Shown here one piece after another: positions 1-64,000 of a DNA stretch of 64,000 nt (positions are counted from its first letter, which is position 1; every line of letters starts with the position of its first letter). The translations under genes and the position numbers were made by a program. The notes under the pieces are model-generated. The model did no database searches. It saw only the letters and a program-made list of their open reading frames with translations, and was not told where the DNA came from. The DNA comes from Opitutaceae bacterium. GTDB lineage: Bacteria > Verrucomicrobiota > Verrucomicrobiia > Opitutales > Opitutaceae. Where the stretch lies: positions 496,001-560,000 of the forward strand of contig JAIXWF010000022.1 in NCBI GenBank assembly GCA_027482185.1, given 5' to 3'.

Positions 1-263
1 GAGCGGCGGATCGCGGGGATCGCCGCCGGCGGGAGGCCGAGTCGGTCCCACCAGCCGCGTTCGACCACGGCTTCGGCGGCGTCGAGGCAAAGCCGGTGCA
101 GGTCGCGCGCGGCGGTTTCCAAGACGGCGATTTCGGCAGCGGTGAACTCGTAGGCCGCGGATTCGTCCCAGTAAGGGCCGTCCTCGTGCGAGTGATACGT
201 GAGCCCGACGGCCTCGACCCGTTCGCGCCAGCCGGGTCGCGGCGGACAGCGGTGGCGTTGCAT
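1..263 (-). CDS. Glutathionylspermidine synthase-like protein, 5' part (cut by window edge)
   Basis: Reading leftwards from the ATG at 263-261, an open frame of 87 codons runs off the window. The residues contain RPGWRERVEAVGLTYHSHED followed by YWDES-AYEFTAAEIAVLE, the N-terminal signature of the glutathionylspermidine synthase pre-ATP-grasp family (PF03738). Family members ligate an amine or peptide through an ATP-grasp domain, which would lie outside the window, so the substrate cannot be judged. The start codon overlaps the stop of the upstream gene (TGATG), implying translational coupling. A DUF350 gene two positions upstream is the usual neighbour of this family and supports the call. 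Confidence 0.75.
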   Translation of the reverse strand, partial: MQRHRCPPRPGWRERVEAVGLTYHSHEDGPYWDESAAYEFTAAEIAVLETAARDLHRLCLDAAEAVVERGWWDRLGLPPAAIPAIRR

Positions 264-670
264 CAGGACGGCGTGCTGAACGAACGCGACGTGCCGCCGA
301 AGCCGTTGCGGTGAATGTAATTGTTCCCCGAGACGGGTCGGTTCTGCGCGGCGAGCGCGGCGGCGGCGAGGCGGGCGGCGTCGCTGCCCGGCGTGGAGAT
401 GTTGACGATGCTGCGGTGCGGGGCCGGGCCCCAGGTACCGCCGTAGAAGTACAGCTGCCGGACGGAGTCGTAGTGGTTGTACGGATGCGGGTAGAAGGCG
501 CGGAACGGCGCGTGGTAGTGGCCGGCCCCGGGGACGTGGTCCTCGTTGGTGAGGTACGTCGATTCGGTGATGCGCCCGGCGGTCTGGGCGTCGGCCGCGG
601 AGGTCGCGGCGAGGGCGCCGGTGGCGAGGCCGCCGAGCAAGATCCGGCGGACGCTGGAACTGCGTTTCAC
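263..670 (-). CDS. Small secreted protein of the DUF350/GspS operon
   Basis: The 135-residue product starts at GTG 670. It has a cleavable-looking signal peptide (basic MKRSSSVRR, Ala-rich hydrophobic core to about residue 28). The mature part is rich in His, Tyr, Asn and Pro (GHYHAPFRAFYPHPYNHYDS) and I recognise no domain. It lies 9 bp downstream of the DUF350 gene, and its TGA overlaps the ATG of the glutathionylspermidine-synthase-like gene, so the three are very probably one transcript. I infer a periplasmic accessory role with those partners but cannot assign a function. Confidence 0.75.
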   Translation of the reverse strand: MKRSSSVRRILLGGLATGALAATSAADAQTAGRITESTYLTNEDHVPGAGHYHAPFRAFYPHPYNHYDSVRQLYFYGGTWGPAPHRSIVNISTPGSDAARLAAAALAAQNRPVSGNNYIHRNGFGGTSRSFSTPS

Positions 671-679
671 GGGCGGGAC

Positions 680-994
680 TCAGCCGACGATGGCGGCGGC
701 GACGATCAGGCAGACGCCGAGGATGACGGCGCCGGCGACAATGGCGGCGGCGGAATTTTTCTTCTCGAAGATTTCGCCGTGCAGGTCGCCCGGCGTGCAC
801 TTGTCGAAGAGCTTGTAGCCGACGATGGCGGCGGCAATGCCGACGAAGGAAAACAGCACGACGTAGAGCAGGGCCTGACCGAGGGACTGGGCGTGCCAGT
901 CGGCGGGGGCGGCCGGCTCGGCGGCGCGCGCGGCGACGAAAAGGACGGGCGCGAGCGCGGCGCGGCGGAGGAGCGGGAGGACGGTGGATTTCAT
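680..994 (-). CDS. DUF350 family membrane protein
   Basis: The product has 104 residues. The start is ATG 994, chosen because the MKSTVLPLLRR leader opens a signal or anchor segment; open frame upstream consists of intergenic repeats. After an N-terminal hydrophobic stretch there are two more membrane segments (about residues 38-60 and 82-103), separated by a short loop with YKLFDKCTPGD and IFEKKNSAAA, which resembles DUF350 proteins. DUF350 genes commonly sit beside glutathionylspermidine-synthase-like genes, as here. The biochemical role of DUF350 is unknown. First gene of the three-gene minus-strand operon at the left edge. Confidence 0.8.
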   Translation of the reverse strand: MKSTVLPLLRRAALAPVLFVAARAAEPAAPADWHAQSLGQALLYVVLFSFVGIAAAIVGYKLFDKCTPGDLHGEIFEKKNSAAAIVAGAVILGVCLIVAAAIVG

Positions 995-1127
995 GGCGGC
1001 GAGCGGAAAACGGGGGCGACGTTGCGGGCGGGAAAACGGCGTGTCAACGGGCGGGGCCTTACACGGCGGCGACGTTTCTCCAGCGGAGCGGAACGCGCGG
1101 ATGTAGTGGGAAAGCGGGTACGGACGG

Positions 1128-1268
1128 CGAAAATCGGAAAAGCGGAAAACTGGGAAATTGGGAAATGGTTCCGGCCGCCGAGCGCTGATGGCTGAACGCT
1201 GAGCGCTGATCGCTGATCGCTTCGTCCGTCCGGCTTTCAACCTTCACCTTTCAACTTTCAACTTTCGC
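1128..1268. repeat. Intergenic low-complexity repeat tract
   Basis: The 281-bp gap between the DUF350 gene and the next gene has no convincing ORF. It contains three consecutive degenerate word repeats: a GGAAAA/GGGAAATT tract (about 1128-1166), a GCGCTGATCGCTGA tract (about 1180-1220), and a CTTTCAACTTTCAA tract (1234-1267). The last is one of seven copies of a TTGAAAGTTGAAAG family in this window. Confidence 0.7.
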
Positions 1269-1275
1269 CCGCGGC

Positions 1276-2232
1276 CTAGCCGCGGGCGAGCTCGGCGGCG
1301 CGGTGCAGGGCGGCGGAGGCGGCGGCGCAGGCGGGGTCGTTGTCGAGGGCGTTGAGCGCCTGGTTGAAGGGCTCGGGGCGGACGGGGCCGTCGTAGCCGA
1401 GCGCGGCGAGGGCACCGACGAAGCCGGCGGCGTCGATCACGCCGGTGGCGACGGGCAGTTCGCGGGCGTTGTCCTTCTGCTGCTCCTTCGGGACGCCGAC
1501 GGGGGCGTCGTTGAGGTCGACGCTGACGACATCGGCGTTCGTCAACGTGCGGAGATCGGCGACGGTGTCGCCTGCCTGCCACCAATGCCAAGTGTCGAGC
1601 ACGAGGCCGACGTTGCCCGTGCCGATTTCCGCGATGAGTTCGCGGGTTTCGGCGAGCGTGTGGACGAAGGGATAGCGGCTGCGCACGAGCAGCAGCTGGG
1701 TGCCGACGTACTCGAGACCGAGGCGGAGGCCGTGGTCTTTGAGGATCGTGGCGATCTCGCGGAGGCGGGCGGCGTGCTGGCGGAAATTGGCGCGGTAGGT
1801 GAGCTCGGCGTGGCTCGGCATGAGCCAGGTGCCGACGCGGGTCGCGCCCGCGCGCTGCAGGCCGGCGGCGAGGCGGGGCAAGGCGGCGAGGCCGGTGCGG
1901 AAGGTCGCTTCGTCTTTGCGGAAATCGACCGTGAGGCCGGCGGCGGCCCAGGTGAGCTGCTTGGTTTTGAGATCGGCGAGCAGGGCGGCGAGGGCGTCGG
2001 GGGAAAGGCCCGCGAGTTCGTCGGCCCGCGGCTCGACGGCCTCGAAGCGGTGGCGGTGGGCGAGGTCGTTGAGCTCGCGTTGCGAGGCGGCGGTGACGCC
2101 GATGGAGCCCGGCGTGAGCGCGATGCGGAATTTGCGGGCGGGGGCCGCGCCCGCGGCGGCGCGGAGACCGGCAGGGAGGGAAACTGCGCCGGCGGCGAGG
2201 GCGGCGGCGGCGAGAAAACGGCGGCGTTGCAT
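1276..2232 (-). CDS. Tat-exported sugar phosphate isomerase/epimerase (xylose isomerase-like TIM barrel)
   Basis: The protein has 318 residues. It begins MQRRRFLAAAALAAGA, a twin-arginine signal, so it should be folded before export. The body is an AP-endonuclease-2 / xylose-isomerase-like TIM barrel (PF01261): LTPGSIGVTAASQRE near the start, LRLGLEYVGTQ and VGLVLDTWHWWQAGD in the middle, and VSVDLNDAP. The E, D, H and E positions of these motifs match the usual metal-binding pattern. Substrate is unknown; exported members are common in Verrucomicrobia and Planctomycetes and are thought to act on sugars or inositols. The gene follows a D-threonine-aldolase-like gene in the same direction with a 101-bp repeat-containing gap. 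Confidence 0.85.
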   Translation of the reverse strand: MQRRRFLAAAALAAGAVSLPAGLRAAAGAAPARKFRIALTPGSIGVTAASQRELNDLAHRHRFEAVEPRADELAGLSPDALAALLADLKTKQLTWAAAGLTVDFRKDEATFRTGLAALPRLAAGLQRAGATRVGTWLMPSHAELTYRANFRQHAARLREIATILKDHGLRLGLEYVGTQLLLVRSRYPFVHTLAETRELIAEIGTGNVGLVLDTWHWWQAGDTVADLRTLTNADVVSVDLNDAPVGVPKEQQKDNARELPVATGVIDAAGFVGALAALGYDGPVRPEPFNQALNALDNDPACAAASAALHRAAELARG

Positions 2233-2285
2233 GGAAGAATGAGGGGTTGGGAAGACGGGTGGGGTCGGGGTGGGGTCGGGGCGGC

Positions 2286-2312
2286 TTTGAACCTGAAGCT
2301 TTCAACCTTCAG
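2286..2312. repeat. TTGAA-word repeat copy
   Basis: Short intergenic copy of the TTGAAAGTTGAAGG family between two minus-strand genes. It reads TTTGAACCTGAAGC then TTTCAACCTTCAG, so the two halves form a small inverted repeat. It could fold in the transcript linking the two enzymes, but it lacks a T-tract and is not a convincing terminator. Confidence 0.5.
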
Positions 2313-2333
2313 CAGCCGGCCGGCGGCCGGCCG

Positions 2334-3575
2334 TCAGGCGTAGCCGCGGGCGACGGGCCAGACGGCCTCGATCTTGTCGCCGCGGAGGCAATACAGGCGG
2401 TCGTAGAGGTTCACGTTGGGATCGCAGTGCGGGACGATGAACTCGAGGCGTTCGCCGAGGCGGAGGTCGCGCGGGGCTTCGGCGAGGTCGAGGATGCCGT
2501 GTTCGTCGCCGCCCCAGCTGTACTTCAGGCCGGGGAAATCCTTGGCGTCGGGGCCGAAGCGTTTGTCGGTGGCGAAGGCCTTGAGGCCGGCGTCGATCGT
2601 GGCGCGTTTCGGTTCGTTGCGGCTGATGACGGTGGCGAGGACGGTGAGCGCGGGGGCGAAGTCGTCGTAGAGCGCGCCGCCGCGGCCGCCGATGCGGCGG
2701 TAGTCGACGTCCATGAAGACGTACGAACCGCATTGCAGTTCGGTCATGGCTTTGAGCTCGGGATCGATGTTGTAGGTGCCGGTGCTGCCGCCGGAGAGAA
2801 TCTCGAGCGGGATACCTTCGGCGCGCAGATCGCGGAACGTCGCGATTGCCGGGGTCATCGCCGCGTGCGAATGCGTGCGGCGGGCCGCGTAGCCGACGAC
2901 GTGGGCGGAGGAACCGGAGTAGCAATGCACGCCGCGCAATGTGAGGTGCGGCAGGCGCAGGATCGCGCGGGCGAGTTGCTTGGCGGGTTCGCCGGCCTGG
3001 ACGCCGGTGCGGCGGCTGCCGGGGTCGATGTCGAGGAACACGTTGAGCTTCTGTCCGGCGGCGCCGGCGGCGGCATCGAGTTGCTGCGCGTGCTCGAGGG
3101 AATCGGTGACGGCCGCGGTGTCGGGCTGCCGCGCGGCGACGCGCAGGAGGCGGCGGATTTTTTCCGGCCCGGCGAGTTCCGAGGTAACGAGGAGGCCGCC
3201 GATGCCGGCGGCGGCCATGGATTCGGCCTCGCGGATGGTGGCGACGCAGATGCCGAGGGCGCCGGCGGCGAGTTGGCGGCGCGCGATCTCGGGGCACTTG
3301 TGGGTTTTGGCGTGGGGGCGCAGGGCGATGCCGGCGGCGCGCGTGTGGTCGCGCATGCGGGCGACGTTGGCTTCGAAAGCGTCGAGATCGAGCAGCAGCG
3401 CCGGCGTGGGGAGGTCGGCCTTCGTGAGGCCGTCGAGGCCGCGGCCCGAGGCGAGCCGCTCGTCGATCTCGGCGCCGGTGTAGCTCGCGGCGGGTTGGGT
3501 CGCGGCGAGCGCGGGAGCGGCCGCGGCGGCGGCGGTGGCGGCGAGACCGCCTTGGAGAAACGTACGACGGGACAT
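2334..3575 (-). CDS. Exported D-threonine aldolase-like PLP enzyme (alanine racemase N-terminal fold)
   Basis: The product has 413 residues. ATG 3575 is preferred because it opens MSRRTFLQGG, a Tat signal; an in-frame GTG lies five codons upstream. The N-terminal domain is the alanine-racemase-type TIM barrel with LRPHAKTHK, whose Lys90 should carry the pyridoxal phosphate. The C-terminal part ends with IVPHCDPNVNLYDRLY; His383 and Asp385 correspond to the divalent-metal site known in D-threonine aldolases. The predicted reaction is retro-aldol cleavage of a D-beta-hydroxy amino acid, in the periplasm. Exact substrate unknown. Same strand as the isomerase gene at 1276-2232. Confidence 0.85.
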   Translation of the reverse strand: MSRRTFLQGGLAATAAAAAAPALAATQPAASYTGAEIDERLASGRGLDGLTKADLPTPALLLDLDAFEANVARMRDHTRAAGIALRPHAKTHKCPEIARRQLAAGALGICVATIREAESMAAAGIGGLLVTSELAGPEKIRRLLRVAARQPDTAAVTDSLEHAQQLDAAAGAAGQKLNVFLDIDPGSRRTGVQAGEPAKQLARAILRLPHLTLRGVHCYSGSSAHVVGYAARRTHSHAAMTPAIATFRDLRAEGIPLEILSGGSTGTYNIDPELKAMTELQCGSYVFMDVDYRRIGGRGGALYDDFAPALTVLATVISRNEPKRATIDAGLKAFATDKRFGPDAKDFPGLKYSWGGDEHGILDLAEAPRDLRLGERLEFIVPHCDPNVNLYDRLYCLRGDKIEAVWPVARGYA

Positions 3576-3720
3576 GGAAACGGGGGACACGCGGGGAGAA
3601 TGCGACGGGCGGGGAGAGGGAGCGGCGCGGAGAAAACGGACCGGCGGGGTGAGCGGAGTGAGACGGTCCGCCGGAGATTTTCAATGCCGCGCGCGGAGTG
3701 GGTGCGGGGGATGGGGAATA

Positions 3721-3746
3721 GACCCGGGCTGAAGGCCCGGGCTACG
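3721..3746. repeat. Palindromic CCCGGGCT repeat, copy 1
   Basis: The sequence GACCCGGGCTGAAGGCCCGG plus GCTACG forms a CCCGGGCT/AGCCCGGG-type hairpin. Near-identical copies are at 11205-11230 and 12966-12991. This copy lies about 55 bp upstream of a plus-strand gene start, between divergent genes, so a terminator role here is unlikely. Confidence 0.7.
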
Positions 3747-3800
3747 CGGCGGCGGCGGAACGGCGGTGACAGGTGGAGCGCGGCGGTGTCAGGCTGGGGA

Positions 3801-4457
3801 ATGCGCTGGATGCTGTTGATTGCCGGGTGGTGGGTCGGGTTGGCCGCGGGGCGGGCGGCGGAGGCGTGGACGCCGTTGTTCGACGGCAAGACGCTCGGCG
3901 GGTGGGCGGCGTCGGGGTTCGAGGCGGGCGGGGCGGTGAAGGTGGAGCCCGCGTTCCGCGGCGGGCCGGGCGCGATCGTGATCGAGGCGGGGCTGACGCT
4001 GTCGGGCGTAACGTGGCAGCGCGGCGGCGAATTGCCGCGGAGCAACTACGAGGTGGAAGTCGAGGCGATGAAGCTCGAGGGGGACGATTTTTTCTGCGGG
4101 CTGACGTTTCCCGTCGGGCGCAGCGCGGCGACGTTGGTGGTGGGCGGCTGGGGCGGCACGGTGGTCGGGATTTCGAGTTTGGATCGGATCGACGCGGCGG
4201 AAAACGAGACCTCGCGCACGCGGGAGTTTGCGCCGAACCGCTGGTACCGGATCCGCGTACGCGTCACCGACGCGCACCTCGAAGCCTGGATCGACGACGA
4301 GCCGATCGTGGACGTGGCGTTGAAAGATCGGGTGGTGAGCCTGCGGCCGGGCGAGATCCAGCGGTCGTTGCCGCTCGGGATCGCGACGTACATGACGCGG
4401 GCGGCGGTGCGCGGGATGCGGATTCGGCGTTTGAGTTCCGCCGCAGCCAACCCATGA
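3801..4457 (+). CDS. Secreted DUF1080 (3-keto-disaccharide hydrolase) family protein
   Basis: The protein has 218 residues with start ATG 3801. It has a signal peptide (MRWMLLIAGWWVGLAAGRA) followed by WTPLFDGKTLGGWAASG, the characteristic opening of DUF1080 domains, a concanavalin-like beta-sandwich. Some DUF1080 members hydrolyse 3-keto-glycosides; many are only predicted carbohydrate binders. Later elements such as NRWYRIRVRVTDAHLEAWID fit the same fold. It is slightly shorter than the second DUF1080 protein at 43918-44628. It is followed 13 bp later by the phosphatase gene, so the two may be cotranscribed. Confidence 0.85.
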   Translation: MRWMLLIAGWWVGLAAGRAAEAWTPLFDGKTLGGWAASGFEAGGAVKVEPAFRGGPGAIVIEAGLTLSGVTWQRGGELPRSNYEVEVEAMKLEGDDFFCGLTFPVGRSAATLVVGGWGGTVVGISSLDRIDAAENETSRTREFAPNRWYRIRVRVTDAHLEAWIDDEPIVDVALKDRVVSLRPGEIQRSLPLGIATYMTRAAVRGMRIRRLSSAAANP

Positions 4458-4470
4458 ACGCGGTCGACGC

Positions 4471-4800
4471 ATGCGCACGAAAGTACTGTTTCTTTGTTCC
4501 CGGAACCAATGGCGTTCGCCGACGGCGGAGGCGTTGCTGAAGGAGCATGCGAATTACGAGGCGCGTTCGGCCGGCACGGAAGCCGGGGCGCGGATCAAGC
4601 TGACGGCGGGGCACGTGGGTTGGGCGGACGTGATCATCTGCATGGAAAAGAAACATGCAGACCGCGTGGCGGAGCGGTTTGCGGAGGAGCTGGGCGACAA
4701 GCCGCTGCATGTGCTGCGGATTCCGGACGACTACGGTTATATGGATCCGGCGCTCGTGGATCTGCTGCAGGGTGAACTCGGGGCGATTCTCGAACTATGA
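4471..4800 (+). CDS. Low-molecular-weight protein tyrosine phosphatase-like protein
   Basis: The product has 109 residues and is cytoplasmic. The N-terminus is MRTKVLFLCSRNQWRSPTAE: Cys9 and Arg15 make the CX5R active-site loop of the low-Mr phosphotyrosine phosphatase fold. RIPDDYGYMDP near the C-terminus supplies the candidate catalytic Asp. At about 110 residues it is shorter than classical LMW-PTPs (about 150) but equals a common compact bacterial subgroup. It should dephosphorylate proteins or small phosphoesters by a cysteinyl-phosphate route. It lies 13 bp downstream of the DUF1080 gene; a palindromic repeat follows it. Confidence 0.8.
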   Translation: MRTKVLFLCSRNQWRSPTAEALLKEHANYEARSAGTEAGARIKLTAGHVGWADVIICMEKKHADRVAERFAEELGDKPLHVLRIPDDYGYMDPALVDLLQGELGAILEL

Positions 4801-4815
4801 AACTGGAAAACGCCG

Positions 4816-4957
4816 TTGAACCACGGAGACGCGGAGAACACGGAGACAAACCCCGCCGAAGATATCTGGACTTGGGCCTGCCCCCTGAGAATCCGTCCTT
4901 CGAGCCGCCTTTGCCCCAAGCCTTTCTCTGTGTCCTCTGTGTCTCGGTGGTGAAAAT
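4816..4957. repeat. CCACAGAGG-family palindromic element, two arms
   Basis: The left arm (4816-4846) reads TTGAACCACGGAGACGCGG then AGAACACGGAGA. The right arm (4924-4952) is its imperfect reverse complement (TTCTCTGTGTCCTCTGTGTC then TCGGTGGTG). About 77 bp of unrelated core separates them. The arms are themselves built of a degenerate CACGGAGA word. Related arms occur at 14418, 16577, 36680-36855, 36906-37052 and 51688. No gene is seen in the gap 4801-5000. Confidence 0.8.
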
Positions 4958-5000
4958 GAACGGCTGAATTCAGCGTGAAGCGCGTGATCGCGAACGAACC

Positions 5001-5687
5001 ATGAGCGGCGAATCGGGAGCGGCGAATTTGCCCGCCGGGCCGCGGCGGGAGATCCATGCCGCGGAGGCAATCGCGTGGCTGGCGGCGCGCGGCCGGATCG
5101 AAGGCGCATGCGCGATCACCTCGCTGCCCGATGTCTCGGAGCTGCGGCTCGGAATGGCGGAGTGGCGCGCGTGGTTTCTCGCGGCGGTGCGGTGCGTGAT
5201 CGACGCGGTGCCGGACGAAAGCGCGGCGCTGTTTTTCCAATCCGATATCAAGCACGACGGCCGTTGGATCGACAAAGGCGGCATGGTGATCCGGGCGGCG
5301 GAGGATGCGGGCGCGCACGTGCTGCTGCACAAGATCGTGTGCCGGTGCCCGCCCGGGCGGCCGACGCCGGGGCGGCCGGCGTACACGCACCTGATCGCGG
5401 TGTCGCGGGCGCTGCGTTGCCCGGAACCGGTGCCGATTCCGGACGTGATCGTCGACCCGGGCCGGCAGCCGTGGGTGCGCGCGATGGGCGTGCGCGCCGC
5501 GGCGCACGCGGTGCGGTTTGCGCGGGACCAGGCGAAGGCGCGCGTGGTGCTCGATCCGTTCTGCGGCGTGGGCACGGTGCCGGCGACGGCGAACGCGCTC
5601 GGGCTCGACGCGATCGGCGTCGAGCTGTCGCGGAAACGCGCGGAGCAGGCGCGCGCCTTGGTCGTGACGGCGGAGGAACTTGCATGA
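5001..5687 (+). CDS. SAM-dependent (DNA/RNA-type) methyltransferase
   Basis: The product has 228 residues and no signal peptide. DPFCGVGTVPATANALG (about residues 184-200) is the SAM-binding motif I of the UPF0020/N6-N4 methylase group, preceded in the N-terminal half by ITSLPDVSELR in the place of the catalytic motif. The order, catalytic-like motif first and SAM motif last, is the circularly permuted arrangement seen in beta-class DNA methylases, but the classic DPPY is not present, so the target (DNA, RNA or small molecule) is uncertain. The stop overlaps the start of the downstream beta-lactamase-like gene (ATGA), implying coupled translation. Confidence 0.75.
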   Translation: MSGESGAANLPAGPRREIHAAEAIAWLAARGRIEGACAITSLPDVSELRLGMAEWRAWFLAAVRCVIDAVPDESAALFFQSDIKHDGRWIDKGGMVIRAAEDAGAHVLLHKIVCRCPPGRPTPGRPAYTHLIAVSRALRCPEPVPIPDVIVDPGRQPWVRAMGVRAAAHAVRFARDQAKARVVLDPFCGVGTVPATANALGLDAIGVELSRKRAEQARALVVTAEELA

Positions 5688-6583
5688 CGGCGCGGATCGT
5701 CGCGGGCCTGTGGCTTGGGCTGGTGCTGGGCACGGCGGCGGTGAAGGCTGCGGTGCCAACGATGCCGACCGGATTCGCCGCGCTCACTCTGGATTACACG
5801 ACGCCGACCGATGCGGCGTTGCAGGCACGGCTGGTCGCGCTCGACGCGGAACTGCGGGAGAACTTTGGGCTCGGCGCGGAGGCGACCGCCGTCGGACTGC
5901 TGGATTTGCGCACGGGCCGCTGGGCGGCGCTGCGGCCGGACCGGATCGATTATGCGGCCAGCGTGCCGAAGATCGGAATTTTGCTGGCGTGGTCTGCGAA
6001 GCAACCGCGGGCGGTCGCGGAAGCGCCGCCACCGGAGGTGCGGCGGGACCTCGGGCTGATGATCAAGCGTTCGGACAACGCGACCGCGGCGGCGTTTTCG
6101 CGGCAGCTTGGTTTGGCGGCGATCCAGGAGGTGCTGGACGCGCATGGCTTCTACGACGCGGCGCGCGGCGGCGGGATTTGGATCGGCAAGCACTACGGCC
6201 AGGGTGGCGAGCGCCGGCTGGATCCGGTCGGCGGGCATTCGCACGCGGCGACGGTGCGCCAGCTCGTGCGGTTTTACCTCCTGCTGGAGCAGGGAAAACT
6301 GGTTTCACCGGCGGCCTCGGCGGCCATGCGGGAGATCTTTGCCTCGCCGGAAATCGCGCCGATCGACGACAAGTTTGTGCGCGGGCTGGCGGGTCGGCCG
6401 CGCGAGATCCGGCGCAAGGCGGGCTGGTGGGAAACGTGGGTGCACGACACCGCGGTGATCACCGGGCTGGACCGGCACTATGTGCTCGCGGCGATGACGC
6501 AGGGGGCGCGGGGCGAGGACTACCTCGTGGCGCTCGCGCCGGCGGTCGACGCGCTGCTGGGGCCGGAGCCGGCGGGGAAGTGA
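5684..6583 (+). CDS. Secreted serine beta-lactamase/D,D-peptidase-like protein
   Basis: The protein has 299 residues and a signal peptide (to about residue 23). It carries the class-A-like serine hydrolase motifs: SVPK (nucleophile Ser93, Lys96), SDN (130-132), and RRKAG near 245, where a KTG triad would normally be. I see no clear Glu166-type motif, so it may be a peptidoglycan D,D-peptidase relative or a penicillin-binding variant rather than an antibiotic-hydrolysing enzyme. Start ATG 5684 overlaps the methyltransferase stop. The ending VTGR... region after the TGA is non-coding. Confidence 0.8.
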   Translation: MTARIVAGLWLGLVLGTAAVKAAVPTMPTGFAALTLDYTTPTDAALQARLVALDAELRENFGLGAEATAVGLLDLRTGRWAALRPDRIDYAASVPKIGILLAWSAKQPRAVAEAPPPEVRRDLGLMIKRSDNATAAAFSRQLGLAAIQEVLDAHGFYDAARGGGIWIGKHYGQGGERRLDPVGGHSHAATVRQLVRFYLLLEQGKLVSPAASAAMREIFASPEIAPIDDKFVRGLAGRPREIRRKAGWWETWVHDTAVITGLDRHYVLAAMTQGARGEDYLVALAPAVDALLGPEPAGK

Positions 6584-6618
6584 CGGGACGGCGGCGATGC
6601 CGGCCGCTCCGGATCAAT

Positions 6619-6640
6619 CTCTCAACCCTCAACTTTTGAC
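6619..6640. repeat. TTGAA-word repeat copy between convergent genes
   Basis: CTCTCAACCCTCAACTTTTG is a short copy of the same family seen at 1234, 2286, 16811, 27706, 28930 and 53847. It lies between the convergent beta-lactamase-like and sensor-kinase genes. No terminator hairpin with a T-tract was seen here. Confidence 0.5.
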
Positions 6641-6656
6641 CGCGGGATCTCCCGCT

Positions 6657-8486
<1,830 letters not shown>

Positions 8487-8615
8487 ACGGCGATTGGGGC
8501 CCGGAGGCGGATTCAGCTCAAACCGATAATTGGGAAAGGGGAAGCGGGGAGCGGTCGGCGCTCAGCGGTCGGCGTCGGGGCGGCGACGCCGCGTTTGCGC
8601 GGCGACGGGATTCGG

Positions 8616-8785
8616 CCGCCAAGCGGCGCAAAGGGCGCAAGAGGTGCGATACGTCGAGGAGCCTCTGAAAAACCTGCGGGTGATTGGGCGGTCGGCGGAA
8701 TTCGGCCCTTGGGATGGCCGCAAAAACACGCAAAATCCGCGGCCGAGGCAGCCGATTTTTTGCGCTCTTTGCGCCGCTTGGCGGC
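8616..8785. repeat. 170-bp palindromic element with AAGCGGCGCAAA arms
   Basis: The intergenic gap 8487-8871 holds no credible gene. It contains an inverted repeat: arm GCCGCCAAGCGGCGCAAAGG then GCGCAA (8616-8641) pairs with TTGCGCTCTTTGCGCCGCTT then GGCGGC (8760-8785) with one mismatch, around a core of about 118 bp. Organisation resembles the palindromic elements at 4816 and 36680 although the sequence differs. Confidence 0.75.
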
Positions 8786-8871
8786 AATCTGCCCTCCGGG
8801 GCCGGGCAAGAAACTCAGCCGCGCGTTTTTCGGAGGTTCCTCGAAGCTGCGACGACGTTGTGGCTTTTGGG

Positions 8872-10317
8872 CTAGGGGGTTGCTCGCCGCACGGCGCGGC
8901 CGGGAAGGGCCTCTTTTATCCGTTCGCCGCCGCGAACCACGAATTGGCCGTGCACGAGCACATGGGCGATTCCGGCGGAGGGCAGGCTGCCTTGGGTGAA
9001 CGTGGCGCGGTCGATCACGGTGGCGGGATCAAAAACGGTGATGTCGGCGTCCGCACCGACGGCGATCCGGCCCTTGGCCTGCATTGCCGGCACGTGGTCG
9101 AGACGGCGCGCCGGCAGAATCGTCATCTTCGCCAGAGCGTCCATCAGCGGGAGGAGTTTCTGTTCGCGCACGTAGCGGCCCAGAACCCGCGCAAAGGTGC
9201 CGGCGCCGCGGGGATGACCGGCGCCGTCCACATAGGGGATGGCGTCGCTCGCGATGATGACCCCCGGATGGGCGATGGCGCGCGCCACGTTTTCCTCCTT
9301 CATGGAGAAAATCACCACCCACCCGCCTTGCCGGCGGTAGCGGTCGAAAGAATCCTTCGTCAGGCGTTCGCCGGTCACGGGCCACATCAGGTCGGCGTAG
9401 TCGATCTGCAGGCGGTGCTGCCAACCCTCGTCGAAGATCGCCGACTCCAGCCGGGTGGAACCGGCGATGTACGGATAAACTTCGGTGGTCAGGTCGAGGC
9501 CCGCTTTCCGCTTCGCGTCGATCAAGTCCAGGATGGCCGGCACGTCGCGCGCGCCGCTGCTACCCACATGCACGATATGGAGCGGAGCGCCGGTCGTCTC
9601 GGCGGCGCCGATGACCTCGCGCATCGCGCCGATGCCGTTCGTGCGCACGTGCACGAAGGCGGGCACACGGTTCCGCGCGGCGACGCGAAAGATCCGCTCG
9701 ATCTCCGCCGTGGTCGCGGCCGGGGAATAGTTGATGCCGAAACCGACTCCGAGCGCGCCTTCGTCGAGGCCGGTCTGGACTTCGGATTCCATGGCCCGCA
9801 ACTCCGGCTCGCGCGCCACCCCCAAGGTGCCGACCAGGCCGAGCACCGTGGTTTCCTTCGGTATCACCGCGCCGGGGCGGAACGCATGAAAGCGGGCCGC
9901 GAGGTGCCCGACCGTTGTGCCGAAGTTGACGGGCGCGCGGCCTTCGAGCTCGGCGAGCCAGGGCCCGACCGGAGAGTTGCCGGCCTCCATGTCCAGCGCG
10001 GTCGTGACGCCGTCCTGCGCCTTGAGTTCGAGGTCGCTGACCTTGAAGCCGTGCTGGTGCAGGTCGATGAAACCCGGCGCCACGACGAGGCCCGCCACGT
10101 TTACGACCACCTTGCCGGCCAAGGCCGTCTCGGCGACGGCGGCGATTTTGCCGCCGTTCACGCCGATGTTCCGCGGGGCATCGAGACCGGTGGCCGGGTC
10201 CATCACGCGGCCGCCGGCGAGGACGACATCGTAGCTTTCGGCGGCCGCGGCCGGGGCTGCGAAGGCCAGGGCGAAGGCGGCGACAACAGGCAGACGGAAA
10301 CGGGTGGTCGTACTCAT
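8872..10317 (-). CDS. Secreted N-acyl-D-amino-acid deacylase-like amidohydrolase
   Basis: The protein has 481 residues and a signal peptide (to about residue 26). It then shows the amidohydrolase pattern: the beta-sandwich opening DVVLAGGRVMDPATGLD, metal motif VAPGFIDLHQHG, HLHIVHVGSSG-type His motif (LHIVHVGSSG), ASDAIPYVDG with the catalytic Asp, and the C-terminal RIAVGADADITVFDPATV. This order matches the D-aminoacylase / dihydroorotase-like subfamily. It probably hydrolyses an N-acyl-D-amino acid or related cyclic amide outside the cytoplasm. Substrate is not decidable from sequence. It stands alone on the minus strand. Confidence 0.85.
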   Translation of the reverse strand: MSTTTRFRLPVVAAFALAFAAPAAAAESYDVVLAGGRVMDPATGLDAPRNIGVNGGKIAAVAETALAGKVVVNVAGLVVAPGFIDLHQHGFKVSDLELKAQDGVTTALDMEAGNSPVGPWLAELEGRAPVNFGTTVGHLAARFHAFRPGAVIPKETTVLGLVGTLGVAREPELRAMESEVQTGLDEGALGVGFGINYSPAATTAEIERIFRVAARNRVPAFVHVRTNGIGAMREVIGAAETTGAPLHIVHVGSSGARDVPAILDLIDAKRKAGLDLTTEVYPYIAGSTRLESAIFDEGWQHRLQIDYADLMWPVTGERLTKDSFDRYRRQGGWVVIFSMKEENVARAIAHPGVIIASDAIPYVDGAGHPRGAGTFARVLGRYVREQKLLPLMDALAKMTILPARRLDHVPAMQAKGRIAVGADADITVFDPATVIDRATFTQGSLPSAGIAHVLVHGQFVVRGGERIKEALPGRAVRRATP

Positions 10318-10540
10318 GGGGTGCGGGTTCTGATCGTCGGATATCCGAAGTGCCGGCGGCGCGAAACGATGAAATCGCCGCGCGCCGGAGTGCCCGTTGG
10401 CGAAACGAGCGCCAATCCGCCGGTCCCGAAGTGCGAGCCGGGACGATCGCGAGGCAACCGCCCGGTCTCCCTGGGTTCCTCGACCTGGGGTGGCCGCGGG
10501 CGCCCTCGCGGGGCCGAGGGCGTCGCGCAGCTGGGGCGAA

Positions 10541-10957
10541 CTACTTCGCGCGCTTGGCGATCCAGTCGGTCTTCGTGGCCTCGCCGCCGTTGAAACCGGG
10601 GCGCTCGACCTGGCCCTTGATCGCGTCGCCGTCGATTTTGCCGGCGTATTTCACGACGAACTTGTTGTCGCCGAAGGCGAGCTCCACGGAGAAGGCGAGC
10701 GTGCCGTCTTTGTACGACGCGGCGGAGATCGGTGTATCGGGAATCTGCATTTCGCCGGCCTGCCAGCCGAGCAGCGTACCGGTCAGTTTGCCGTCCTTGA
10801 GCTCGAGTTTGAGCGTGCGCTCGACGGCGGCGCCGCCGCCGCGGCCGGCTTGGGACCATTTCCAGGTGCCGTTCGGGGAAGCTTCGGCGGCCTGGGCGGA
10901 AACGGTGAAGACAAAGGCGGCGACGGGCGCCGCGAGCAGGGTGCGCAGGGTATTCAT
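10541..10957 (-). CDS. Small secreted protein, unknown function
   Basis: The product has 138 residues. Start ATG 10957 opens a clear signal peptide ending near AQAAEA. The mature protein begins NGTWKWSQAGRGGGAAVERT and contains KLELKDGKLTGTLLGW and AGKIDGDAIKGQVE, alternating strands typical of a small beta-barrel such as lipocalin-like or DUF-type extracellular proteins of this phylum. No catalytic motif was recognised. The intergenic gaps on both sides (10318-10540 and 10958-11352) carry no other gene. Confidence 0.7.
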   Translation of the reverse strand: MNTLRTLLAAPVAAFVFTVSAQAAEASPNGTWKWSQAGRGGGAAVERTLKLELKDGKLTGTLLGWQAGEMQIPDTPISAASYKDGTLAFSVELAFGDNKFVVKYAGKIDGDAIKGQVERPGFNGGEATKTDWIAKRAK

Positions 10958-11204
10958 GGGGTATTGGGGAGTACGCCTGCCGGACGGACGGGAGTGCCAA
11001 ACGTTTTGTCCGAGGGCGCAAAAATCGTTGCGCGGACCGGGCGGAAGGCTCCGCGGGTTCGAATGCACCGTGCCCGGGAATGGCTCCGTCGAGCGCGGAG
11101 GGGCGCGCTTGGAGCGCAACCGAGGGGATGGGCACGGACGAGGCGCGCGCCTGTGGAGCGGAATGGGCGGCGTGGTGCGCCGGGGTATTCGAATGCGGAG
11201 AGTG

Positions 11205-11230
11205 GACCCGGGCTGAAAGCCCGGGCTACG
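11205..11230. repeat. Palindromic CCCGGGCT repeat, copy 2
   Basis: GACCCGGGCTGAAAGCCCGG plus GCTACG is the second copy of the family. Here the stem is perfect: CCCGGGCT pairs with AGCCCGGG. It lies in the 395-bp gap 10958-11352 between two minus-strand genes. Apart from this hairpin I see nothing recognisable in that gap. Confidence 0.7.
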
Positions 11231-11352
11231 GTGCGGCGTTTTGCTGCGCGGCGGGTGCGGCGGGGTCGGGCTTTGGGCGCGGCCGAACCGACGGCGTACT
11301 TCCCGGTTCGGAATCGGCCAATTCGGCGAGCGCGAGGCGGAAGTTCAGCAGA

Positions 11353-12444
11353 TCACCGCCGCGACCACGCGGCATCGAGCCGGTAGATGCGTTCGGCGTT
11401 GGCGTGATAGAATTTTTCGAGGACGGCGCGCGGGAGGTTGAGCGCCTGGGTCTTGCGGCCGTTGTAGGTCGTTTCGCCTTGGCCGGCGTAGTAGTCGAAG
11501 TCGGCGCGATAGCGGACTTCGAGACTGGCGGCATGGGCCTGGCGCTGCGGGTCGGTCGGCGGCGTGTCGCGGCGGTGCGGCATCCAGCCGGCGTCCACGC
11601 CATACATGATGCGGTCGGGAAACCGCAGGAAAAGCGCGCGCACCTTTTCGCTCGGGTGACGGGTGAGGTTGCGCGTGCGGGCGGCGACCTCGATCTGGAA
11701 ATTCGGATAGCGCGCGAGCCGTTCGGCGATCCCGTCGAGATCGTGTTCGAGGCTGCCGAGGTGCGCACCGACCACGACCAGCGCCGGGTGTTTCCGCATG
11801 ATGTTGTCGCGGGCGGCAATGATGGCGGCGTGGCTCGGATATTCCGGTTTGCCGTAGAGATGCCACTGCGGGTTCTGCGAATAGTAGCCGTAGTGGGAGC
11901 TGTTCGGATCGAGGGCGAGCCAGGCGTCGATGGGCTCGGCGAGGTGGGCGTGGAGCGGTTTGCCGACTTTGGCGAGGTGCGCGTAGATCGGATCGAAGAG
12001 CGGATCGTCGGGCAGAATGAATTTGCCCTCCCGATTTTTGATCTCGATGCCGACCTCCTTCCAAATTTTCACGGCGACGGCGCCGCGGGCAAACGCGGCG
12101 TCGAGCCATGCGATCGTGCGCGCAGCCCAGCCCGGTTCATCGCGGCCGCGGAGATCGAAGGTCGTGGTCACCGGGTAGAGCTGCGGCTGGGCGCGGTAGA
12201 GTTCGAACGCGATGCGGTCCATCGTCGCGAGCTGACCGTCGCCGCCGGGCACGCAGACGTTGATCGTGCGCACGTTGATGCGGCGGAAAAGGGCGTGAAT
12301 GGCCGGCACGTCCTCGAAGATGTGCGAATGGACATCGATCTTCAGGATCTCGGTGTAGGCGGGCGGCGATTCCGCGGCGCGCAGGGCGCCGAACGAGATC
12401 GCGCCGAACAGCGCGAGGGAAACGAGGAACGGGGAACGGAGCAT
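11353..12444 (-). CDS. Secreted amidohydrolase family 2 (TIM-barrel metal-dependent hydrolase)
   Basis: The protein has 363 residues and a signal peptide to about residue 24. KIDVHSHIFED supplies the first metal-binding HxH of the amidohydrolase-2 family (PF04909), GKPLHAHLAEP and VVGAHLGSLEHD later His positions, and RIMYGVDAG the catalytic Asp region. Relatives include decarboxylases and lactonases, so hydrolysis of a lactone or decarboxylation are both possible. The reading frame is intact. Neighbours give no specific substrate, although polysaccharide lyase genes follow. Confidence 0.8.
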   Translation of the reverse strand: MLRSPFLVSLALFGAISFGALRAAESPPAYTEILKIDVHSHIFEDVPAIHALFRRINVRTINVCVPGGDGQLATMDRIAFELYRAQPQLYPVTTTFDLRGRDEPGWAARTIAWLDAAFARGAVAVKIWKEVGIEIKNREGKFILPDDPLFDPIYAHLAKVGKPLHAHLAEPIDAWLALDPNSSHYGYYSQNPQWHLYGKPEYPSHAAIIAARDNIMRKHPALVVVGAHLGSLEHDLDGIAERLARYPNFQIEVAARTRNLTRHPSEKVRALFLRFPDRIMYGVDAGWMPHRRDTPPTDPQRQAHAASLEVRYRADFDYYAGQGETTYNGRKTQALNLPRAVLEKFYHANAERIYRLDAAWSRR

Positions 12445-12882
12445 GGGGGAGCGGGGTTTCCGGCCAGGGGGAGGAGCGACGCGATAAACTGAACCGAGAG
12501 GAAGCCGGATTTTAAGCGGGATCGGATGCGGGAGGGGTTTGAAGGAGCGGGTGACGGCTGAAAACGGAGTCGGACTCCTCGCGTCACCCCGGCCCTCAAG
12601 TGGGCCGACCGAGCCACGGCGCGAAGTGCGGGTTAGCGAAGGGACCCGGAGAGGGACTCGAAAACGGGCCCGAGCTCGGCCCGGCGCAGGCCGAGGTTCG
12701 GACGTCGGTCTTGGCAGTCACGATGCGATGAGACAGACCTCGGGCGGTTCGCAGTCAAGCAGCGGGGCTTCAGACTGGTTCCGCGGCGGCGGCTGGGACG
12801 AAGTCGTTGGGTGCGGAGGACTGCCTGCCGCTCGCGCTCCCGAACACCGGCATGCCGGCGGCGGGTGGGTGGCTTGGTTTGC

Positions 12883-12941
12883 GTAGGAGCGCGCCTCGTG
12901 CGCGCCTGGGGGCATTGGGCGCGGACGAGCCGCGCCCCTAC
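12883..12941. repeat. GTAGGGGCGCG-family palindrome, copy 1
   Basis: This 59-bp inverted repeat has arm GTAGGAGCGCGCCTCGTGCG (12883-12902) and a right arm ending CGCGCCCCTAC (12931-12941). The reverse complement of the right arm is GTAGGGGCGCGGCTCGTCCG. A second copy is at 44709-44801. It sits in the 493-bp gap 12445-12937, which otherwise shows no supportable gene on either strand. Confidence 0.7.
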
Positions 12942-12965
12942 GTGATGGGATCGTCGGCGGAGGGG

Positions 12966-12991
12966 GACCCGGGCTGAAGGCCCGGGCTACG
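12966..12991. repeat. Palindromic CCCGGGCT repeat, copy 3
   Basis: GACCCGGGCTGAAGGCCCGG plus GCTACG lies just downstream of the minus-strand PL6 stop codon, 25 bp after copy 1 of the GTAGGGG palindrome. Here the hairpin could end or stabilise the lyase mRNA, but there is no T-tract. Confidence 0.7.
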
Positions 12992-13011
12992 GGGCGGCGC
13001 GTTTTTCGCGA

Positions 13012-14406
13012 TCAGCGCTTGTACCAGGCGGGGCCGACGTCGGCGGCGGCGAGGGGGCGGCGGATGACGGGGGCGGCGGAAAGTTGGTCGCTGCCGAGGT
13101 CGCCGGGGGCGGTGCGCGGTTGGCCGTCCAGGTCGGTCTTCAGGGCGGCGTGGTTGGCGGCGACGGCGCGGCGCGCCGGACCGGCGGCGGCGGGGCGGAG
13201 GAGACCGTCGGGGCCGCGGGCGAGCTGCGGGTCCGCGACAGCGATGCCGGGACGGGCGGCGGCGGTCGGGCCGAAGGCGAGATTGTCCTGCCAGGTCCAA
13301 TCCGCGCCGGCTTCGCCGGCGAGCAGGCTGCCGCCGTCGCCGACGACGAAGAGGTTTTGCGCGACGACGATGGCTTCGGGTTTGAGGGTGCGGCCGGCGC
13401 CGCCGAGGCCGGCGGCGAGATCGAGGCAGGGGCCGGCGGAGGCGACGACGGTGTTGCCGGCGATGACGGCGCGCTTGGCGACGAAGTATTGGTTGAGGGC
13501 GGAATTCGGCACGCCGCTCGTGATCCAGATCCCGCCCTTCATGACGCCTTCGATGTAGTTGTTGGTGACGACGTGGTCCTCGCCGATGATGCGGATGCCG
13601 CCGGAGTTGGGTTTGCGGCCGCCGAAGAAGAAGTTGCCATCGACAACATTCCGGTCGCCGTGGCGCAGGGTGAGCATGCCGTCGCAGTCGCGGAACGTGT
13701 TCGCGCGGTAAACGTTTTCCCCGGATTTCGAGGAGATGATTTCGATTTCGCCGTCGCAGCGGTCGAAGAGGTTTTCCTGCACGGTCGTGCGCGAGTTGCT
13801 CATCGACTGGTGGCTGTAGCCGATGCGGATGGTTTCGCCGCCGTTGCGGCCGAGCGGGGCGCGCGGGCCGAAGTGGTTGCGCTCGAGGCGGTGGTTGTTC
13901 GGCGTCTTGGGATCGACCTCGATCTGCAGGGTCGGATCGTCGCTCGACTTGTTCGCGAAGTAGCAACGGTCGATGCGGTGGTCGGTGCCCTCGACGTGGA
14001 CGAAGAACTTGTAGGTGCCTCCGTCGACGACCGAGGCGGTGAGGCGGTTGTTTTTCCCTTTGATCAAGATGCCGTCGCCGTTGGGGCCGCCGTCCTTGAT
14101 CACGAGGCCTTCGACGACGAGCCATTCGCCGTCGATGACGAGACGGGATTTGCCGCTGAGTTTGAATTGGCCGGGATTGGTGGCGCGGAGCGTGATCGGT
14201 TTCTCGCGCGTGCCTTTGCCGCGGAAAGTGAGCGTCGCATTTTCCCAAGTCGCGTTGGGAAACAGGACGACGTCGCCCGGTTCGAAGCGGTTCGTGAGCG
14301 AGGCGAGATCGCCGGCGGCGAGGAGGCGGTAGGCGCTTTCGGCGCGCGCGGCGGCGGGGAGGAGAAGCGCGAGGGCGAGGAAACGAACGAACGAGAGCGA
14401 TTCCAA
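13012..14406 (-). CDS. Polysaccharide lyase family 6 (alginate/chondroitin lyase-like), secreted
   Basis: The protein has 464 residues from the TTG at 14406, which gives an ideal signal peptide (ESLSFVRFLALALLLPAAARA). In-frame GTGs at 14424 and 14442 would add residues encoded by an interspersed repeat. The body is a right-handed beta-helix: early strand LTFRGKGTREKPITLRA, then IEIISSKSGENVYRANTFRD and MLTLRHG. Lys227 and Arg248 are 21 residues apart, as are the catalytic Lys and Arg of chondroitinase B, the PL6 prototype. It should depolymerise a uronate-containing polysaccharide by beta-elimination. Confidence 0.85.
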   Translation of the reverse strand: MESLSFVRFLALALLLPAAARAESAYRLLAAGDLASLTNRFEPGDVVLFPNATWENATLTFRGKGTREKPITLRATNPGQFKLSGKSRLVIDGEWLVVEGLVIKDGGPNGDGILIKGKNNRLTASVVDGGTYKFFVHVEGTDHRIDRCYFANKSSDDPTLQIEVDPKTPNNHRLERNHFGPRAPLGRNGGETIRIGYSHQSMSNSRTTVQENLFDRCDGEIEIISSKSGENVYRANTFRDCDGMLTLRHGDRNVVDGNFFFGGRKPNSGGIRIIGEDHVVTNNYIEGVMKGGIWITSGVPNSALNQYFVAKRAVIAGNTVVASAGPCLDLAAGLGGAGRTLKPEAIVVAQNLFVVGDGGSLLAGEAGADWTWQDNLAFGPTAAARPGIAVADPQLARGPDGLLRPAAAGPARRAVAANHAALKTDLDGQPRTAPGDLGSDQLSAAPVIRRPLAAADVGPAWYKR

Positions 14407-14417
14407 CCGGAGGAATT

Positions 14418-14450
14418 GAACCACAGAGGACACGGAGGGCACGGAGGTGG
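14418..14450. repeat. CCACAGAGG-family arm at a gene start
   Basis: TGAACCACAGAGGACACGGA plus GGGCACGGAGG is a single arm of the CCACAGAGG family. It lies immediately upstream of, and partly in frame with, the PL6 lyase. Two candidate GTG starts of that gene (14424 and 14442) fall inside the repeat. Confidence 0.75.
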
Positions 14451-14518
14451 AGGCGCGCGGGGTGCGCGGGTTGAACGGTGGAGGGTTAAAGTTGAAGGAA
14501 CGGAATTCCGCCGCGGGC

Positions 14519-16525
14519 CTACTTCCAGGACTCGTCGAAGAAGCCGGCGTTCACGATTTTGCCGGGCCAGCGGGGGCCGGGGGCTTCGCGCAGATCGACG
14601 ACGGCGAAGTCGGGGAGCTTGGCAGTTTGGAGGGAGTTCGTGCCGTAGGCTTCGTCGCGGAAATCGATTCCGCTGTTGAGCACGACGTAGCGCGGTTGCG
14701 GGCTGAGCGGATTCGGGAAAACCAAGACGGGCGCGTGGTGGGCGGCGTCGTAAGCGGTGCCGCGCACCGTGAGTTTGCCGGCGTCCCAGGCGAGCGGGGT
14801 TTTGCCGGAGGCGACGAATTGCGCGATGAGGCGGTTGGAACTCACGTCGCCCCAGAGGACGAGGTTGCGTTGGGCGAGGTCGTCGGCGGTGACGGCGGTG
14901 TCGTCCTTCACGAGCACTTCGCCGCGGAACAAATCGCGCCACATCTTCACGGCGTGTTTGAACTCGGCGTCGGCCCAGGCGCCGACGGCGGGGTTGAGGG
15001 GGCGGCCCGTGGGTTTGACGAAGAGGAACGGCGTGAGGAACGCGTCGTTGACGGGACCGGTGAGGCCGGGGGTCTTGCGGGTTTCGGTGCGCCAGCGGGC
15101 GGCGAAGGTTTTGTCCTGGAAGGCCCAGCGGCCGTCGGTCTTGGCGAACCAGTAGTAGGGCTCGAGGTCGCCGAGGACGACGGGCTGGCCGTCGATGACG
15201 ACGCGGAGGCCTTCGGTGCGTTCGAGCACGAGGCTGAAGACGGCGACGTTCTTCGTGGTGACGGCGAGTTCGCCGGTCGGCGTGAAACGCAGGCGGACGT
15301 CGGCGCGCTCCCAGTGTTTTTCCAATTCCATGAGCCGGATGCGGCCGGATTTCGCGTAACGCAGCGTGTAGGTGGTGAAGCGTTCGTCTTTCGGAAACGC
15401 GTCGCGTCCGGCGGCAACCAGAGTGTCGAGGCGGGCGGCGAGGGTCGCCTTGGTTTCGGGGTGGTACTTGTGCGCGGTCTTGGGGCCGATGAGGTGTTCG
15501 AGGGTCAGGCCTTCGGCGGACATGGCCTGGGCCATGATGTCGGCGGCCTGCTTCTGAGGGTCGATCTCGCCGCTGTAGGCGACGACGGGAAGGTTGGCCA
15601 GATTGGCGGCGTATCCGGTGGCGTCGTACCAACGCCACAGCGTCTGCTCCCACGGCGTGCGCGGCGGTTTGCCGGGCGCGAGGACCTTGGCGTAGACGGC
15701 GGTTTCGGCGAAGCCGGCGCCGGGCGAGGCGGCGACCCAAGTGTCGGGGTGGTGGACGGCGAGGTGCCAGGTGCTGGCGCCGCCCATGGAGAAACCGCGC
15801 ACGACGGTGCGGGCGGCGTCGACCTTGTAGGCGCGGCGGACAGCGGCGAGGGCCTCGAAGACATCGGTCTCGCCGGCGAACTTGGTCGCGTTGCAGAAGC
15901 GGCCGTAGGGCGTGAGAATGATCGCCTCGGCGGGCACGATCTCGCTGTCGCGCGGCGGGCGCTCGCGTTCCCCGATGAAGGCAAGCTCGGTGCGTTTTTC
16001 GCCGCGGCCGAGGAGGACGACATCGAGGCGGCGGGGGGCGTCGCCGGTCTTTTTCCAACCCGCGGGCAACGTGAGCGCATAGGGTTGGATCGAGAGATCG
16101 AGCGCGGATTTGTAGCCGCGGATGGAGGTGCCGGGCGTCTCGGTCCAGGGGGCGCGGCCGGCGCGGAGATCGGCGAGGCGTTCGCGGCCGGTGGCGAGGG
16201 CGCGGCGGGCGGCGTCGACTTGTTTGAGGTCGAAGAATTCGTCGTAGCGCAGGGCCCAGTCGACGGCCTTGTGGAAGATCTCGGCGTCGGGCAGCAGCTC
16301 GGCGAAACGCGTCTTGCCCGGGGCGGCGAGTTCGCGGGCGGCGGCATCGAGATCGGCGCGGAGGGCGGCGGCGCCGGCGGTGAGTTCGGCGCGGGCGGCG
16401 TCGGGAATCGCGATACCGGCGGGCGGCAGGCGCTTGGCGGGCGGCGGGGGCGTTTGGGCGGCGAGGGTGGAGGCGAAGGCGAGGGTCAGCGCGAGGGCGC
16501 GGGCGAGGGGAAGAGCGCGGGGCAT
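14519..16525 (-). CDS. Secreted prolyl-oligopeptidase-type alpha/beta hydrolase, paralogue 1
   Basis: The protein has 668 residues; start ATG 16525 gives a signal peptide to about residue 23. After an N-terminal helical region comes the hydrolase core: LLGRGEKRTELAF, LTPYGRFCNATKFAGETDVF, GFSMGGAS with nucleophile Ser246, SGEIDPQ with Asp322, and TAHKYH with candidate His352 or His355. The C-terminal half (RFTTYTLRYAKSGRIRLMEL onwards) is a conserved domain shared with its paralogue at 17407-19383. Such S9-like proteins are secreted peptidases or esterases. The order of motifs and many long identical stretches show the two genes arose by duplication. Confidence 0.8.
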   Translation of the reverse strand: MPRALPLARALALTLAFASTLAAQTPPPPAKRLPPAGIAIPDAARAELTAGAAALRADLDAAARELAAPGKTRFAELLPDAEIFHKAVDWALRYDEFFDLKQVDAARRALATGRERLADLRAGRAPWTETPGTSIRGYKSALDLSIQPYALTLPAGWKKTGDAPRRLDVVLLGRGEKRTELAFIGERERPPRDSEIVPAEAIILTPYGRFCNATKFAGETDVFEALAAVRRAYKVDAARTVVRGFSMGGASTWHLAVHHPDTWVAASPGAGFAETAVYAKVLAPGKPPRTPWEQTLWRWYDATGYAANLANLPVVAYSGEIDPQKQAADIMAQAMSAEGLTLEHLIGPKTAHKYHPETKATLAARLDTLVAAGRDAFPKDERFTTYTLRYAKSGRIRLMELEKHWERADVRLRFTPTGELAVTTKNVAVFSLVLERTEGLRVVIDGQPVVLGDLEPYYWFAKTDGRWAFQDKTFAARWRTETRKTPGLTGPVNDAFLTPFLFVKPTGRPLNPAVGAWADAEFKHAVKMWRDLFRGEVLVKDDTAVTADDLAQRNLVLWGDVSSNRLIAQFVASGKTPLAWDAGKLTVRGTAYDAAHHAPVLVFPNPLSPQPRYVVLNSGIDFRDEAYGTNSLQTAKLPDFAVVDLREAPGPRWPGKIVNAGFFDESWK

Positions 16526-16853
16526 GGGGAAAGGCGGAAGGCGAAAGGCGGAAGGCGAAAGGACGGAAACGGATTGGAACACAGAGGGCACGGAGACGAA
16601 CCGGAGGAGCACGGAGGGCGGGCGGGGGATTGCGGAAGGCGGATTGCGAAGTGCGGATTGGGGCGGAGGGAGCGAGGTCGGCCGGGGGAAGTCGGTGGCG
16701 TGAGAATCGGGGCTGGGCCGCAGGGCAGAGATTGGAACCACGGATTTCACGGACGGGCACGGATTCTCGGCCGGAAGCATACAGTTGGGGGCGTGGCTCG
16801 ACGGATCGGTCTCTCAACCATCAACTTTCAACTCTCAACTCCATGATTCCGGT
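16526..16853. repeat. Repeat-rich intergenic gap
   Basis: The 328-bp gap contains no supportable gene. It holds a GGCGGAAGGCGAAA tandem tract (about 16530-16566), a CCACAGAGG-family arm (16577-16620), a GCGGATTGCGAAGTGC tract (16628-16661), a further CCACGG-type arm (16735-16765), and a TCTCAACCATCAACTTTCAA tract (16811-16841). All five families recur elsewhere in the window. Confidence 0.7.
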
Positions 16854-17201
16854 TCAGAGTTTGTCGCCGAAGCGGAATTTCTTTTTCGCGCGCTGCTTTT
16901 TCGGGGACGGGGCGATGCCGAGGCGCGGGTCGTTGGCGCGGACCAGTTGGACGAGGCGCTTGGCGTCGCGCTCGAACGAGTCGGCGGTTTCAGGCAGGTA
17001 GAGCCATTTTTTCAAAATTGGATGCGGAGCGAGGGCGGGGAATTCCGCGCGCAGGCTCGGCTGGTGCTCGTGCATCGTGCAGACGAGCACGCCCTGCCAC
17101 GGTTCGCCCTGGGTGGTGAGAAACAGATGGTGTTTCCCGTGCAGCATGATCGTGCGGCCGCCGAACCACGACTTCAGGACAAAGGACGGCTCCGCGAGCA
17201 A
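16854..17201 (-). CDS. Conserved small cytoplasmic protein, unknown function
   Basis: The product has 115 residues from TTG 17201, but the coding signal continues upstream (VKAVKADHPLQWLADPL precedes it in frame without a good start), so the true N-terminus is uncertain. SWFGGRTIMLHGKHHLFLTT, VLVCTMHEHQPSLRAEFPAL and a basic C-terminus (KKQRAKKKFRFGDKL) are visible. The MHEHQ/His-rich core and lack of a signal peptide suggest a soluble protein. I do not recognise a family with confidence. It lies between the two S9-like paralogues, same strand. Confidence 0.6.
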   Translation of the reverse strand: MLAEPSFVLKSWFGGRTIMLHGKHHLFLTTQGEPWQGVLVCTMHEHQPSLRAEFPALAPHPILKKWLYLPETADSFERDAKRLVQLVRANDPRLGIAPSPKKQRAKKKFRFGDKL

Positions 17202-17406
17202 CGGATCGGCGAGCCATTGCAGCGGGTGGTCGGCTTTGACGGCTTTGACGCGGTGGGAATTGGAAGGGCGGGAAATGGGAAAAGCGGAAAAGTGGAAAAT
17301 CGGAAAACGGGAGGAGAGGTGAAAGGCGGAAGGCGAAACCCGGAAATTGGGAAATCGGGAAATTGGAAAACGGGAATTGCCGGAAGGGGAATTGGGGAAA
17401 CGGGAG
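17202..17406. repeat. GGGAAATT/GGAAAA tandem-word tract
   Basis: The gap between the small unknown gene and the second S9-like gene is mostly degenerate repeats of GGGAAATGGGAAAAGCGGAA (about 17266-17312) and GGAAATTGGGAAATCGGGAA (about 17339-17400). A shorter similar tract is at 1128-1166. Nothing else is recognisable. Confidence 0.6.
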
Positions 17407-19383
17407 TCAGCGCCAGGATTCGTCGAAGAAACCGGCGGCGACGATTTTGCCGGGCCAGCGGGGGCCGGGCGGCGTGCGCAGGTCGACGACGGCCCAGTCG
17501 GGGAGCTTCGGCGTTTGCAGCGCGTTGTTGCCGTAGCCTTCGCTGCGGAACGTGATGCCGCTGTTGAGCACGACGTAGCGGCGCGGGTTGAGCGGATTCG
17601 GAAAAACCAAAATCGGCGCGTGGTGTTTCGCGTCGTAGGCGGTGCCGCGGAAGGTCAGCGTCTTCGCGTCCCACGCGACCGGCAATTGCGCGATGATCTT
17701 GGCGAGAACGGAATTGGAGGACGGGTCGCCCCAGAGGATGAGGTTGCGGTCGGCGAGGTCGGCGTCGGTCACGGCGCGGTCGGCCTTCACGGGCGCGTCG
17801 CCGCGGTAAACGTCGCGCCAGAGGCGGCGCGCGGCGGTGAGCTCGGCCTCGACCCAGGCGCCGAGTTCGGGCGAGAGCGGTTTGCCGGAGGGGCGGACGA
17901 AGAGGAAGGCATCGACGAAGGCGTCGTCGACGGGGCCGGTGAGCCCGGGACGTTTGCGCAACGCGGTCGGGTCGGCGAAATCCGCGGGGGCGTTTTGCCA
18001 GCGGCCGTCGCGGCGCACGAGGACGGTGCGGACGGGGGCCGTGGGTTGGAGCGGGCGCACGGTGTCGCCGTCGATCGTGACGGCGGCGGGGGCGCCGGGG
18101 AAGGAGAGCGCGGAAACATTTTTTGTGACGATGACCGGATCGGCGCCGGGGGCGGCGGTGAAGCGGAGGTCGGCGCGTTCCCAGTGTTTTTCCAAACCTT
18201 CGACGCGCAGGCCGCGGGGGCCGTCGGCGTAGCGCAGCGTGTAGGTGCTGAAGCGGACGTCGCGCGGGGCCGGGTCGCGGCCGGCGGCGAGCAGGGATTC
18301 GAAGCGCGCGGTGAGCTCGGCCTTGGTGGCGTCGTGGTATTTGTGCGCGGTCTGCGGGCCGATGAAGCGTTCGAGCTTGAGGCCCTGCGCGGCGAAAGCG
18401 GCGGCCATGAGGTCGGAGGCTTCCTTCTGGCCGTCGAGTTCGCCGGTGTAGGCGAGGGTGGGGAGGTGCGTGAAGTTGGCGGCGATGCCGGTGGACTCGT
18501 ATTGGCGCCAGAGCATTTGCTCCCAGGCGGGGCGCGGTTCTTTCCCGGGCGCGAGGGCCTTGGTGAAGATGGGCGTTTCGGCGAAGCCGGCGCCGGGCGA
18601 GGCGACGGCCCAGAGGCCGGGGTGGTGCGCGGCGAGATGCCAGGAGCTGCCGCCGCCCATCGAGAAACCGGCGACGGCGATGCGGTCGGCGTCGATGTGG
18701 TATTGGGCGCGGACGGCGGCGAGGGCCTCGAAGACATCGGTCTCGCCGGCGAACTTGGTCGCGTTGCAGAAGCGGCCGTAGGGGATGAGCGTGAGCGTGT
18801 CCGCGGGCGCGAGCTGCGGCGGGGCGGCCTCGCGTTCGGCGAAGAAGGCGAGCTCGGTGCGTTTCTCGCCGCGGCCGAGCAGCCAGACCATCATTTGGCG
18901 GTGCGGCTTGGGCCACGTGGGCGGGACGACGAGGGCGTAGGGCTGGACGGAGCCGTCGATTTTCGAGCGGTAGCCGCGGAGGATCGTACCGGTGGCGGTG
19001 AGCCAGGGGGAGCGGCGGTCGCGGAGCTGGGCGGCGCGTTCGCGGCCGCGGGCGAGGAGCTGGCGCGCATAGGCGAGGTCCTTGGGCGCCATGAACTCGT
19101 CGTAACGCAGGGCCCAGTCGACGGCCTTGTGGAAGATCTCGGCGTCGGGCAACAGGGCCGCGAGAGCCGCGGACTCGGGCGCGGCGAGGTCGCGGGCGAG
19201 GGCGTCGAGGTCGGCGCGGAGGGCGGCGGCGCCGGCGGCGAGCTCGGCCTTGTCCGTATCCGCCAAAGTAAGACCGGGCGGCGGGATGACCTTGGGCGGC
19301 GTGAACGCCGCGGGCGGGGTCTGGGCCGCGAGCGGGGCGGCGAGGGCGAGGCAGCAGGCGGCGAACGGGGCGGCGAGGCGCAT
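17407..19383 (-). CDS. Secreted prolyl-oligopeptidase-type alpha/beta hydrolase, paralogue 2
   Basis: The protein has 658 residues; start ATG 19383 opens a signal peptide (MRLAAPFAACCLALAAPLAA). It matches its neighbour at 14519-16525 along the full length: PDAEIFHKAVDWALRYDEF, LLGRGEKRTELAFF, IPYGRFCNATKFAGETDVF, GFSMGGGSSWHLAAHHPG (nucleophile Ser), and TAHKYH are all shared. Predicted role is hydrolysis of a peptide or ester outside the cytoplasm. The AraC-type regulator gene lies 46 bp upstream on the same strand and is a good candidate for its control. The tandem arrangement with a small gene between suggests local duplication. Confidence 0.8.
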   Translation of the reverse strand: MRLAAPFAACCLALAAPLAAQTPPAAFTPPKVIPPPGLTLADTDKAELAAGAAALRADLDALARDLAAPESAALAALLPDAEIFHKAVDWALRYDEFMAPKDLAYARQLLARGRERAAQLRDRRSPWLTATGTILRGYRSKIDGSVQPYALVVPPTWPKPHRQMMVWLLGRGEKRTELAFFAEREAAPPQLAPADTLTLIPYGRFCNATKFAGETDVFEALAAVRAQYHIDADRIAVAGFSMGGGSSWHLAAHHPGLWAVASPGAGFAETPIFTKALAPGKEPRPAWEQMLWRQYESTGIAANFTHLPTLAYTGELDGQKEASDLMAAAFAAQGLKLERFIGPQTAHKYHDATKAELTARFESLLAAGRDPAPRDVRFSTYTLRYADGPRGLRVEGLEKHWERADLRFTAAPGADPVIVTKNVSALSFPGAPAAVTIDGDTVRPLQPTAPVRTVLVRRDGRWQNAPADFADPTALRKRPGLTGPVDDAFVDAFLFVRPSGKPLSPELGAWVEAELTAARRLWRDVYRGDAPVKADRAVTDADLADRNLILWGDPSSNSVLAKIIAQLPVAWDAKTLTFRGTAYDAKHHAPILVFPNPLNPRRYVVLNSGITFRSEGYGNNALQTPKLPDWAVVDLRTPPGPRWPGKIVAAGFFDESWR

Positions 19384-19429
19384 GGGGCGGAAGGGGCGGA
19401 CGGGGAAAAGAAGGACGGGGCGGCCGGCT

Positions 19430-20362
19430 TCAGGACGCGGGCCGGCGGCGGCGGTCGCGGTAGGCGGACGGCGTGACGCCGACGCAGCGGGCGAAGGCGC
19501 GGGAAAACACAATGGCGCTGCGGTATCCGACGCGGGGGGCGAGGGCCTCGAGTTTTTCGTCGCTGCTCTCGAGCAGTTCCTGCGCGCGCTGGATGCGCAT
19601 GTAGGTGACGTGCTCCATCGGCGTGCGGCCGAGTTCGCGGCGGCAAACGCGGCGCAGGTGCTCGGAGCTGAGGGAACAGGCGGCGGCGAGGGAGGTGAGT
19701 TTCCAGTCGGCAGCGAGATCGCGCGCGACGAGCGACCACAGGTCCGAGATGCGCGACTCCGTGCGCCACGGGCGGGCGAGGCGGGTGGTCTGGCCGTGGA
19801 TGAGGCCGACCCAATGGCGGACGTGGGCGGCGTCGCGTTCGCCCAACCATTCGGCGCGGAGGCCGGCGAGCATGCGGCCGAGGTCCTCGGCGCCGGCGGC
19901 GAGGCGGAGGGGCGAGCCGGCACCGACGAGGGGCTGGGTCCAGGCGGCCTCCTCGTAGCGGACCCAGGCGAAGACCCAGCGGCGGCCGGGCACAGCGTGG
20001 AAGGCGTTGAGGACGCGCGGCGGGGCGAGGCAGAGTTGGCCGGCGCCGACGCGCTGCCAGCGGCCCTCGAGCAGCATGCGGCCCTCGCCCTCGAGGCAGG
20101 CGAGGAAGAAGCTGCCGGTAGGAGCGAGACGGACGCGGCGGTAGGGGGCGTGGACGGTGTCGAGGCCGAGCCAGGCGATGTGGTGCGAGGCGAGCTCGGG
20201 ACACTCCCGCGCGTGCAGGCTCCAGCGCCGCGTGCGCGGGCCGTCGATCGTGGTTTCCTGCCAGGCGGGGTGGTTCAAGGGGCCGGGGTGCGAATTCGTC
20301 AGTCGGACGTGTGAAACGCGGGCTTTTCTCCGCCGGGCGCGTCGCACAGCGTGTGTGTTCAC
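19430..20362 (-). CDS. AraC-family transcriptional regulator
   Basis: The protein has 310 residues (GTG start at 20362; in-frame alternatives a few codons later). The N-terminal half is a cupin-like sensing region with FFLACLEGEGRMLLEGRWQR and GAGQLCLAPPRVLNAFHAVPG. The C-terminal 100 residues contain two helix-turn-helix units: LTSLAAACSLSSEHLRRVCR and EALAPRVGYRSAIVFSRAFA, ending GVTPSAYRDRRRR, the AraC signature. The N-terminal domain probably senses a sugar or other metabolite. It is 54 bp from, and divergent to, the PEP-hydrolase-like gene, and just upstream of the second S9-like gene, so either may be its target. Confidence 0.9.
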   Translation of the reverse strand: MNTHAVRRARRRKARVSHVRLTNSHPGPLNHPAWQETTIDGPRTRRWSLHARECPELASHHIAWLGLDTVHAPYRRVRLAPTGSFFLACLEGEGRMLLEGRWQRVGAGQLCLAPPRVLNAFHAVPGRRWVFAWVRYEEAAWTQPLVGAGSPLRLAAGAEDLGRMLAGLRAEWLGERDAAHVRHWVGLIHGQTTRLARPWRTESRISDLWSLVARDLAADWKLTSLAAACSLSSEHLRRVCRRELGRTPMEHVTYMRIQRAQELLESSDEKLEALAPRVGYRSAIVFSRAFARCVGVTPSAYRDRRRRPAS

Positions 20363-20416
20363 CCGGCCGCCGGCGGCGTCAAGCTCCGCGGCGGCGAGAC
20401 CCCACCTTCAGATTTT

Positions 20417-21280
20417 ATGCCCAATCCCTGGACCGGAAAAGGAAACCCTTACACCCGCGAGGAAGTGCGGGCGCGGCTGCAGGCCACGATCGCGAAACAG
20501 CAGGCGATCATCGCCGCCGGCGCCGGCACCGGCATCAGCGCGAAGTTCATCGAGAAGGGCGGCGCCGACCTGATCATCATCTATAACAGCGGGCGTTTCC
20601 GCATGATGGGCCACGGTTCCACCGCGGGCATGATGGCCTACGGCGACGCCAACGCGATCGCGATGGAGATCGGCGAATTCGAGGTGCTGCCCGTCGTCGA
20701 GGAAGTGCCCGTGATCTGCGGCGTGCACGCGACCGATCCGCGCCGCCGCATGTGGCACTGGCTCGGGAAGGTGAAGGAAATGGGTTTCTCCGGCGTGAAC
20801 AATTTCCCGACCCACACGATCGTCGACGGCCACTTCCGCGGCGTGCTCGAGGAGACGGGCATGAGCGTGAAGAAGGAATACGAGATGGTCGCGCTCGCGC
20901 GGCGGATGGACCTGTTCTCCATCGTCTACGTCGGCTCCCCCGAGGAAGCCGCGGAAATGGCGAAGGCCGGCGCCGACGCCATCATCGCCCACGTCGGCAC
21001 GACGGTCGGCGGCAGCATCGGCGTGAAGAGCGCGGTCGTGAGCTGGGAGCACACGCTCAAAGTCACCCGCGACATCATCGCCGCCGCGAGCGCGGTGCGG
21101 AACGACATCTTCTACCTCTGCCACGGCGGCCCCATCAACACGCCGGAGGACGCCGCGCGCGTCATCGCCGCCACGCCCTGCGTCGGCTTCGTCGGCGCGA
21201 GCAGCCTCGAGCGCATGGGCGTCGAGGAATCGCTCACGAACCTGACGCGGAAGTTCAAGACGATCGGGTTGAAGAAGTAG
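20417..21280 (+). CDS. Phosphoenolpyruvate hydrolase-like TIM-barrel protein (TIM-barrel signal transduction family)
   Basis: The product has 287 residues from ATG 20417. It matches the family annotated as PEP hydrolase-like / TIM-barrel signal transduction protein (PF09370): AAGAGTGISAKFIEKGGADL, YNSGRFRMMGHGSTAGMMAY, VICGVHATDPRR, NFPTHTIVDGHFRGVLEETG, HVGTTVGGSIGV and ITFLCHGGP-type strand (FYLCHGGPINTPEDA). The same domain is fused to a UPF0261 domain in the tomato Tm-1 protein, and a UPF0261/Tm-1-like gene lies 5.2 kb downstream, so a shared pathway is inferred. Reaction and substrate remain unproven. Confidence 0.85.
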   Translation: MPNPWTGKGNPYTREEVRARLQATIAKQQAIIAAGAGTGISAKFIEKGGADLIIIYNSGRFRMMGHGSTAGMMAYGDANAIAMEIGEFEVLPVVEEVPVICGVHATDPRRRMWHWLGKVKEMGFSGVNNFPTHTIVDGHFRGVLEETGMSVKKEYEMVALARRMDLFSIVYVGSPEEAAEMAKAGADAIIAHVGTTVGGSIGVKSAVVSWEHTLKVTRDIIAAASAVRNDIFYLCHGGPINTPEDAARVIAATPCVGFVGASSLERMGVEESLTNLTRKFKTIGLKK

Positions 21281-21420
21281 CGGGTAGCGAGTAGCGGGTA
21301 GCGGGCATGCGGCAATTTTCGCCGGCACCCCGCCGCCCGCGGCGCCGCCGGACTTCGCGCACCGCTTACCGATTTCCGTTTTCCCAATCCGCAATTCGCA
21401 ATCCGCGATCCGCAATCCAT
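21281..21420. repeat. Tandem-word tracts between PEP-hydrolase and cupin genes
   Basis: The 146-bp spacer starts with a GCGGGTAGCGAGTAGCGGGT tract (about 21279-21305) and ends with a CAATCCGCAATTCGCAATCC tract (21385-21420). The latter recurs at 29011-29041 and in reverse orientation at 16628-16661. Confidence 0.6.
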
Positions 21421-21426
21421 CGCCCC

Positions 21427-21876
21427 ATGAACCCCGCCGACCGCCGCTTCGTCGCCATTGCCGACGCGCTCCGCGAGCCCAACGCCTGGACCAACAACGA
21501 GTGGCTGTGCCGTCCCGACCTCGTGGCGGCGGAGAAACTCCTGCTCGTCCGCGCCAACATGGAACCGATGCATTGCCATCCGTTCCACCACCACCCGCAC
21601 CGCGAGGAAATCATCTACGTGATCTACGGCCGCGCCGAACAGTGGGTGGGCGACGAATGCCGCATCCTCGGCCCCGGCGAGATGGCGCACATCCCGCCCG
21701 GCACGGTCCACGCCACCTACAACCCCCACGCCGAGCCCCTCGTTTTCCTCGCGATCCTGTCGCCGGCGAAATTGCCCGACGCGCAGGCCGCGGTCGCCGA
21801 TCCCTGCGATGTGTCGGACCAGGAGCCTTGGGCCAGCCTGCGAAAAGGCCGGCCCGCTTGCCGCACGCGAATCTGA
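21427..21876 (+). CDS. Cupin-domain protein
   Basis: The product has 149 residues and is cytoplasmic, from ATG 21427. It is a single beta-barrel cupin: metal-binding MHCHPFHHHPHREEIIYVIY (cupin motif 1, with unusually many His) and GPGEMAHIPPGTVHATYNP (cupin motif 2). It is likely a small-molecule isomerase, sugar-binding or oxygenase-type cupin; the specific activity cannot be inferred. It lies between PEP-hydrolase-like and PVC dehydrogenase genes on the same strand, with 146-bp and 64-bp gaps, so it could be part of one transcript. Confidence 0.8.
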   Translation: MNPADRRFVAIADALREPNAWTNNEWLCRPDLVAAEKLLLVRANMEPMHCHPFHHHPHREEIIYVIYGRAEQWVGDECRILGPGEMAHIPPGTVHATYNPHAEPLVFLAILSPAKLPDAQAAVADPCDVSDQEPWASLRKGRPACRTRI

Positions 21877-21940
21877 GTTTTCGTTTTCCGTCCCTTCGGT
21901 TCCGGCCGTTCCCGGATTTTCGTTTTTCCAATACCCCGCC

Positions 21941-24900
21941 ATGAAACGTCTCCTGTTGCTCGCCACGTTTGCGCTCGTCGCCTGCGCCTCCGCGGCCGAT
22001 GCCCCGCTCCGCATCTTCATCCGCTCCGGCCCGAAATCCCACGGCCCGGGCGCGCACGACTATCCGCGTTTCCTCAAGGAATGGGTTCCGCTGCTCAATG
22101 CCCGCGGCGCCCAGGCCACGGGCGCGGACGCGTTTCCCAACGCCGCGCAATTGGCCGCGACCGACGTCCTCATCCTTCACGCGCAGGAGGCCGGCAACAT
22201 CCCCGCCGCCGAAGACCGCGCCAACCTCGACGCCTTCCTCAAGCGCGGCGGCGGCCTCGTCGTGATCCACGCCGGCGTCGTCTCGCGCGATCCGGATTGG
22301 TTCAAGGGCATCGTCGGCGGCTCCTGGCGCAATGGCACCACGCGCTGGCTCGAGGCGCCCATGCACCTCTACTTCACCGACCGCGCGCACCCGATCACGC
22401 ACGGCGCCTCGAATTGGGGCATGGACGACGAGATCTACTACGACCTCGACATGCACCCCGACGCGCGCGTCCTCGCCACGGCCTACACGCCGAAGGCGAT
22501 CGACACCGGCGGCCGCGGCAACCGCGAGGCCCAGGCCCGCGCCGCCGAGGCGGTGGCCCAGCGCAAGGGCGTGAACATTTACGACATCCAACCCCAGATG
22601 TGGACCTATGAGCGCACCGTCGCCGGCGGCAGCAAACCCTACCGCGCCTTCGTCTCGATCCCCGGCCACCTCTACGAAAACTTCAACCGCGCCAACTACC
22701 GCGCGATCTTGCTCCGCGGCATCGCCTGGGCCGGCCAGCGCGCCAACGTCGACGAACTCTGCAAACCCGAGGAACTCGGCGACACGCTCCGCTACCCCGC
22801 CGGCGGCCCGATCCATCCGGCAAAAGCTGCCGCCAAGATCGAGGTTCATCCCGAATTCAATATTTCCCTCGTCGCGTCCGAACCGCTCGTGAACAAGGTC
22901 ATGAATCTCGACTGGGACGCGCAGGGCCGCCTCTGGGTCTGCGAAACGCCCGAATATCCCAACGGCCGCCGCGCGCCCAACACCGCGCCTTGGAAAGAGA
23001 GCGGTTCGCTCCGCGGCGCCCAGGTCGAGCGCGAGCCCGAGGACCGGATTTCCATTCTCACGGACACCGACGGCGACGGCGTCATGGACAAAAAGCACGT
23101 CTTCGCCGACAAGCTCGAGTTGGTCACGAGCTTTGTCTTCTACAAGAACGGCGTGATCGCCGCGACCGCGCCGGACGTGTGGTTCCTCGAGGACACGAAC
23201 AACGACGGCGTCGCCGACAAACGCACCAAGCTCTACACCGGCCTCGGGATCAACGACACCCACGCCGTCCTCAACAACCTCCGCTGGGGCCTCGACGGTT
23301 GGATCTACGGCACGCACGGCTACAGCCGCGGCGAGGTGAGCAACGGCGACGGCACGAAGAAGTTCGGCGCCGCCGGCAGCGGCGTCGTGCGTTTCAAACC
23401 CGACGGTTCCGCCTTCGAACAGTACAACAGCCGCAACGGCAATTCGTGGGGCCTCGAGACCACGTGGGACGGCCAGGTCTTCTGGACGCAGCCGACGAGC
23501 GGCACCGTTTTCTTCCACGGCGTTTTGCCCGAGGCGGTGCTCGCGAAGGCGAAGATCCCCGGTGCGACTTCGTGGAAAGGCATGATCACGAACGAACGCA
23601 CTTTCCCCGCGATGACGTGGCCCGAGCAGGCGTACGTGCAGATCGACCAGGTCGGCCGCTTCACCGCCGCCGCCGGTTGCGCGATCTATGAAGGCGGCGC
23701 TTGGCCGGAAAAGTGGAACTACAGCTACTTCACCGGCGAGCCCACGCTCAACATCGTGCACCACCAGTTCGTGCAGCCCGACGGCGTCAGCGTGAAGACC
23801 GTCAAGGAAACGGGCCGCGAGGAAACCGAGTTCATGCGCAGCACGGACCTCTGGTTCCGGCCGATCGAGACGCGCATCGGGCCCGACGGCGCGCTCTACG
23901 TCGTCGATTTCTACAACCAGGCCGTGATCCACAACGACACGCGCGGCCCGCTCCACGGCCCGGCCAACGCGGCGGTCCGGCCCGACCGCGACCATTACTT
24001 CGCGCGCATCTGGCGCGTGCAGCACAAGCAGGCGAAGACGCTCACGGTGCCGAAGCTCGACGGCGGCAACCTCGCCGCCCTCGTGCGCACGATGGAGACG
24101 AGTCCCAACGCCCACGTGAAGAAGACGGCGTGGCGGTTGGTGCAGGAGAACCACGGCGCCGCCGGCGCCAAGGCCCTCGCCGCGCTGAAGCGCCCGGCGA
24201 TCGGCAGCCGCGCCGAGGCGCGCTACGCCGCGGCGCAGGCCGCGACGACGCCCGCGGCCCGCGAGGCGATCCTCGCGGAATTCGCCGCCGCGACCGACGA
24301 CTGGACGCGCACCGCGCTCGTCGCCGGCGCCTCCGACCACGCCGCCGATTTCCTGATCGCGGCGATGAACGGCACGGCCCGCGAGGCGCTCGGCGCGTTT
24401 GTCGCGGCCGTTGCGCCGACGGTGCCGTCGGCCGATGTCGCCCGCACCGTGGCCGCCGCGGCCCAAGCGGCGAGCCCGCTCAAGTCCGCGGTGCTCCGCG
24501 GTCTCACGCAGACGGTGCAGGACCTGCCGGCGCTGGACGCCGCGGCGACCGCGGCCCTGCGCACGTTGATCGGCAAGCCCGACAGCGCGGCGGCGGCGCT
24601 GATGCTGGCGGCGAAGTGGGACAAGGCGGGCGCGTTGTCGGCCGAGACGGCGGCGGCTTCCCGCGCTCTCTTTGCCGATCTGACCAACGCGCAGGCGGCC
24701 GCGGGCCGTCGCGCCGAGGCGGCGTCGGCGTTGCTCGCGTTGCCGGCCCAGCGGGCCGAGGCGCTGGCCAAGATCGGCACCGTGCTGGCGGACCCCGCGG
24801 CTAGCGAGGCCTTCAAGGCGCCGTTGCTGGCGGCGGTGGGCGACTTCCCCGGCCGCGACGCGATCGACATTTTGCTCAAGGCCTACCGGGCGACGGCGTC

Positions 24901-26320
24901 GGCCGGCGCCTTCGACCAACTCTTGAAACGGCCGGAGTCCGCGCTCGCGCTGCTGGCGGCGATCAAGGACGGCAGCGTGCGCGCGGCCGATCTTGGGCCG
25001 GCGAATGCCGCGCGCCTGCGCACGCACCCGATCCGCCGCGTCGCCACCGAGGCGCAGGCCGTGCTCGCGGCGCAGACGAGCGCCAAGGACGAACTCATCG
25101 CGAAGCTGCTGCCCGAAGTGCAGAAACCGGGCAACGTGGCCAACGGCCGCATGCTTTTCGTGTCGGCCTGCGCGGTCTGCCACAAATTCGGCGACGTCGG
25201 CCTCCGCGACGTCGGCCCCCCGCTCGCCGGCATCGGCGCGAAGGGCGCGGCGGAATTGCTGGCGCACATCGTGGATCCGAACCGCCAGGTGGAGCCGAAC
25301 TATTGGCAGTGGAACATCACGACCAAGAAGGGCGACACCTTCGTCGGCGTGATCGTGAACGAAAACGCCGCCGCGGTGACGATCCGCAACCAGGGCGGCG
25401 ACACGGAAATCCGCAAAGACGACATCGCGAACCGCGAGAACACGCGGCGCTCGCTGATGCCGGAAGGCTTCGAGGGTTTCGGGGCCGAGGGCCTGCGGGA
25501 TATGGTGGCGTATCTCGCCGCCTCCGCCGCCGCGCCCGCCTCCGCCGTGCCGGCTCCGGCGCGGCAAGCCGGGGCCGCGGCGGTTTCGAACGAGGGGCCG
25601 AAGGAAGGCGGGCGCGGCGACGGGCCGTTGCCGGCGACGGAGCCGGTGAAGTGGGAGGCGGGCAAGGTGCGCGTGCTCCTGATCGGCGGCGGCAGTTCGC
25701 ACAAGTTTGCCGAGTTTTTCGGCGCGGCGGACAGCGCCATTCTCAAAGCCGCGGGTTTCGCGGTGCATTACACCGAGGACCGCGACCAAGCGGCGGCGGA
25801 ATTGGCCGGCGCGGATGTCGCGGTGATCAGCGTGAACCGGAAGTTCTTCGACACGCCGGCGTACCGGAAGGCGGTCTTCGACTTCGCGGCCGCGGGCAAG
25901 GGCCTCGTGATGCTGCATCCGGGAACCTGGTACGGCTACGCGCAGTGGCCGGAGCTCAACGCCAAGATCGTCGGCGGCGGCGCGCGCGGCCACGACAAGA
26001 TCGCGAAGTTCTCCGTCAACGCCGTGAAACCCGACCACCCCGTGATGCGCGGCGTGCCGGCGAGCTTCGAGGTCGAGGACGAGCTGTATTACTTCAACGC
26101 CGAGCCCGACAAGATCCCGCCGGGCACGGCGCCGATCACGGTCCTCGCGGAAACATCGCCGAGCGTGAAATTCAAGGCGCCGCATCCGGCCGTTTGGATC
26201 ACGCAGCACGAGAAAGCGCGGATCGTCGGCATCACCTTGGGCCACGACCAGCGCGTCCACGACCACCCCGCCTTCAAGACGCTGCTCGCCAACGCGGCGA
26301 AATGGGCGGGAGGGAAATGA
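21941..26320 (+). CDS. Giant ThuA / PVC membrane-bound dehydrogenase / cytochrome c / ThuA protein
   Basis: The protein has 1,459 residues from ATG 21941. The leader MKRLLLLATFALVACASAAD contains a lipobox (LVAC), so it is probably an outer-membrane or periplasmic lipoprotein. Order: ThuA-like (about 22-260), PVC-type membrane-bound dehydrogenase beta-propeller (about 290-690), Ala-rich HEAT-like repeats (about 700-1050), a c-type cytochrome module with CAVCH (Cys1077-His1081) and LRDVGPPLAGIGAKG, and a second ThuA-like domain (about 1240-1459; VLLIGGGSSHKFAEFFG). PVC proteins of this kind are predicted periplasmic sugar dehydrogenases; ThuA relates to trehalose or 3-keto-sugar metabolism. 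Having ThuA at both ends is unusual. Confidence 0.85.
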   Translation: MKRLLLLATFALVACASAADAPLRIFIRSGPKSHGPGAHDYPRFLKEWVPLLNARGAQATGADAFPNAAQLAATDVLILHAQEAGNIPAAEDRANLDAFLKRGGGLVVIHAGVVSRDPDWFKGIVGGSWRNGTTRWLEAPMHLYFTDRAHPITHGASNWGMDDEIYYDLDMHPDARVLATAYTPKAIDTGGRGNREAQARAAEAVAQRKGVNIYDIQPQMWTYERTVAGGSKPYRAFVSIPGHLYENFNRANYRAILLRGIAWAGQRANVDELCKPEELGDTLRYPAGGPIHPAKAAAKIEVHPEFNISLVASEPLVNKVMNLDWDAQGRLWVCETPEYPNGRRAPNTAPWKESGSLRGAQVEREPEDRISILTDTDGDGVMDKKHVFADKLELVTSFVFYKNGVIAATAPDVWFLEDTNNDGVADKRTKLYTGLGINDTHAVLNNLRWGLDGWIYGTHGYSRGEVSNGDGTKKFGAAGSGVVRFKPDGSAFEQYNSRNGNSWGLETTWDGQVFWTQPTSGTVFFHGVLPEAVLAKAKIPGATSWKGMITNERTFPAMTWPEQAYVQIDQVGRFTAAAGCAIYEGGAWPEKWNYSYFTGEPTLNIVHHQFVQPDGVSVKTVKETGREETEFMRSTDLWFRPIETRIGPDGALYVVDFYNQAVIHNDTRGPLHGPANAAVRPDRDHYFARIWRVQHKQAKTLTVPKLDGGNLAALVRTMETSPNAHVKKTAWRLVQENHGAAGAKALAALKRPAIGSRAEARYAAAQAATTPAAREAILAEFAAATDDWTRTALVAGASDHAADFLIAAMNGTAREALGAFVAAVAPTVPSADVARTVAAAAQAASPLKSAVLRGLTQTVQDLPALDAAATAALRTLIGKPDSAAAALMLAAKWDKAGALSAETAAASRALFADLTNAQAAAGRRAEAASALLALPAQRAEALAKIGTVLADPAASEAFKAPLLAAVGDFPGRDAIDILLKAYRATASAGAFDQLLKRPESALALLAAIKDGSVRAADLGPANAARLRTHPIRRVATEAQAVLAAQTSAKDELIAKLLPEVQKPGNVANGRMLFVSACAVCHKFGDVGLRDVGPPLAGIGAKGAAELLAHIVDPNRQVEPNYWQWNITTKKGDTFVGVIVNENAAAVTIRNQGGDTEIRKDDIANRENTRRSLMPEGFEGFGAEGLRDMVAYLAASAAAPASAVPAPARQAGAAAVSNEGPKEGGRGDGPLPATEPVKWEAGKVRVLLIGGGSSHKFAEFFGAADSAILKAAGFAVHYTEDRDQAAAELAGADVAVISVNRKFFDTPAYRKAVFDFAAAGKGLVMLHPGTWYGYAQWPELNAKIVGGGARGHDKIAKFSVNAVKPDHPVMRGVPASFEVEDELYYFNAEPDKIPPGTAPITVLAETSPSVKFKAPHPAVWITQHEKARIVGITLGHDQRVHDHPAFKTLLANAAKWAGGK

Positions 26321-26481
26321 TATATAAGACCGGAATGCGGAAACCGGAGACCGGAGACCGCAGACCAGAAACCAGAAACCGAAAACTGAAGACCGGATGA
26401 AGGCTTTCGAACCTGTCTGGATCGTTTCCGGCTGCCATTGAGTCTCCGGTTTCCGGTCTCCCAATTCCGGTTTTATATCAT
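26317..26481. repeat. 165-bp inverted repeat spanning stop and start codons
   Basis: Left arm 26317-26351 (ATGATATATAAGACCGGAAT, then GCGGAAACCGGAGAC) and right arm 26442-26481 (reverse complement ATGATATAAAACCGGAATTG, then a related tail) flank about 90 bp of AGACCAGAAACC-type degenerate words. The upstream gene's TGA lies in the left arm and the downstream ATG begins directly after the right arm. A stem-loop here could limit read-through or set the translation of the Tm-1-like gene. Confidence 0.75.
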
Positions 26482-27711
26482 ATGCCCACCGTCGCGATTC
26501 TCGGGACCTTCGACACCAAGGGGGAAGAACACGCGTTTCTCGCCGAATTGATCCGGCGGCAGGGCTGCACGCCGCTGCTGATCAACGCCGGTTGCCTCGA
26601 GGCGCCGCGGATCCAGCCGGACATCAGTGCGGAAATTCTGGCCGAGGCGGCGGATCCGGCGTGGCGCGAGGTGTTCGCGCGGCGCGACCGCGGCGAGTGC
26701 GTCGCGCTGATGGCGCGCGGCGCGGCCAAGACCATCGCGGGCTTCGCCGCACGGGGTTTGATCCACGGCATGGTTTCGCTCGGCGGCGGCGGCGGCACGG
26801 CCATTGCCACGGCGGCGATGCGCGCGCTGCCGATCGGGTTTCCCAAGGTGATGGTCTCGACCTTGGCCAGCGGCAATGTGGCGCCGTATGTCGGCACGAC
26901 CGACATCGTGATGATCCCGGCCATCGTCGATGTCTCGGGCATCAACCGCGTCTCGCGTATCATCTTCGAGAACGCCGCGGGCGCGATCTGCGGCATGGTG
27001 GCCGCGGCGGAACGGCGCCGCAGCGAACCGGCGCCCGACAAACCCCTGGTCGTCGCGAGCATGTTCGGCAACACGACGGCGTGCGTCACCGAGGCCAAGC
27101 GCCTCATCGAGGCGGCGGGCTACGAGGTGCTCGTGTTCCACGCCACGGGCACGGGCGGGCGCGCGCTGGAAGCGTTGGTGGCGAGCGGACTCGCGGCGGG
27201 TGTGCTCGATATCACGACGACGGAATGGGCCGATGAGCTCGTCGGCGGGATTCTGGGCGCGGGGCCGGAGCGGCTCGAGGCCGCGGGCAAGGCGAAGGTG
27301 CCGGCGATCGTGACGCCGGGCTGCCTCGACATGGTGAATTTCGGCGAGCGCGCGACGGTGCCGGCGAAGTTCGCCGGGCGTTTGTTCTACCAGCACAACC
27401 CGCAGGTGACGCTGATGCGCACGACGCCGGCGGAGTGCGCGGAGCTCGGCCGCGTTCTCGCGGAAAAGGTCAACCGCTACACCGCGCCGGCGACGGTGCT
27501 GCTGCCGCTGAAGGGCATCAGCATCATCAGTGCGCCCGGCGGCGCGTTTCACGATCCGGCAGCGGACGCGGCTTTGTTCGGCGCGATCCGGCAGCATTTG
27601 CGCGCGGATATCCCGCGCGTGGAACTGGACGTCGCGATCAACGACCCGATTTTCGCCCGCGCCTGCGCGGAGGCGTTGCTCGGGCATTTGCGCGCCGGGG
27701 CGCGCTGTTGA
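26482..27711 (+). CDS. Tm-1-like ATP-binding (UPF0261) protein
   Basis: The product has 409 residues, ATG 26482 chosen because MPTVAILGTFDTKGEEHAFL is the typical UPF0261 opening. SLGGGGGTAIATAAMRALPIG FPKVMVSTLASGNVAPYVGT and ASMFGNTTACVTEAKRLIEA are the recognisable nucleotide-binding-type glycine-rich segments. In tomato Tm-1 the same domain is joined to the TIM barrel found here at 20417-21280. Bacterial homologues probably act with that barrel on an unknown small molecule. No signal peptide. The gene is the last of the plus-strand set and is followed by a TTGAA-word repeat. Confidence 0.85.
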   Translation: MPTVAILGTFDTKGEEHAFLAELIRRQGCTPLLINAGCLEAPRIQPDISAEILAEAADPAWREVFARRDRGECVALMARGAAKTIAGFAARGLIHGMVSLGGGGGTAIATAAMRALPIGFPKVMVSTLASGNVAPYVGTTDIVMIPAIVDVSGINRVSRIIFENAAGAICGMVAAAERRRSEPAPDKPLVVASMFGNTTACVTEAKRLIEAAGYEVLVFHATGTGGRALEALVASGLAAGVLDITTTEWADELVGGILGAGPERLEAAGKAKVPAIVTPGCLDMVNFGERATVPAKFAGRLFYQHNPQVTLMRTTPAECAELGRVLAEKVNRYTAPATVLLPLKGISIISAPGGAFHDPAADAALFGAIRQHLRADIPRVELDVAINDPIFARACAEALLGHLRAGARC

Positions 27712-27736
27712 ACGTTGGAAGCTGAAGGTTGAAAGC
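27706..27736. repeat. TTGAA-word repeat copy
   Basis: TGTTGAACGTTGGAAGCTGA then AGGTTGAAAGC overlaps the last codons of the Tm-1-like gene and ends before the small Lys/Ala-rich gene on the other strand. It belongs to the TTGAAAGTTGAAAG family. Confidence 0.5.
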
Positions 27737-27763
27737 CGGGCCGCCCGACGCGGGCGGCGGCGA

Positions 27764-28099
27764 TCAGGCGGACGGAGGTGCCGGCGGGACATCCGCGGGC
27801 GGCGGCAACGGGGCGGGCGCGGGCTTTGCTTTGGCGCGGCGCGGGCGGGCGGTGCGCTTTTTGGCGGCCGGGGCGGCGGCGAGTTCGGCGAGGAGACGCT
27901 TCAGGTGTTTCTTGGCGGCCTTGGCGGTTTTCTTGGCCGACTTGAGAACTTTGCGGGCCCGTTTGGCGGCGGCTTTGGCGGTCTGCGCTTCGGAGGCGGC
28001 GTGTTCGGAGGCGGCGCGGGCCTTTGCGATTTCCGCACGGAGGGCCTTGAGATCGACGGGGGCGGACGGGGCGGGGGTGGCGGCGGACTTGGAGGGCAT
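27764..28099 (-). CDS. Lys/Ala/Pro-rich small protein
   Basis: The product has 111 residues from ATG 28099. It consists of an N-terminal SPAP-type linker, a long Ala/Lys helix with coiled-coil character (LKALRAEIAKARAASEHAAS, then AKRARKVLKSAKKTAKAAKK), and a Pro-rich tail (PAPAPLPPPADVPPAPPSA). The highly basic helix could bind nucleic acid, as in histone-like or ribosome-associated tails, but no named family is recognised. It has no neighbour on its strand nearby. Low-complexity proteins of this kind are hard to distinguish from spurious frames in GC-rich DNA, hence moderate confidence. Confidence 0.55.
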   Translation of the reverse strand: MPSKSAATPAPSAPVDLKALRAEIAKARAASEHAASEAQTAKAAAKRARKVLKSAKKTAKAAKKHLKRLLAELAAAPAAKKRTARPRRAKAKPAPAPLPPPADVPPAPPSA

Positions 28100-28256
28100 G
28101 GGCAAGAAAGGCGGAACGGCGGGCGGAGCGGCGCGCACAGGGTTAGCGAGGCGCGGGAGCGCGGCGCAAACGCGGAAATGTTACGTTTTCGGTTACGAAT
28201 CGGCAACGGCCGGGGAACGGCGTCGCGCCGTCGGGCCCGCGTGGCACCGTCGCGCG

Positions 28257-28919
28257 ATGAAGGGCCGGGTGATCGCAATCGGGGACGTGCACGGGTGCGC
28301 GCAGGAGCTGGAGGACCTGCTGAACGCCGTGGCGCCGACGCGCCACGATCGCGTGATTCTGCTCGGCGATCTGGTCAACCGGGGGCCCGAGAGCGCGCGC
28401 GTGCTGGAATTGGCGCGGCAGCACGCGCACCGGTCGTTGTTGGGCAACCACGAGCTGCGGCTGCTCAACTATCGGCGGACGGGCGATCCGACGCACCTGA
28501 AGAAATCGGATTACGAGACGCTCCGCCAACTCGGGCCGAAGGATTGGGCGTACTTGGCGGCGATGCCGCTGACGCATGAACTGGGGGAATTCGGCGCGGT
28601 GCTGGTGCACGGCGGGTTTTTGCCGGACCGGCCGTGGCGGGGGCAGCCGGCGCGCGTGGTCACGCGGATCCAGGTGATCGGGCCGGACGGCGAGCCGCAG
28701 AAACGCGCGCGTTTTCCCGAGGCGCCGCATTGGTCGGAGCGGTGGAACGGGGCGCCGTTCGTCGTCTACGGGCACACGCCGGGGCCGGAGCCGGTGCGGC
28801 GGAAAGGATCGCTCGGGATCGATACGGCCTGCGTGAACGGCGGCGCGCTCACGGCGTGCATTTTCCCGGGCCGCGAGCTGGTGCAGGTGCCGGCGCGGGC
28901 GAGGTATGTCCCGGCGTGA
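28257..28919 (+). CDS. Calcineurin-like metallophosphoesterase (serine/threonine protein phosphatase type)
   Basis: The product has 220 residues and is cytoplasmic. The start MKGRVIAIGDVHGCAQELE gives the first metal motif GDVHG (9-13), followed by GDLVNRGPESA, GNHELRLLNYR, VLVHGGFLPD and YGHTPGPEP, i.e. the full set of phosphoesterase motifs with the GNHE box. The arrangement resembles bacterial PrpA/ApaH-like and bis(5'-nucleosyl)-tetraphosphatase-related phosphatases. It would use two metal ions to cleave phosphoesters of a protein or nucleotide. It reads divergently from the Lys-rich gene. Confidence 0.85.
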   Translation: MKGRVIAIGDVHGCAQELEDLLNAVAPTRHDRVILLGDLVNRGPESARVLELARQHAHRSLLGNHELRLLNYRRTGDPTHLKKSDYETLRQLGPKDWAYLAAMPLTHELGEFGAVLVHGGFLPDRPWRGQPARVVTRIQVIGPDGEPQKRARFPEAPHWSERWNGAPFVVYGHTPGPEPVRRKGSLGIDTACVNGGALTACIFPGRELVQVPARARYVPA

Positions 28920-28929
28920 GCGCCGGCGC

Positions 28930-29041
28930 AGTTGAGAGTTGAGAGATGAGGGTTGAGAGATCGATCCCCCCTTCCCCCGCTCACGGCCATGGGGCTCGGC
29001 AGCACCCCGGCGATCCGCAATCCGAATTCCGCAATCCGCAG
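28930..29041. repeat. Two tandem-word repeat tracts
   Basis: Between the phosphoesterase and the response regulator (convergent genes) are GTTGAGAGTTGAGAGATGAG plus GGTTGAGAG (28930-28960), a TTGAA-family copy, and CGATCCGCAATCCGAATTCC then GCAATCCGCAG (29011-29041). Nothing resembling a terminator is seen. Confidence 0.6.
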
Positions 29042-29048
29042 TCTGTCG

Positions 29049-29414
29049 TCACCCGCCGGTGAGGCGGCGGACTTCGGCGAGGATGTTCGAGAGCGAGGTC
29101 GTTTTCTCGAGGTAGGCGGAGACGACTTTGCCGACGGTTTCGTCGGCGGTCTTGGCGTCGAGCAGCACGCCGGTGAGGATCATCATCGGCGTATCCGGAA
29201 GCACCTTACGCAGTTGTTTCACGGTCTCGAGGCCGTCCGCGTCGTCGAGCTGCAGGTCGGAAATGATCAGGTCGGGCTTCTCCAGCTGGACGGCTTTGAA
29301 GGCGGCGGTGGGGGTGTTGACGGAGACCAGGCGGAAGCCGTGGCGGCCGAGATATTCGGCGATGAGCGTCCGGATATCCTCCTCGTCGTCGAGGTGCAGA
29401 ATGGTCTTGGTCAT
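29049..29414 (-). CDS. Single-domain response regulator
   Basis: The product has 121 residues from ATG 29414. It is a CheY-like receiver: acidic pair LDDEED (9-13), phosphoacceptor Asp53 in IISDLQLDDADG, MILTG for the conserved Thr, and LEKTTSL carrying the conserved Lys. No output domain is present. It follows the CHASE3 sensor gene by 17 bp on the same strand, so the pair probably forms a signalling unit, although the sensor lacks a kinase domain and a separate histidine kinase would have to phosphorylate this receiver. Confidence 0.9.
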   Translation of the reverse strand: MTKTILHLDDEEDIRTLIAEYLGRHGFRLVSVNTPTAAFKAVQLEKPDLIISDLQLDDADGLETVKQLRKVLPDTPMMILTGVLLDAKTADETVGKVVSAYLEKTTSLSNILAEVRRLTGG

Positions 29415-29431
29415 GGTCGGGAGGGGCGGCG

Positions 29432-30583
29432 TCAGGCGTGCGCGTTGGCCGCGGTCGGGTGGAGCTGGACGATGAGGACGCCGCCGACGACCTTGTCGCG
29501 GTCGCGGAGCGGCACGAGCGAGGCGCGGGCGGGGAGGACGGCGCCGTGGCGGGTCGTGAGCAGGGCGGGTTGGTCGCGGAGCTCGCGGCCGTCGGCGAGG
29601 GCCTGGCGGAACGGCTCGACGGTGGGTTCGCCTTCGCGCGGGCGGAACCGCACGACCTGCGCGAGCGGCTGGGTGAGGATCGCCTGGTCCTCGGCGCCGG
29701 TGGCCTGGCGGACGGCGGCGTTGATGCGGGTGACGTTGAGGGCCTTCGTGAGGACGAAGACGAGGTCGTTGACGGAATTGACGATGAGCTGGTTGTAACG
29801 GAGCTGGTGTTCCTGGGACTGGAGGGACCATTTGCGCTCCATGTTTTCCGTGGTGAGCCGGTCGTTGGCTGCGGAGAGCTCGCGGGTGCGTTCGCGGACG
29901 CGGGCCTCGAGATCGGCGTTGGCGTCGCGCAACGTGGCGGTGAGCCGGCGACGGGCGGCGAGGTCGTCGCGGATCAGCCAGGCGACGGCGGCGAAGAGGA
30001 GGAGATTGAGAGCGACGCCGCTGCCGACGAGCCAGCGGACGTTCTCGGCCTGGAGGAAGGCGGCGCGGTCGCGGGCGCTGAGTTGCTCGAAGAGCTCGTC
30101 GCGCAGTTTGCCGAGGCCGCGGCGCACTTCGCCGACGCCGGGCGTGCCGGCATCGGCGGCGAGCAGGCGGCGGACTTCGTCGGTTTGGTTGGCGGCGCGG
30201 GCGGCGCCGAGTTCGCGGGCGAAGGCGGCACGGGCGAGGGCCTGCGGTTCGATTCGCTGGAGCGCCTGGAGCTGGGCCGGTGCGTCGCGCGTGAGCGCCT
30301 TGGCGGTTTCGAAATGTTCGGTGTGGGCGGCGAGGGCCTCGCGGGCGGCGGCGAGGTCGCGGGCGTCGCCGGTGAGCACGTAGGTGCGGACGAGGGCATC
30401 GCCGGAAAGCAAGGTGGTGCCGGCGTTCTCGAGTTCGTAGATGACGGCGTGGGTGTGGTTGACCCAGTCGCTGGCGGCCACGGAGCGGTTGATGTGGCGG
30501 ACGGCGAAGTAGGCGACGACCAGCACCACGGCGAAGATCGCCGCAAAGCCGCCGTACACGATCCGGAGAAAAGAGTCCTTCAC
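29432..30583 (-). CDS. CHASE3-PAS membrane sensor lacking a kinase domain
   Basis: The product has 383 residues. A membrane segment near residues 9-28 and another near 184-205 (VGSGVALNLLLFAAVAWLIR) bracket a periplasmic helical domain that reads like CHASE3 (SGDALVRTYVLTGDARDLAA). Next is a coiled coil (ANADLEARVRERTRELSAAN) and a C-terminal PAS-like region (HQLRYNQLIVNSVNDLVFVL, GAEDQAILTQPLAQVV) that ends the protein. No HisKA or HATPase follows, although such sensors normally continue. The next gene downstream is the single receiver. It may signal through another kinase or a dimer partner. Confidence 0.8.
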   Translation of the reverse strand: MKDSFLRIVYGGFAAIFAVVLVVAYFAVRHINRSVAASDWVNHTHAVIYELENAGTTLLSGDALVRTYVLTGDARDLAAAREALAAHTEHFETAKALTRDAPAQLQALQRIEPQALARAAFARELGAARAANQTDEVRRLLAADAGTPGVGEVRRGLGKLRDELFEQLSARDRAAFLQAENVRWLVGSGVALNLLLFAAVAWLIRDDLAARRRLTATLRDANADLEARVRERTRELSAANDRLTTENMERKWSLQSQEHQLRYNQLIVNSVNDLVFVLTKALNVTRINAAVRQATGAEDQAILTQPLAQVVRFRPREGEPTVEPFRQALADGRELRDQPALLTTRHGAVLPARASLVPLRDRDKVVGGVLIVQLHPTAANAHA

Positions 30584-30595
30584 GGCGCGGCGGGG

Positions 30596-31312
30596 TCAGG
30601 GCGCGGCGTTCTGCCGGAGGTCGGCATCGCGTTCGGGCGGGTCTTTTTTCACAACGGTGACGACGAAGTGCTTGATCCCCTCATCATAGGTGTAGGTGTA
30701 CTCGGTTGCCGAGGTCCAATTGCGCTCCAGCGAATCGGCGACCTTGGTCGCGATGCTGCGGAGGCTTTCGCCGCTGCGGGCCAGATTGATGAAGTACTTG
30801 CGGTTGTTGTAGTCGAGGTAGGCTTTGTTTTCCGTCACGTAACACACGGAGTGACCGATGTTCGTCCCTACCAGAACGACGCGAACAAGCCGGGTCTTGA
30901 ATCCTTTCCGCCGGAGCACGTGGTCGGCGAGGATGGCGTAGTCGTCGCAGTCCCCGGAGCGGTCGCGCAGGAATTCGTCCGGCGGCAGCACGAGGGGGCT
31001 GTAGTCGTAGGCGAAGTTTTCGAAGAGCCCGGCGAATTGCTTCGGCGTCAGGCCCGGCTCGGCCTCGAGATCGCGGAGGCGGAAACGGTCGCTCGGTTTG
31101 AGGGCCGCCCAGGCGGTCACCGTCGTAAGCAGGAGCAGGCCGAGCCAGAGGAGGCGCGGCTGCGGGCGCTGCGGCGGAGGGACGGGCGGGTTCAAGGCGC
31201 GGTGAAGCAGGGAAAGGCAAGAATCGGCGCGCGGGGAGGGCAAATTTAGCCGCCGGTGGTTTTCCGACCGCCGGCCAAGTAGTTTTCCCTTCGGAAACCG
31301 GGAGCGGGGCAC
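30596..31312 (-). CDS. Transglutaminase-like cysteine protease, membrane-anchored
   Basis: The product has up to 238 residues; the true start may be downstream of 31312 because the first 45 residues look poorly conserved. A single membrane segment (LLWLGLLLLTTVTAWAAL) anchors it. The extracytoplasmic part shows a papain/transglutaminase-like pattern: SGDCDDYAILADHVLRRKGF with the candidate nucleophile Cys, NIGHSVCYV with His, and AYLDYNNRKYF with Asp. Such proteins process peptidoglycan-linked or secreted proteins. The gene lies 12 bp upstream of the CHASE3 gene on the same strand and is likely in that transcript. Confidence 0.7.
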   Translation of the reverse strand: MPRSRFPKGKLLGRRSENHRRLNLPSPRADSCLSLLHRALNPPVPPPQRPQPRLLWLGLLLLTTVTAWAALKPSDRFRLRDLEAEPGLTPKQFAGLFENFAYDYSPLVLPPDEFLRDRSGDCDDYAILADHVLRRKGFKTRLVRVVLVGTNIGHSVCYVTENKAYLDYNNRKYFINLARSGESLRSIATKVADSLERNWTSATEYTYTYDEGIKHFVVTVVKKDPPERDADLRQNAAP

Positions 31313-31313
31313 G

Positions 31314-31338
31314 AAAAACCCGGTCCGAGGACCGGGTT
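31314..31338 (-). terminator. Rho-independent terminator of the dienelactone hydrolase gene
   Basis: On the minus strand AACCCGGTCC and GGACCGGGTT form a 10-bp stem with a 2-nt loop. It is followed by a run of T residues (31318-31314). It lies about 50 bp past the stop of the hydrolase gene and just upstream of the transglutaminase-like gene start. Confidence 0.75.
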
Positions 31339-31386
31339 GAGAGGGTGGTCCGGCGCGGCGGCCGGCCCGGGTCGGCGCGGACGACG

Positions 31387-32187
31387 TCAGATTTTGGCGA
31401 GGATGGCCTTGAGGCGCACCCAGGCTTCGTCGCGGGCTTTTTTGTTGGGCTCGGTGGCGTCGGGCTGTTCGCCGCTGCGCATGAAGCCGTGGCCGGCCCC
31501 CTCGTAGGTGACGGGCTCGTAGAGCTTGCCGGCGGCCTTCATCAACTCGGTGGTCTTCGGGATGGAGGCGTTGATGCGGGCGTCGTTGCCGCCGTAGAAA
31601 CCGTAGACCGGGACGGCGATGCGGGCGATTTCCTCGGCGGTGGCGGGGGCGTCACCGTAGAACACGAGGGCGGCCTTGAAGTCTTTGTTGTTGGTGGCGA
31701 AGCGGAAAGTCTGGCGACCGCCCCAGCAGAAACCGCCGACGACGACCTTGCCGTTGCTCGCGGGCAATTTGCCCACGTAGGCGGCGACGGCGGCGAGGTC
31801 GCCGGTGATTTGTTCGGGGGTGAGCGACGAGAGGGCCTTGCCGACGGCGTCGCGGCTGCCGAGCTCGGCCGTGCCGCCGCCGCCGGGTGCGGTGCCGGAG
31901 AGGAGGTCGGGGGCGATGGCGATGTAGCCGGCCTCGGCAAGTTGGTCGACGACGCTGCGGGCCCAATCGGTCAGGCCCTGGTTTTCATGGATGACGACCA
32001 CGGCGGTGGCCTTGTTCTTGACCTCGGGGAAACCGACGAAGGCCTTCACGGCGCGGTCGCCGTTTTTCACGGTGACCCATTCGAGGTGGCGCGGCGTTTT
32101 TTCGAGGCGGGCCTTGGCCCAATCCTGGGCGGCGGCGGTGGAGACGAGCCCGAGGAGGGCCGTGAGGGAGAGCAGCAGACGTTTCAT
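31387..32187 (-). CDS. Secreted dienelactone hydrolase family protein
   Basis: The protein has 266 residues from ATG 32187, with a signal peptide (MKRLLLSLTALLGLVSTAAA). The alpha/beta hydrolase core shows VVVIHENQGLTDWARS, the nucleophile elbow GGFCWGGRQ (Cys in place of Ser, as in dienelactone hydrolases), YGGNDARI with the acid residue, and YEGAGHGFM with His. Such enzymes hydrolyse lactones or carboxylic esters; a periplasmic member may act on plant-derived ester substrates. Its own Rho-independent terminator lies downstream at 31314-31338. It reads divergently from the beta-helix protein gene. Confidence 0.85.
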   Translation of the reverse strand: MKRLLLSLTALLGLVSTAAAQDWAKARLEKTPRHLEWVTVKNGDRAVKAFVGFPEVKNKATAVVVIHENQGLTDWARSVVDQLAEAGYIAIAPDLLSGTAPGGGGTAELGSRDAVGKALSSLTPEQITGDLAAVAAYVGKLPASNGKVVVGGFCWGGRQTFRFATNNKDFKAALVFYGDAPATAEEIARIAVPVYGFYGGNDARINASIPKTTELMKAAGKLYEPVTYEGAGHGFMRSGEQPDATEPNKKARDEAWVRLKAILAKI

Positions 32188-32329
32188 GGGTGGGGAAAGA
32201 CGGACTAACGGAGGCGGGACTCCGGCCGGACGCACGGCCGGCGGCGGGGTTGCGGGGAATCAGGCAGGATGCATGACGGCACGCAACGTTGCCGTGGGCG
32301 CCGCGTCCTGCGGGGCTGCGGGCCCGCCG

Positions 32330-33895
32330 ATGAATTCCCCTTTCCTGCTTCTCTGCCTGGGTGCGATTGCAGCTGCGTCCGTTTCGGCCGCCGACCAGGC
32401 CGCCGAAAGCACGTGGGTGCGGCGCGGCCCCGACGGCAAATGGGTCTACCGCGTCGATGCCCGCGGCGAGGGCATCCCGGATTATTCCCGTGCGGGTTAC
32501 GGTGGCGGCGGGGTGGTGCTGCCGCAGGTGCCGACGGTCGTCACGTTGCAACCGCATCCGGCCGGCGACGACGGCGCGCGGATCCAGGCCGCGCTCGATG
32601 AAGTCGGCGCGCGCACGCCGAACGCGCGCGGCTTCCGCGGCGCGGTGCTGCTCGCGGCGGGGACGTACCGGATCGGCGGGAAACTGGAAATGAAGGCGGG
32701 CGGCGTCGTGTTGCGCGGGGCAGGCGCCGGCGAGACCGGCGGCACCGTGATCCTCGCCACGGGTAAGACGCAGCGCACCTTGATCGAGATCGGCGGGCCG
32801 CGGGCCGCGCGCACGGAGATCGCCGGGACGCGGCGGCGTGTGACGGATGCGTATGTCCCTTCGAATTCCCGTTCTTTCAACGTCGACTCCGCGGCCGGCT
32901 ATGCGGTGGGCGACCGGATCATCGTTTACCGGCCCTCGACGGCGGCGTGGATCGCGGCGATCGGCATGGACAAGATTCCCAACCGGCCCGGCGCGCCCGC
33001 CGGCGAGACGAAGTCGTGGAAAGCGGGCGACTACGACCTCGCGTTCGAGCGCACGGTGACGGCGATCGCGGGCAACCGCGTCACGGTCGATGCGCCGGTG
33101 ATGAACGCGCTCGACGCGGAGTTCGGCGGCGGGGCGATTTTCAAATACCGGCTGCCGCGCATTGCGGAGTGCGGCGTCGAATCGCTGCGGCTCGTTTCCG
33201 AGTACGAGAAGGGCCGCGAGACCGAGGACGAGGCGCATGCCTGGGTCGGCATCGAGCTCGGCTACGCGGAAAACGCGTGGGTGCGCGACGTCACCGTGGT
33301 GCATTTCAGCCACGCGGTGGACGCGGACCGGGAGTCGATCTTCGTGACGCTGCAGGATTGCCGGCACCTGGAGCCGGTGTCGCGGCTGACGGGCGGGCGG
33401 CGGTATTCCTTCGCGCTCAACGGCCAGTACGGGCTCGCGTTGCGGTGCTTCGCGCGCGGGGCGCGGCACTCGTTTGTGAACGGCTCGCGGGCGCGCGGGC
33501 CGAGCGCGTTCGTCGATTGCACGGCGGTGGACGCGAAGGCGGACTCGGGTCCGCATCACCGCTGGGTGGTCGGCACGCTCTACGACAACGTGTCCGACGA
33601 CAATCAGCTGCGCGTGCAGAACCGGCTCTGGTCCGGTTCCGGGCACGGCTGGGCCGGCGCGCAGCAAGTGCTGTGGAACAGCACGTCGAAATCGCTCACG
33701 CTGCAGCAGCCGCCGACGGCGCGGAACTACGCGATCGGCTGCATCGGCACCTGGGTGCCCGGCAGTTGGTCGACGGATTCGCCCGACGGCATCGTCGAGT
33801 CCAAGGGCCGCCCGGTCTTGCCCCGGAGCCTGTATCGCGCGCAACTCGAGGACCGCCTCGGCCCCGCCGCCCTCGCCGCCCTCGCGCCGCCCTGA
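32330..33895 (+). CDS. Secreted right-handed beta-helix (pectate lyase superfamily) protein
   Basis: The protein has 521 residues; ATG 32330 opens a signal peptide (MNSPFLLLCLGAIAAASVSA). ARIQAALDEVGARTPNARGF and GAVLLAAGTYRIGGKLEMKA are the typical entrance to the parallel beta-helix pectate-lyase_3/P22-tailspike-type fold, followed by the turns GGVVLRGAGAGETGGTVILA. Later RHSFVNGSRARGPSAFVDCT fits helix rungs. Activity could be lyase or hydrolase on a pectin-like polymer. The next gene encodes a PL10 pectate lyase on the same strand, supporting cooperative pectin breakdown. Confidence 0.8.
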   Translation: MNSPFLLLCLGAIAAASVSAADQAAESTWVRRGPDGKWVYRVDARGEGIPDYSRAGYGGGGVVLPQVPTVVTLQPHPAGDDGARIQAALDEVGARTPNARGFRGAVLLAAGTYRIGGKLEMKAGGVVLRGAGAGETGGTVILATGKTQRTLIEIGGPRAARTEIAGTRRRVTDAYVPSNSRSFNVDSAAGYAVGDRIIVYRPSTAAWIAAIGMDKIPNRPGAPAGETKSWKAGDYDLAFERTVTAIAGNRVTVDAPVMNALDAEFGGGAIFKYRLPRIAECGVESLRLVSEYEKGRETEDEAHAWVGIELGYAENAWVRDVTVVHFSHAVDADRESIFVTLQDCRHLEPVSRLTGGRRYSFALNGQYGLALRCFARGARHSFVNGSRARGPSAFVDCTAVDAKADSGPHHRWVVGTLYDNVSDDNQLRVQNRLWSGSGHGWAGAQQVLWNSTSKSLTLQQPPTARNYAIGCIGTWVPGSWSTDSPDGIVESKGRPVLPRSLYRAQLEDRLGPAALAALAPP

Positions 33896-33955
33896 CCCCG
33901 CGCCCGTCGCTCCGACCCAAAACCCAAGACCCCAAACCCAAAACCCCGAATTTCG

Positions 33956-35461
33956 ATGTCCACCTCCCTGCCCCGCCGTCGCTTTCTCCAATCGGGCGCC
34001 GTTGCCGCGGCGCTGGCCGCGACCGGCTCGCACCTGCGGGCGGCGACGCCGGCGACGGGGCCCGCCGCCGAGGCAATCGCGGCCGCGGCCAAGGCCGGCG
34101 CCTATTTCCGCTCGATCGCGACCGAGGGCGGCTATCTCTGGCGCTACGCGCCGGACCTGAGCGAGCGCGCGGGCGAGAACCCGGCGACGCCGTCGCAGAT
34201 CTGGATCCAGCCGCCGGGCACGCCGAGCGTCGGGCAGGCGTTCCTGCGGTTGTATCAGGTTACCGGCGACGCCGCGCACCTCGAGGCGGCGAAGGCGGCG
34301 GCCGACGCGTTGGCGACCGGCCAGCTCGAGTCGGGCGGCTGGGACTACCTGATCGATTTCGATCCGGCCAAGAGCACCGCGTGGTACCGTCGCAGCGACG
34401 TCGGCCGCGTGCCGCCGGCCGAGGCGGCGAAGCGGCGCAACGCGAGCACCTACGACGACGACAACACGCAGGCGGCGCTGCGGTTTCTGGCCGCGGTCGT
34501 GACGGCTGCGCCCGGCGACACGCCGCGCGACCGGCGCCTGCGCGAGGCGCTCGACTACGGCCTGGCTAAACTGGTTGCGGCGCAGCGGCCCAACGGCGGC
34601 TGGCCGCAGCGGTGGACGGGCCAGCCCGTGACCGCGGCGGAGTATCCGGTGCAGCCGGCGCGGTTCCCCAAGGACTACCCGCGGGAGCACGCGAAGGAAA
34701 ACTACTACGGCCACTACACGCTCAACGACAACACGCAGCGCGACTGCGTGCAGACTTTGCTCGAGGCGGCGAAGGCGCTGGGCCGGCCCGACCTGCGGGC
34801 GGCGGCGCTGAAGGGCGGGGACTTCCTCCTGCAGGCGCAGTTGCCGGAGCCGCAGCCGGCGTGGGCGCAGCAGTACAACGCGCGGATGGAGCCGGCGTGG
34901 GCGCGGGCCTTCGAGCCGCCCTGCGTCTGCACCAACGAGAGTGCCGGCGCGATGCGTCTGCTGGTCGAGCTGTATCTGGAAAGCGGCGACGCGAAGTACC
35001 TGGAGGGCCTGCCGCGCGCGATCGCGTGGTTCCGGCGTTCGGAAATCGCGCCCGGGATCTGGGCCCGCATGTACGAGCTCGGAACGAATACGCCGATCTA
35101 CGGCGACCGCGACGGGAAGATCAAATACCGCATCGAGGACCTGAGCCCCGAGCGCCAGACCGGGTATTCGTGGAAGGGCGCCTACGGGGTGGCCGGGGCG
35201 ATCGCGGCCTACGAGGCGGTGAAGACGGCGGGCCGCGACGCGACCCTCGCGCGGCAGAAGGCCGCGGCGGAAAAGGCGCGGACGCCGGAGAGCCGCGCGG
35301 CGCGGGCGCGGCAGCTCGAGCCGCAGGTGAAACGGATCGTCGGTGAACTCGACGCGACGGGCCGCTGGATCTCGAACTACCGCGGCACGCCGGCGATCCG
35401 CACGGAGACGTTCATTTTCAACACGCGGCTGCTGGCCGATTATCTCGAGGCTGCGAAGTAA
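33956..35461 (+). CDS. Pectate lyase, PL10 family, Tat-exported
   Basis: The protein has 501 residues. MSTSLPRRRFLQSGAVAAAL is a twin-arginine signal. The (alpha/alpha) toroid of PL10 follows: SQIWIQPPGTPSVGQAFLRL, GGWDYLIDFDPA, TYDDDNTQAALRFL, RPNGGWPQRW, YYGHYTLNDNTQRDC and CVCTNESAGAMRLL, ending MYELGTNTPIYGDRDGKIKY. These repeated Gly-Gly-Trp and TLND/DNTQ motifs are characteristic. It should cleave polygalacturonate by beta-elimination with Ca2+. It is preceded by a GACCCAAAACCCAAG-type word tract (about 33905-33955) in the 60-bp gap, then follows the beta-helix gene. Confidence 0.85.
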   Translation: MSTSLPRRRFLQSGAVAAALAATGSHLRAATPATGPAAEAIAAAAKAGAYFRSIATEGGYLWRYAPDLSERAGENPATPSQIWIQPPGTPSVGQAFLRLYQVTGDAAHLEAAKAAADALATGQLESGGWDYLIDFDPAKSTAWYRRSDVGRVPPAEAAKRRNASTYDDDNTQAALRFLAAVVTAAPGDTPRDRRLREALDYGLAKLVAAQRPNGGWPQRWTGQPVTAAEYPVQPARFPKDYPREHAKENYYGHYTLNDNTQRDCVQTLLEAAKALGRPDLRAAALKGGDFLLQAQLPEPQPAWAQQYNARMEPAWARAFEPPCVCTNESAGAMRLLVELYLESGDAKYLEGLPRAIAWFRRSEIAPGIWARMYELGTNTPIYGDRDGKIKYRIEDLSPERQTGYSWKGAYGVAGAIAAYEAVKTAGRDATLARQKAAAEKARTPESRAARARQLEPQVKRIVGELDATGRWISNYRGTPAIRTETFIFNTRLLADYLEAAK

Positions 35462-35516
35462 ACGGCGGGCGTCCGCGCTTGCCTCCGGCGCGGCGGGGGA
35501 AAACGTTTCCGTTCCC

Positions 35517-36656
35517 ATGAGCGCCCCCACGCTGCACACCGTCCACGGCCAGCCGTCCTGGTCCTTCCGTTCGAGCCACGTCCACGCCCACCTCACGAAG
35601 CTGGGCGGCCATCTCGGGCCGGTGGCGTTCCGGCTGCCGCACCGGTTGGTGACGCCGTTTTCCGTCGCGCCCTGGGCCGAGGAAAAGATTCCCGCGGAGT
35701 GGCCCGGCCTGCTGAAGGCGTTGCGCGGCGATTTCTTCTGCGCGCCCTTCGGCGGCAACGGCACGCCGTGGCGCGGCGAGCAGCACCCGCCGCACGGCGA
35801 GACGGCGAACGTCGCGTGGAAACTCAAGGCCTTCGAGCGCGCGGCGGACCGGCTGACGTTCCATGCCGAGCTCGACCTGAAAGTGCGCCGCGGCCGCGCG
35901 GACAAGTTCATCACCTTGGTCGACGGGCACACGGCGGTTTACCAGCGGCACGAATTGACGGCGGCGGGCACGATGAGCGTCGGCCATCACGCGATGCTGA
36001 AGTTTCCGGAGCAGCCCGGCAGCGGCGTCGTGACGACGAGCAAATTCACGGCGGCGCAGGTGCTGCCGGACCCCTTCGAGCGGCCGGAGCAGCGCGGCTA
36101 CTCGGCGCTGAAGACGGGCGCGGCCTTCCGCCGGCTCGACCGCGTGCCGCTGGCGGCGGGCGGCACGACGGACGTCGGAACGTATCCGGCCCGGCGCGGG
36201 TATGACGATTTGGTGATGCTGACGGCCGACGCCACGCTGCCGTTTGCCTGGACGGCGGTGACGTTCCGCGCGGAGCGGTACGTTTACTTCGCGCTGCGCG
36301 ATCCGCGCGTGCTGCGGCACACGATTCTTTGGATTTCGAACGGCGGCCGGCACTACGCGCCGTGGAACGGGCGCCACACCGACGTCATGGGCATCGAGGA
36401 CACGACGAGCTATTTCCACTATGGCTTGGCGGAATCCGCCGGCGCCAATCCGCTCAACCGCCGCGGCCTGCCGACGACGTTGAAGCTGAATCCGAAGAAA
36501 CCGACGGCGGTGAACTACATCGTCGGCATCGCGGAGATCCCGGCGAAGTTCGACCGCGTGAAGACGATCCGCGCGGTCAAAGGCGGCCTCGAATTGATCG
36601 CGGCCAACGGCACGAAGGTCGCGAGCAATGTGGATATCGGTTTCCTCGGCCGCTGA
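35517..36656 (+). CDS. Galactose-mutarotase-fold-like protein, unknown function
   Basis: The product has 379 residues from ATG 35517 and lacks a signal peptide. It opens LHTVHGQPSWSFRSSHVHAH and contains HVHAHLTKLGGHLGPVAF, GDFFCAPFGGNGTPWRGEQH, HELTAAGTMSVGHHAMLKFP and ISNGGRHYAPWNGRHTDVMG. This pattern of His-rich beta strands fits the galactose mutarotase/aldose 1-epimerase-like fold. A related hypothetical protein occurs beside pectate lyase clusters. I cannot name the reaction. It is 55 bp downstream of the PL10 gene, so likely in the same transcript. Confidence 0.7.
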   Translation: MSAPTLHTVHGQPSWSFRSSHVHAHLTKLGGHLGPVAFRLPHRLVTPFSVAPWAEEKIPAEWPGLLKALRGDFFCAPFGGNGTPWRGEQHPPHGETANVAWKLKAFERAADRLTFHAELDLKVRRGRADKFITLVDGHTAVYQRHELTAAGTMSVGHHAMLKFPEQPGSGVVTTSKFTAAQVLPDPFERPEQRGYSALKTGAAFRRLDRVPLAAGGTTDVGTYPARRGYDDLVMLTADATLPFAWTAVTFRAERYVYFALRDPRVLRHTILWISNGGRHYAPWNGRHTDVMGIEDTTSYFHYGLAESAGANPLNRRGLPTTLKLNPKKPTAVNYIVGIAEIPAKFDRVKTIRAVKGGLELIAANGTKVASNVDIGFLGR

Positions 36657-36679
36657 GACCGGCAAAGGGAATGGGGAGT

Positions 36680-36855
36680 TTTGCCACAGAGGGCACAGAG
36701 ACGGACCGGAGGGTCACGGAGGATTGAGGGAGTACGCTTGGTTGATTCTGGAGAATCGGCCGTTGGTTTGGTCGCGGAGCGAACGGAGCGTAGCCTCTCT
36801 AAACACTCTGCTCCGGGACCTCTGTGACTCCTCCGTGACCTCTGTGGTCAAAAGA
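36680..36855. repeat. CCACAGAGG-family palindromic element, two arms
   Basis: Left arm TTGCCACAGAGGGCACAGAG, then ACGGACCGGAGGGTCACGGA (36680-36722), and right arm 36816-36855 (reverse complement) enclose about 93 bp of unique core. It lies in the 438-bp gap between the mutarotase-like and NamZ genes, together with a second element at 36906. No gene is seen in the gap. Confidence 0.85.
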
Positions 36856-36905
36856 CAGACGCGCGTATTCTTGCCGCGGCGCAATCGGCTCTGGGTTCGG
36901 AAGAT

Positions 36906-37052
36906 TGAACCACAAAGGGCACGGAGACGAACCGGAGGGTCACGGAGTTGGGATTGGGGGAACGGAGGTGCAATTCCTGCTTCGATTGCCGATATGGGAA
37001 TGTTTCCTCCGTGGCCTCTGTGACTCTCTCTGTGAACTCTGTGGTCCTTCCG
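36906..37052. repeat. CCACAGAGG-family palindromic element, second copy in the same gap
   Basis: Left arm GAACCACAAAGGGCACGGAG then ACGAACCGGAGGGTCACGGA (36906-36947), right arm 37005-37052 (reverse complement), with about 57 bp between. The left arm is close to the left arm of the preceding element, so two copies lie back to back in one gap. Confidence 0.85.
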
Positions 37053-37094
37053 GATTGATCCGGATGACCGCCGCGTTTTCCCCAACGCCAATCT

Positions 37095-39506
37095 TCAATA
37101 CAGCAGCGCGGGTTTGCGGCGCTGTTCGAACTTGGCGAGGCCGGCCGCCCAGCGGGCTTTGATTTGCGCGAGCGATTCGCCGGCCTTGATGGCCTGGAGC
37201 GTTTCGTCGTCGCCGAGCAGGCGGCCCATCTGGTCGGTTTTGAAATCGGCCGGATACAATTTCTGCACCGTCAACGCCAGGGCGATGCCGACGTCGACGA
37301 CGTTGCAACGATCCCGATCCGTGAGAATGGCGCGGACGCCGCCGCAGGCTTGGTCTTTGTACTTCAGGGCCGAGGCCGGCCCGGGATACCACGCCATCGA
37401 GGGCGTGAACGTGACGGCTTCGAAGCGGACGCCGGGGAGTTTGTAGGCGTTGAGCGCAGCGGCGAGTTGCGGTCCGTTCACGAAGGGCGCGCCGACCTGT
37501 TCGAAGGGACGCTCGGTGCCGCGGCCCATCGAGATCGAGGTGCTTTCCAGCAGACAAAGGCCGGGGTAAAGGGTCGCCGCCGTGAGGCTGCGCATCGACG
37601 GCGAGGGATTCACCCAAGGAAGGCCGGTGGTGTCGAACCAGGTGCCGCGGGACCAATTCTTCACCGCGACGACCTCGAGGTCCGCCTTCAGGCCGAGTTC
37701 GAGATTCAGCAAACGCGCGAATTCGCCGAGCGTGAGGCCATGGCGGACGGGCAGCGGGTGGTAGCCGATGAAGCTCGGCGGGCGGGTCTGGATCGGGCCT
37801 TCGAACTTGGCGCCGCCGATGGGATTGAGGCGGTCGAGGACAATGAGTTTCTTCTTCGCGGCGGCAGCGGCCTCGAGGGCGGCGCCGAGGGTGGCGGAGT
37901 AGGTGTAGAAACGCGCGCCGATGTCCTGCATGTCGAAGACGAGCGCGTCGAGGCCGGCGAGGTGTTCGGCCTTCGGGGCGCGGGCGCGGATGGCGGCGCG
38001 GTCGTAGTCGGCCTGGCTCTGGTTGGGCAGGCGGCGCGGCGTATCGCCGTAGAGACTGTAGATCGGGAGCTTGGTTTTTTCGTCGATGCTGTCGCTCACC
38101 TTGTCGTCGGCGGTGCCGCGGATGCCGTGCTCGGGGCTGAAGAGCGCGACGAGTTTCACGTCCTTGGCGCCGTGGAGCAGATCGAGCGTGAGGCGGCCCT
38201 GGCGGTCGCGGCCGCTCTGGTTGGTGATGAGGCCGAGCTTCAGGCCGCGGAGGCGGGCGAAGTCTTCCTCGACGAGGACGTCGATGCCGTTGCGGAGGGC
38301 GCCGGCCTCGCGGCCCATGGCTTCGGCGGCGGCGGTGGCGATCTCGCGGCGGACGCCGACGGCGTCGCCTTTGCCGTCGGGGTAGGTGCGGTTGGAAAAG
38401 AAGATGACGAACGTGCGCGTCGCGGGCTCGATCCAGAGGCTGGTGCCGGTCCAGCCGGTGTGGCCGAAGGAGGTGCCGGAGGGGAACCAGCGGCCGCGGG
38501 GCGTGGAGTAGCGCGTGTCGATGTCCCAGCCGAGGCCGCGGCGGTCGTTGCCGTCGTACTGGGCGCGGGTCATGGCGGCGACCGTCTCCGGACGCAGGAT
38601 ACGCACGCCGTCGAGTTCGCCGCCGTTGACGATCATGCGGGCGAAACGCGCGAGGTCGGCGGTGGTGCCGAACACGCCGGCGTGGCCGGCGACGCCGCCC
38701 ATGCGGCGGGCGGTGGGATCGTGGACGACGCCGTGGAGCATGACGCCGTCGACGAGTTCCGTCGGGGCGATGCGGCTGCGTTTGGCGGCGGGCGGGAGGT
38801 AACCGGTGTCGGCCATCTTGAGCGGGCCGAAGATCTCCTGCTGGGCGTACACGTCGAGGGTGCGGCCGGAGACGAGGCGGACGAGTTCGCCGAGGACGAT
38901 GAAGTTGATGTCGCTGTAGACGAAGGCGGTGCCGGGCGTGCCGTTGAGTTTTTCGTCGCAGGCGCGGGCGATCGCGGCCTCGTAACCGGACCAGGCGGGC
39001 GTGGCGGGGATGCCGGGGCGGAGCGCGGAGGTGTGGGTGAGGAGGTGGCGGACGCTGACGGCGCCTTTGCCGTGCGCGGCGAAGGCCGGGAGGTAGCGGG
39101 CGACGGGGGCGTCGAGCTCGAGGCGGCCGCGTTCCACGAGCTGCATGATCGCGGTCGTGGTGGCGGTGACCTTCGTCAGCGAAGCGAAGTCGTAGATCGT
39201 ATCCTCGACGGCGGGGATGGGCGCGGGAGACGCGGTGTGAACCCCGTAGGTTTTCCGGTACGTGCGGCCGGCGCTTTCGAACCAGAGGACGCCGCCGGGG
39301 ATTTTTTTGTCGGCGATGGCCTGGGCGACGGCGGCGTCGACGGCGGCGAGTTTGTCGGCCTTGAGCGGCGGCAGTGGCGCGGGGGCCGGCGCGGCGGTTT
39401 TCGGGGCGTCGGCGGCGGGGGGTGTGGTGCCGCAGCCGGCGAGGAAGGCGAGGGCGGGGCCGAGGACGGCGAGGGCGGCGCCGCGGAAGAGACGGGGGAA
39501 ACGCAT
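37095..39506 (-). CDS. Serine beta-lactamase-like domain fused to NamZ (DUF1343) domain, lipoprotein
   Basis: The protein has 803 residues; ATG 39506 gives a lipobox leader ending FLAGC, with Cys25. The first domain (about 50-400) is a class C-like beta-lactamase/D,D-carboxypeptidase fold: FASLTK (Ser109, Lys112), YSDINF (Tyr197), HTG near the end (FGHTGWTGTSLWI). The second domain, from about 410, is DUF1343: GIDVLVEEDFARLRGLKLGL, VALFSPEHGIRGTADDKVSD, FDMQDIGARFYTYS, LIVLDRLNPIGG. DUF1343 is known as NamZ, an exo-beta-N-acetylmuramidase, encoded near a YbbE-like serine hydrolase in Bacillus; here both are fused. Likely role: peptidoglycan turnover or recycling. Confidence 0.85.
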   Translation of the reverse strand: MRFPRLFRGAALAVLGPALAFLAGCGTTPPAADAPKTAAPAPAPLPPLKADKLAAVDAAVAQAIADKKIPGGVLWFESAGRTYRKTYGVHTASPAPIPAVEDTIYDFASLTKVTATTTAIMQLVERGRLELDAPVARYLPAFAAHGKGAVSVRHLLTHTSALRPGIPATPAWSGYEAAIARACDEKLNGTPGTAFVYSDINFIVLGELVRLVSGRTLDVYAQQEIFGPLKMADTGYLPPAAKRSRIAPTELVDGVMLHGVVHDPTARRMGGVAGHAGVFGTTADLARFARMIVNGGELDGVRILRPETVAAMTRAQYDGNDRRGLGWDIDTRYSTPRGRWFPSGTSFGHTGWTGTSLWIEPATRTFVIFFSNRTYPDGKGDAVGVRREIATAAAEAMGREAGALRNGIDVLVEEDFARLRGLKLGLITNQSGRDRQGRLTLDLLHGAKDVKLVALFSPEHGIRGTADDKVSDSIDEKTKLPIYSLYGDTPRRLPNQSQADYDRAAIRARAPKAEHLAGLDALVFDMQDIGARFYTYSATLGAALEAAAAAKKKLIVLDRLNPIGGAKFEGPIQTRPPSFIGYHPLPVRHGLTLGEFARLLNLELGLKADLEVVAVKNWSRGTWFDTTGLPWVNPSPSMRSLTAATLYPGLCLLESTSISMGRGTERPFEQVGAPFVNGPQLAAALNAYKLPGVRFEAVTFTPSMAWYPGPASALKYKDQACGGVRAILTDRDRCNVVDVGIALALTVQKLYPADFKTDQMGRLLGDDETLQAIKAGESLAQIKARWAAGLAKFEQRRKPALLY

Positions 39507-39511
39507 GGAAC

Positions 39512-40402
39512 TCAGACGGCGGCGAGGGCCTTTTCGAGGAAGAGGCGGTTGGCGCGGGCGTTTTCCATGGTTTCCTGCGGGGTCGCGCCGATCTTGCAGC
39601 ATTCGACCATGAGGGGGCCGTTGAAGCCGGCGGCTTTCATGGCCTTGAACATCGCGACGAAGTCGACCTTGCCGGTGCCGAACTGGATCATGACGTCGCC
39701 CTTGGGGGCGCCGCAGTCCTTGGCGCAGAAGCCGGTGACGTGTTCGGCGATGGGCTTGAATTCGGCGATCGGGTCCTTGCCGGTGTAGTAGATGATGTTC
39801 CCCGCGTCGTACCAGATCTTGAAGTTGGCGTGGCCGACGCGCTTGAGGGCGCTGAGGATTTCGTCGGAGGCGCCGCTGCCGCCGCCGTGCGGTTTCATGA
39901 CGAGCTTGATGCCGCGTTCCTGGCCGAAGGCGGCGGCGTCGGCCATGGTCTTGAAATACGCGTCGTAGTGCTCGGGCTTGTCGACGCCGAAGGTGAGGGC
40001 GAACTCGACGCCGAGGGTGTGGGCGTTGGCGAGTTGCTTGCGGGTGTCGGCGATGAGGCCGTCGAGGGGCAATTCGTGCCGCATGCGCAGGGAGGTCATG
40101 TTTACCGCGAGGCCGCGGGCGGCGATCTTCTGCTTGAGGCCGGCGAGGTAGTCGGGGGTGGCGTTGGCGTGGGTGAAAATATCGGCCTTCGTGGGCGAGA
40201 GGAGGCCGGTGGTGCCGTAGCCGGCACCCTTGATGGCGTCGAGGGTCTCGTCGTAGGACCACTTCGTCCACGGGCGGTTGAAGCAGCCGATTTTCCAGGC
40301 GGGGCCCTTGGCGGCGGCGGCGCGGGCCGGGAGGGCGGCGGCCAAGGCGGCGGCGGAAGCGGAGACGAGGAAATCGCGGCGGGAGAGGGCGGGGAGGGAC
40401 AT
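39512..40402 (-). CDS. Tat-exported sugar phosphate isomerase/epimerase
   Basis: The product has 296 residues. Start ATG 40402 opens MSLPALSRRDFLVSASAAAL, a Tat signal. The TIM barrel has KIGCFNRPWTKWSYDETLDA, LVMKPHGGGSGASDEI, NFKIWYDAGNIIYYTGKDPI and GKVDFVAMFKAMKAAGFNGP, the AP-endonuclease-2/isomerase pattern with E/D/H metal ligands. Its position five bases from the NamZ fusion gene, with the isomerase upstream, suggests cotranscription and thus possible involvement in the metabolism of a wall-derived or extracellular sugar, but that is inference. Confidence 0.8.
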   Translation of the reverse strand: MSLPALSRRDFLVSASAAALAAALPARAAAAKGPAWKIGCFNRPWTKWSYDETLDAIKGAGYGTTGLLSPTKADIFTHANATPDYLAGLKQKIAARGLAVNMTSLRMRHELPLDGLIADTRKQLANAHTLGVEFALTFGVDKPEHYDAYFKTMADAAAFGQERGIKLVMKPHGGGSGASDEILSALKRVGHANFKIWYDAGNIIYYTGKDPIAEFKPIAEHVTGFCAKDCGAPKGDVMIQFGTGKVDFVAMFKAMKAAGFNGPLMVECCKIGATPQETMENARANRLFLEKALAAV

Positions 40403-40646
40403 GGTGGAGCGGGGTGGCGGGACTAGACCGGGCCGGTGGGCGCGGGGCAAACCCGAAGCGGCGGAGGTAACCGACCGGTGCATCGGCGCGCCGGGAGCCG
40501 GCGGCGAAAATAGTTCGAATACTTTTCCGCCGGGCTGCGTCCGAGCGCGTCATCCCGGGAACAGGGACGAAAATCCGTTTGCGCTGCCGGAGCGGATTGG
40601 CGATTCCTGAACCCGGTCAACCGACCTGTCACCCCGCCTTACTTCC
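40403..40646. other. Divergent intergenic gap
   Basis: This 244-bp spacer between divergent genes should hold both promoters. AT-richer stretches (GAAAATAGTTCGAATACTTT, about 40506-40525) stand out against the GC-rich surroundings but no convincing -35/-10 pair could be chosen. No repeat family seen elsewhere in the window is present. Confidence 0.3.
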
Positions 40647-41081
40647 ATGAAGAAACTCCGTGTTCTCCTCGTTACCCTCGTTTGCGCCCTCACCTTCGGG
40701 TCGGGCGTCCAAGCCGCCGAGCCCGAAACCGAAATGGGCAAGCAGATGGACAAGATGAGCGGCGCCTTCCGCGCCCTCCGCCGCCAGGCTGCCGACGCCA
40801 CCAAGAATGCCGACTCGCTGGCGAAGCTGAAGACGATCCGCGAAATGGCGATCGCCTCCGAGAAACTGGAGCCGGCGATGAAGGCCGAGATTCCCGCCGA
40901 CAAGCAGGCGAAGTTCGTCGCCGACTACCGCGCCAAGATGAAGGAATTCGTCGCGCTGGTCGACAAGGCCGAGGCCGCGTTCAAGGCGAACAACAACGAG
41001 GAAGCCGCCAAGATCCTCGGCGCCATGGCCGACGCGCAGAAGGCCGGGCACAAGGATTTCAAGAAGAAGGACAAGAAGTAA
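40647..41081 (+). CDS. Cytochrome b562-like four-helix periplasmic protein
   Basis: The product has 144 residues from ATG 40647, with a signal peptide ending GVQAAEP. It is almost all helical and charged. MGKQMDKMSGAFRALRRQ near the mature N-terminus and DAQKAGHKDFKKK at the C-terminus resemble the Met and His heme-ligand regions of cytochrome b562 (there, Met7 and His102). It would be a soluble electron carrier or a heme-free relative. Followed by a strong terminator at 41117-41149, so it is likely monocistronic. Conservation of the His suggests heme binding but no CxxCH is present. Confidence 0.7.
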   Translation: MKKLRVLLVTLVCALTFGSGVQAAEPETEMGKQMDKMSGAFRALRRQAADATKNADSLAKLKTIREMAIASEKLEPAMKAEIPADKQAKFVADYRAKMKEFVALVDKAEAAFKANNNEEAAKILGAMADAQKAGHKDFKKKDKK

Positions 41082-41116
41082 GCCGGTCCGCCGGACCTTC
41101 CGTTTTCGTCACCTTG

Positions 41117-41149
41117 CCGCCGCCGGATTTTTCCGGCGGCGGTTTTTTT
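41117..41149 (+). terminator. Rho-independent terminator after the cytochrome b562-like gene
   Basis: CCGCCGCCGG and CCGGCGGCGG form a 10-bp stem with a six-base A/T loop, followed by seven T residues (41143-41149). It lies 36 bp after the stop codon of the cytochrome b562-like gene. Confidence 0.9.
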
Positions 41150-41190
41150 GCGCATCGCGCGGCGGCGCGGAGCCTGCCAAGACCGGGGGC

Positions 41191-42063
41191 ATGACGACTC
41201 CGCGGATCGCGTTTCTCGGTTTGGGCATCATGGGCGGCGGCATGGCGCGGCGGCTGCTCGGCGCCGGGTATCCGGTGACCGTATACAACCGCACGCGCGC
41301 GCGGGCCGAGGCGCTGGCGGCGGACGGGGCCAGGATCGCGGATACCCCGCGGGCGGCGGCGGATGGCGCGGATTTGGTTTTCGGCATGGTGGCGGACGAC
41401 ACCGCGTCGCGCGGGCTGTGGCTCGGGGCCGACGGCGCGTTGGCCGGGCTGAAGGGCGGGGCGGTCGCCGTGGAGTGCAGCACGCTGACGGTCGCCTGGG
41501 TGAAGGAACTCGCGGCGGCGGCGGCGGCGCGCGGGGCGGAGTTTGCGGATGCGCCGGTGACAGGCAGCAAGGTCGCGGCGGCGGGCGGGGAATTGAATTT
41601 TTTGGTCGGCGGGAATGCCGCGACGGTGGAGCGGCTGCGGCCCGTGTTGTTGGCGATGGGGAAGAACGTGATTTCGCTCGGGCCGGCGGGCAGCGGGGCC
41701 TTCGTGAAGCTGGCGAACAATTTTGTCTCGGCCGTGCAGGTGGTGGCGTTTGCCGAAGCCTTGGCTTTGGTCGAGCGCAGCGGCCTCGACCGGGCGGCGG
41801 CCATGAAGGTGATCGTCGACGGCGCGCCGGGCAGCCCGATCGTGAAGCTGATGGCCGGGCGGATGATGACGCCGGACTACACGCCGAATTTTCTGCTGAA
41901 GCTCATGGCGAAGGACGTGGGCTATGCGCTCGGCGAGGCGGCGCAGCGCGGGTTGACGCTGGCGACGGCGCAAGGGGCGCTGGCGCAGTTCCAGGCGGCG
42001 ATCGCGGCGGGGCACGGCGAGCAGGACATGTCGGCCGTGGTCGAGGTGTTGCGGGCGAAGTGA
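41191..42063 (+). CDS. NAD(P)-dependent beta-hydroxyacid dehydrogenase
   Basis: The product has 290 residues. The N-terminal Rossmann domain shows IAFLGLGIMGGGMARRLLGA, the GxGxxG dinucleotide motif. DAPVTGSKVAAAGGELNFLV matches the substrate-binding DAPVSGG loop of the family, and GSGAFVKLANNFVSAVQVVA contains the catalytic Lys. It belongs with tartronate semialdehyde reductase and 3-hydroxyisobutyrate dehydrogenase (GlxR/MmsB type). The downstream GntP-type permease suggests a sugar-acid pathway, such as glycerate or gluconate use. Exact substrate is not decided. Confidence 0.85.
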   Translation: MTTPRIAFLGLGIMGGGMARRLLGAGYPVTVYNRTRARAEALAADGARIADTPRAAADGADLVFGMVADDTASRGLWLGADGALAGLKGGAVAVECSTLTVAWVKELAAAAAARGAEFADAPVTGSKVAAAGGELNFLVGGNAATVERLRPVLLAMGKNVISLGPAGSGAFVKLANNFVSAVQVVAFAEALALVERSGLDRAAAMKVIVDGAPGSPIVKLMAGRMMTPDYTPNFLLKLMAKDVGYALGEAAQRGLTLATAQGALAQFQAAIAAGHGEQDMSAVVEVLRAK

Positions 42064-42134
42064 CGCGGCGGGGCGTGTCAGCGGCCGATTAATGGCTTGC
42101 GGCGGCCGGCGGGGGCTGGCGCGGTGATGCCCGC

Positions 42135-43544
42135 ATGTCCGCTCTACCCCTGGCGTTCACTCTGGGACCGTTGACCGTCCTGGTGATCAGTGTCGTTTTC
42201 ATCATCGCGGCCATCGCGTGGCTGCGGTTGCACGCGTTCTTCGCGCTGATTTTCGCGGGCATGCTCGTGGGCCTGCTCACCGTGGCCGGGCAGACGGGCG
42301 ACGGGCGTTTCATCAAGACGGTCGAGGCGGTGATGGTCGAATTCGGCAAATCGGCGGGGGCGATCGGCTTCACGATCGCGATCGCGTCGGTGATCGGCGT
42401 GGCGCTGATGGAGAGCGGCGCGGCCGACAAGATCATCCGCCGGTTCATCGCGGTGCTGGGCGAGCAGCGGGCGGCCTTGGCGCTGTTGGCCTGCGGCTTC
42501 GTGCTCGGGATTCCGGTGTTTTTCGACACGGTCTTTTTCCTCCTCGTGCCGCTGGCGCGCGCGCTGAGCCTGCGCACGGGCAAGAACTACATGATGTACG
42601 TGCTCGCGATCTGTGCGGGCGGCGTGATCACGCACGGCACGGTGCCGCCGACGCCGGGGCCGTTGGTGGTGGCGGAAACGCTGAAGATCGACCTCGGCGT
42701 GACGATCGTGGGCGGGATTCTGTTCGGTATTCTGCCGGCGCTGGCCGGCTTGGGCTGGGCGCGCTGGATCAATGCGCGGATGCCGATTCCGGTGCGCGAG
42801 ACGTCGGGTTCGTCGCTGGCCTCGCTGAACGAAATCGCGGGTCGCAACGAGGACGAGCTGCCCGGTTTCTGGGTTTCGATCGCGCCGGTGGTGCTGCCGG
42901 TGGTGCTGATCGGTCTCGCTTCCGCGCTCGGCACGGTGCGCGCGAGCGTGCCGCCGGGGCTCCTGCAGGCCGTGGAATTTTTCGGCAACAAGAACATCGC
43001 GCTGCTGATCGGCGCGGTGATCGCTCTCTGGGTCTATGCGGCGCAAAAGAAACTCGGTATCAAGCAAGTGGGCGACGCGCTCGGAGCGCCGCTCGAGGTG
43101 GCGGGCGTGATCATCCTGATCACGGCGGCGGGCGGCGCGTACGGGGCGATGATCAAGAACGCCGGCGTCGGCGATTCCGTGCGCGCGATGGCCAACGGCA
43201 ACAGCGTCAATTACGTGCTGCTGGCCTGGGTGCTCGCGGTCGTGGTGCGCGTGGCCCAGGGGTCGGCGACGGTGGCGATGATCACGGCCTCCTCGATCAT
43301 GCTCTCCATTGCCGGCACGCAGGGCTTCGGCGTGCATGCGTTCTACATCTTTCTGGCCGTGGGCTACGGCGCGATGTTCTGCTCCTGGATGAACGACAGC
43401 GGCTTCTGGGTGATCAGCAAACTCGGCGGCCTGACGCAGGGCGAGGCGCTGCGCAGCTGGACGATCTTGCTCTCGATCATCTCCGTCGTCGGCCTGCTGC
43501 AGGCGCTGGTGGCCGCGGCGTTTTGGCCGAATCTTTGGTTCTGA
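42135..43544 (+). CDS. GntP-family permease (gluconate/sugar-acid:H+ symporter)
   Basis: The product has 469 residues and many hydrophobic segments (about 12). LTVLVISVVFIIAAIAWLRL, HAFFALIFAGMLVGLLTVAG, FVLGIPVFFDTVFFLLVPLA, THGTVPPTPGPLVVAETLKI and QGSATVAMITASSIMLSIAG are typical of the gluconate permease family GntP. It would import a sugar acid with protons. It is preceded by the NAD(P) dehydrogenase gene (72-bp gap), which may process the import. After it, 43545-43917 has no gene but a palindromic repeat cluster. Confidence 0.9.
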   Translation: MSALPLAFTLGPLTVLVISVVFIIAAIAWLRLHAFFALIFAGMLVGLLTVAGQTGDGRFIKTVEAVMVEFGKSAGAIGFTIAIASVIGVALMESGAADKIIRRFIAVLGEQRAALALLACGFVLGIPVFFDTVFFLLVPLARALSLRTGKNYMMYVLAICAGGVITHGTVPPTPGPLVVAETLKIDLGVTIVGGILFGILPALAGLGWARWINARMPIPVRETSGSSLASLNEIAGRNEDELPGFWVSIAPVVLPVVLIGLASALGTVRASVPPGLLQAVEFFGNKNIALLIGAVIALWVYAAQKKLGIKQVGDALGAPLEVAGVIILITAAGGAYGAMIKNAGVGDSVRAMANGNSVNYVLLAWVLAVVVRVAQGSATVAMITASSIMLSIAGTQGFGVHAFYIFLAVGYGAMFCSWMNDSGFWVISKLGGLTQGEALRSWTILLSIISVVGLLQALVAAAFWPNLWF

Positions 43545-43571
43545 TTCCGCGAATCCGGACGCGCCGAGGGG

Positions 43572-43910
43572 ATGCGGCCGGTTTTTGGGGAGGACAGGAG
43601 GAGACAGGATTTCCGGGCCGGGATTAACGGGAGGGAATTCCGTTCCGTTAATCCGGGTCTGGGGCGGCCGTTCGTTCAGGTCTCGCCTATGGGTGCGAGG
43701 ATTTCGACCAAGGCGAAGGACAGGAGGGACAGGATTCGGAATGCCTTCCGGTCAATCCCGGTTTGGGCATTTCCTGTTCATCCTGTCCTCTGCCTTGGAG
43801 GACATGAAAAACAGGAAGATGAGGCCGGAGATCAACGGGACGGGAATTCGTTCCGGTTAATCCCGGTTCGGACGCTCCCGTGAATCCTGTACCCTGTCTT
43901 GGCGCGCAGC
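43572..43910. repeat. Palindromic GGATTAACGG / ACAGGA repeat cluster
   Basis: CCGGGATTAACGG (43618-43630) and CCGTTAATCCGGG (43645-43657) are a perfect 13-bp inverted repeat. A second related pair, ATCAACGGGACGGGAATTCG with TTCCGGTTAATCCC, lies near 43831-43865. Direct GACAGGAGGAGACAGGATT-type words flank both units and return inverted as TCCTGTTCATCCTGTCCTC. Two element copies seem to be fused. This explains the whole gap 43545-43917. Confidence 0.7.
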
Positions 43911-43917
43911 GCCGGGC

Positions 43918-44628
43918 TTACTTCAATTCCCGGATCTTGATGTTCCGGTACCAGCACTCGTCCTGATGGTAGGTCAGCATGATGTGGCCGGCGATCTTGT
44001 CGCCGAAGCCGGCGACTTTCGCGAATTTGCTCTTGGCCAAACCGGCTTTCACTTCGGGGCTGCCGAGTTCGTAGGTGAGGACGTTCTTGCCGTTGAGCCA
44101 ATGCTCGACCTTCAGGCCTTTGACGACGATGCGGGAGTGGTTCCACTCGCCGGGTTTCTTGAGCGGCTTGTCGGCGGCGGGCGGGAGCACGTCGTAAAAC
44201 GCCGCGGTCTGGCGGTGGGCGCCGATCTTGCCGTCGGGGTGGCCGACGTCGTCGAGCATTTGGTATTCGTGGCCCGGGGCGGAGGCGCGTTCCTCGGTGA
44301 CGAAGTACTTCACGCCGTTGTTGCCGCCGGTCGTGACGCGCCATTCCCACGACAGTTCGAAGTCGTTGAATTTCTTTTCGAAGATGATGTCGGAGCCTTT
44401 GACCTTCGCGACGGTGCGGAGGGTGCCGTCCTTGGTTTCCCAACCGGCATCGGGCATCGCGGGCTTCTTGTAGCCGCGCCAGCCTTTGAACGACTGGCCG
44501 TCGAAGAGGAGCTCCCAGCCGGCGGATTTCTCCGCGGCGGTGAGCTGGTTGTCGGCGGCGAAAACGAGTCCGGCCGGAGCGAGGGCAAACGCGAGGGCGA
44601 GCGAGAGCGAGAGGGTACGGGGCTTCAT
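43918..44628 (-). CDS. Secreted DUF1080 (3-keto-disaccharide hydrolase) protein, second copy
   Basis: The product has 236 residues from ATG 44628 with a signal peptide (MKPRTLSLSLALAFALAPAG). GWELLFDGQSFKGWRGYKKP is the DUF1080 opening; VTTGGNNGVKYFVTEERA and WNHSRIVVKGLKVEHWLNGK follow, then a short C-terminal strand. Compared with the DUF1080 protein at 3801-4457 it keeps the full motif set (GNNGVKYF, EYQMLDD), so it is the more typical family member. It may hydrolyse 3-keto-glycosides or bind a saccharide. Terminus is near a palindromic repeat region; upstream lies the insertion element. Confidence 0.9.
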   Translation of the reverse strand: MKPRTLSLSLALAFALAPAGLVFAADNQLTAAEKSAGWELLFDGQSFKGWRGYKKPAMPDAGWETKDGTLRTVAKVKGSDIIFEKKFNDFELSWEWRVTTGGNNGVKYFVTEERASAPGHEYQMLDDVGHPDGKIGAHRQTAAFYDVLPPAADKPLKKPGEWNHSRIVVKGLKVEHWLNGKNVLTYELGSPEVKAGLAKSKFAKVAGFGDKIAGHIMLTYHQDECWYRNIKIRELK

Positions 44629-44708
44629 CGCGTTGATGAAAAACGGAAACGCGCGGCGAAGGGAAGCCCGGACCCGGGGGCATGGCGGGATGATGGCGCA
44701 GGGAAGGG

Positions 44709-44801
44709 GTAGGGGCGCTCGTCCACGCCCGAGGGTGGCGAAATCGGAGTGGGGCCCGTGCCGGCAGAAGGGCGGAGGGCGCGCGCGAGGCGCGCCCCTA
44801 C
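44709..44801. repeat. GTAGGGGCGCG-family palindrome, copy 2
   Basis: Left arm GTAGGGGCGCTCGTCCACGC (from 44709) and right arm ending GAGGCGCGCCCCTAC (to 44801; reverse complement GTAGGGGCGCGCCTCGCGCG) flank a core of about 45 bp. This is the same family as 12883-12941. The mobile element is inserted only seven bases past its right end. Confidence 0.7.
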
Positions 44802-44807
44802 GATGGG

Positions 44808-44815
44808 GCGGCGGC
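44808..44815. repeat. Left copy of the 8-bp target duplication
   Basis: GCGGCGGC precedes the element's left inverted repeat and is repeated as GCGGCGGC at 48511-48518. IS1-family elements usually make 8- to 9-bp duplications. Because the flank is a GGC run, the exact boundary could shift by one or more bases. Confidence 0.75.
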
Positions 44816-44844
44816 GGTGGTGTCCTAATTTGGTTTAGCCGCTA

Positions 44845-45297
44845 TCAGAATCCGTCGATTTCCCACCGATCGACCACGCCGTTTTTTCTGACCTTGTAGA
44901 CTGCGGGCGGCCGGTCGTTCTTGATCTTTCGCATGATGGCCGAGCCTGCGTCGATAAAGGCTTGGGCCATTTGCTCTCCGGTCATTTCCTTTTTTTGGAG
45001 CATGAACGCTAGCGTTCCGCTGGCCTGGAGGGCTTGTTTTTCAAGTGGATTGTAGAGCGTTCGGAGGTCTGCGCACAGTATCACCCAACCGCGTTCACCT
45101 GCGTAATGAATCCACTCAGTATCGTCCTCTTCCTTGATTATGTCGTGCTCGGGAAAGTGGTCGCGGTGCGCCTCCACCTTCCATCCGGCAGCACGCAAGG
45201 CGGCCGGGAGCTTTTTGCCCCCGAGGTTGCGATCCACAAAGAAAACCGGATCAGGCTGCTGCTGTTCTAGCAGTCTCTTGGTTGATCGCTTCGTCAA
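44845..45297 (-). CDS. VapC45-type PIN-like toxin
   Basis: The product has 150 residues and ends 29 bp from the left inverted repeat. PVFFVDRNLGGKKLPAALRA and HDIIKEEDDTEWIHYAGERG with GWVILCADLRT resemble the PIN-like domain of the VapC45 family (PF18478): acidic residues Asp22, Asp59/Glu61 and Asp77 are candidate Mg2+ ligands. Such proteins are ribonuclease-type toxins controlled by VapB45. Its start overlaps the end of the DUF433-containing gene by 47 bp, so it is the last gene of a three-gene operon. Not tested for activity, of course; assignment rests on motif and context. Confidence 0.75.
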   Translation of the reverse strand: MTKRSTKRLLEQQQPDPVFFVDRNLGGKKLPAALRAAGWKVEAHRDHFPEHDIIKEEDDTEWIHYAGERGWVILCADLRTLYNPLEKQALQASGTLAFMLQKKEMTGEQMAQAFIDAGSAIMRKIKNDRPPAVYKVRKNGVVDRWEIDGF

Positions 45298-45955
45298 TCT
45301 CCGCGACGCTTACGTTGTAGTCGTCCGCAATCTCCCGCTTCGGTTCGCCGGCCTTAGCGCGCCGTGCGATCATAAGCGTAGAGATCGCGCTGTTTGCTAG
45401 GCACGGCCGGCCAAAGTTCACCCTCGGATCTACAATAACCAGCTTGGGATTGTTGCTCTTGTACCCCGCCGTGAACGGATAAAGCCGAAGCGCAAGTCCG
45501 TCCGCCCCGTACTCAAGGCGATCAAGGTATTTCTCCAGCATTGCACGCATTGCCAGTTGACCGTTTTCCGATGCGGTCGAAAGGCTGCCGCCATCATCGA
45601 AGTAAACCCCTGCGGCATCTGCGGACAAACCGAGGTTTTCCACGGCAAAGGGATACTTGTGCCCCGTCTTTTTTCTCAAGAACTCACGGCTTTTGTTGAT
45701 CCGCCGCATTTTCAAGCCGTGCTTTTTGCGAAGCACTTGGATCGCGTATGCCTCGACCAGTTGCAGGAAGGTTAGACTGTTGGCCCGAAGGGGCGTGAAC
45801 CAGCTACGCAAAGTCGCGGGCGGCACACCGATGATGCGTGCCGCCTCCGCTGCCGGGTACATGGGGATTGTACGTGCGTCGACCACCTTACGACGACCAT
45901 CCGGACGCATGATTAACCTGTCAACACGTTCGCGGAATATGGGTATAGGCTTCAT
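45251..45955 (-). CDS. VapB45-like antitoxin, DUF433 C-terminal domain
   Basis: The product has 234 residues. The N-terminal portion includes PMYPAAEAARIIGVPPATLR followed by SWFTPLRANSLTFLQLVEAY, a MerR/XRE-like helix-turn-helix. The C-terminus PKLVIVDPRVNFGRPCLANS AISTLMIARRAKAGEPKREI ADDYNVSVAEIDEAI is a classic DUF433 domain, the antitoxin partner of PIN-like toxins. The 47-bp overlap with the toxin gene and the ATGA overlap with the small upstream gene at 45952-46185 imply one operon. Probably binds DNA and represses its own operon. Confidence 0.75.
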   Translation of the reverse strand: MKPIPIFRERVDRLIMRPDGRRKVVDARTIPMYPAAEAARIIGVPPATLRSWFTPLRANSLTFLQLVEAYAIQVLRKKHGLKMRRINKSREFLRKKTGHKYPFAVENLGLSADAAGVYFDDGGSLSTASENGQLAMRAMLEKYLDRLEYGADGLALRLYPFTAGYKSNNPKLVIVDPRVNFGRPCLANSAISTLMIARRAKAGEPKREIADDYNVSVAEIDEAINQETARTAAA

Positions 45956-46185
45956 GGCGTAGTAGTGGCCGGTGCGTTCATATAATCGTCACCAAGAAGG
46001 GTTTTCCTAATCCAAAGCGAAAGATCCAGGCCCGCAGCCCGTGCCTTTTCCTGAAGGATTCTGCGCTCGGCCTCAGTGGTCCTAAAGGCGGTTGGTTTGT
46101 TCCTGACATTGCCGGCTTTGCAGCGCGGGCGGCCCGCACCTTCGCGCCGGCCGCCCCATGTCGAATTTTCCGATTTCGATTGCAT
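45952..46185 (-). CDS. Small basic protein with REGAGRP motif, first gene of the toxin-antitoxin operon
   Basis: The product has 77 residues from ATG 46185. TWGGRREGAGRPRCKAGNVR is an AT-hook-like basic stretch common at the N-terminus of ribbon-helix-helix-type and mobilisation-associated proteins; TEAERRILQEKARAAGLDLS LWIRKTLLGDD is the helical remainder. It may help regulate the operon or the transposase, which is transcribed divergently from 46231. No family named. Stop and next start overlap (TGA/ATG at 45952-45955). Confidence 0.65.
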   Translation of the reverse strand: MQSKSENSTWGGRREGAGRPRCKAGNVRNKPTAFRTTEAERRILQEKARAAGLDLSLWIRKTLLGDDYMNAPATTTP

Positions 46186-46191
46186 CGTCTC

Positions 46192-46215
46192 TTGAATACC
46201 GTATTACGTATTTCA
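46192..46215. promoter_or_regulatory. Inverted repeat in the divergent promoter between toxin-antitoxin and transposase genes
   Basis: TTGAATAC (46192-46199) and GTATTTCAA (46207-46215) are an imperfect inverted repeat around CGTATTAC, in the 45-bp spacer between the two start codons. The centre is AT-rich (GTATTACGTA), resembling an overlapping promoter. A likely operator for the small basic protein or the VapB45-like protein, controlling both directions. Not proven. Confidence 0.5.
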
Positions 46216-46230
46216 AACACAAGTCAAGCC

Positions 46231-47040
46231 ATGGCCAACATTCTCCCCATCGAAAAACAAGCGGTCGCAATCGGTGCTCTGTGCGAGGGCAACAGCATCC
46301 GCAGCGTTGAGCGGATGACCGGCATTCACCGTGACACGGTGATGCGCCTCGGCGCTCGCGTTGGCGAAGCCTGCCGGAACCTGATGGACGAGACGATGCG
46401 CGAGCTGCCGTGCGCCAAGATCGAGGTAGACGAAATTTGGGGCTTCATCGGCAAGAAGCAGCGCAACGTCACGGAAGCCGACAGCTCCGAAAAGGGCGAC
46501 GTTTGGACGTGGGTTGCGATTGATCCGGAAACCAAGGCCGTTCCGGTTTTTCATGTCGGCAAGCGCAACGCCGAATGCGCCAACGCGTTTGTTGCCAACG
46601 TCGCCGCGCGGATGAAAAACCGCATTCAACTTTCTTCCGATGGCCTTGCGCTGTATGCGCCCGCTGTTGAGGCCGCCTTTGGCGGCGAAGTGGACTACGG
46701 AACAGTCGTTAAGACTTTTCGAACCACTGACGGGGAAGGGCGTTATTCGCCCGGCGAAATGGAAACCGCTGTCCGTACCCGCATTTCCGGCGAAGCGTTC
46801 CGAACCTGCACCTCCTACGTTGAGCGCCAAAACCTGACGATGCGCCTTCACATGAAGCGCCTTGCCCGGCTGACCCTCGCCTTTTCCAAAAAGCTCGAAA
46901 ACTTCAAGGCCGCGACCGCGTTGCATTTTGCCTACTACAACTTCGTCAAAACTCACTCCTCTATCCGCTGCACGCCCGCGATGGCGCTCGGCGTCTCTTC
47001 CCGCTTGTGGAAGGTGGAGGACTTGGTTGCCCTCGCATGA
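46231..47040 (+). CDS. IS1-type DDE transposase
   Basis: The product has 269 residues from ATG 46231. NSIRSVERMTGIHRDTVMRL near residues 21-41 is a helix-turn-helix. The catalytic core follows with Asp67 in KIEVDEIWGFIGKK, Asp137 in QLSSDGLALY and Glu198 in SYVERQNLTMRLHM, a DDE set with the DEIW signature of IS1-type InsB transposases. The full domain reaches the C-terminus (AYYNFVKTHSSIRCTPAMAL) without a break. The gene is in the middle of the element and starts 45 bp from the divergent antitoxin operon. No programmed frameshift is needed, unlike IS1 of enterobacteria. Confidence 0.85.
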   Translation: MANILPIEKQAVAIGALCEGNSIRSVERMTGIHRDTVMRLGARVGEACRNLMDETMRELPCAKIEVDEIWGFIGKKQRNVTEADSSEKGDVWTWVAIDPETKAVPVFHVGKRNAECANAFVANVAARMKNRIQLSSDGLALYAPAVEAAFGGEVDYGTVVKTFRTTDGEGRYSPGEMETAVRTRISGEAFRTCTSYVERQNLTMRLHMKRLARLTLAFSKKLENFKAATALHFAYYNFVKTHSSIRCTPAMALGVSSRLWKVEDLVALA

Positions 47041-47339
47041 AGATGTTTGAGTACCAAGACGCCATAAAGGAAGCGATTGCCTCCATGCACGGAGGTGTCG
47101 CCCTTTGGATTGAGTCCGTGCCGGTCAAAGAGGTTTTCAACGGCAAGGTGGTGTGGGATGGCGAGGTGGAGGTTTTTTCCGTCAAGGGCCACCCGAGGGC
47201 GGGACGCTGCTTTGCGTGGGGCGTCAGGCGCGACGATGACAAAGGGTGGGACGTTACCGCTGTCCTGGCTGTGCCGCCGATCACCACGCCACAGCTAGCC
47301 GTAAAGGCCGCTATTGCCGCTTACGCAAAACGCCGGTGA
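47037..47339 (+). CDS. Small protein translationally coupled to the transposase
   Basis: The product has 100 residues. Its ATG (47037) overlaps the transposase stop (ATGA). MKMFEYQDAIKEAIASMHGG, VFNGKVVWDGEVEVFSVKGH and AVKAAIAAYAKRR are visible; the middle looks like a small beta-sheet. No known family. Coupling suggests a role in transposition or its control, or simply cargo. Confidence 0.65.
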   Translation: MKMFEYQDAIKEAIASMHGGVALWIESVPVKEVFNGKVVWDGEVEVFSVKGHPRAGRCFAWGVRRDDDKGWDVTAVLAVPPITTPQLAVKAAIAAYAKRR

Positions 47340-47347
47340 ATTGGCCA

Positions 47348-48109
47348 CTAACGGCCACCTATTTCGTATTGCACGTCAAAGCTCGATTCCGGCGAAGCAG
47401 ACCACAGCCGAACAACGTATTCCCCCGCAGCGTTCTGAATCGTGGCAGATTGAATTGCCGGGCCGCGGCTGTAGCTGACCATAAGCACTCCGCCTTGGAG
47501 CACTAGGAGATTTTTCAGCGCAGGAGATCGCACAACCAAGGCAAGGCTTGGTACTGGCGCCCTTGTTTCCAGTTTGAGCACAAACTCAGACCGGAATTGC
47601 TCACCGTCCTTTTCGTTCATGTAGCGCTTTTCTATGGTTACTGAAGGTGGCGGGATGTCGGTTTTTATTATCGTATTTTGCCCACCCGATTGGCCGTGCG
47701 TTACAATGCTACCGGGGCCGACCTGAAGCCGAAGCGTTTCATCCCTCATCGATGCCGCATCAGCTTTTGCTGCCGACAAATCACTATTTGCGCCCGATCC
47801 ATCCGCGGGGTTGCTGGTCCTTTTCTTGTGCAGGGTATGGCCCACGCCATATGCCGCGCTTAGTATGGCAATGCATGCTGTTACCCTCTGCGTAAGGTCA
47901 AATCCCATTGGATTGTTCAGGATGATCGCAACGGTTGTTGTTGCCAATAGCGGCAGGATGTAGCGCTCCAAAAATGCGGGCACCGCGGTGTCTTGCCAGA
48001 CCCAACGTGCCATATCCAGACCGATATGGGAATTGCGCATGCCCAATAGTCTTGCGCTTGGTGATAGCTGGATCAAATCAAAACGCATCCATTGATGCTT
48101 ATTGGGCAT
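47348..48109 (-). CDS. Membrane-associated cargo protein, unknown
   Basis: The product has 253 residues from ATG 48109. An N-terminal cytoplasmic helix is followed by two membrane segments (YILPLLATTTVAIILNN about residues 50-66, and FDLTQRVTACIAILSAAYGV about 70-89), then a soluble domain (SIVTHGQSGGQNTIIKTDIP, FRSEFVLKLETRAPVPSLAL, GGVLMVSYSRGPAIQSATIQ). No motif recognised. It is downstream of the 108-aa gene (13-bp gap), in the same operon. Base composition is like the rest of the element. Confidence 0.6.
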   Translation of the reverse strand: MPNKHQWMRFDLIQLSPSARLLGMRNSHIGLDMARWVWQDTAVPAFLERYILPLLATTTVAIILNNPMGFDLTQRVTACIAILSAAYGVGHTLHKKRTSNPADGSGANSDLSAAKADAASMRDETLRLQVGPGSIVTHGQSGGQNTIIKTDIPPPSVTIEKRYMNEKDGEQFRSEFVLKLETRAPVPSLALVVRSPALKNLLVLQGGVLMVSYSRGPAIQSATIQNAAGEYVVRLWSASPESSFDVQYEIGGR

Positions 48110-48122
48110 CAACGCTAAACCG

Positions 48123-48449
48123 CTATCGCGACCTACGCTCAGCAATCGGGCCCTCCGCGCTCGCGAACCTCCTGACGAGCTTTTGCGGTTCGGTTTTGGC
48201 GGCAACGCGCCCAACCAGCGACGGGCCGATGTTGGGCTTTTCTCGTTTGGGCGGTGCCGGATCGGGCAACTGAACCCAATCCGTTTTGCCCCAATTCCAA
48301 GACGTAGCCAACCCGAGCGAAAGGTTGGCAATCCTGCCGACGGGCTCAACCAAGCGGGGCTTTGACGCCGCGGGCCGCGGTGCCACGGCAAGCGGCCGGA
48401 TGGTTGCAAGCCGGCGGCGCAATAGTGCGGCACGTTCTTCCGGAGTCAT
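48123..48449 (-). CDS. Small cytoplasmic cargo protein, unknown
   Basis: The product has 108 residues from ATG 48449. TPEERAALLRRRLATIRPLA and RPAASKPRLVEPVGRIANLS, then PPKREKPNIGPSLVGRVAAK, a basic C-terminus. The gene begins 61 bp inside the right inverted repeat. Not recognised; codon use fits the element, which supports it being a real gene. Confidence 0.5.
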   Translation of the reverse strand: MTPEERAALLRRRLATIRPLAVAPRPAASKPRLVEPVGRIANLSLGLATSWNWGKTDWVQLPDPAPPKREKPNIGPSLVGRVAAKTEPQKLVRRFASAEGPIAERRSR

Positions 48450-48493
48450 GCCGCTGGACTTGTGCCAGCCAAAGCGGGCGGCAATTAGGATTT

Positions 48494-48510
48494 CAAACTA
48501 GGACACCACC
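48494..48510. repeat. Right terminal inverted repeat of the IS1-type element
   Basis: Reverse complement GGTGGTGTCCTAGTTTG matches the left end GGTGGTGTCCTAATTTG at 16 of 17 positions. The right target copy GCGGCGGC follows at 48511-48518. Confidence 0.8.
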
Positions 48511-48591
48511 GCGGCGGCGGGGTGCTTGATTCCGGGGGCCAAGTTGTTTGCGTGCACCCTTGCGCCGTCGGCGCCGTCCTGCCGCTTCCCC

Positions 48592-49527
48592 ATGTCCGCC
48601 CGTGTGATTGTCCGCGACCTCCGCAAACGCTACGCCGGCGTCGAAGCCGTGCGCGGCGTGTCGTTTGCCGTCGAGCCGGGCGAGATCTTCGGCCTGCTCG
48701 GGCCCAACGGGGCGGGCAAGACGACGACGCTCGAATGTCTGATCGGGCTGCGCGAAGCGGACGCGGGCGACCTGCAGGTCTGCGGCTTCGACGTGCGCAC
48801 GCAGCCGGAGGAAGTGAAACAACGCATCGGTGTGGCGCTGCAGAGCACGGCATTGCAGGACCAGATCACACCGCGGGAGGCGTTGCGATTGTTCGGGGCG
48901 TTTTACCGGCAGAATGAGAAACCGGAAACGCTGCTCGCGCGGTTCGCGTTGGAGGACAAGGCGGACGCGCGGTTCGCGACGCTGTCGGGCGGGCAACGGC
49001 AACGGCTCGCGTTGGCGTTGGCGTTTGTGAACCGGCCGGAGCTCGTGCTGCTGGACGAACCGACGACGGGACTCGACCCGCAGGCGCGGCGCGAATTGCA
49101 CGGCGCGATCGAGCAGATGAAACGCGACGGCTGCACCGTGTTGCTGACGACCCACTATCTCGAGGAGGCGGAGCGGCTCTGCGACCGGCTGGCGATCATC
49201 GACCGCGGGCAGGTGGTGGCGACGGGGACGCCGGCGGCGTTGATCGCGGAGGCGCGCGGGGCGCAGCGGGTGGCGTTGACGGCGTCGGGCCCGCTCGATC
49301 GCGCGCGGCTGACGGCGCTGCCGCACGTGGCGGAGCTGCAGATCGGGCCGACGGCAAATGCGGCGACGTTCCGCACGGCGCGGGCGACGGAGACCTTGGC
49401 GGCGCTGACGGCGTTGTTGGCGGCGCAGGGGCTTGAAACGGTGGAATTGACGGTACGGAAAGCGTCGCTCGAGGACGTGTTCCTGAACCTGACGGAAACG
49501 CCGGCGGCGACGGAGGCGCACGGATGA
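48592..49527 (+). CDS. ABC transporter ATP-binding protein (drug/multidrug exporter type)
   Basis: The product has 311 residues, ATG 48592. It carries all ABC ATPase motifs: Walker A LLGPNGAGKTTTLECLIGL, the signature LSGGQRQRLALALAFVNRP, Walker B LVLLDEPTTGLDPQARREL, and the H-loop LLTTHYLEEAERL. The C-terminal about 90 residues (after residue 220) have the DrrA-type extension (ALIAEARGAQRVALTASGPL onward). Its TGA overlaps the start of the permease gene (ATGA). The preceding 80 bp contain only the right end of the mobile element, so its native promoter may have been displaced. Confidence 0.85.
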   Translation: MSARVIVRDLRKRYAGVEAVRGVSFAVEPGEIFGLLGPNGAGKTTTLECLIGLREADAGDLQVCGFDVRTQPEEVKQRIGVALQSTALQDQITPREALRLFGAFYRQNEKPETLLARFALEDKADARFATLSGGQRQRLALALAFVNRPELVLLDEPTTGLDPQARRELHGAIEQMKRDGCTVLLTTHYLEEAERLCDRLAIIDRGQVVATGTPAALIAEARGAQRVALTASGPLDRARLTALPHVAELQIGPTANAATFRTARATETLAALTALLAAQGLETVELTVRKASLEDVFLNLTETPAATEAHG

Positions 49528-50999
49528 AGGCGCTGCGCGAACATTTGGCGTTGGCGCTGCGGTTGCATTTCCGGAACCGGATGGCGCTGCTGTACGGGTA
49601 TCTCTTCCCGCTGATTTTCCTCGTGGCGTTCTATGTGCTGTACCGTCACGAGCGCGTGCCCTTGCTGCGGCACATGGGCGAATTGCTGACGGTGGCGGTG
49701 CTGGGCGGCGCGTGTTTCGGATTGCCGACGACGCTGGTGAGCGAGCGCGAACGCGGCGTGTGGCGGCGGTACCGGCTGACGCCGATCCCGACGTGGGTGG
49801 TGATCGCAAGCACGGCGTTGGCGCGGTACGCGATCATTCTGACGGCGGGGCTGCTGCAGCTCGGGTTGGCGTTGGCGCTGGGCATGACGTTGCCGGTGCA
49901 TCCCTTCGATCTGTGGGTGGTGTTTACGTTCACGGCGTTCGCGTTCATCGGGCTCGGGCTCGTGTTGGCGGCGCTGGCGGACACGGTGCCGGCGGTGCAG
50001 GCGCTGGGGCAGTGCATCTTTTTGCCGATGCTGATCATTGGCGGCGTGGCGGTGCCGTTGGCGGCGCTGCCGGAATGGGCGCAGCACGTTTCGGCGTTTT
50101 TCCCGGGGCGCTATGCGGTCGAAGGCCTGCAGGCGACGGTGACGGGCACGGGGTTGGCGGGGGCGAAGTTCTGTTTGCTCGCGCTGACGCTGACGGGTTT
50201 GGCGGGCGTGATCGCGGGGGCGAAATTGTTCCGCTGGGATGCGCAGGAGCGGTTCGCGGCGCGGCCGGGGAAGCTCTGGCTTGTGCCGGCGTTCGCGGCG
50301 TGGGTGGCGGTGGGCGGCATCGCGGAATGGCGCGGGCGCATCGCGGTGCCGGCGGACAAGGAGTTGGCGCCGCCGAAGGCGGAACCCGCGAAGACGCCGA
50401 CGCCCGCAGCGAGTCCGGCGAATGCTCCCGCGGCGACGTCGCCGGCCCCCGTGTCCGCGGCACCGGCGTTGACCCCGCCGCCGGCGGTGACGCGGCCGTT
50501 GCCGCCCCCGCCGCCGGAGCCGCTGTGGATGAAATTGACGCTGCAGGATACGGAGGGCCTGGACTACCGGTTGCCGCCGGACCACGGGATCGTGGCGCCG
50601 TTTGCGCCGATCGACGAGGCGCCGGAGGATTTCATGAAGGAGCTGGTCGACGGCGTGCGCACGAAATTGCCGGATTGGCCGCCGGGCGCGGAGGGCGACG
50701 AGCTGCGGTGCGTGCGGAATTTGCTCTACGTGGCGGCGGTGCCGGATGCGATCCAGATGCCGGTGGAGCGGTATTTGCCGCGCGTGGTGTACGAGCGCAT
50801 GATCGACACGTATCCGCGCGACCGCCTGATCAAGATGCTTACTTACATCGCGCTGAATCCAGAGGCGGGCATGGTGATCGACGACATCTCCGAACTCGGC
50901 ATCGAAGGCACGGCGGGCGATCCGAGCGTCGTGCGCGAACGCGCGTACCTGTATGCGTTGAAGTTCCTGCTGCGGCTGACGGGGAAGGTGTCCGAATAG
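49524..50999 (+). CDS. ABC-2 type permease with a unique C-terminal extension
   Basis: The product has 491 residues. Six hydrophobic segments lie in residues 1-250 (LYGYLFPLIFLVAFYVLYRH to LTLTGLAGVIAGAKLF), typical of ABC-2 permease proteins for drugs or lipids. A seventh is near residue 260. A Pro/Ala-rich linker follows (AEPAKTPTPAASPANAPAAT), then a new about 170-residue soluble domain (WMKLTLQDTEGLDYRLPPDH to LKFLLRLTGKVSE) with no recognised family. This extension is not found in ordinary ABC-2 permeases. Translationally coupled to the ATPase. Confidence 0.8.
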   Translation: MKALREHLALALRLHFRNRMALLYGYLFPLIFLVAFYVLYRHERVPLLRHMGELLTVAVLGGACFGLPTTLVSERERGVWRRYRLTPIPTWVVIASTALARYAIILTAGLLQLGLALALGMTLPVHPFDLWVVFTFTAFAFIGLGLVLAALADTVPAVQALGQCIFLPMLIIGGVAVPLAALPEWAQHVSAFFPGRYAVEGLQATVTGTGLAGAKFCLLALTLTGLAGVIAGAKLFRWDAQERFAARPGKLWLVPAFAAWVAVGGIAEWRGRIAVPADKELAPPKAEPAKTPTPAASPANAPAATSPAPVSAAPALTPPPAVTRPLPPPPPEPLWMKLTLQDTEGLDYRLPPDHGIVAPFAPIDEAPEDFMKELVDGVRTKLPDWPPGAEGDELRCVRNLLYVAAVPDAIQMPVERYLPRVVYERMIDTYPRDRLIKMLTYIALNPEAGMVIDDISELGIEGTAGDPSVVRERAYLYALKFLLRLTGKVSE

Positions 51000-51043
51000 C
51001 CACGCCGCAGAACGAAGCTGCGAATCCCAAGCCTGACTTGCCC

Positions 51044-51682
51044 GTGAAAACGCCTGCGCCCGCGACCGTCAAAGCCGTGCTCTTCGTCATCTTCGTGATG
51101 ACGCTGGTGTGTTTGCCGTTCGCGGTGTTCGGCGAGGAATTCGTTTTGCCGCTGCTGGAATCGCGGGCGCAGCAGACGGGAGCGCTCGTGCTGATCGCGA
51201 TCGCGTTGCTGGCCTGCGATTCCGTGGCGCCGATTCCGGCGACGCTGGTGATCATGTACCTCGGGGCCAAGGCGGGTTGGCTCGCGGGCATTGTCGGCGG
51301 GACGATCGGGATGAGTCTCGGGGTGCTGGCGGCGGCGTGGGTCGGGCGCGCGGCGGTGGGGCGGCTGGCGCCGAAGTTTTTTCCCGATGCGGAGCTGGCG
51401 CGGCTGCGGGCGTCGCTGCAGGACCGGCTGGCGTTGACCTTGGCCTGCCTGCGCAGCGTGCCCGTGCTGGCGGAGACCTCGGTGATCGTGGCGGCGGCGA
51501 TGGGGATTCCGGTGCGCCGGATCTTTGTGGCGACGCTGCTGCCGAACCTCGTGGTGGCGGCGATCTATTCGTTTGCCGCGGAGGAATCGGCGACGACGGC
51601 GGCGGTGACGTTCCTCGCGACGATGGCGGCGTCGTGGCTGCTCTGGAAAATCGGGCTGCGGCGGCCGGTTTCCCCGACCTGA
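51044..51682 (+). CDS. VTT/DedA (SNARE-associated) membrane protein
   Basis: The product has 212 residues from GTG 51044; a TTG two codons upstream (51038) is also possible. Four or five membrane segments (AVLFVIFVMTLVCLPFAVFG, LVLIAIALLACDSVAPIPAT, GWLAGIVGGTIGMSLGVLAA, LPNLVVAAIYSFAA) and the loop SVAPIPATLVIMYLGAKAG resemble VTT-domain proteins. Such proteins flip or scramble phospholipids or undecaprenyl phosphate. It lies 44 bp after the ABC permease gene, perhaps cotranscribed. Confidence 0.75.
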   Translation: MKTPAPATVKAVLFVIFVMTLVCLPFAVFGEEFVLPLLESRAQQTGALVLIAIALLACDSVAPIPATLVIMYLGAKAGWLAGIVGGTIGMSLGVLAAAWVGRAAVGRLAPKFFPDAELARLRASLQDRLALTLACLRSVPVLAETSVIVAAAMGIPVRRIFVATLLPNLVVAAIYSFAAEESATTAAVTFLATMAASWLLWKIGLRRPVSPT

Positions 51683-51687
51683 GGCAG

Positions 51688-51730
51688 GGTCACCGAGGGC
51701 ACGGAGAAAGACCGGAGGGCACGGAGCGGG
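51688..51730. repeat. CCACAGAGG-family arm
   Basis: AGGGTCACCGAGGGCACGGA then GAAAGACCGGAGGGCACGGA is a single arm of this family in the 154-bp gap between convergent genes. No paired arm is nearby. Confidence 0.65.
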
Positions 51731-51836
51731 TGCCGTGGCCGCGAGCGCCCGCGAGCGGAGGGGCGCAACGTCGGCGAGGCGGCGCGAGCCGCTCGCTTGA
51801 GCCCGCAGCTACGGGGCGCCGTTGCCTTGGCAGGCC

Positions 51837-52325
51837 TCACTTCGCCGCGGCGAAGATCGAGGCCATTTCCTTCTTCGGATTCACGTGGCGGATGCCGGTG
51901 ATGACGCCCTTGTCGTCGAGGCTGAGGACGGTGAGTTGGTCTTCCTTGGCCGGGTAGCGGGCGAGGAAGCCCTCGGCGTCGGCGAGAATGATGCGGTGCG
52001 GGTAGCCCTTCATCTTGGGCAGGGCGAAGAAGCGGCCGACGCCGGGCATGCCGTAGATATTGGAAATGAAGACGGCGCGTTGCTGGGCGAGGAAGTCGGC
52101 GGGCTGCTTCTCGAAGAACGCGTTGGCGGCTTTGCCGGCGCCCATTTCGAAGGAGACGATCACGAGGCGCGCGCCGCCCTCGTAGGTGTAGGGTTTTTCG
52201 TGCTGATCCTTGGCGGAGAAGGCGGCGAAGGTGTCGCCGACCTTGTAGGTGTCCGCGGCACGGGCGGCGGCGGCGAGACCGAAGGCGAAGCAAACGGCGA
52301 GGAGGAGGCGGGGGAACGGTTTCAC
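51837..52325 (-). CDS. Secreted YtfJ/thioredoxin-like protein
   Basis: The product has 162 residues from GTG 52325, with a signal peptide ending AAARAADT. YKVGDTFAAFSAKDQHEKPYTY and VIVSFEMGAGKAANAFFEKQ, then FISNIYGMPGVGRFFALPKM, and HRIILADAEGFLARYPAKED resemble the YtfJ/thioredoxin-like fold but without the CxxC motif. A role in redox or binding is inferred only. No neighbours on the same strand within 2 kb. Confidence 0.65.
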   Translation of the reverse strand: MKPFPRLLLAVCFAFGLAAAARAADTYKVGDTFAAFSAKDQHEKPYTYEGGARLVIVSFEMGAGKAANAFFEKQPADFLAQQRAVFISNIYGMPGVGRFFALPKMKGYPHRIILADAEGFLARYPAKEDQLTVLSLDDKGVITGIRHVNPKKEMASIFAAAK

Positions 52326-52494
52326 GCGCGCAACGTAGGAAGGGGCGGCGAGTCCACAACCGGAAATGCGTCGCCGCGGCCCGGCCGGCGATTTTGCTTT
52401 TCCTCCCGGCCCGGCGTCGTGCTTCATCGCCGGACCCCCGCCGCCGCCGGCGCGCGGCCGACGGCGTCCGCCGGTCCCGACTTCCCCTTTCCCG

Positions 52495-53835
52495 ATGACA
52501 TCTCCTACCAAAACACCCCGCGGGTCGCTCTTCGCGATGATGGCCCTCGAGTTCTTCATATGGGGCGCGTGGCTGCCCCTGATTTTCGGCTACCTGCCGA
52601 GCCTCGGTTTCACGCCGGGCCAGCAGTCGCTGATTCTGAACGCGTTCCCCGTGGCGTCCATCGTGGGCATGTTCTTCAGCAACCAGTGGGCGGACCGGAA
52701 ATTCGCGGCGGAGAAGTTCCTCGCGTTTTCGCACCTGATCGGCGGCCTCGCGATTCTGGGCTGCGGTTTCACGAAGGAGTTTTGGCCGTTCTTCCTGCTG
52801 ATGCTCGTGCACTGCCTGCTGTACGTGCCGACGATTTCGATCACGAACTCGATCGCGTTCGCGAACATGAAGGATCCGGAAAAGGAATTCGGTCTCGTGC
52901 GCATGGGCGGCACGATCGGGTGGATTCTGGCGGCGTGGCCGTTCACGTTCATCTTTGTGGATTGGGCGAAGGTCGACGCGGCGAATCCCGCTGGCTTCGT
53001 GGCGTGGATCGGCGCGGCGCTGGCAAACCCGCTGACGGGCGAGGCGGCGAAGGCCGCGACCAAGTGGACCTTCATCGTGGCGGGCATCGCGTCGCTGGCG
53101 TTGGCGGCCTTCAGCCTGACGCTGCCGCACACGCCGCCGAAGAAGGCGGCGGCCGGCACGGCGGAGAAGCTGGCGTGGCTCGAGGCGCTGAAACTGCTCA
53201 AGCACCCCTTCGTGCTCGTGCTGTGGCTGGTGACGCTGGTCGATTCTTTCGTGCACAACTGCTACTTCAGCTGGACGGGCGTGTTCCTCGGGACGGCCCG
53301 CGAGGCGGGCGGCGTGGGCATCGCGTCCAACTGGATCGCGCCGGTGATGAGCATCGGGCAGGTGGCGGAGATCCTGACGATGTTCGTGCTGGGCGCGACG
53401 CTGAAGGCCTTCGGTTGGCGCACGACGATGATCGTGGGCATTCTCGGGCATGCGGCGCGGTTCGCGGTGTACGCCTTCATGCCGCAGAGCGCGGGGGCGA
53501 TCATTCTGATCCAGGTGCTGCACGGCATCTGCTACGCGTTCTTCTTCGCGACGGTGTACATCTTCGTGGACGCGTATTTCCCGAAGGACATCCGGTCGTC
53601 GGCGCAGGGCCTCTTCAACCTCCAGATTCTCGGCGTCGGCGCGTTGCTGGCGTTCTCGATTTGCCCCTGGCTGATGCAGTCGGTCTACACCGTGAACAAC
53701 GTGGTCGACTTCAAGGGTCTCTTCCTGGTGCCGCTGGCGGCGGCGTCGATTGCGGCCGTGGCGCTGGCGCTCTTCTTCCATCCGCCGAAGGACACGGCGG
53801 CGACGGCGGGCGGAGCGAGCAGTGCGCCGCATTGA
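52495..53835 (+). CDS. MFS nucleoside:H+ symporter-like transporter
   Basis: The product has 446 residues from ATG 52495 and about 12 membrane segments. SLFAMMALEFFIWGAWLPLI opens the nucleoside-transporter (NUP/XapB) branch of the major facilitator superfamily; SNQWADRKFAAEKFLAFSHL is the first cytoplasmic loop, and IFVDAYFPKDIRSSAQGLFN is a conserved mid-protein motif. It should import nucleosides or sugars with protons. Relatives in this phylum are often found in sugar-catabolic clusters; here it stands alone. Confidence 0.8.
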   Translation: MTSPTKTPRGSLFAMMALEFFIWGAWLPLIFGYLPSLGFTPGQQSLILNAFPVASIVGMFFSNQWADRKFAAEKFLAFSHLIGGLAILGCGFTKEFWPFFLLMLVHCLLYVPTISITNSIAFANMKDPEKEFGLVRMGGTIGWILAAWPFTFIFVDWAKVDAANPAGFVAWIGAALANPLTGEAAKAATKWTFIVAGIASLALAAFSLTLPHTPPKKAAAGTAEKLAWLEALKLLKHPFVLVLWLVTLVDSFVHNCYFSWTGVFLGTAREAGGVGIASNWIAPVMSIGQVAEILTMFVLGATLKAFGWRTTMIVGILGHAARFAVYAFMPQSAGAIILIQVLHGICYAFFFATVYIFVDAYFPKDIRSSAQGLFNLQILGVGALLAFSICPWLMQSVYTVNNVVDFKGLFLVPLAAASIAAVALALFFHPPKDTAATAGGASSAPH

Positions 53836-53846
53836 GGGGCGGAGAA

Positions 53847-53877
53847 GTTGAGCGTTGAGAACTGAGAGTTGAGAGTC
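53847..53877. repeat. TTGAGAG-word repeat copy
   Basis: GTTGAGCGTTGAGAACTGAG then AGTTGAGAGTC belongs to the TTGAAAGTTGAAAG family and lies just after the transporter gene. Confidence 0.5.
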
Positions 53878-53969
53878 CGGGCTGCCGGAGAGCGGTACCG
53901 GGCTCCGCTCTTCCGGCAACCCGCGCGACCCGAGATTTTCGGCGCGGTCGCGAAATCCGAAACGACGAA

Positions 53970-53998
53970 GGGCGACCCGCGGGTCGCCCTTTTGTTTG
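53970..53998 (+). terminator. Rho-independent terminator between convergent genes
   Basis: GGGCGACCC and GGGTCGCCC form a 9-bp stem with a 2-nt loop, followed by TTTTTGTTT. It could end transcripts from the MFS gene; on the other strand the tail TTCGTCGTTT may make it bidirectional for the minus-strand gene ending at 54024. Confidence 0.75.
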
Positions 53999-54023
53999 GT
54001 TCCGACGCGGAGGCCGCGGGCGC

Positions 54024-54842
54024 TTACTGCGCGACGCGGACGTAGGTGTCGCCGAAGTAGGTCAACGTGATCGGGTCCTTGACCTTGATCATCGACTTGC
54101 GGCTGGTGAGCAGGGAAGGCCGGTCGTTGGATTCGGCGCCTTGGACGGTGAAGTTGCGCTCCTCGGCGCTGCTGCGGCCGTTGCCGAACTTGATCCACTT
54201 CACCTTGCCGTCCTTGGAAATCTGCAGGCGGCGGTCGCCGTTGCCGGAGCCGGTTTCATAGGCGCCGGCGACGCTGGTCAGGAGGCGTTCGGCTGGGCCG
54301 GGTTCGAGCAGCCGGTAGGGCGGGAGGAAATTGCCCGGCGGGCGGCGCAGCTCGGACAGGGTGAAAAGGTTAACGCCGATGATGATCAGGCCGAGAATGC
54401 CCGTGTACATCATGATGAGGCCCTTGCGGAGAGGGGCCTTCGGTTCCTTGCGGCTGGCGGCGCCGCGGTTGGCGGCGGCGGCCGGGGTGGGCGGGACGTA
54501 GATCGGTTCGCGTTCCTCGACCTCGCCGGTAATGGCCGAGTAGATGTCGTCGGCCGGCATGATGCCGCTGCGCGACTTCGCGGAGGCCCAACTGACCAAG
54601 TTCAGCCGCTTTTCCTTGAGCTGGACGACAAAGCTGCCGGTGGGGCCGTTGATCCGGATTTCCGGGGTCAACGGGTATTCCACTTTCAACGACGTCGCGG
54701 CCGCGGCGGTGAGGAGCTTGCGCAGCTCCTTGCTGGAGACCCCGGAGCGCTGGACTACGGGGAGTTCTAGATTGGCCTCGCGGGCGTCGTTCGAAAGTTG
54801 GCGGAGTTGGAGCTCGAATGCTGGGGTCGCGCTCTCGCTCAT
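54024..54842 (-). CDS. Membrane protein coupled to a prepilin gene, unknown function
   Basis: The product has 272 residues. ATG 54842 overlaps the stop of the prepilin-like gene (ATGA). The N-terminal 120 residues are soluble (LQLRQLSNDAREANLELPVV, VEYPLTPEIRINGPTGSFVV, LNLVSWASAKSRSGIMPADD); then a Pro/Ala linker, one membrane segment (LIMMYTGILGLIIIGVNLFT), and a C-terminal part (YETGSGNGDRRLQISKDGKV, MIKVKDPITLTYFGDTYVRV). No family recognised. Probably a partner of the upstream prepilin in a secretion or fimbrial system. Confidence 0.65.
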   Translation of the reverse strand: MSESATPAFELQLRQLSNDAREANLELPVVQRSGVSSKELRKLLTAAAATSLKVEYPLTPEIRINGPTGSFVVQLKEKRLNLVSWASAKSRSGIMPADDIYSAITGEVEEREPIYVPPTPAAAANRGAASRKEPKAPLRKGLIMMYTGILGLIIIGVNLFTLSELRRPPGNFLPPYRLLEPGPAERLLTSVAGAYETGSGNGDRRLQISKDGKVKWIKFGNGRSSAEERNFTVQGAESNDRPSLLTSRKSMIKVKDPITLTYFGDTYVRVAQ

Positions 54843-55405
54843 TGTTGCAGAATGAAAATCGGGTCGTTGTTGACGCCGATCCGGAAGTTTCCGGTCGCGA
54901 GATTGCCGTCGTCCAAGAGCTTGTCGATTTCGAGCAGCACTTCCTCGTTCACCGGGAAGGGAGCCGCGTCGGTTTCGCTGATCGAAATGACCGCCTTGTA
55001 GCGCGTGCCGGCGTGGAGCTGGCTGGCGTCCCAGTTGTACTGGCCGCCGATCGGCGTCGTGCGGAGCCACGAGGTGGAGCCGAGGCGATCGTTCATTTCC
55101 GGCGGCATCTTGCCGGCGGGCTGCTCCTCGGGCCAGCCGCCGCGTTCCTGGGCGTAGGCTTCGAAGGCGGAGGCGAAAGTGCGGAGGTCGGCGACGATGA
55201 TCGTGGAACGGGAAATGCGTTCGGACTGCTTGACCTTCGGGACGGCGACGGAAACGACGATGCTGCCGATGGCCAAGCTCAGCATGAGCTGGATCAGGTT
55301 GAAACCGGCTTGCCGGCGTTGCCGGTTCCGGCAGCCCAAACCGATGCGGTCCGCCTGGGGGCGGCCGGCCGGCTGGGGTAGAAAAGGTGAACGGGAGCGG
55401 AACAT
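54839..55405 (-). CDS. Prepilin-like protein with Gln at position +5
   Basis: The product has 188 residues from ATG 55405. RQAGFNLIQLMLSLAIGSIV is a type IV prepilin cleavage and methylation motif, but the normally invariant Glu at +5 is Gln. After the hydrophobic helix (to about residue 58) comes a globular head with VADLRTFASAFEAYAQERGG WPEEQPAGKMP, a pattern common in pseudopilins (GspH/type II secretion group). Tip or initiator pseudopilins sometimes lack Glu5. It is translationally coupled to the membrane protein gene downstream. Separate from the pseudopilin operon at 58-63 kb. Confidence 0.75.
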   Translation of the reverse strand: MFRSRSPFLPQPAGRPQADRIGLGCRNRQRRQAGFNLIQLMLSLAIGSIVVSVAVPKVKQSERISRSTIIVADLRTFASAFEAYAQERGGWPEEQPAGKMPPEMNDRLGSTSWLRTTPIGGQYNWDASQLHAGTRYKAVISISETDAAPFPVNEEVLLEIDKLLDDGNLATGNFRIGVNNDPIFILQQ

Positions 55406-55598
55406 GGCGGGAAGCGTCGGCGGATTTTCGGCTGACCGGCGGGCGGCCAAACCGTCAAAAGCGTAACGCAACAGTGAAAAGGCATCCGACTCCGGGCCGG
55501 CACGCAAGAGCGCAAATCGGGTTTCCGGATGGAAAATTGCGTAGCATGGATTGCGTAGGCCGGGGGCGGCGGAGGAGGGAAAAGGGCGCGCGGACCGG
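55406..55598. other. Intergenic gap
   Basis: The 193 bp between the prepilin and the enolase-type gene show no supportable gene and no copy of the repeat families seen elsewhere. The prepilin promoter should be here (transcribed leftwards), with an AT-rich patch near 55515-55555. Confidence 0.3.
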
Positions 55599-56972
55599 TC
55601 AAAACAGGGAGCGTTTCCAGCCCGGTTCGAGCCGCTGCATGAGTTGGGCGTCGTTGCGGTTGCGCACGCCGCTGCGGACGTAGCGGTCGGCGGCGACGGC
55701 GAGCTTGGCGCGGTCGAGTTCGACGCCGAGCCCGGGGCCGGCGGGGATCGCCATTTTGCCGTCTTTGATCGGCAGGTTGCCGCCGACGATCAGGTCGTGG
55801 CCCTCGGGCAGCCACGGGTAGTGGGTGTCGGAAGCGTAGGTGAGTTGCGGCACGACGGCGCCGAGGGTGATCATGGCGGCCATGGTGATGCCCGCGTGGT
55901 TGTTGCTGTGCTGGCTGAAGCTCCAGCCGAGGGTTTCGCCGATGGTCGCCACGGATTGGCAAACGGTCAGGCCGTTGAACGAGTGGTGGTCGAGCAGGAG
56001 GATATCGATGGGCTTGGCGACAACGGCCTCGGCGAGGTGCGGCACGGTGGTGACGCACATGTTGGTGCTCATCTTCAGGCCGGTCTTTTGCCGGACTTCG
56101 GCCATGGCGGCCTGGCCGGCGACGGGGTCTTCGTAGTAGTCGAGGGGCAGCTCGCGGAGTTTTTCGGCGATGCGCAGGGCGGTCGGGACGGTCCAACGGG
56201 CATTGGGGTCGATGCGGAGGGGTTCCTTGCCGCCGAGGCGGGCGTTGATGGCCCGCATGGTCTCGAGTTCGACCTCCGGGGCGAGGACGCCGGCTTTGAG
56301 TTTGTGAAAACGAAAGCCCCATTTCCGTTTAAACTGCCAGGCGAGCTCCGCCATGGCTTCGGGGGTGCGTACTTCGCCCCAGGAATCGAGGGCGGCCTCG
56401 CCGCGGCCGCGGGAGTCGACGAGGGCGGTGTCGGCCAGGACGGTCGGGTGGTCGGATGCGTAGCGATAGAAGAGGTAGGAGCAGAACTCGACCTCGGCGC
56501 GGACGGGGCCGCCGAGAAGATCGCACACGCGCAGGCCGGTGGCGCGGCCGATGAGGTCGAGGCAGGTGAGCTCGAGGCCGGCGTAGGCCCCGGCGGGTGC
56601 CTTGGCGAGGCGGGCGGCGAAGGCGCGGTAGGCGAAGGGGCTTTCGCCGACGAGGCTCGGCGCGACGGCTTGCAAGGCGCGGACGGTGGCTTCGCCGCCG
56701 CGGGTTTCGCCGATACCGACGAGGCCGGCGTTGGTTTCCAGTTCGAGAATGGTGCGGAGGAAGTAGGGACCGTGGGCGCCGGAGGCCGCGAGGAGCGGGG
56801 GATCCGGGAGGGCGACGGGGGTGACGCGCAGGCCGGTGATACGGAGTCGGCGGAGGTCGCGGGCGGCGCCGGCCGGTAGTCCGGGGAGGGCGGCGGGGAG
56901 GACGGAGGCGGAGGCGAGGCCGAGCGAGCCGGAACCGGCGGCGGCGAGCCATTGGCGGCGGGTGAGCGACAT
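55599..56972 (-). CDS. Tat-exported enolase-superfamily enzyme (mandelate racemase/glucarate dehydratase-like)
   Basis: The protein has 457 residues. MSLTRRQWLAAAGSGSLGLA is a Tat signal. The capping domain includes LRITGLRVTPVALPDPPLLA and YFLRTILELETNAGLVGIGE. The barrel domain has HKLKAGVLAPEVELETMRAI (Lys), IDPNARWTVPTALRIAEKLR (metal Asp), YYEDPVAGQAAMAEVRQKTG (Glu), STNMCVTTVPHLAEAVVAKP and FSQHSNNHAGITMAAMITLG (catalytic His), closest to glucarate/galactarate dehydratase. Export is unusual for such enzymes but common in this phylum. Substrate probably a sugar acid. Stands alone; divergent from the membrane protein at 57192. Confidence 0.85.
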   Translation of the reverse strand: MSLTRRQWLAAAGSGSLGLASASVLPAALPGLPAGAARDLRRLRITGLRVTPVALPDPPLLAASGAHGPYFLRTILELETNAGLVGIGETRGGEATVRALQAVAPSLVGESPFAYRAFAARLAKAPAGAYAGLELTCLDLIGRATGLRVCDLLGGPVRAEVEFCSYLFYRYASDHPTVLADTALVDSRGRGEAALDSWGEVRTPEAMAELAWQFKRKWGFRFHKLKAGVLAPEVELETMRAINARLGGKEPLRIDPNARWTVPTALRIAEKLRELPLDYYEDPVAGQAAMAEVRQKTGLKMSTNMCVTTVPHLAEAVVAKPIDILLLDHHSFNGLTVCQSVATIGETLGWSFSQHSNNHAGITMAAMITLGAVVPQLTYASDTHYPWLPEGHDLIVGGNLPIKDGKMAIPAGPGLGVELDRAKLAVAADRYVRSGVRNRNDAQLMQRLEPGWKRSLF

Positions 56973-57191
56973 GGGGAGGGGTGGACCGAGGGAAGCGAAG
57001 GGGGCGGCGGCAGCCAGACGAATCCGGACGGGAAGGGTGATGCGGCCGGGCCTGCGCGCTTGCTTCGCCGGCGGGGCGGAGGCTATGGAGTCGGGCGCGG
57101 CGGTGGCCGACCGCGCCGCAGCCATGACCTCGCCTTTCAACGCCGAATTCTTCCTTCCGACCGCCGGCCGGCCCGGGCGGCGCCCGAGCCC

Positions 57192-58199
57192 GTGAGCAAC
57201 GAACCGGAAAAGCCGGCGAAGCCGCGCGGCCTCCTGCCGAAGATGCCGGTGCGGCAATTGCCGATCGCGCCGCCGTTGCCGGGCGCGGCCCCGGCGGTTG
57301 TGCCGCCGCCGGCCGAGCCAAGCGCGGCGGCTGCGGTTCAGGCGGTTCCCGCCGAGGGAGACAGTGCGGTGCGGCCGCGCGTGGAATCGGCGCTGGGGGC
57401 GGGCAAGGAAGCGGCCAAGGTGAATTTCAAGCTGCCGCAGTCGCCGCGGCCGAAGGCGCCGGCGCGCCCGCAGCCCCCGGCGCCCGCGCCGGCCGCGCCG
57501 GCGACGGGGGAAACCTCGCCGGCCTGGGCGAAACCGGCGGCGCCGGACCGGTTGAAGGATGCGCTCGAGGCGATGCCGGAGCTCGATGCGGAGGCGACGG
57601 CGGCGGCGGTGCGCGCGGCGCGGGAGAAGGCGTTGCGCGAACAGCCCGGCTGGGTGAAGGCCTCGGCCGACGACTCGCTGCGCAATTTCCGGCGCGCGGC
57701 GCGGAATCTCGGGGAGGCGTGGCGGCGGTTCCGGTCGGGGCCGTCGTTCTGGGCCGTGGCGGCGTTCGTCGCGATCTATGCGCTGCTGGCGTTCATGCGG
57801 GCGCCCGGGCAGGTGGTGGTCGAGCAATCGCGGCGGGCGGAGGAGGCCGCGTGGCTCCAGGCGTTCCTGAAGAACTACAGCGCGGCGGGCGGGGCGGTGC
57901 TGGGGCAAAGGCCGCACGGCGGCACGGAGATCTACCCGCGCGGCATCGTGCTGCAGGGGGAGCTGCTGGACGCGTTCCGCCAGGCCAAGCCGGGCGACAC
58001 GTTCACGGTGACGGTGGCGGCGCCGATGTGGAACCCGTTGACGGCGTTCCACGGCTATCCGCCGATCTTCGCGGGCGGGACCTATTTCCAGATCGAGCGG
58101 AAGATCGATTTCACGCGCCACCGGCTGACGCTGCTGCTGCGCAAGGACACGGACCGGGCGGGGGCGATCGTGCTGGCGACGGTGGAACCGGCGAAGTAG
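57192..58199 (+). CDS. Pro/Ala-rich membrane protein, unknown function
   Basis: The product has 335 residues from GTG 57192. The first 190 residues are Pro/Ala-rich and likely disordered (PPPAEPSAAAAVQAVPAEGD, PARPQPPAPAPAAPATGETS), with one membrane segment (FWAVAAFVAIYALLAFMRAP) near residue 200. The C-terminal 120 residues (AAWLQAFLKNYSAAGGAVLG, EIYPRGIVLQGELLDAFRQA, GDTFTVTVAAPMWNPLTAFH) form a small soluble domain. No family recognised. It converges with the pseudopilin operon and could be an inner-membrane partner of it. Confidence 0.65.
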   Translation: MSNEPEKPAKPRGLLPKMPVRQLPIAPPLPGAAPAVVPPPAEPSAAAAVQAVPAEGDSAVRPRVESALGAGKEAAKVNFKLPQSPRPKAPARPQPPAPAPAAPATGETSPAWAKPAAPDRLKDALEAMPELDAEATAAAVRAAREKALREQPGWVKASADDSLRNFRRAARNLGEAWRRFRSGPSFWAVAAFVAIYALLAFMRAPGQVVVEQSRRAEEAAWLQAFLKNYSAAGGAVLGQRPHGGTEIYPRGIVLQGELLDAFRQAKPGDTFTVTVAAPMWNPLTAFHGYPPIFAGGTYFQIERKIDFTRHRLTLLLRKDTDRAGAIVLATVEPAK

Positions 58200-58236
58200 C
58201 GGGCCGCCCGCCGGCGCTCGCGGCCACGATGCGGGC

Positions 58237-60510
58237 TCAGTTCAGGGCGGCGAGGGCGGCGTCGTACTCGGCCTGGGTCATGTCGGCGTAGTCGGTTCGC
58301 CGATACGAGATGACGCGGGGCGTGCCCGGCGGGTAGCGGCCGTTCATGAAGAGGTCGTTGAAGCCGTAGTTGCGGGTCGGCGCGGAGTAGTAGTCGATCT
58401 TCCAGGGCTCGTCGGCGACGCGGCTTTCGAACAGCGAGACGAGGGAGCCGCGGATGTAGACGATGCGGCTGCCGGTGGTCCAATTCTCGAGGAAACGGAC
58501 GAGGTTGTGGGCGCCGCCGCTCATGCGGGCGGAGCCGTCCTTGTTGGACGGCGTGATGCCGGTGAGCATGGCCGCGGCGACGACGCTGTTGGCGGTGGCG
58601 GCGGGGCGGACGGAAGATTTGCTGGTGGCGTCGTTGTAGCCGGCGGAAAGGAGCGTGATGGCGTCGGCCGCGATGGCCGCGGGGGTCTCGCCGACCTTGG
58701 AGACGGAGGCGCTGGGGGAGGTGCCGTCGTCGTTGTAGTGGCCCTTGACGTAGACGGGGGCGTTGGTGGCGAAGGTGAAGCCCTCGACGGTGCCGTACGA
58801 GGGCACGGGAGTATTGCCGTTGATGATACGGATGCCGACGCGGTCGCCGCCGGCGGCGGCGACGGTGGAGCCGTCGAGGTTGGTCGTGGGGTTGCTGGTG
58901 ACCTCGACGTAGAGGATGCCGGTCCAATGCGTGGTCTCGAGCGGGCCGATGGCCTTGGTGACATCGCGGCTGCCGGAGGAGAGCTGCATCTGGGCGACGG
59001 CCTCCTTGAGGACGGTGAGGTCGAACTCGACGAGGTCCATGCCGACGCCGCGGCGCTGGTCGTACATGCCGCGCGAGACGGTGGTGGAGGTGACGTTGCC
59101 GGTGGAGATGCGGGTGACGACGGTTTCCTGGTAGGGCTGGTAGCGGACGAGGTTGGACGGATAGGTGAGGGCGACGGTGCCGTTGGCGCCGCCGGCGCGG
59201 ACGGTGATGACGGCGGGGACGACGGGATTGTTGGCGGTGGTCGTGTGGGTGCTGTTGGAGCTGACGAGCGTCGAGACGGAGCCGGAGGCGGGGACGACCG
59301 TGATGTAGATGCCGGCCTGGTTGGAGTACTTCTGTTCCTCGACCTCGGAGCTGTACTGCGGGCTGGTGGAGGCGGTGGGGGGCTCGATGAGCAGGCGGCC
59401 GGTGTTGACGGATTGGTCGGTGCCGTCGGTCGGCGAAGGGTCCTCGGCGTAGCGGCCGATGGCGACGGGGGTGTAGTTCTGGACGCCGTTGGCGGAAGTC
59501 TGGAGGTTGCCGTGCCAGGTCGACGACGCGTGGGTCTTGAAGCTGCTGAGGTTGGTGGCGGCGGCGTTGGCGAGGGCGGCGGCGTACTGGGCCTGGGTCG
59601 TGTAGTTGCCGCTGACATTGTTTTCGCGGATCGTGGTGGAGACGCCCATCGTGCTGTCTTTCCAGGTGCCGCTGGCGTCGAGGGAGACCTGGGTGTTGAG
59701 CCGGGTCTTGAACGTGACGTCGGAGGTCATGTTGAGCGACTCGCCCGTGGTGCCGTTGGTCTGGCCCTGGGCGGTGGGCAGGTAGCTTTTCCAGGCGTGG
59801 TAGACGTTGCCGGTGGTGGTGACGATGTTGTAGAAATTCACCGCCGTGCCCTGGGAGGAGACGTAGAGATCGCCGTTGGCGTGGACGGGGCCGTAGATGT
59901 TCATGGTCGAGCCGGGGGCGAGCTCCATGTCCATGTTGTAGAAGATGGCGTGGGCGAAGAGCGGGGCGCCGCGCACGCTGATTTTTTCGCGCACGTAGGC
60001 GGCGACGGGACGGTTGTTGGGGGTGGTCGCGACGGCCTTGGCGTAGATGGGGATGTCGCGGCGGAAAATCCATTTTCCCTTCAGCGGGTCGTTGATGTGG
60101 TTGGGGTCGTTGGCGTCGACGTAGTAGAGGGAGGCGGAGCCGTTGGAGGTGACGTTGTTGATGCGGCCGGCGTTGATCGCGTTGGAGGCGACGACGATGT
60201 TGGTACCGGCGAAGAGGTCGGACGACGGGAGCGAGAGCGGGTGGGTGCCGGTGCTGGTGAACGCGTTGGCGGAGAACGTGCTCGTGTTCTCCATTCGGTA
60301 GCGGATCTGGGTCATGCCGTATTCGGCGATGCCTTCCGCGGCATTGCGGGCCTCGAGGCGGAGCAGGGCGCGGCGGTTGAGATTGGCCTCGGTGACGACC
60401 CATTTGAGCATGCTGCCGATGACGAGCACCAGCAGGGTCGAGAAAATGATCGCCATCACGAGGCCGGAGCCGCGGCGGGCGGAGAGGGAGCGCGGTGGAG
60501 GCTTCGGCAT
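58237..60510 (-). CDS. Large PilX-like pseudopilin
   Basis: The product has 757 residues from ATG 60510. ARRGSGLVMAIIFSTLLVLVIG is a PilX-type prepilin leader, with Met rather than Glu near +5, as in PilX and the tip pseudopilin GspK. AEGIAEYGMTQIRYRMENTS follows, typical of PilX_N. The rest is an extracellular domain about 650 residues long with Thr/Ser-rich strands (SATTTIRENNVSGNYTTQAQ-like region, WTGILYVEVTSNPTTNLDGS), much longer than normal PilX (about 170-200). Last gene of the pseudopilin operon (62 kb to 58 kb). It may form a tip adhesin. Confidence 0.8.
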   Translation of the reverse strand: MPKPPPRSLSARRGSGLVMAIIFSTLLVLVIGSMLKWVVTEANLNRRALLRLEARNAAEGIAEYGMTQIRYRMENTSTFSANAFTSTGTHPLSLPSSDLFAGTNIVVASNAINAGRINNVTSNGSASLYYVDANDPNHINDPLKGKWIFRRDIPIYAKAVATTPNNRPVAAYVREKISVRGAPLFAHAIFYNMDMELAPGSTMNIYGPVHANGDLYVSSQGTAVNFYNIVTTTGNVYHAWKSYLPTAQGQTNGTTGESLNMTSDVTFKTRLNTQVSLDASGTWKDSTMGVSTTIRENNVSGNYTTQAQYAAALANAAATNLSSFKTHASSTWHGNLQTSANGVQNYTPVAIGRYAEDPSPTDGTDQSVNTGRLLIEPPTASTSPQYSSEVEEQKYSNQAGIYITVVPASGSVSTLVSSNSTHTTTANNPVVPAVITVRAGGANGTVALTYPSNLVRYQPYQETVVTRISTGNVTSTTVSRGMYDQRRGVGMDLVEFDLTVLKEAVAQMQLSSGSRDVTKAIGPLETTHWTGILYVEVTSNPTTNLDGSTVAAAGGDRVGIRIINGNTPVPSYGTVEGFTFATNAPVYVKGHYNDDGTSPSASVSKVGETPAAIAADAITLLSAGYNDATSKSSVRPAATANSVVAAAMLTGITPSNKDGSARMSGGAHNLVRFLENWTTGSRIVYIRGSLVSLFESRVADEPWKIDYYSAPTRNYGFNDLFMNGRYPPGTPRVISYRRTDYADMTQAEYDAALAALN

Positions 60511-60513
60511 GGG

Positions 60514-61209
60514 TCAACCCCGGGGGGATACCGTGAAGTTGTAGGTGGACACGGCGCGGCGGGTGAGGCCGTCGGTGGAGACGTAGTTGATCTGGCCTTT
60601 GACCATGACGCTCCGGTTGAAGAAATTGTAGAACAGCTTGCGCACGGACGACGTGCCGGTCGCGCGGCCGACGATGCCGGCGGAGATGATGTCGGGATTC
60701 GTGTGCAGGGTGGAGGTGGCCGGCATCAGGGTCCACAGCTGCGTGGAGGAGGAACTCGGGGAGAACGTGGTGTCGAACTTGCGGACCGGGCCGAGGCCGT
60801 CGGAGTCGGGGTCGTGGTAGTAGCCCACGAGGCGCGAAATTTTCGTGTCGTCGGCGGGGTCCTTGAAAACCAGCAGGAGGCAGTCGCCGGATTCGCCGTC
60901 GCCCATCGTCGCCAGCACTTCGCTGCCTTCCGGTCCGGTGGTGCGGGTGGAGAAGTCGTCGAGGATGACGAAGTAGTTGGCGTAGGTGGCGGTGTCGGTG
61001 AGCTCGTTGGTGAAGGTCCGGATGTCCCGGTTGATGCTCAGACGGAACGAATTGTATTTGTAGCTCTTCATCAGGTTGATGAAGAGGCTCAGGATCATGA
61101 CCACCACCAGGGAGAGAATCGCCGTGGCGACCATCACCTCGACGAGGGAGAAGCCGCGGCGGCGATCGGCGCGGCGGGGTCGGCGCAGGTGACGGAAGGG
61201 CGACCGCAT
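60514..61209 (-). CDS. PilW-like minor pseudopilin
   Basis: The product has 231 residues from ATG 61209. RRGFSLVEVMVATAILSLVV is an orthodox type IV prepilin signal with Glu+5. After a hydrophobic helix and a helical stalk (NSFRLSINRDIRTFTNELTD) is a globular head with FVILDDFSTRTTGPEGSEVL and LVFKDPADDTKISRLVGYYH, the PilW/GspJ pattern. It lies four bp upstream of the PilX-like gene and 6 bp downstream of the PilV-like gene. Probably a core minor pilin. Confidence 0.85.
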   Translation of the reverse strand: MRSPFRHLRRPRRADRRRGFSLVEVMVATAILSLVVVMILSLFINLMKSYKYNSFRLSINRDIRTFTNELTDTATYANYFVILDDFSTRTTGPEGSEVLATMGDGESGDCLLLVFKDPADDTKISRLVGYYHDPDSDGLGPVRKFDTTFSPSSSSTQLWTLMPATSTLHTNPDIISAGIVGRATGTSSVRKLFYNFFNRSVMVKGQINYVSTDGLTRRAVSTYNFTVSPRG

Positions 61210-61214
61210 GGCGC

Positions 61215-61808
61215 TCAGTAGGTCGGAACGAGCGAACGCAGGTTCTTGATCACGCCGGTGTACGACCGGGTCGCGCTGCCGTCCTGGATCTGCCACATGT
61301 AGAGCAGCGTGATCGCCTTGCACTGCTGGGTGGCGCCGTAGCCGGAGGGGGTGCGGTCCTCGATCCAGACCCAGATGTGGATGGAGAGATCGCCGGCCCG
61401 GTTGACGTCGAAGACCTTGACGTTGTCGTAGACGGTCGACGGCACCGTCGGCGGCGAGAGGTTGGCGGGACTGAGCGGCGAAAGCGGCGAGAGGACCAGC
61501 GGATCGGCGGTGATGTCGTCCTTCTGGGTGGGCAGCGAATACTGCGTCGCGTACGCGGCATCGGCCATGTTCGCGCCGGCGGCGGGCGAGATCGGCAGCA
61601 GGTCGTACGGCATGTTTTTGATCTGCTCGAGGTAGCCTTGCATGATCGAGGCGACCGACGACTGGTAGACCGCGATCTCGGTGAGCCGGCGCGTGAGGAT
61701 CGACGTCGCGATCAGGCCGGTGGAAACGATGGCGATGACGCAGGTGGCGGTCACGACCTCGACCAGGGTCATGCCGCGGCGACTGCGGCGTGGATTCAAC
61801 CCGACCAT
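61215..61808 (-). CDS. PilV-like minor pseudopilin
   Basis: The product has 197 residues from ATG 61808. RRSRRGMTLVEVVTATCVIA is a canonical leader with Glu+5. The hydrophobic helix is followed by SSVASIMQGYLEQIKNMPYD, the PilV/GspI pattern. Its start overlaps the end of the upstream membrane protein gene by 13 bp, so translation is coupled. Probably a core subunit of the same assembly as the PilW- and PilX-like proteins. Confidence 0.85.
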   Translation of the reverse strand: MVGLNPRRSRRGMTLVEVVTATCVIAIVSTGLIATSILTRRLTEIAVYQSSVASIMQGYLEQIKNMPYDLLPISPAAGANMADAAYATQYSLPTQKDDITADPLVLSPLSPLSPANLSPPTVPSTVYDNVKVFDVNRAGDLSIHIWVWIEDRTPSGYGATQQCKAITLLYMWQIQDGSATRSYTGVIKNLRSLVPTY

Positions 61809-62209
61809 GGGCGGGAGGTGGGCGGGGCTTTGTCCTCGAGGGCCGCGGCGGCGGCGCGCACGAGGTCGTCGGCGGCGGCGCGGCGGGCGAAGGCCGCGGC
61901 TTCCGCGGCGGCCTGGGCGGCGAGCCGGCTCTCCTCGAGGAGGCGGTTGGTTTCGCGGCTGAGGGCCACCATCCGGATGGCGGCGACGCCCAACGTCAGC
62001 AGCAGGCAATCGCCGACGGAGCAGAGGGCGCGGTGGTGGTCGATCTCCCCGGTGGCGCGGGCGAGATAGATCGCGGCGGCCAAGGCGCCGGCCCCGGCGA
62101 GAGCGGGCACAGTCCGCGGGGCGCGCGCGATGGCGCTGCTCAAGCCGAAGGCGGCCCCGAGCAGGGCGCCGGCCTGGACCAACTGCAACGTGAGCACCAA
62201 AGGATTCAT
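61796..62209 (-). CDS. Small membrane protein of the pseudopilin operon
   Basis: The product has 137 residues from ATG 62209. Two or three membrane segments (LVQAGALLGAAFGLSSAIAR, TVPALAGAGALAAAIYLARA, VGDCLLLTLGVAAIRMVALS) are followed by a helical Ala-rich tail (EESRLAAQAAAEAAAFARRA). Start overlaps the stop of the secreted protein upstream (ATGA), end overlaps the PilV-like gene by 13 bp. Unknown function; its position suggests an assembly platform or export partner. Confidence 0.65.
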   Translation of the reverse strand: MNPLVLTLQLVQAGALLGAAFGLSSAIARAPRTVPALAGAGALAAAIYLARATGEIDHHRALCSVGDCLLLTLGVAAIRMVALSRETNRLLEESRLAAQAAAEAAAFARRAAADDLVRAAAAALEDKAPPTSRPWSG

Positions 62210-63237
62210 CGGGCGGCGAAGCCGGTGCGCCGGCCGGCCGACGCGATCGTGGTGGCGTTGCTTTCGGAAAGGATCAACCCGGGCGTCGGGGCGACGGCGA
62301 CCCATTCGACGCGGCCTTCTTTGCCGAGACCTTCGACGAAACCGACGGCGACGAGGCGGACGTTGGGCAGGTTGTGGCGGATCGTGAAGTGGCCGAAGGC
62401 GTCGGTCTTGGCGGCGAACGGCGCGGGCGGGATAAGGTCGACGAAGTGGGCGGCGGTGCGCTTGGCCTGGACGGCGAGCGCGTCGGCTTCGGCGCGGCGC
62501 CCCTGTTTCGCCGCGGCCTCGACCTGCACCTGCAGGCGGGCGGCGGCCTCGGCGGCGCGGGACTTGGCGGTCTTGAGGTAATTTTCCAGGAGCTCGGCCG
62601 GGTAGGCGCGGACCTCGACGTCGGCGAGCAGCTTGGTTTCGCCGTGCGGCAGGGTGATTTTCACGCGGCCGACGATATCGGCCGTGGTGGCGGCGGCGGC
62701 ATTGGCGACGACGACTTGGGAAGCGAAGAAATCGGGGATGTTGCCTTCGCCGGCGGGGGCGATTTCGGCGGCCGGGGCGTTGGCGACGGCGGACGCATCG
62801 GCGTCGACCGCGGGGGCGTCGGCCGGGGAAACCGCCGGGGCGTCGGCCACGGTGGCGGGATCGACGGCGGGCTTGAGGGCGAGTTCGTCGAGCACGACGG
62901 CGGCTTTGTTTGCGAGCGGATCGGCGGCGACGGCGGGCCGGGCGGTCTCGGCGGCTTCGCGGGGCGAAAGGTGCAGATCGGCCAGGACGGCGTCGGGCAG
63001 CAGGGCGAGCGGCAGGGTAGTCGCGCCGCCGGGATGGCGGACGAGGATGCCCTTGGCGGTGTAGTTGATCACCTTCACGTCGGTGAGCTTGCGGCCGTCC
63101 TTCAGCACCAAGGTCGGGTAGGTGCGCGGCAACGGACGCTCGGCGGCCGGAGCCGACGTCGTCACGCTCACCGCCAGCAGGGCGCCGAACGCGAGCGTCC
63201 GGAGCAGCGAAGCGGGGAAGAAGGAGAGGCGCGGCAT
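62206..63237 (-). CDS. Secreted Ala-rich protein, first gene of the pseudopilin operon
   Basis: The product has 343 residues from ATG 63237, chosen because MPRLSFFPASLLRTLAFGAL opens a signal peptide to about residue 31. The first domain includes TYPTLVLKDGRKLTDVKVIN YTAKGILVRHPGG, a small beta-structure similar to those found in SH3-like domains. A Pro/Ala-rich linker (AVDADASAVANAPAAEIAPA) leads to a helical C-terminal part (YLKTAKSRAAEAAARLQVQV). Not a recognised family. The stop overlaps the next gene's start. Could be the operon's secreted partner. Confidence 0.7.
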   Translation of the reverse strand: MPRLSFFPASLLRTLAFGALLAVSVTTSAPAAERPLPRTYPTLVLKDGRKLTDVKVINYTAKGILVRHPGGATTLPLALLPDAVLADLHLSPREAAETARPAVAADPLANKAAVVLDELALKPAVDPATVADAPAVSPADAPAVDADASAVANAPAAEIAPAGEGNIPDFFASQVVVANAAAATTADIVGRVKITLPHGETKLLADVEVRAYPAELLENYLKTAKSRAAEAAARLQVQVEAAAKQGRRAEADALAVQAKRTAAHFVDLIPPAPFAAKTDAFGHFTIRHNLPNVRLVAVGFVEGLGKEGRVEWVAVAPTPGLILSESNATTIASAGRRTGFAAR

Positions 63238-63384
63238 CTTGACTAGGGTGTTTACCCGATATGACCGAAAAGTACGCGGGACATGTCGACTGGGATTAAC
63301 CGGGGGGAGCCCTGCGTAGTTTTCGCTATCGGCCGGGGTGGGCACCACCTGAAGAACCCGATGGGGCCCGCGCGGCGGCGGCGT

Positions 63385-64000
63385 TCAGGCGGCGGGTTCC
63401 CGCCCCTCGGCCCGGGCGACCTGGGCGTCGACTACGAGGGTCGTGACGACGTCGGAGCCGACGTTGGTCATGGTGCGGGTCATATCGAGGATGCGGTCGG
63501 CGCCGAGCACGATGCCGATGCCTTCCGGCGGAATGCCGAAGGTGGCGAGGAGGCCGGCGATCAGCGGCAGCGAGCCGCCGGGAATGCCGGCGACGGCGAC
63601 GGCGCTGAGCACGGAGAGGAGAAGCAGGGTGATCTGCTGAGAGGCGGTGAGATCGACGCCGAAGACCTGGGCGACGAAGAGGACGACGCAGCCTTCGTAC
63701 AGGGCGGTGCCGCTCATGTTCATCGTGGTGCCGAGGGGCAGCACGAAGCCGGCGACGCTGGGCTGAAGTTTCAGGTTGTCTTTGGCGCAGGCGAGGGCCG
63801 CCGGCAGGGTGGCGTTGCTGGAGCTGGTGGAGAAAGCCGTGATCAGCACGGGACGCATTTCGCGCCAGACCTGCGCGGGGCTGCGCTTGGCCATGAACTT
63901 GATCCAAAGCGACATCGTCCCGAACAGGTGCAGCAGCAGCACGAAGACGCAGCCGAGAACGAAGACGCCGAGGGCGAGCAGGATCTCGAGACCGATCTTC
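63385..64000 (-). CDS. Dicarboxylate/amino acid:cation symporter (GltP/DAACS family), C-terminal part
   Basis: The frame is open to the window's right edge (at least 205 residues, N-terminus missing). SPAQVWREMRPVLITAFSTS SSNATLPAALACAKDNLK contains the serine-rich loop of the family, followed by FVLPLGTTMNMSGTALYEG, the NMDGT-type substrate motif, and ILDMTRTMTNVGSDVVTTLV, the last conserved helix. It should import glutamate, aspartate or C4-dicarboxylates with Na+ or H+. Stop at 63385, 147 bp after the pseudopilin operon promoter region. Confidence 0.9.
   Translation of the reverse strand, partial: KIGLEILLALGVFVLGCVFVLLLHLFGTMSLWIKFMAKRSPAQVWREMRPVLITAFSTSSSNATLPAALACAKDNLKLQPSVAGFVLPLGTTMNMSGTALYEGCVVLFVAQVFGVDLTASQQITLLLLSVLSAVAVAGIPGGSLPLIAGLLATFGIPPEGIGIVLGADRILDMTRTMTNVGSDVVTTLVVDAQVARAEGREPAA

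Follow-up and report, generated by a model that had tools for sequence, protein, structure and literature searches.

The intergenic hairpins of the window (the whole stretch of DNA analysed, 64,000 nucleotides long, G000:C19:496001-560000, in a genome of 6.43 Mb and 24 contigs) are probably derivatives, lacking a gene and presumably non-autonomous, of small mobile elements in which a word array, an IVP or GxxExxY gene, and the inverted array follow one another. Two protein families are concerned—that is, PF05635, the 23S rRNA IVP, a four-helix bundle, and PF13366, or GxxExxY, with a PD-(D/E)XK fold.

Inverted word arrays in the window

Six places in the window had been described in the first-pass annotation as different sequences of one architecture, and arms or word arrays were found at all six, although that at 4816 has word arrays alone. 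Ungapped arms of at least 12 nt were not found there, and the gene-less element at 4820-4952 carries GxxExxY-type words, CACGGAGAN / CACAGAGN, in arrays delimited by eye (4820-4847 and 4924-4952). The gene-less element at 26322-26478 is built from the IVP-type heptamer ACCGGRR, with arms of 37 nt (26322-26358/26442-26478, 86%), and that at 36679-36852 from the GxxExxY-type word CACAGAGN/CACGGAGN, with two pairs of arms (36679-36700/36831-36852, 82%; 36712-36732/36820-36840, 81%); folding of 36680-36852 gave z = -4.8 as DNA and -5.1 as RNA relative to shuffles. A second element with the same word lies at 36910-37047 (arrays 36910-36947 and 37007-37047), its first 38 nt being 92% identical to 36684-36721. 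The architecture named at 36906 was borne out by word arrays at both ends, but not by a separate arm pair in the ungapped-arm listing, where the sole pairing is a longer one with 36684-36723. Elements with the word GACAGGAN occupy 43590-43893 (arms 43701-43734/43772-43805, 79%), and an internal GGAATTCCGTTCCGGTTAATCC-like unit recurs in the GACAGGA elements at a spacing of 104-105 bp (window 43634-43871).

The element at 8616 is a composite, with a hairpin overlapping a separate repeat that has inverted ends of its own. Inverted arms with GCGCAAAG words at 8615-8785 (8615-8640/8760-8785, 26 nt, 96% complementary) reach a score of 47, and alignment of copies delimited a 187-bp dispersed repeat at 8656-8842 whose own inverted ends, GAGGAGCCTCTGAAAAAC / GTTTTTCGGAGGTTCCTC, are imperfect; of the two hairpin arms, the right one lies inside this unit and the left one outside. 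With 8616-8785 as a query against the genome, six further copies were obtained at 80-85% identity over most of the query, plus weaker pieces, and several copies of the 8656-8842 unit were seen by eye to adjoin different word arrays.

The six listed elements are real, but the window contains more arrays, for example at 1129-1266, 16792-16850, 17278-17376, 21277-21418, 28930-28957, and 33915-33946. The array scan resolved 1129-1266 into three adjacent arrays of different words (periods 8, 7, and 7) and 21277-21418 into a GTAGCGR array and a period-7 array of ATCCGCA type; two or three unrelated words share one spacer at these places, as if elements with different words accumulate there. The array at 16792-16850 (minus strand) was identified by copy search as a shortened copy of a 150-bp, gene-less GTTGARR family, and 31380-31387 is an empty site at which the close relative G006 has the 150-bp GTTGARR element between two TCAG copies. 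Words of the window recur at gene-bearing elements elsewhere in the same genome (ACCGGRR at L096, CACAGAGN at L099, and GACAGGAN at L101), and in relatives, GxxExxY genes such as those at L139 and L154 are bordered by CGCAAAG-type words. A known RNA family for the hairpins was ruled out, there being no Rfam match in the window at the gathering score.

Word arrays in a 1.26-Mb sample of the genome

A spacer sample of 570 intergenic regions was drawn from the window and 1.2 Mb of contig C3 (1.26 Mb together). The best self-complement score, in which perfect palindromes count double, was at least 40 in 58/570 spacers, vs. 12/1710 dinucleotide shuffles. The sample contains 178 tandem word arrays, with a period of 7 in 123, 9 in 22, 8 in 14, and 10 in 5, against about one per period in shuffles, and their words are diverse: GTTGARR, GTTCGGA, ATTGCGG, ACCGGRR, TCAGCNN, GTAGCGR, CACAGAGN, CACTGATNNN, GACAGGAN, GGGACNGAT, and others. 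Given many unrelated words and an excess over shuffles, the occurrence of one shape in many sequences is therefore real. The earlier proposal of different sequence families with one shape, namely degenerate short words in inverted arrays around a variable core, was in this way confirmed against shuffled controls, and the shape persisted, rather than vanishing on wider sampling, across the repeats of 1.26 Mb, a part of the genome. The converse idea that all copies are one decayed family does not hold for the arrays, which form many word clusters, but does have a counterpart in the core of the 8616 element, homologous in seven copies as a separate nested repeat.

Several gene-less clusters, such as ATTGCGG (10 arrays), ACAGCTG (13), and AAAACCC (11), are not matched by the word of any of this genome's 11 IVP and GxxExxY genes. 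A further hairpin family, of GTAGGGGCGCGGCTCGTCCGCGCC type (C3 28519-28602, 895849-895931, and 1134817-1134924 of G000), shows no obvious short-word periodicity and falls outside the word-array explanation.

Arrays around IVP and GxxExxY genes

IVP and GxxExxY genes often stand near words of this kind, which prompted a search for both families. The genome containing the window gave 7 matches to PF05635 (6 above the cut-off) and 4 to PF13366; five of these were scanned and carry the NCBIfam names four helix bundle protein and GxxExxY protein, both of which are NCBI names without a stated function. Inverted word arrays were observed in the flanks of these genes, with the words differing between genes, and 10 of the 11 have matched inverted arrays at a score of at least 26. 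The single miss, L097, is a PF05635 match below the cut-off whose arrays, seen by eye, lie beyond the tested flank.

Among 57 genomes searched, PF05635 was found in 40 and PF13366 in 42. The 149 loci taken from this genome and its relatives (76 IVP and 73 GxxExxY) comprise all 11 of the genome itself and otherwise higher-ranking listed matches. At a score of at least 26, matched inverted arrays were found at 67/76 IVP and 66/73 GxxExxY loci (133/149 in total), vs. 68/1094 and 76/1052 (144/2146 in total) for mismatched upstream and downstream pairs from different genomes, 6/131 for shifted windows, 58/935 for genes in general, and 15/165 for genes of 250-600 bp. At a score of at least 34, the comparison is 102/149 family loci vs. 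10/935 genes, one of the ten being itself an IVP gene, and 1/165 genes of 250-600 bp.

The two families also differ in period: among the passing loci of the first 69, the period was 7 in 28/33 IVP cases and 9 or 10 in 26/32 GxxExxY cases, with a common skeleton, roughly CRCNRAN, discernible by eye in most GxxExxY words. The genes between arrays had been retrieved as PF05635 or PF13366 matches, and two that were re-scanned against Pfam had no other match. Three C3 genes between matched arrays, encoding a 5′-3′ exonuclease, a CDP-alcohol phosphatidyltransferase, and a 659-aa protein without a Pfam match, were rejected as further cargo; they look like ordinary genes between gene-less elements.

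For named genomes, the best 80 of 579 confirmed IVP loci were taken, among which 60/80 pass a score of 28, vs. 71/1179 mismatched pairs, and 17/80 fall below 26. The period is 7 in 49 of the 60 passing loci, and the nearest IVP relative among these best 80 of 579 is from an Opitutia bacterium. For GxxExxY, one query identified relatives on 8 plasmids, with strong arrays in 4 (Gemmatirosa, Bacteroides, Bernardetia, and Sphingomonas) but not in the other 4, and the one query protein had no relative in viral contigs. On the Fusobacteria bacterium ZRK30 plasmid (L411), the GxxExxY gene has no word arrays but is flanked by a directly repeated sequence of about 21 nt (AGATTTAATCCGTGTACCTAT), the second copy being immediately 5′ of a ribosome-binding-like site.

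Correspondence between word and protein

A given protein lineage tends to keep to a word of its own. Cross-genome pairs with an identity of at least 0.7 have the same word in 48/68 IVP and 47/50 GxxExxY cases, and those with an identity below 0.4 in 5/1498 and 24/1002, respectively. Likewise, 39/67 IVP loci (2.8 expected) and 40/66 GxxExxY loci (4.9 expected) agree in word with their nearest protein from another genome. Same-genome pairs of less than 0.7 identity seldom agree (0/59 for IVP and 3/41 for GxxExxY), and the genome therefore does not dictate the word.

Both flanks are homologous in 44 IVP and 53 GxxExxY same-word pairs with an identity of at least 0.65, and neither flank in 18 and 7, respectively; one side is homologous in one IVP pair, and there is too little flank in 1 IVP and 8 GxxExxY pairs. 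Since most close pairs sharing a word thus stand at orthologous places, movement of gene-bearing copies is rare, and some of the agreement is simply inherited. Where the places are not homologous, the word is common to 16/20 IVP pairs at an identity of at least 0.7, vs. 7/1785 below 0.5; for GxxExxY there are just five such close pairs (at least 0.7), 3 of them with the same word. Among same-word pairs of 55-75% identity, the arms of GxxExxY elements align in 61% of pairs and the spacers in 21% of sides; for IVP, spacers align in 70% and arms in 60%, and IVP arms are therefore not conserved beyond their surroundings.

For IVP, the correspondence extends between phyla. With 59 IVP loci from among the best 80 of 579, hand-assigned to 17 phylum-level groups from record titles, IVP protein similarity between groups was found to predict word similarity (Spearman 0.30; 0/1000 permutations). 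TCAGC words occur at 12 loci in 9 groups among these loci.

Occupancy of spacers and orientation of copies

The spacer between NAD synthase and hemL was compared within the genus, having been picked because the genome containing the window has an element there, and 18/25 loci had both anchors. Seven of the 18 are empty, with about 7-17 bp from stop to start by eye and some of these genomes being mutually close, 7 contain inverted arrays, and 4 are other. CACTGAT words with a GxxExxY gene were found at L340 and L341, CACTAAT with GxxExxY at L342, CGCTRAT with a partial GxxExxY match at L343, a reversed GxxExxY gene with inverted arrays at L347, gene-less GTTGARR at L345, gene-less CACGAAA at L355, a one-sided GTAGCGR array at L349, and other sequence at L361. 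Sister species thus differ in whether this one spacer is empty, holds a gene-bearing element, or holds a gene-less one. At L346 (G003) and L356 (G001), the same spacer holds a two-gene insert with no word arrays, apparently encoding, as judged by eye, a ribbon-helix-helix antitoxin and a RelE-like toxin.

A second orthologous spacer, at 36.6-37.1 kb of the window, had both anchors at 4/20 loci: the copy in the window, L322 and L323 without arrays, and L329, which has CACGGAAG-like words in degenerate form. In G006, the sequences homologous to either side of the element at 36.7-36.9 kb are on two different contigs, internal to each (L391, G006:C47 at about 7770-7830; L390, G006:C134 at about 18700-18900), and both break points have CACGGAG-type words, pointing to rearrangement or misassembly at these repeats.

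Comparison with G006 (685 kb, about 209 kb of it in long alignments) revealed 26 length differences of at least 40 bp, at least 5 of which are, by eye, presence or absence of the 150-bp gene-less element, among them the empty site at 31380 of the window, with others involving no word array. TCAG stands on both sides of such sites when filled and once when empty in the three readable cases. Matches to the 150-bp GTTGARR family, some of them partial, stand at 43 places in 1.95 Mb, and the family is characterized by terminal inverted repeats, fixed outer ends, empty sites, and a CTSAG target on both sides. Identity of at least 4 nt between flanks was seen in 19/20 own pairs vs. 240/380 mismatched pairs, which the shared target motif makes alike. 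The family could be moved by some transposase; neither a longer copy nor a related transposase element was found among 40 scored of 197 candidates in this genome. No target duplication was established for gene-bearing copies.

With respect to orientation, 62/66 IVP and 52/64 GxxExxY copies with arrays lie in the sense direction between co-directional coding stretches; in C3 as background, the co-directional share is 629/881 gene pairs, and insertion at random would give the sense direction in half of these. Most simply read, this means that the gene is retained solely where read-through gives expression. Gene-less inverted repeats instead favour convergent spacers (22/39 vs. 126/881 gene pairs).

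Proposed mechanism and alternatives

The GxxExxY residues D60, E70, and K72 are invariant in 18 sequences, and together with a Pfam PDDEXK_3 match they are fitting for a PD-(D/E)XK nuclease; no solved relative was found by sequence. To our knowledge, IVP has no nuclease motif. It matches structure 2gsc, a homopentamer of four-helix bundles according to passages of PMC4990558. From the observed architecture, gene association, protein–word correspondence, sense orientation, and presence or absence in spacers, we infer the following chemistry of binding and movement. The encoded protein would bind the repeated word at both ends, with the arrays acting as multiple binding sites, and, once bound, would bring the ends together and promote copying or insertion into short spacers. 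Cutting would fall to the PD-(D/E)XK active site in GxxExxY elements; in IVP elements, the four-helix-bundle oligomer may form a scaffold for a host enzyme. Gene-less copies retain the arrays and, under the proposed mechanism, would therefore remain substrates, and gene-bearing copies would persist only under read-through transcription.

An alternative is a role at the RNA level, comparable to that of 23S rRNA intervening sequences, in which the elements are transcribed in operons and fold into a stem that RNase III excises, and the repeated word is bound by the protein as RNA, with spread occurring by an unrelated route. The almost invariable sense placement of gene-bearing copies inside co-directional spacers, the occurrence of the IVP family in rRNA intervening sequences, and the single-strand folding of a whole gene-bearing element and of the window element, both far better than shuffles, would suit such a role; however, sense orientation is equally expected if read-through is merely needed for expression, and where paired arms differ, the changes show no preference for G-U wobble in the sense transcript (54 vs. 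86 for IVP and 44 vs. 78 for GxxExxY, the reverse direction; 67 vs. 74, no bias, in the named IVP loci, best 80 of 579), leaving selection for a sense RNA hairpin unsupported. Spread through RNA is further opposed by the lack of an RVT_1 match in this genome (97.98% complete), and retro-mobility by a resident RVT_1 reverse transcriptase was accordingly discarded. We regard an RNA-level role as somewhat unlikely. It is highly improbable that the hairpins are generic palindromes, formed by slippage or template switching and kept as transcription terminators with no mobile element: the preference of gene-less inverted repeats for convergent spacers is as expected of terminators, but replication slippage, one of the causes suggested in the first-pass annotation, is insufficient alone, accounting neither for the gene association, the family-specific periods, and the word–protein match nor for the presence or absence of the 150-bp element between sister species, and arrays are rare around unrelated small genes (1/165 of 250-600 bp reaches 34). 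Among the causes suggested there, an unknown mobile process is the best.

Two alternatives do invoke mobility. Were the elements miniature elements of an ordinary transposase, the arrays would be subterminal repeats and the IVP and GxxExxY genes passengers. The 150-bp family, with its fixed outer ends and its CTSAG target repeated on both sides, and the terminal inverted repeats of the 8656-8842 unit speak for such an origin, which is nevertheless unlikely: mere passengers would hardly track the word, subtype by subtype, across genomes and phyla, no longer copy of the 150-bp family was seen in the 40 that were scored of 197 candidates, and the one Y1 transposase found, in a search that covered the Y1 family, has a palindrome of its own and not word arrays. 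Quite unlikely is free-standing homing, with GxxExxY cleaving empty spacers and spreading by repair at the same site. Its conserved D..ExK residues and the repeated occupation of one spacer in sister species would be natural for a homing endonuclease, but the same spacer is occupied by unrelated words, by copies with GxxExxY, and by gene-less hairpins of either word type, IVP has no known nuclease motif, and some same-word pairs stand at unrelated places. Derivation of the window hairpins from elements whose own protein reads the flanking word remains our preferred reading.

Relation to known systems and implications

REP and REPIN sequences are short intergenic palindromes present in many copies, and their RAYT partner is one cognate Y1 gene flanked by the same repeats. 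As in REP/RAYT, the repeat type goes with the protein type in the word arrays, but the genes here are IVP or GxxExxY and not a cognate Y1 (HUH) gene, the arms consist of tandem words of 7 or 9-10 nt, and many word types occur per genome. We read the window elements as like REP/RAYT in logic, with other proteins. The only Y1_Tnp match in the genome (L413:1370-2425, G000:C20) lies between TCCGGAATCCGGA/GTCCGGAATCCGGA-type palindromes and appears as a REP/RAYT-like unit separate from the word arrays; RAYT was rejected as the driver, this lone match having its own palindrome. Foldback elements and the plant elements Ac and Spm also have ends of tandem short words, those of Ac and Spm being read by the element's protein, but they are eukaryotic and have other proteins.

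Intervening sequences of 23S rRNA contain an S23p/IVP gene inside a stem of complementary ends, as described in passages of PMC4990558. The IVP elements share the gene, which GxxExxY elements do not; however, 62/66 IVP copies lie between coding stretches on both sides and not in 23S rRNA, the ends are word arrays, gene-less copies exist, and a second, unrelated gene family follows the same plan. The window itself holds no IVP gene. Intergenic arrays of the heptamer TAACTGA are reported in passages of PMC4679880 from Beggiatoaceae, cyanobacteria, and Bacteroidetes, for the most part in the vicinity of start codons; the repeats are direct, apart from one inverted repeat, and S1, Csp, and Csr are proposed there as candidate binders. 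Neither "S23" nor "helix bundle" occurs in the main text. The likeness lies in the intergenic period-7 arrays and in TAACTGA being the reverse complement of TCAGTTA. Indeed, TCAGTT-type arrays of at least 3 units flank IVP genes at 5 loci among the best 80 of 579 named loci (3 Acidobacteriota, 1 Planctomycetota, and 1 Chloroflexota), with the exact heptamer in 3/5.

A link between IVP or GxxExxY genes and word arrays was not found in the open-licence literature, with preprints and most subscription journals outside that scope, and is absent from passages of PMC4990558, PMC4679880, PMC5524665, and PMC8700078. We lean towards regarding these elements as a previously undescribed minimal class of mobile element, in which IVP and GxxExxY would have converged on reading mirrored words and word and protein would co-evolve, in the case of IVP across some 17 phylum-level groups.

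If this is true, two widespread families of "unknown" proteins would gain a function, many intergenic repeats (178 arrays in 1.26 Mb) would be explained, and a class without a classical transposase would be added to the mobile elements. Furthermore, the heptamer repeats of cyanobacteria and Beggiatoa could be explained, and a direct test would be available for heptamer repeats whose binding protein is unidentified. Overall, if the proteins read their flanking words, the many genomes with these families (40 and 42 of 57 here, and others in distant phyla) would already contain matched protein–word pairs, amounting to a natural data set for a nucleic-acid recognition code.
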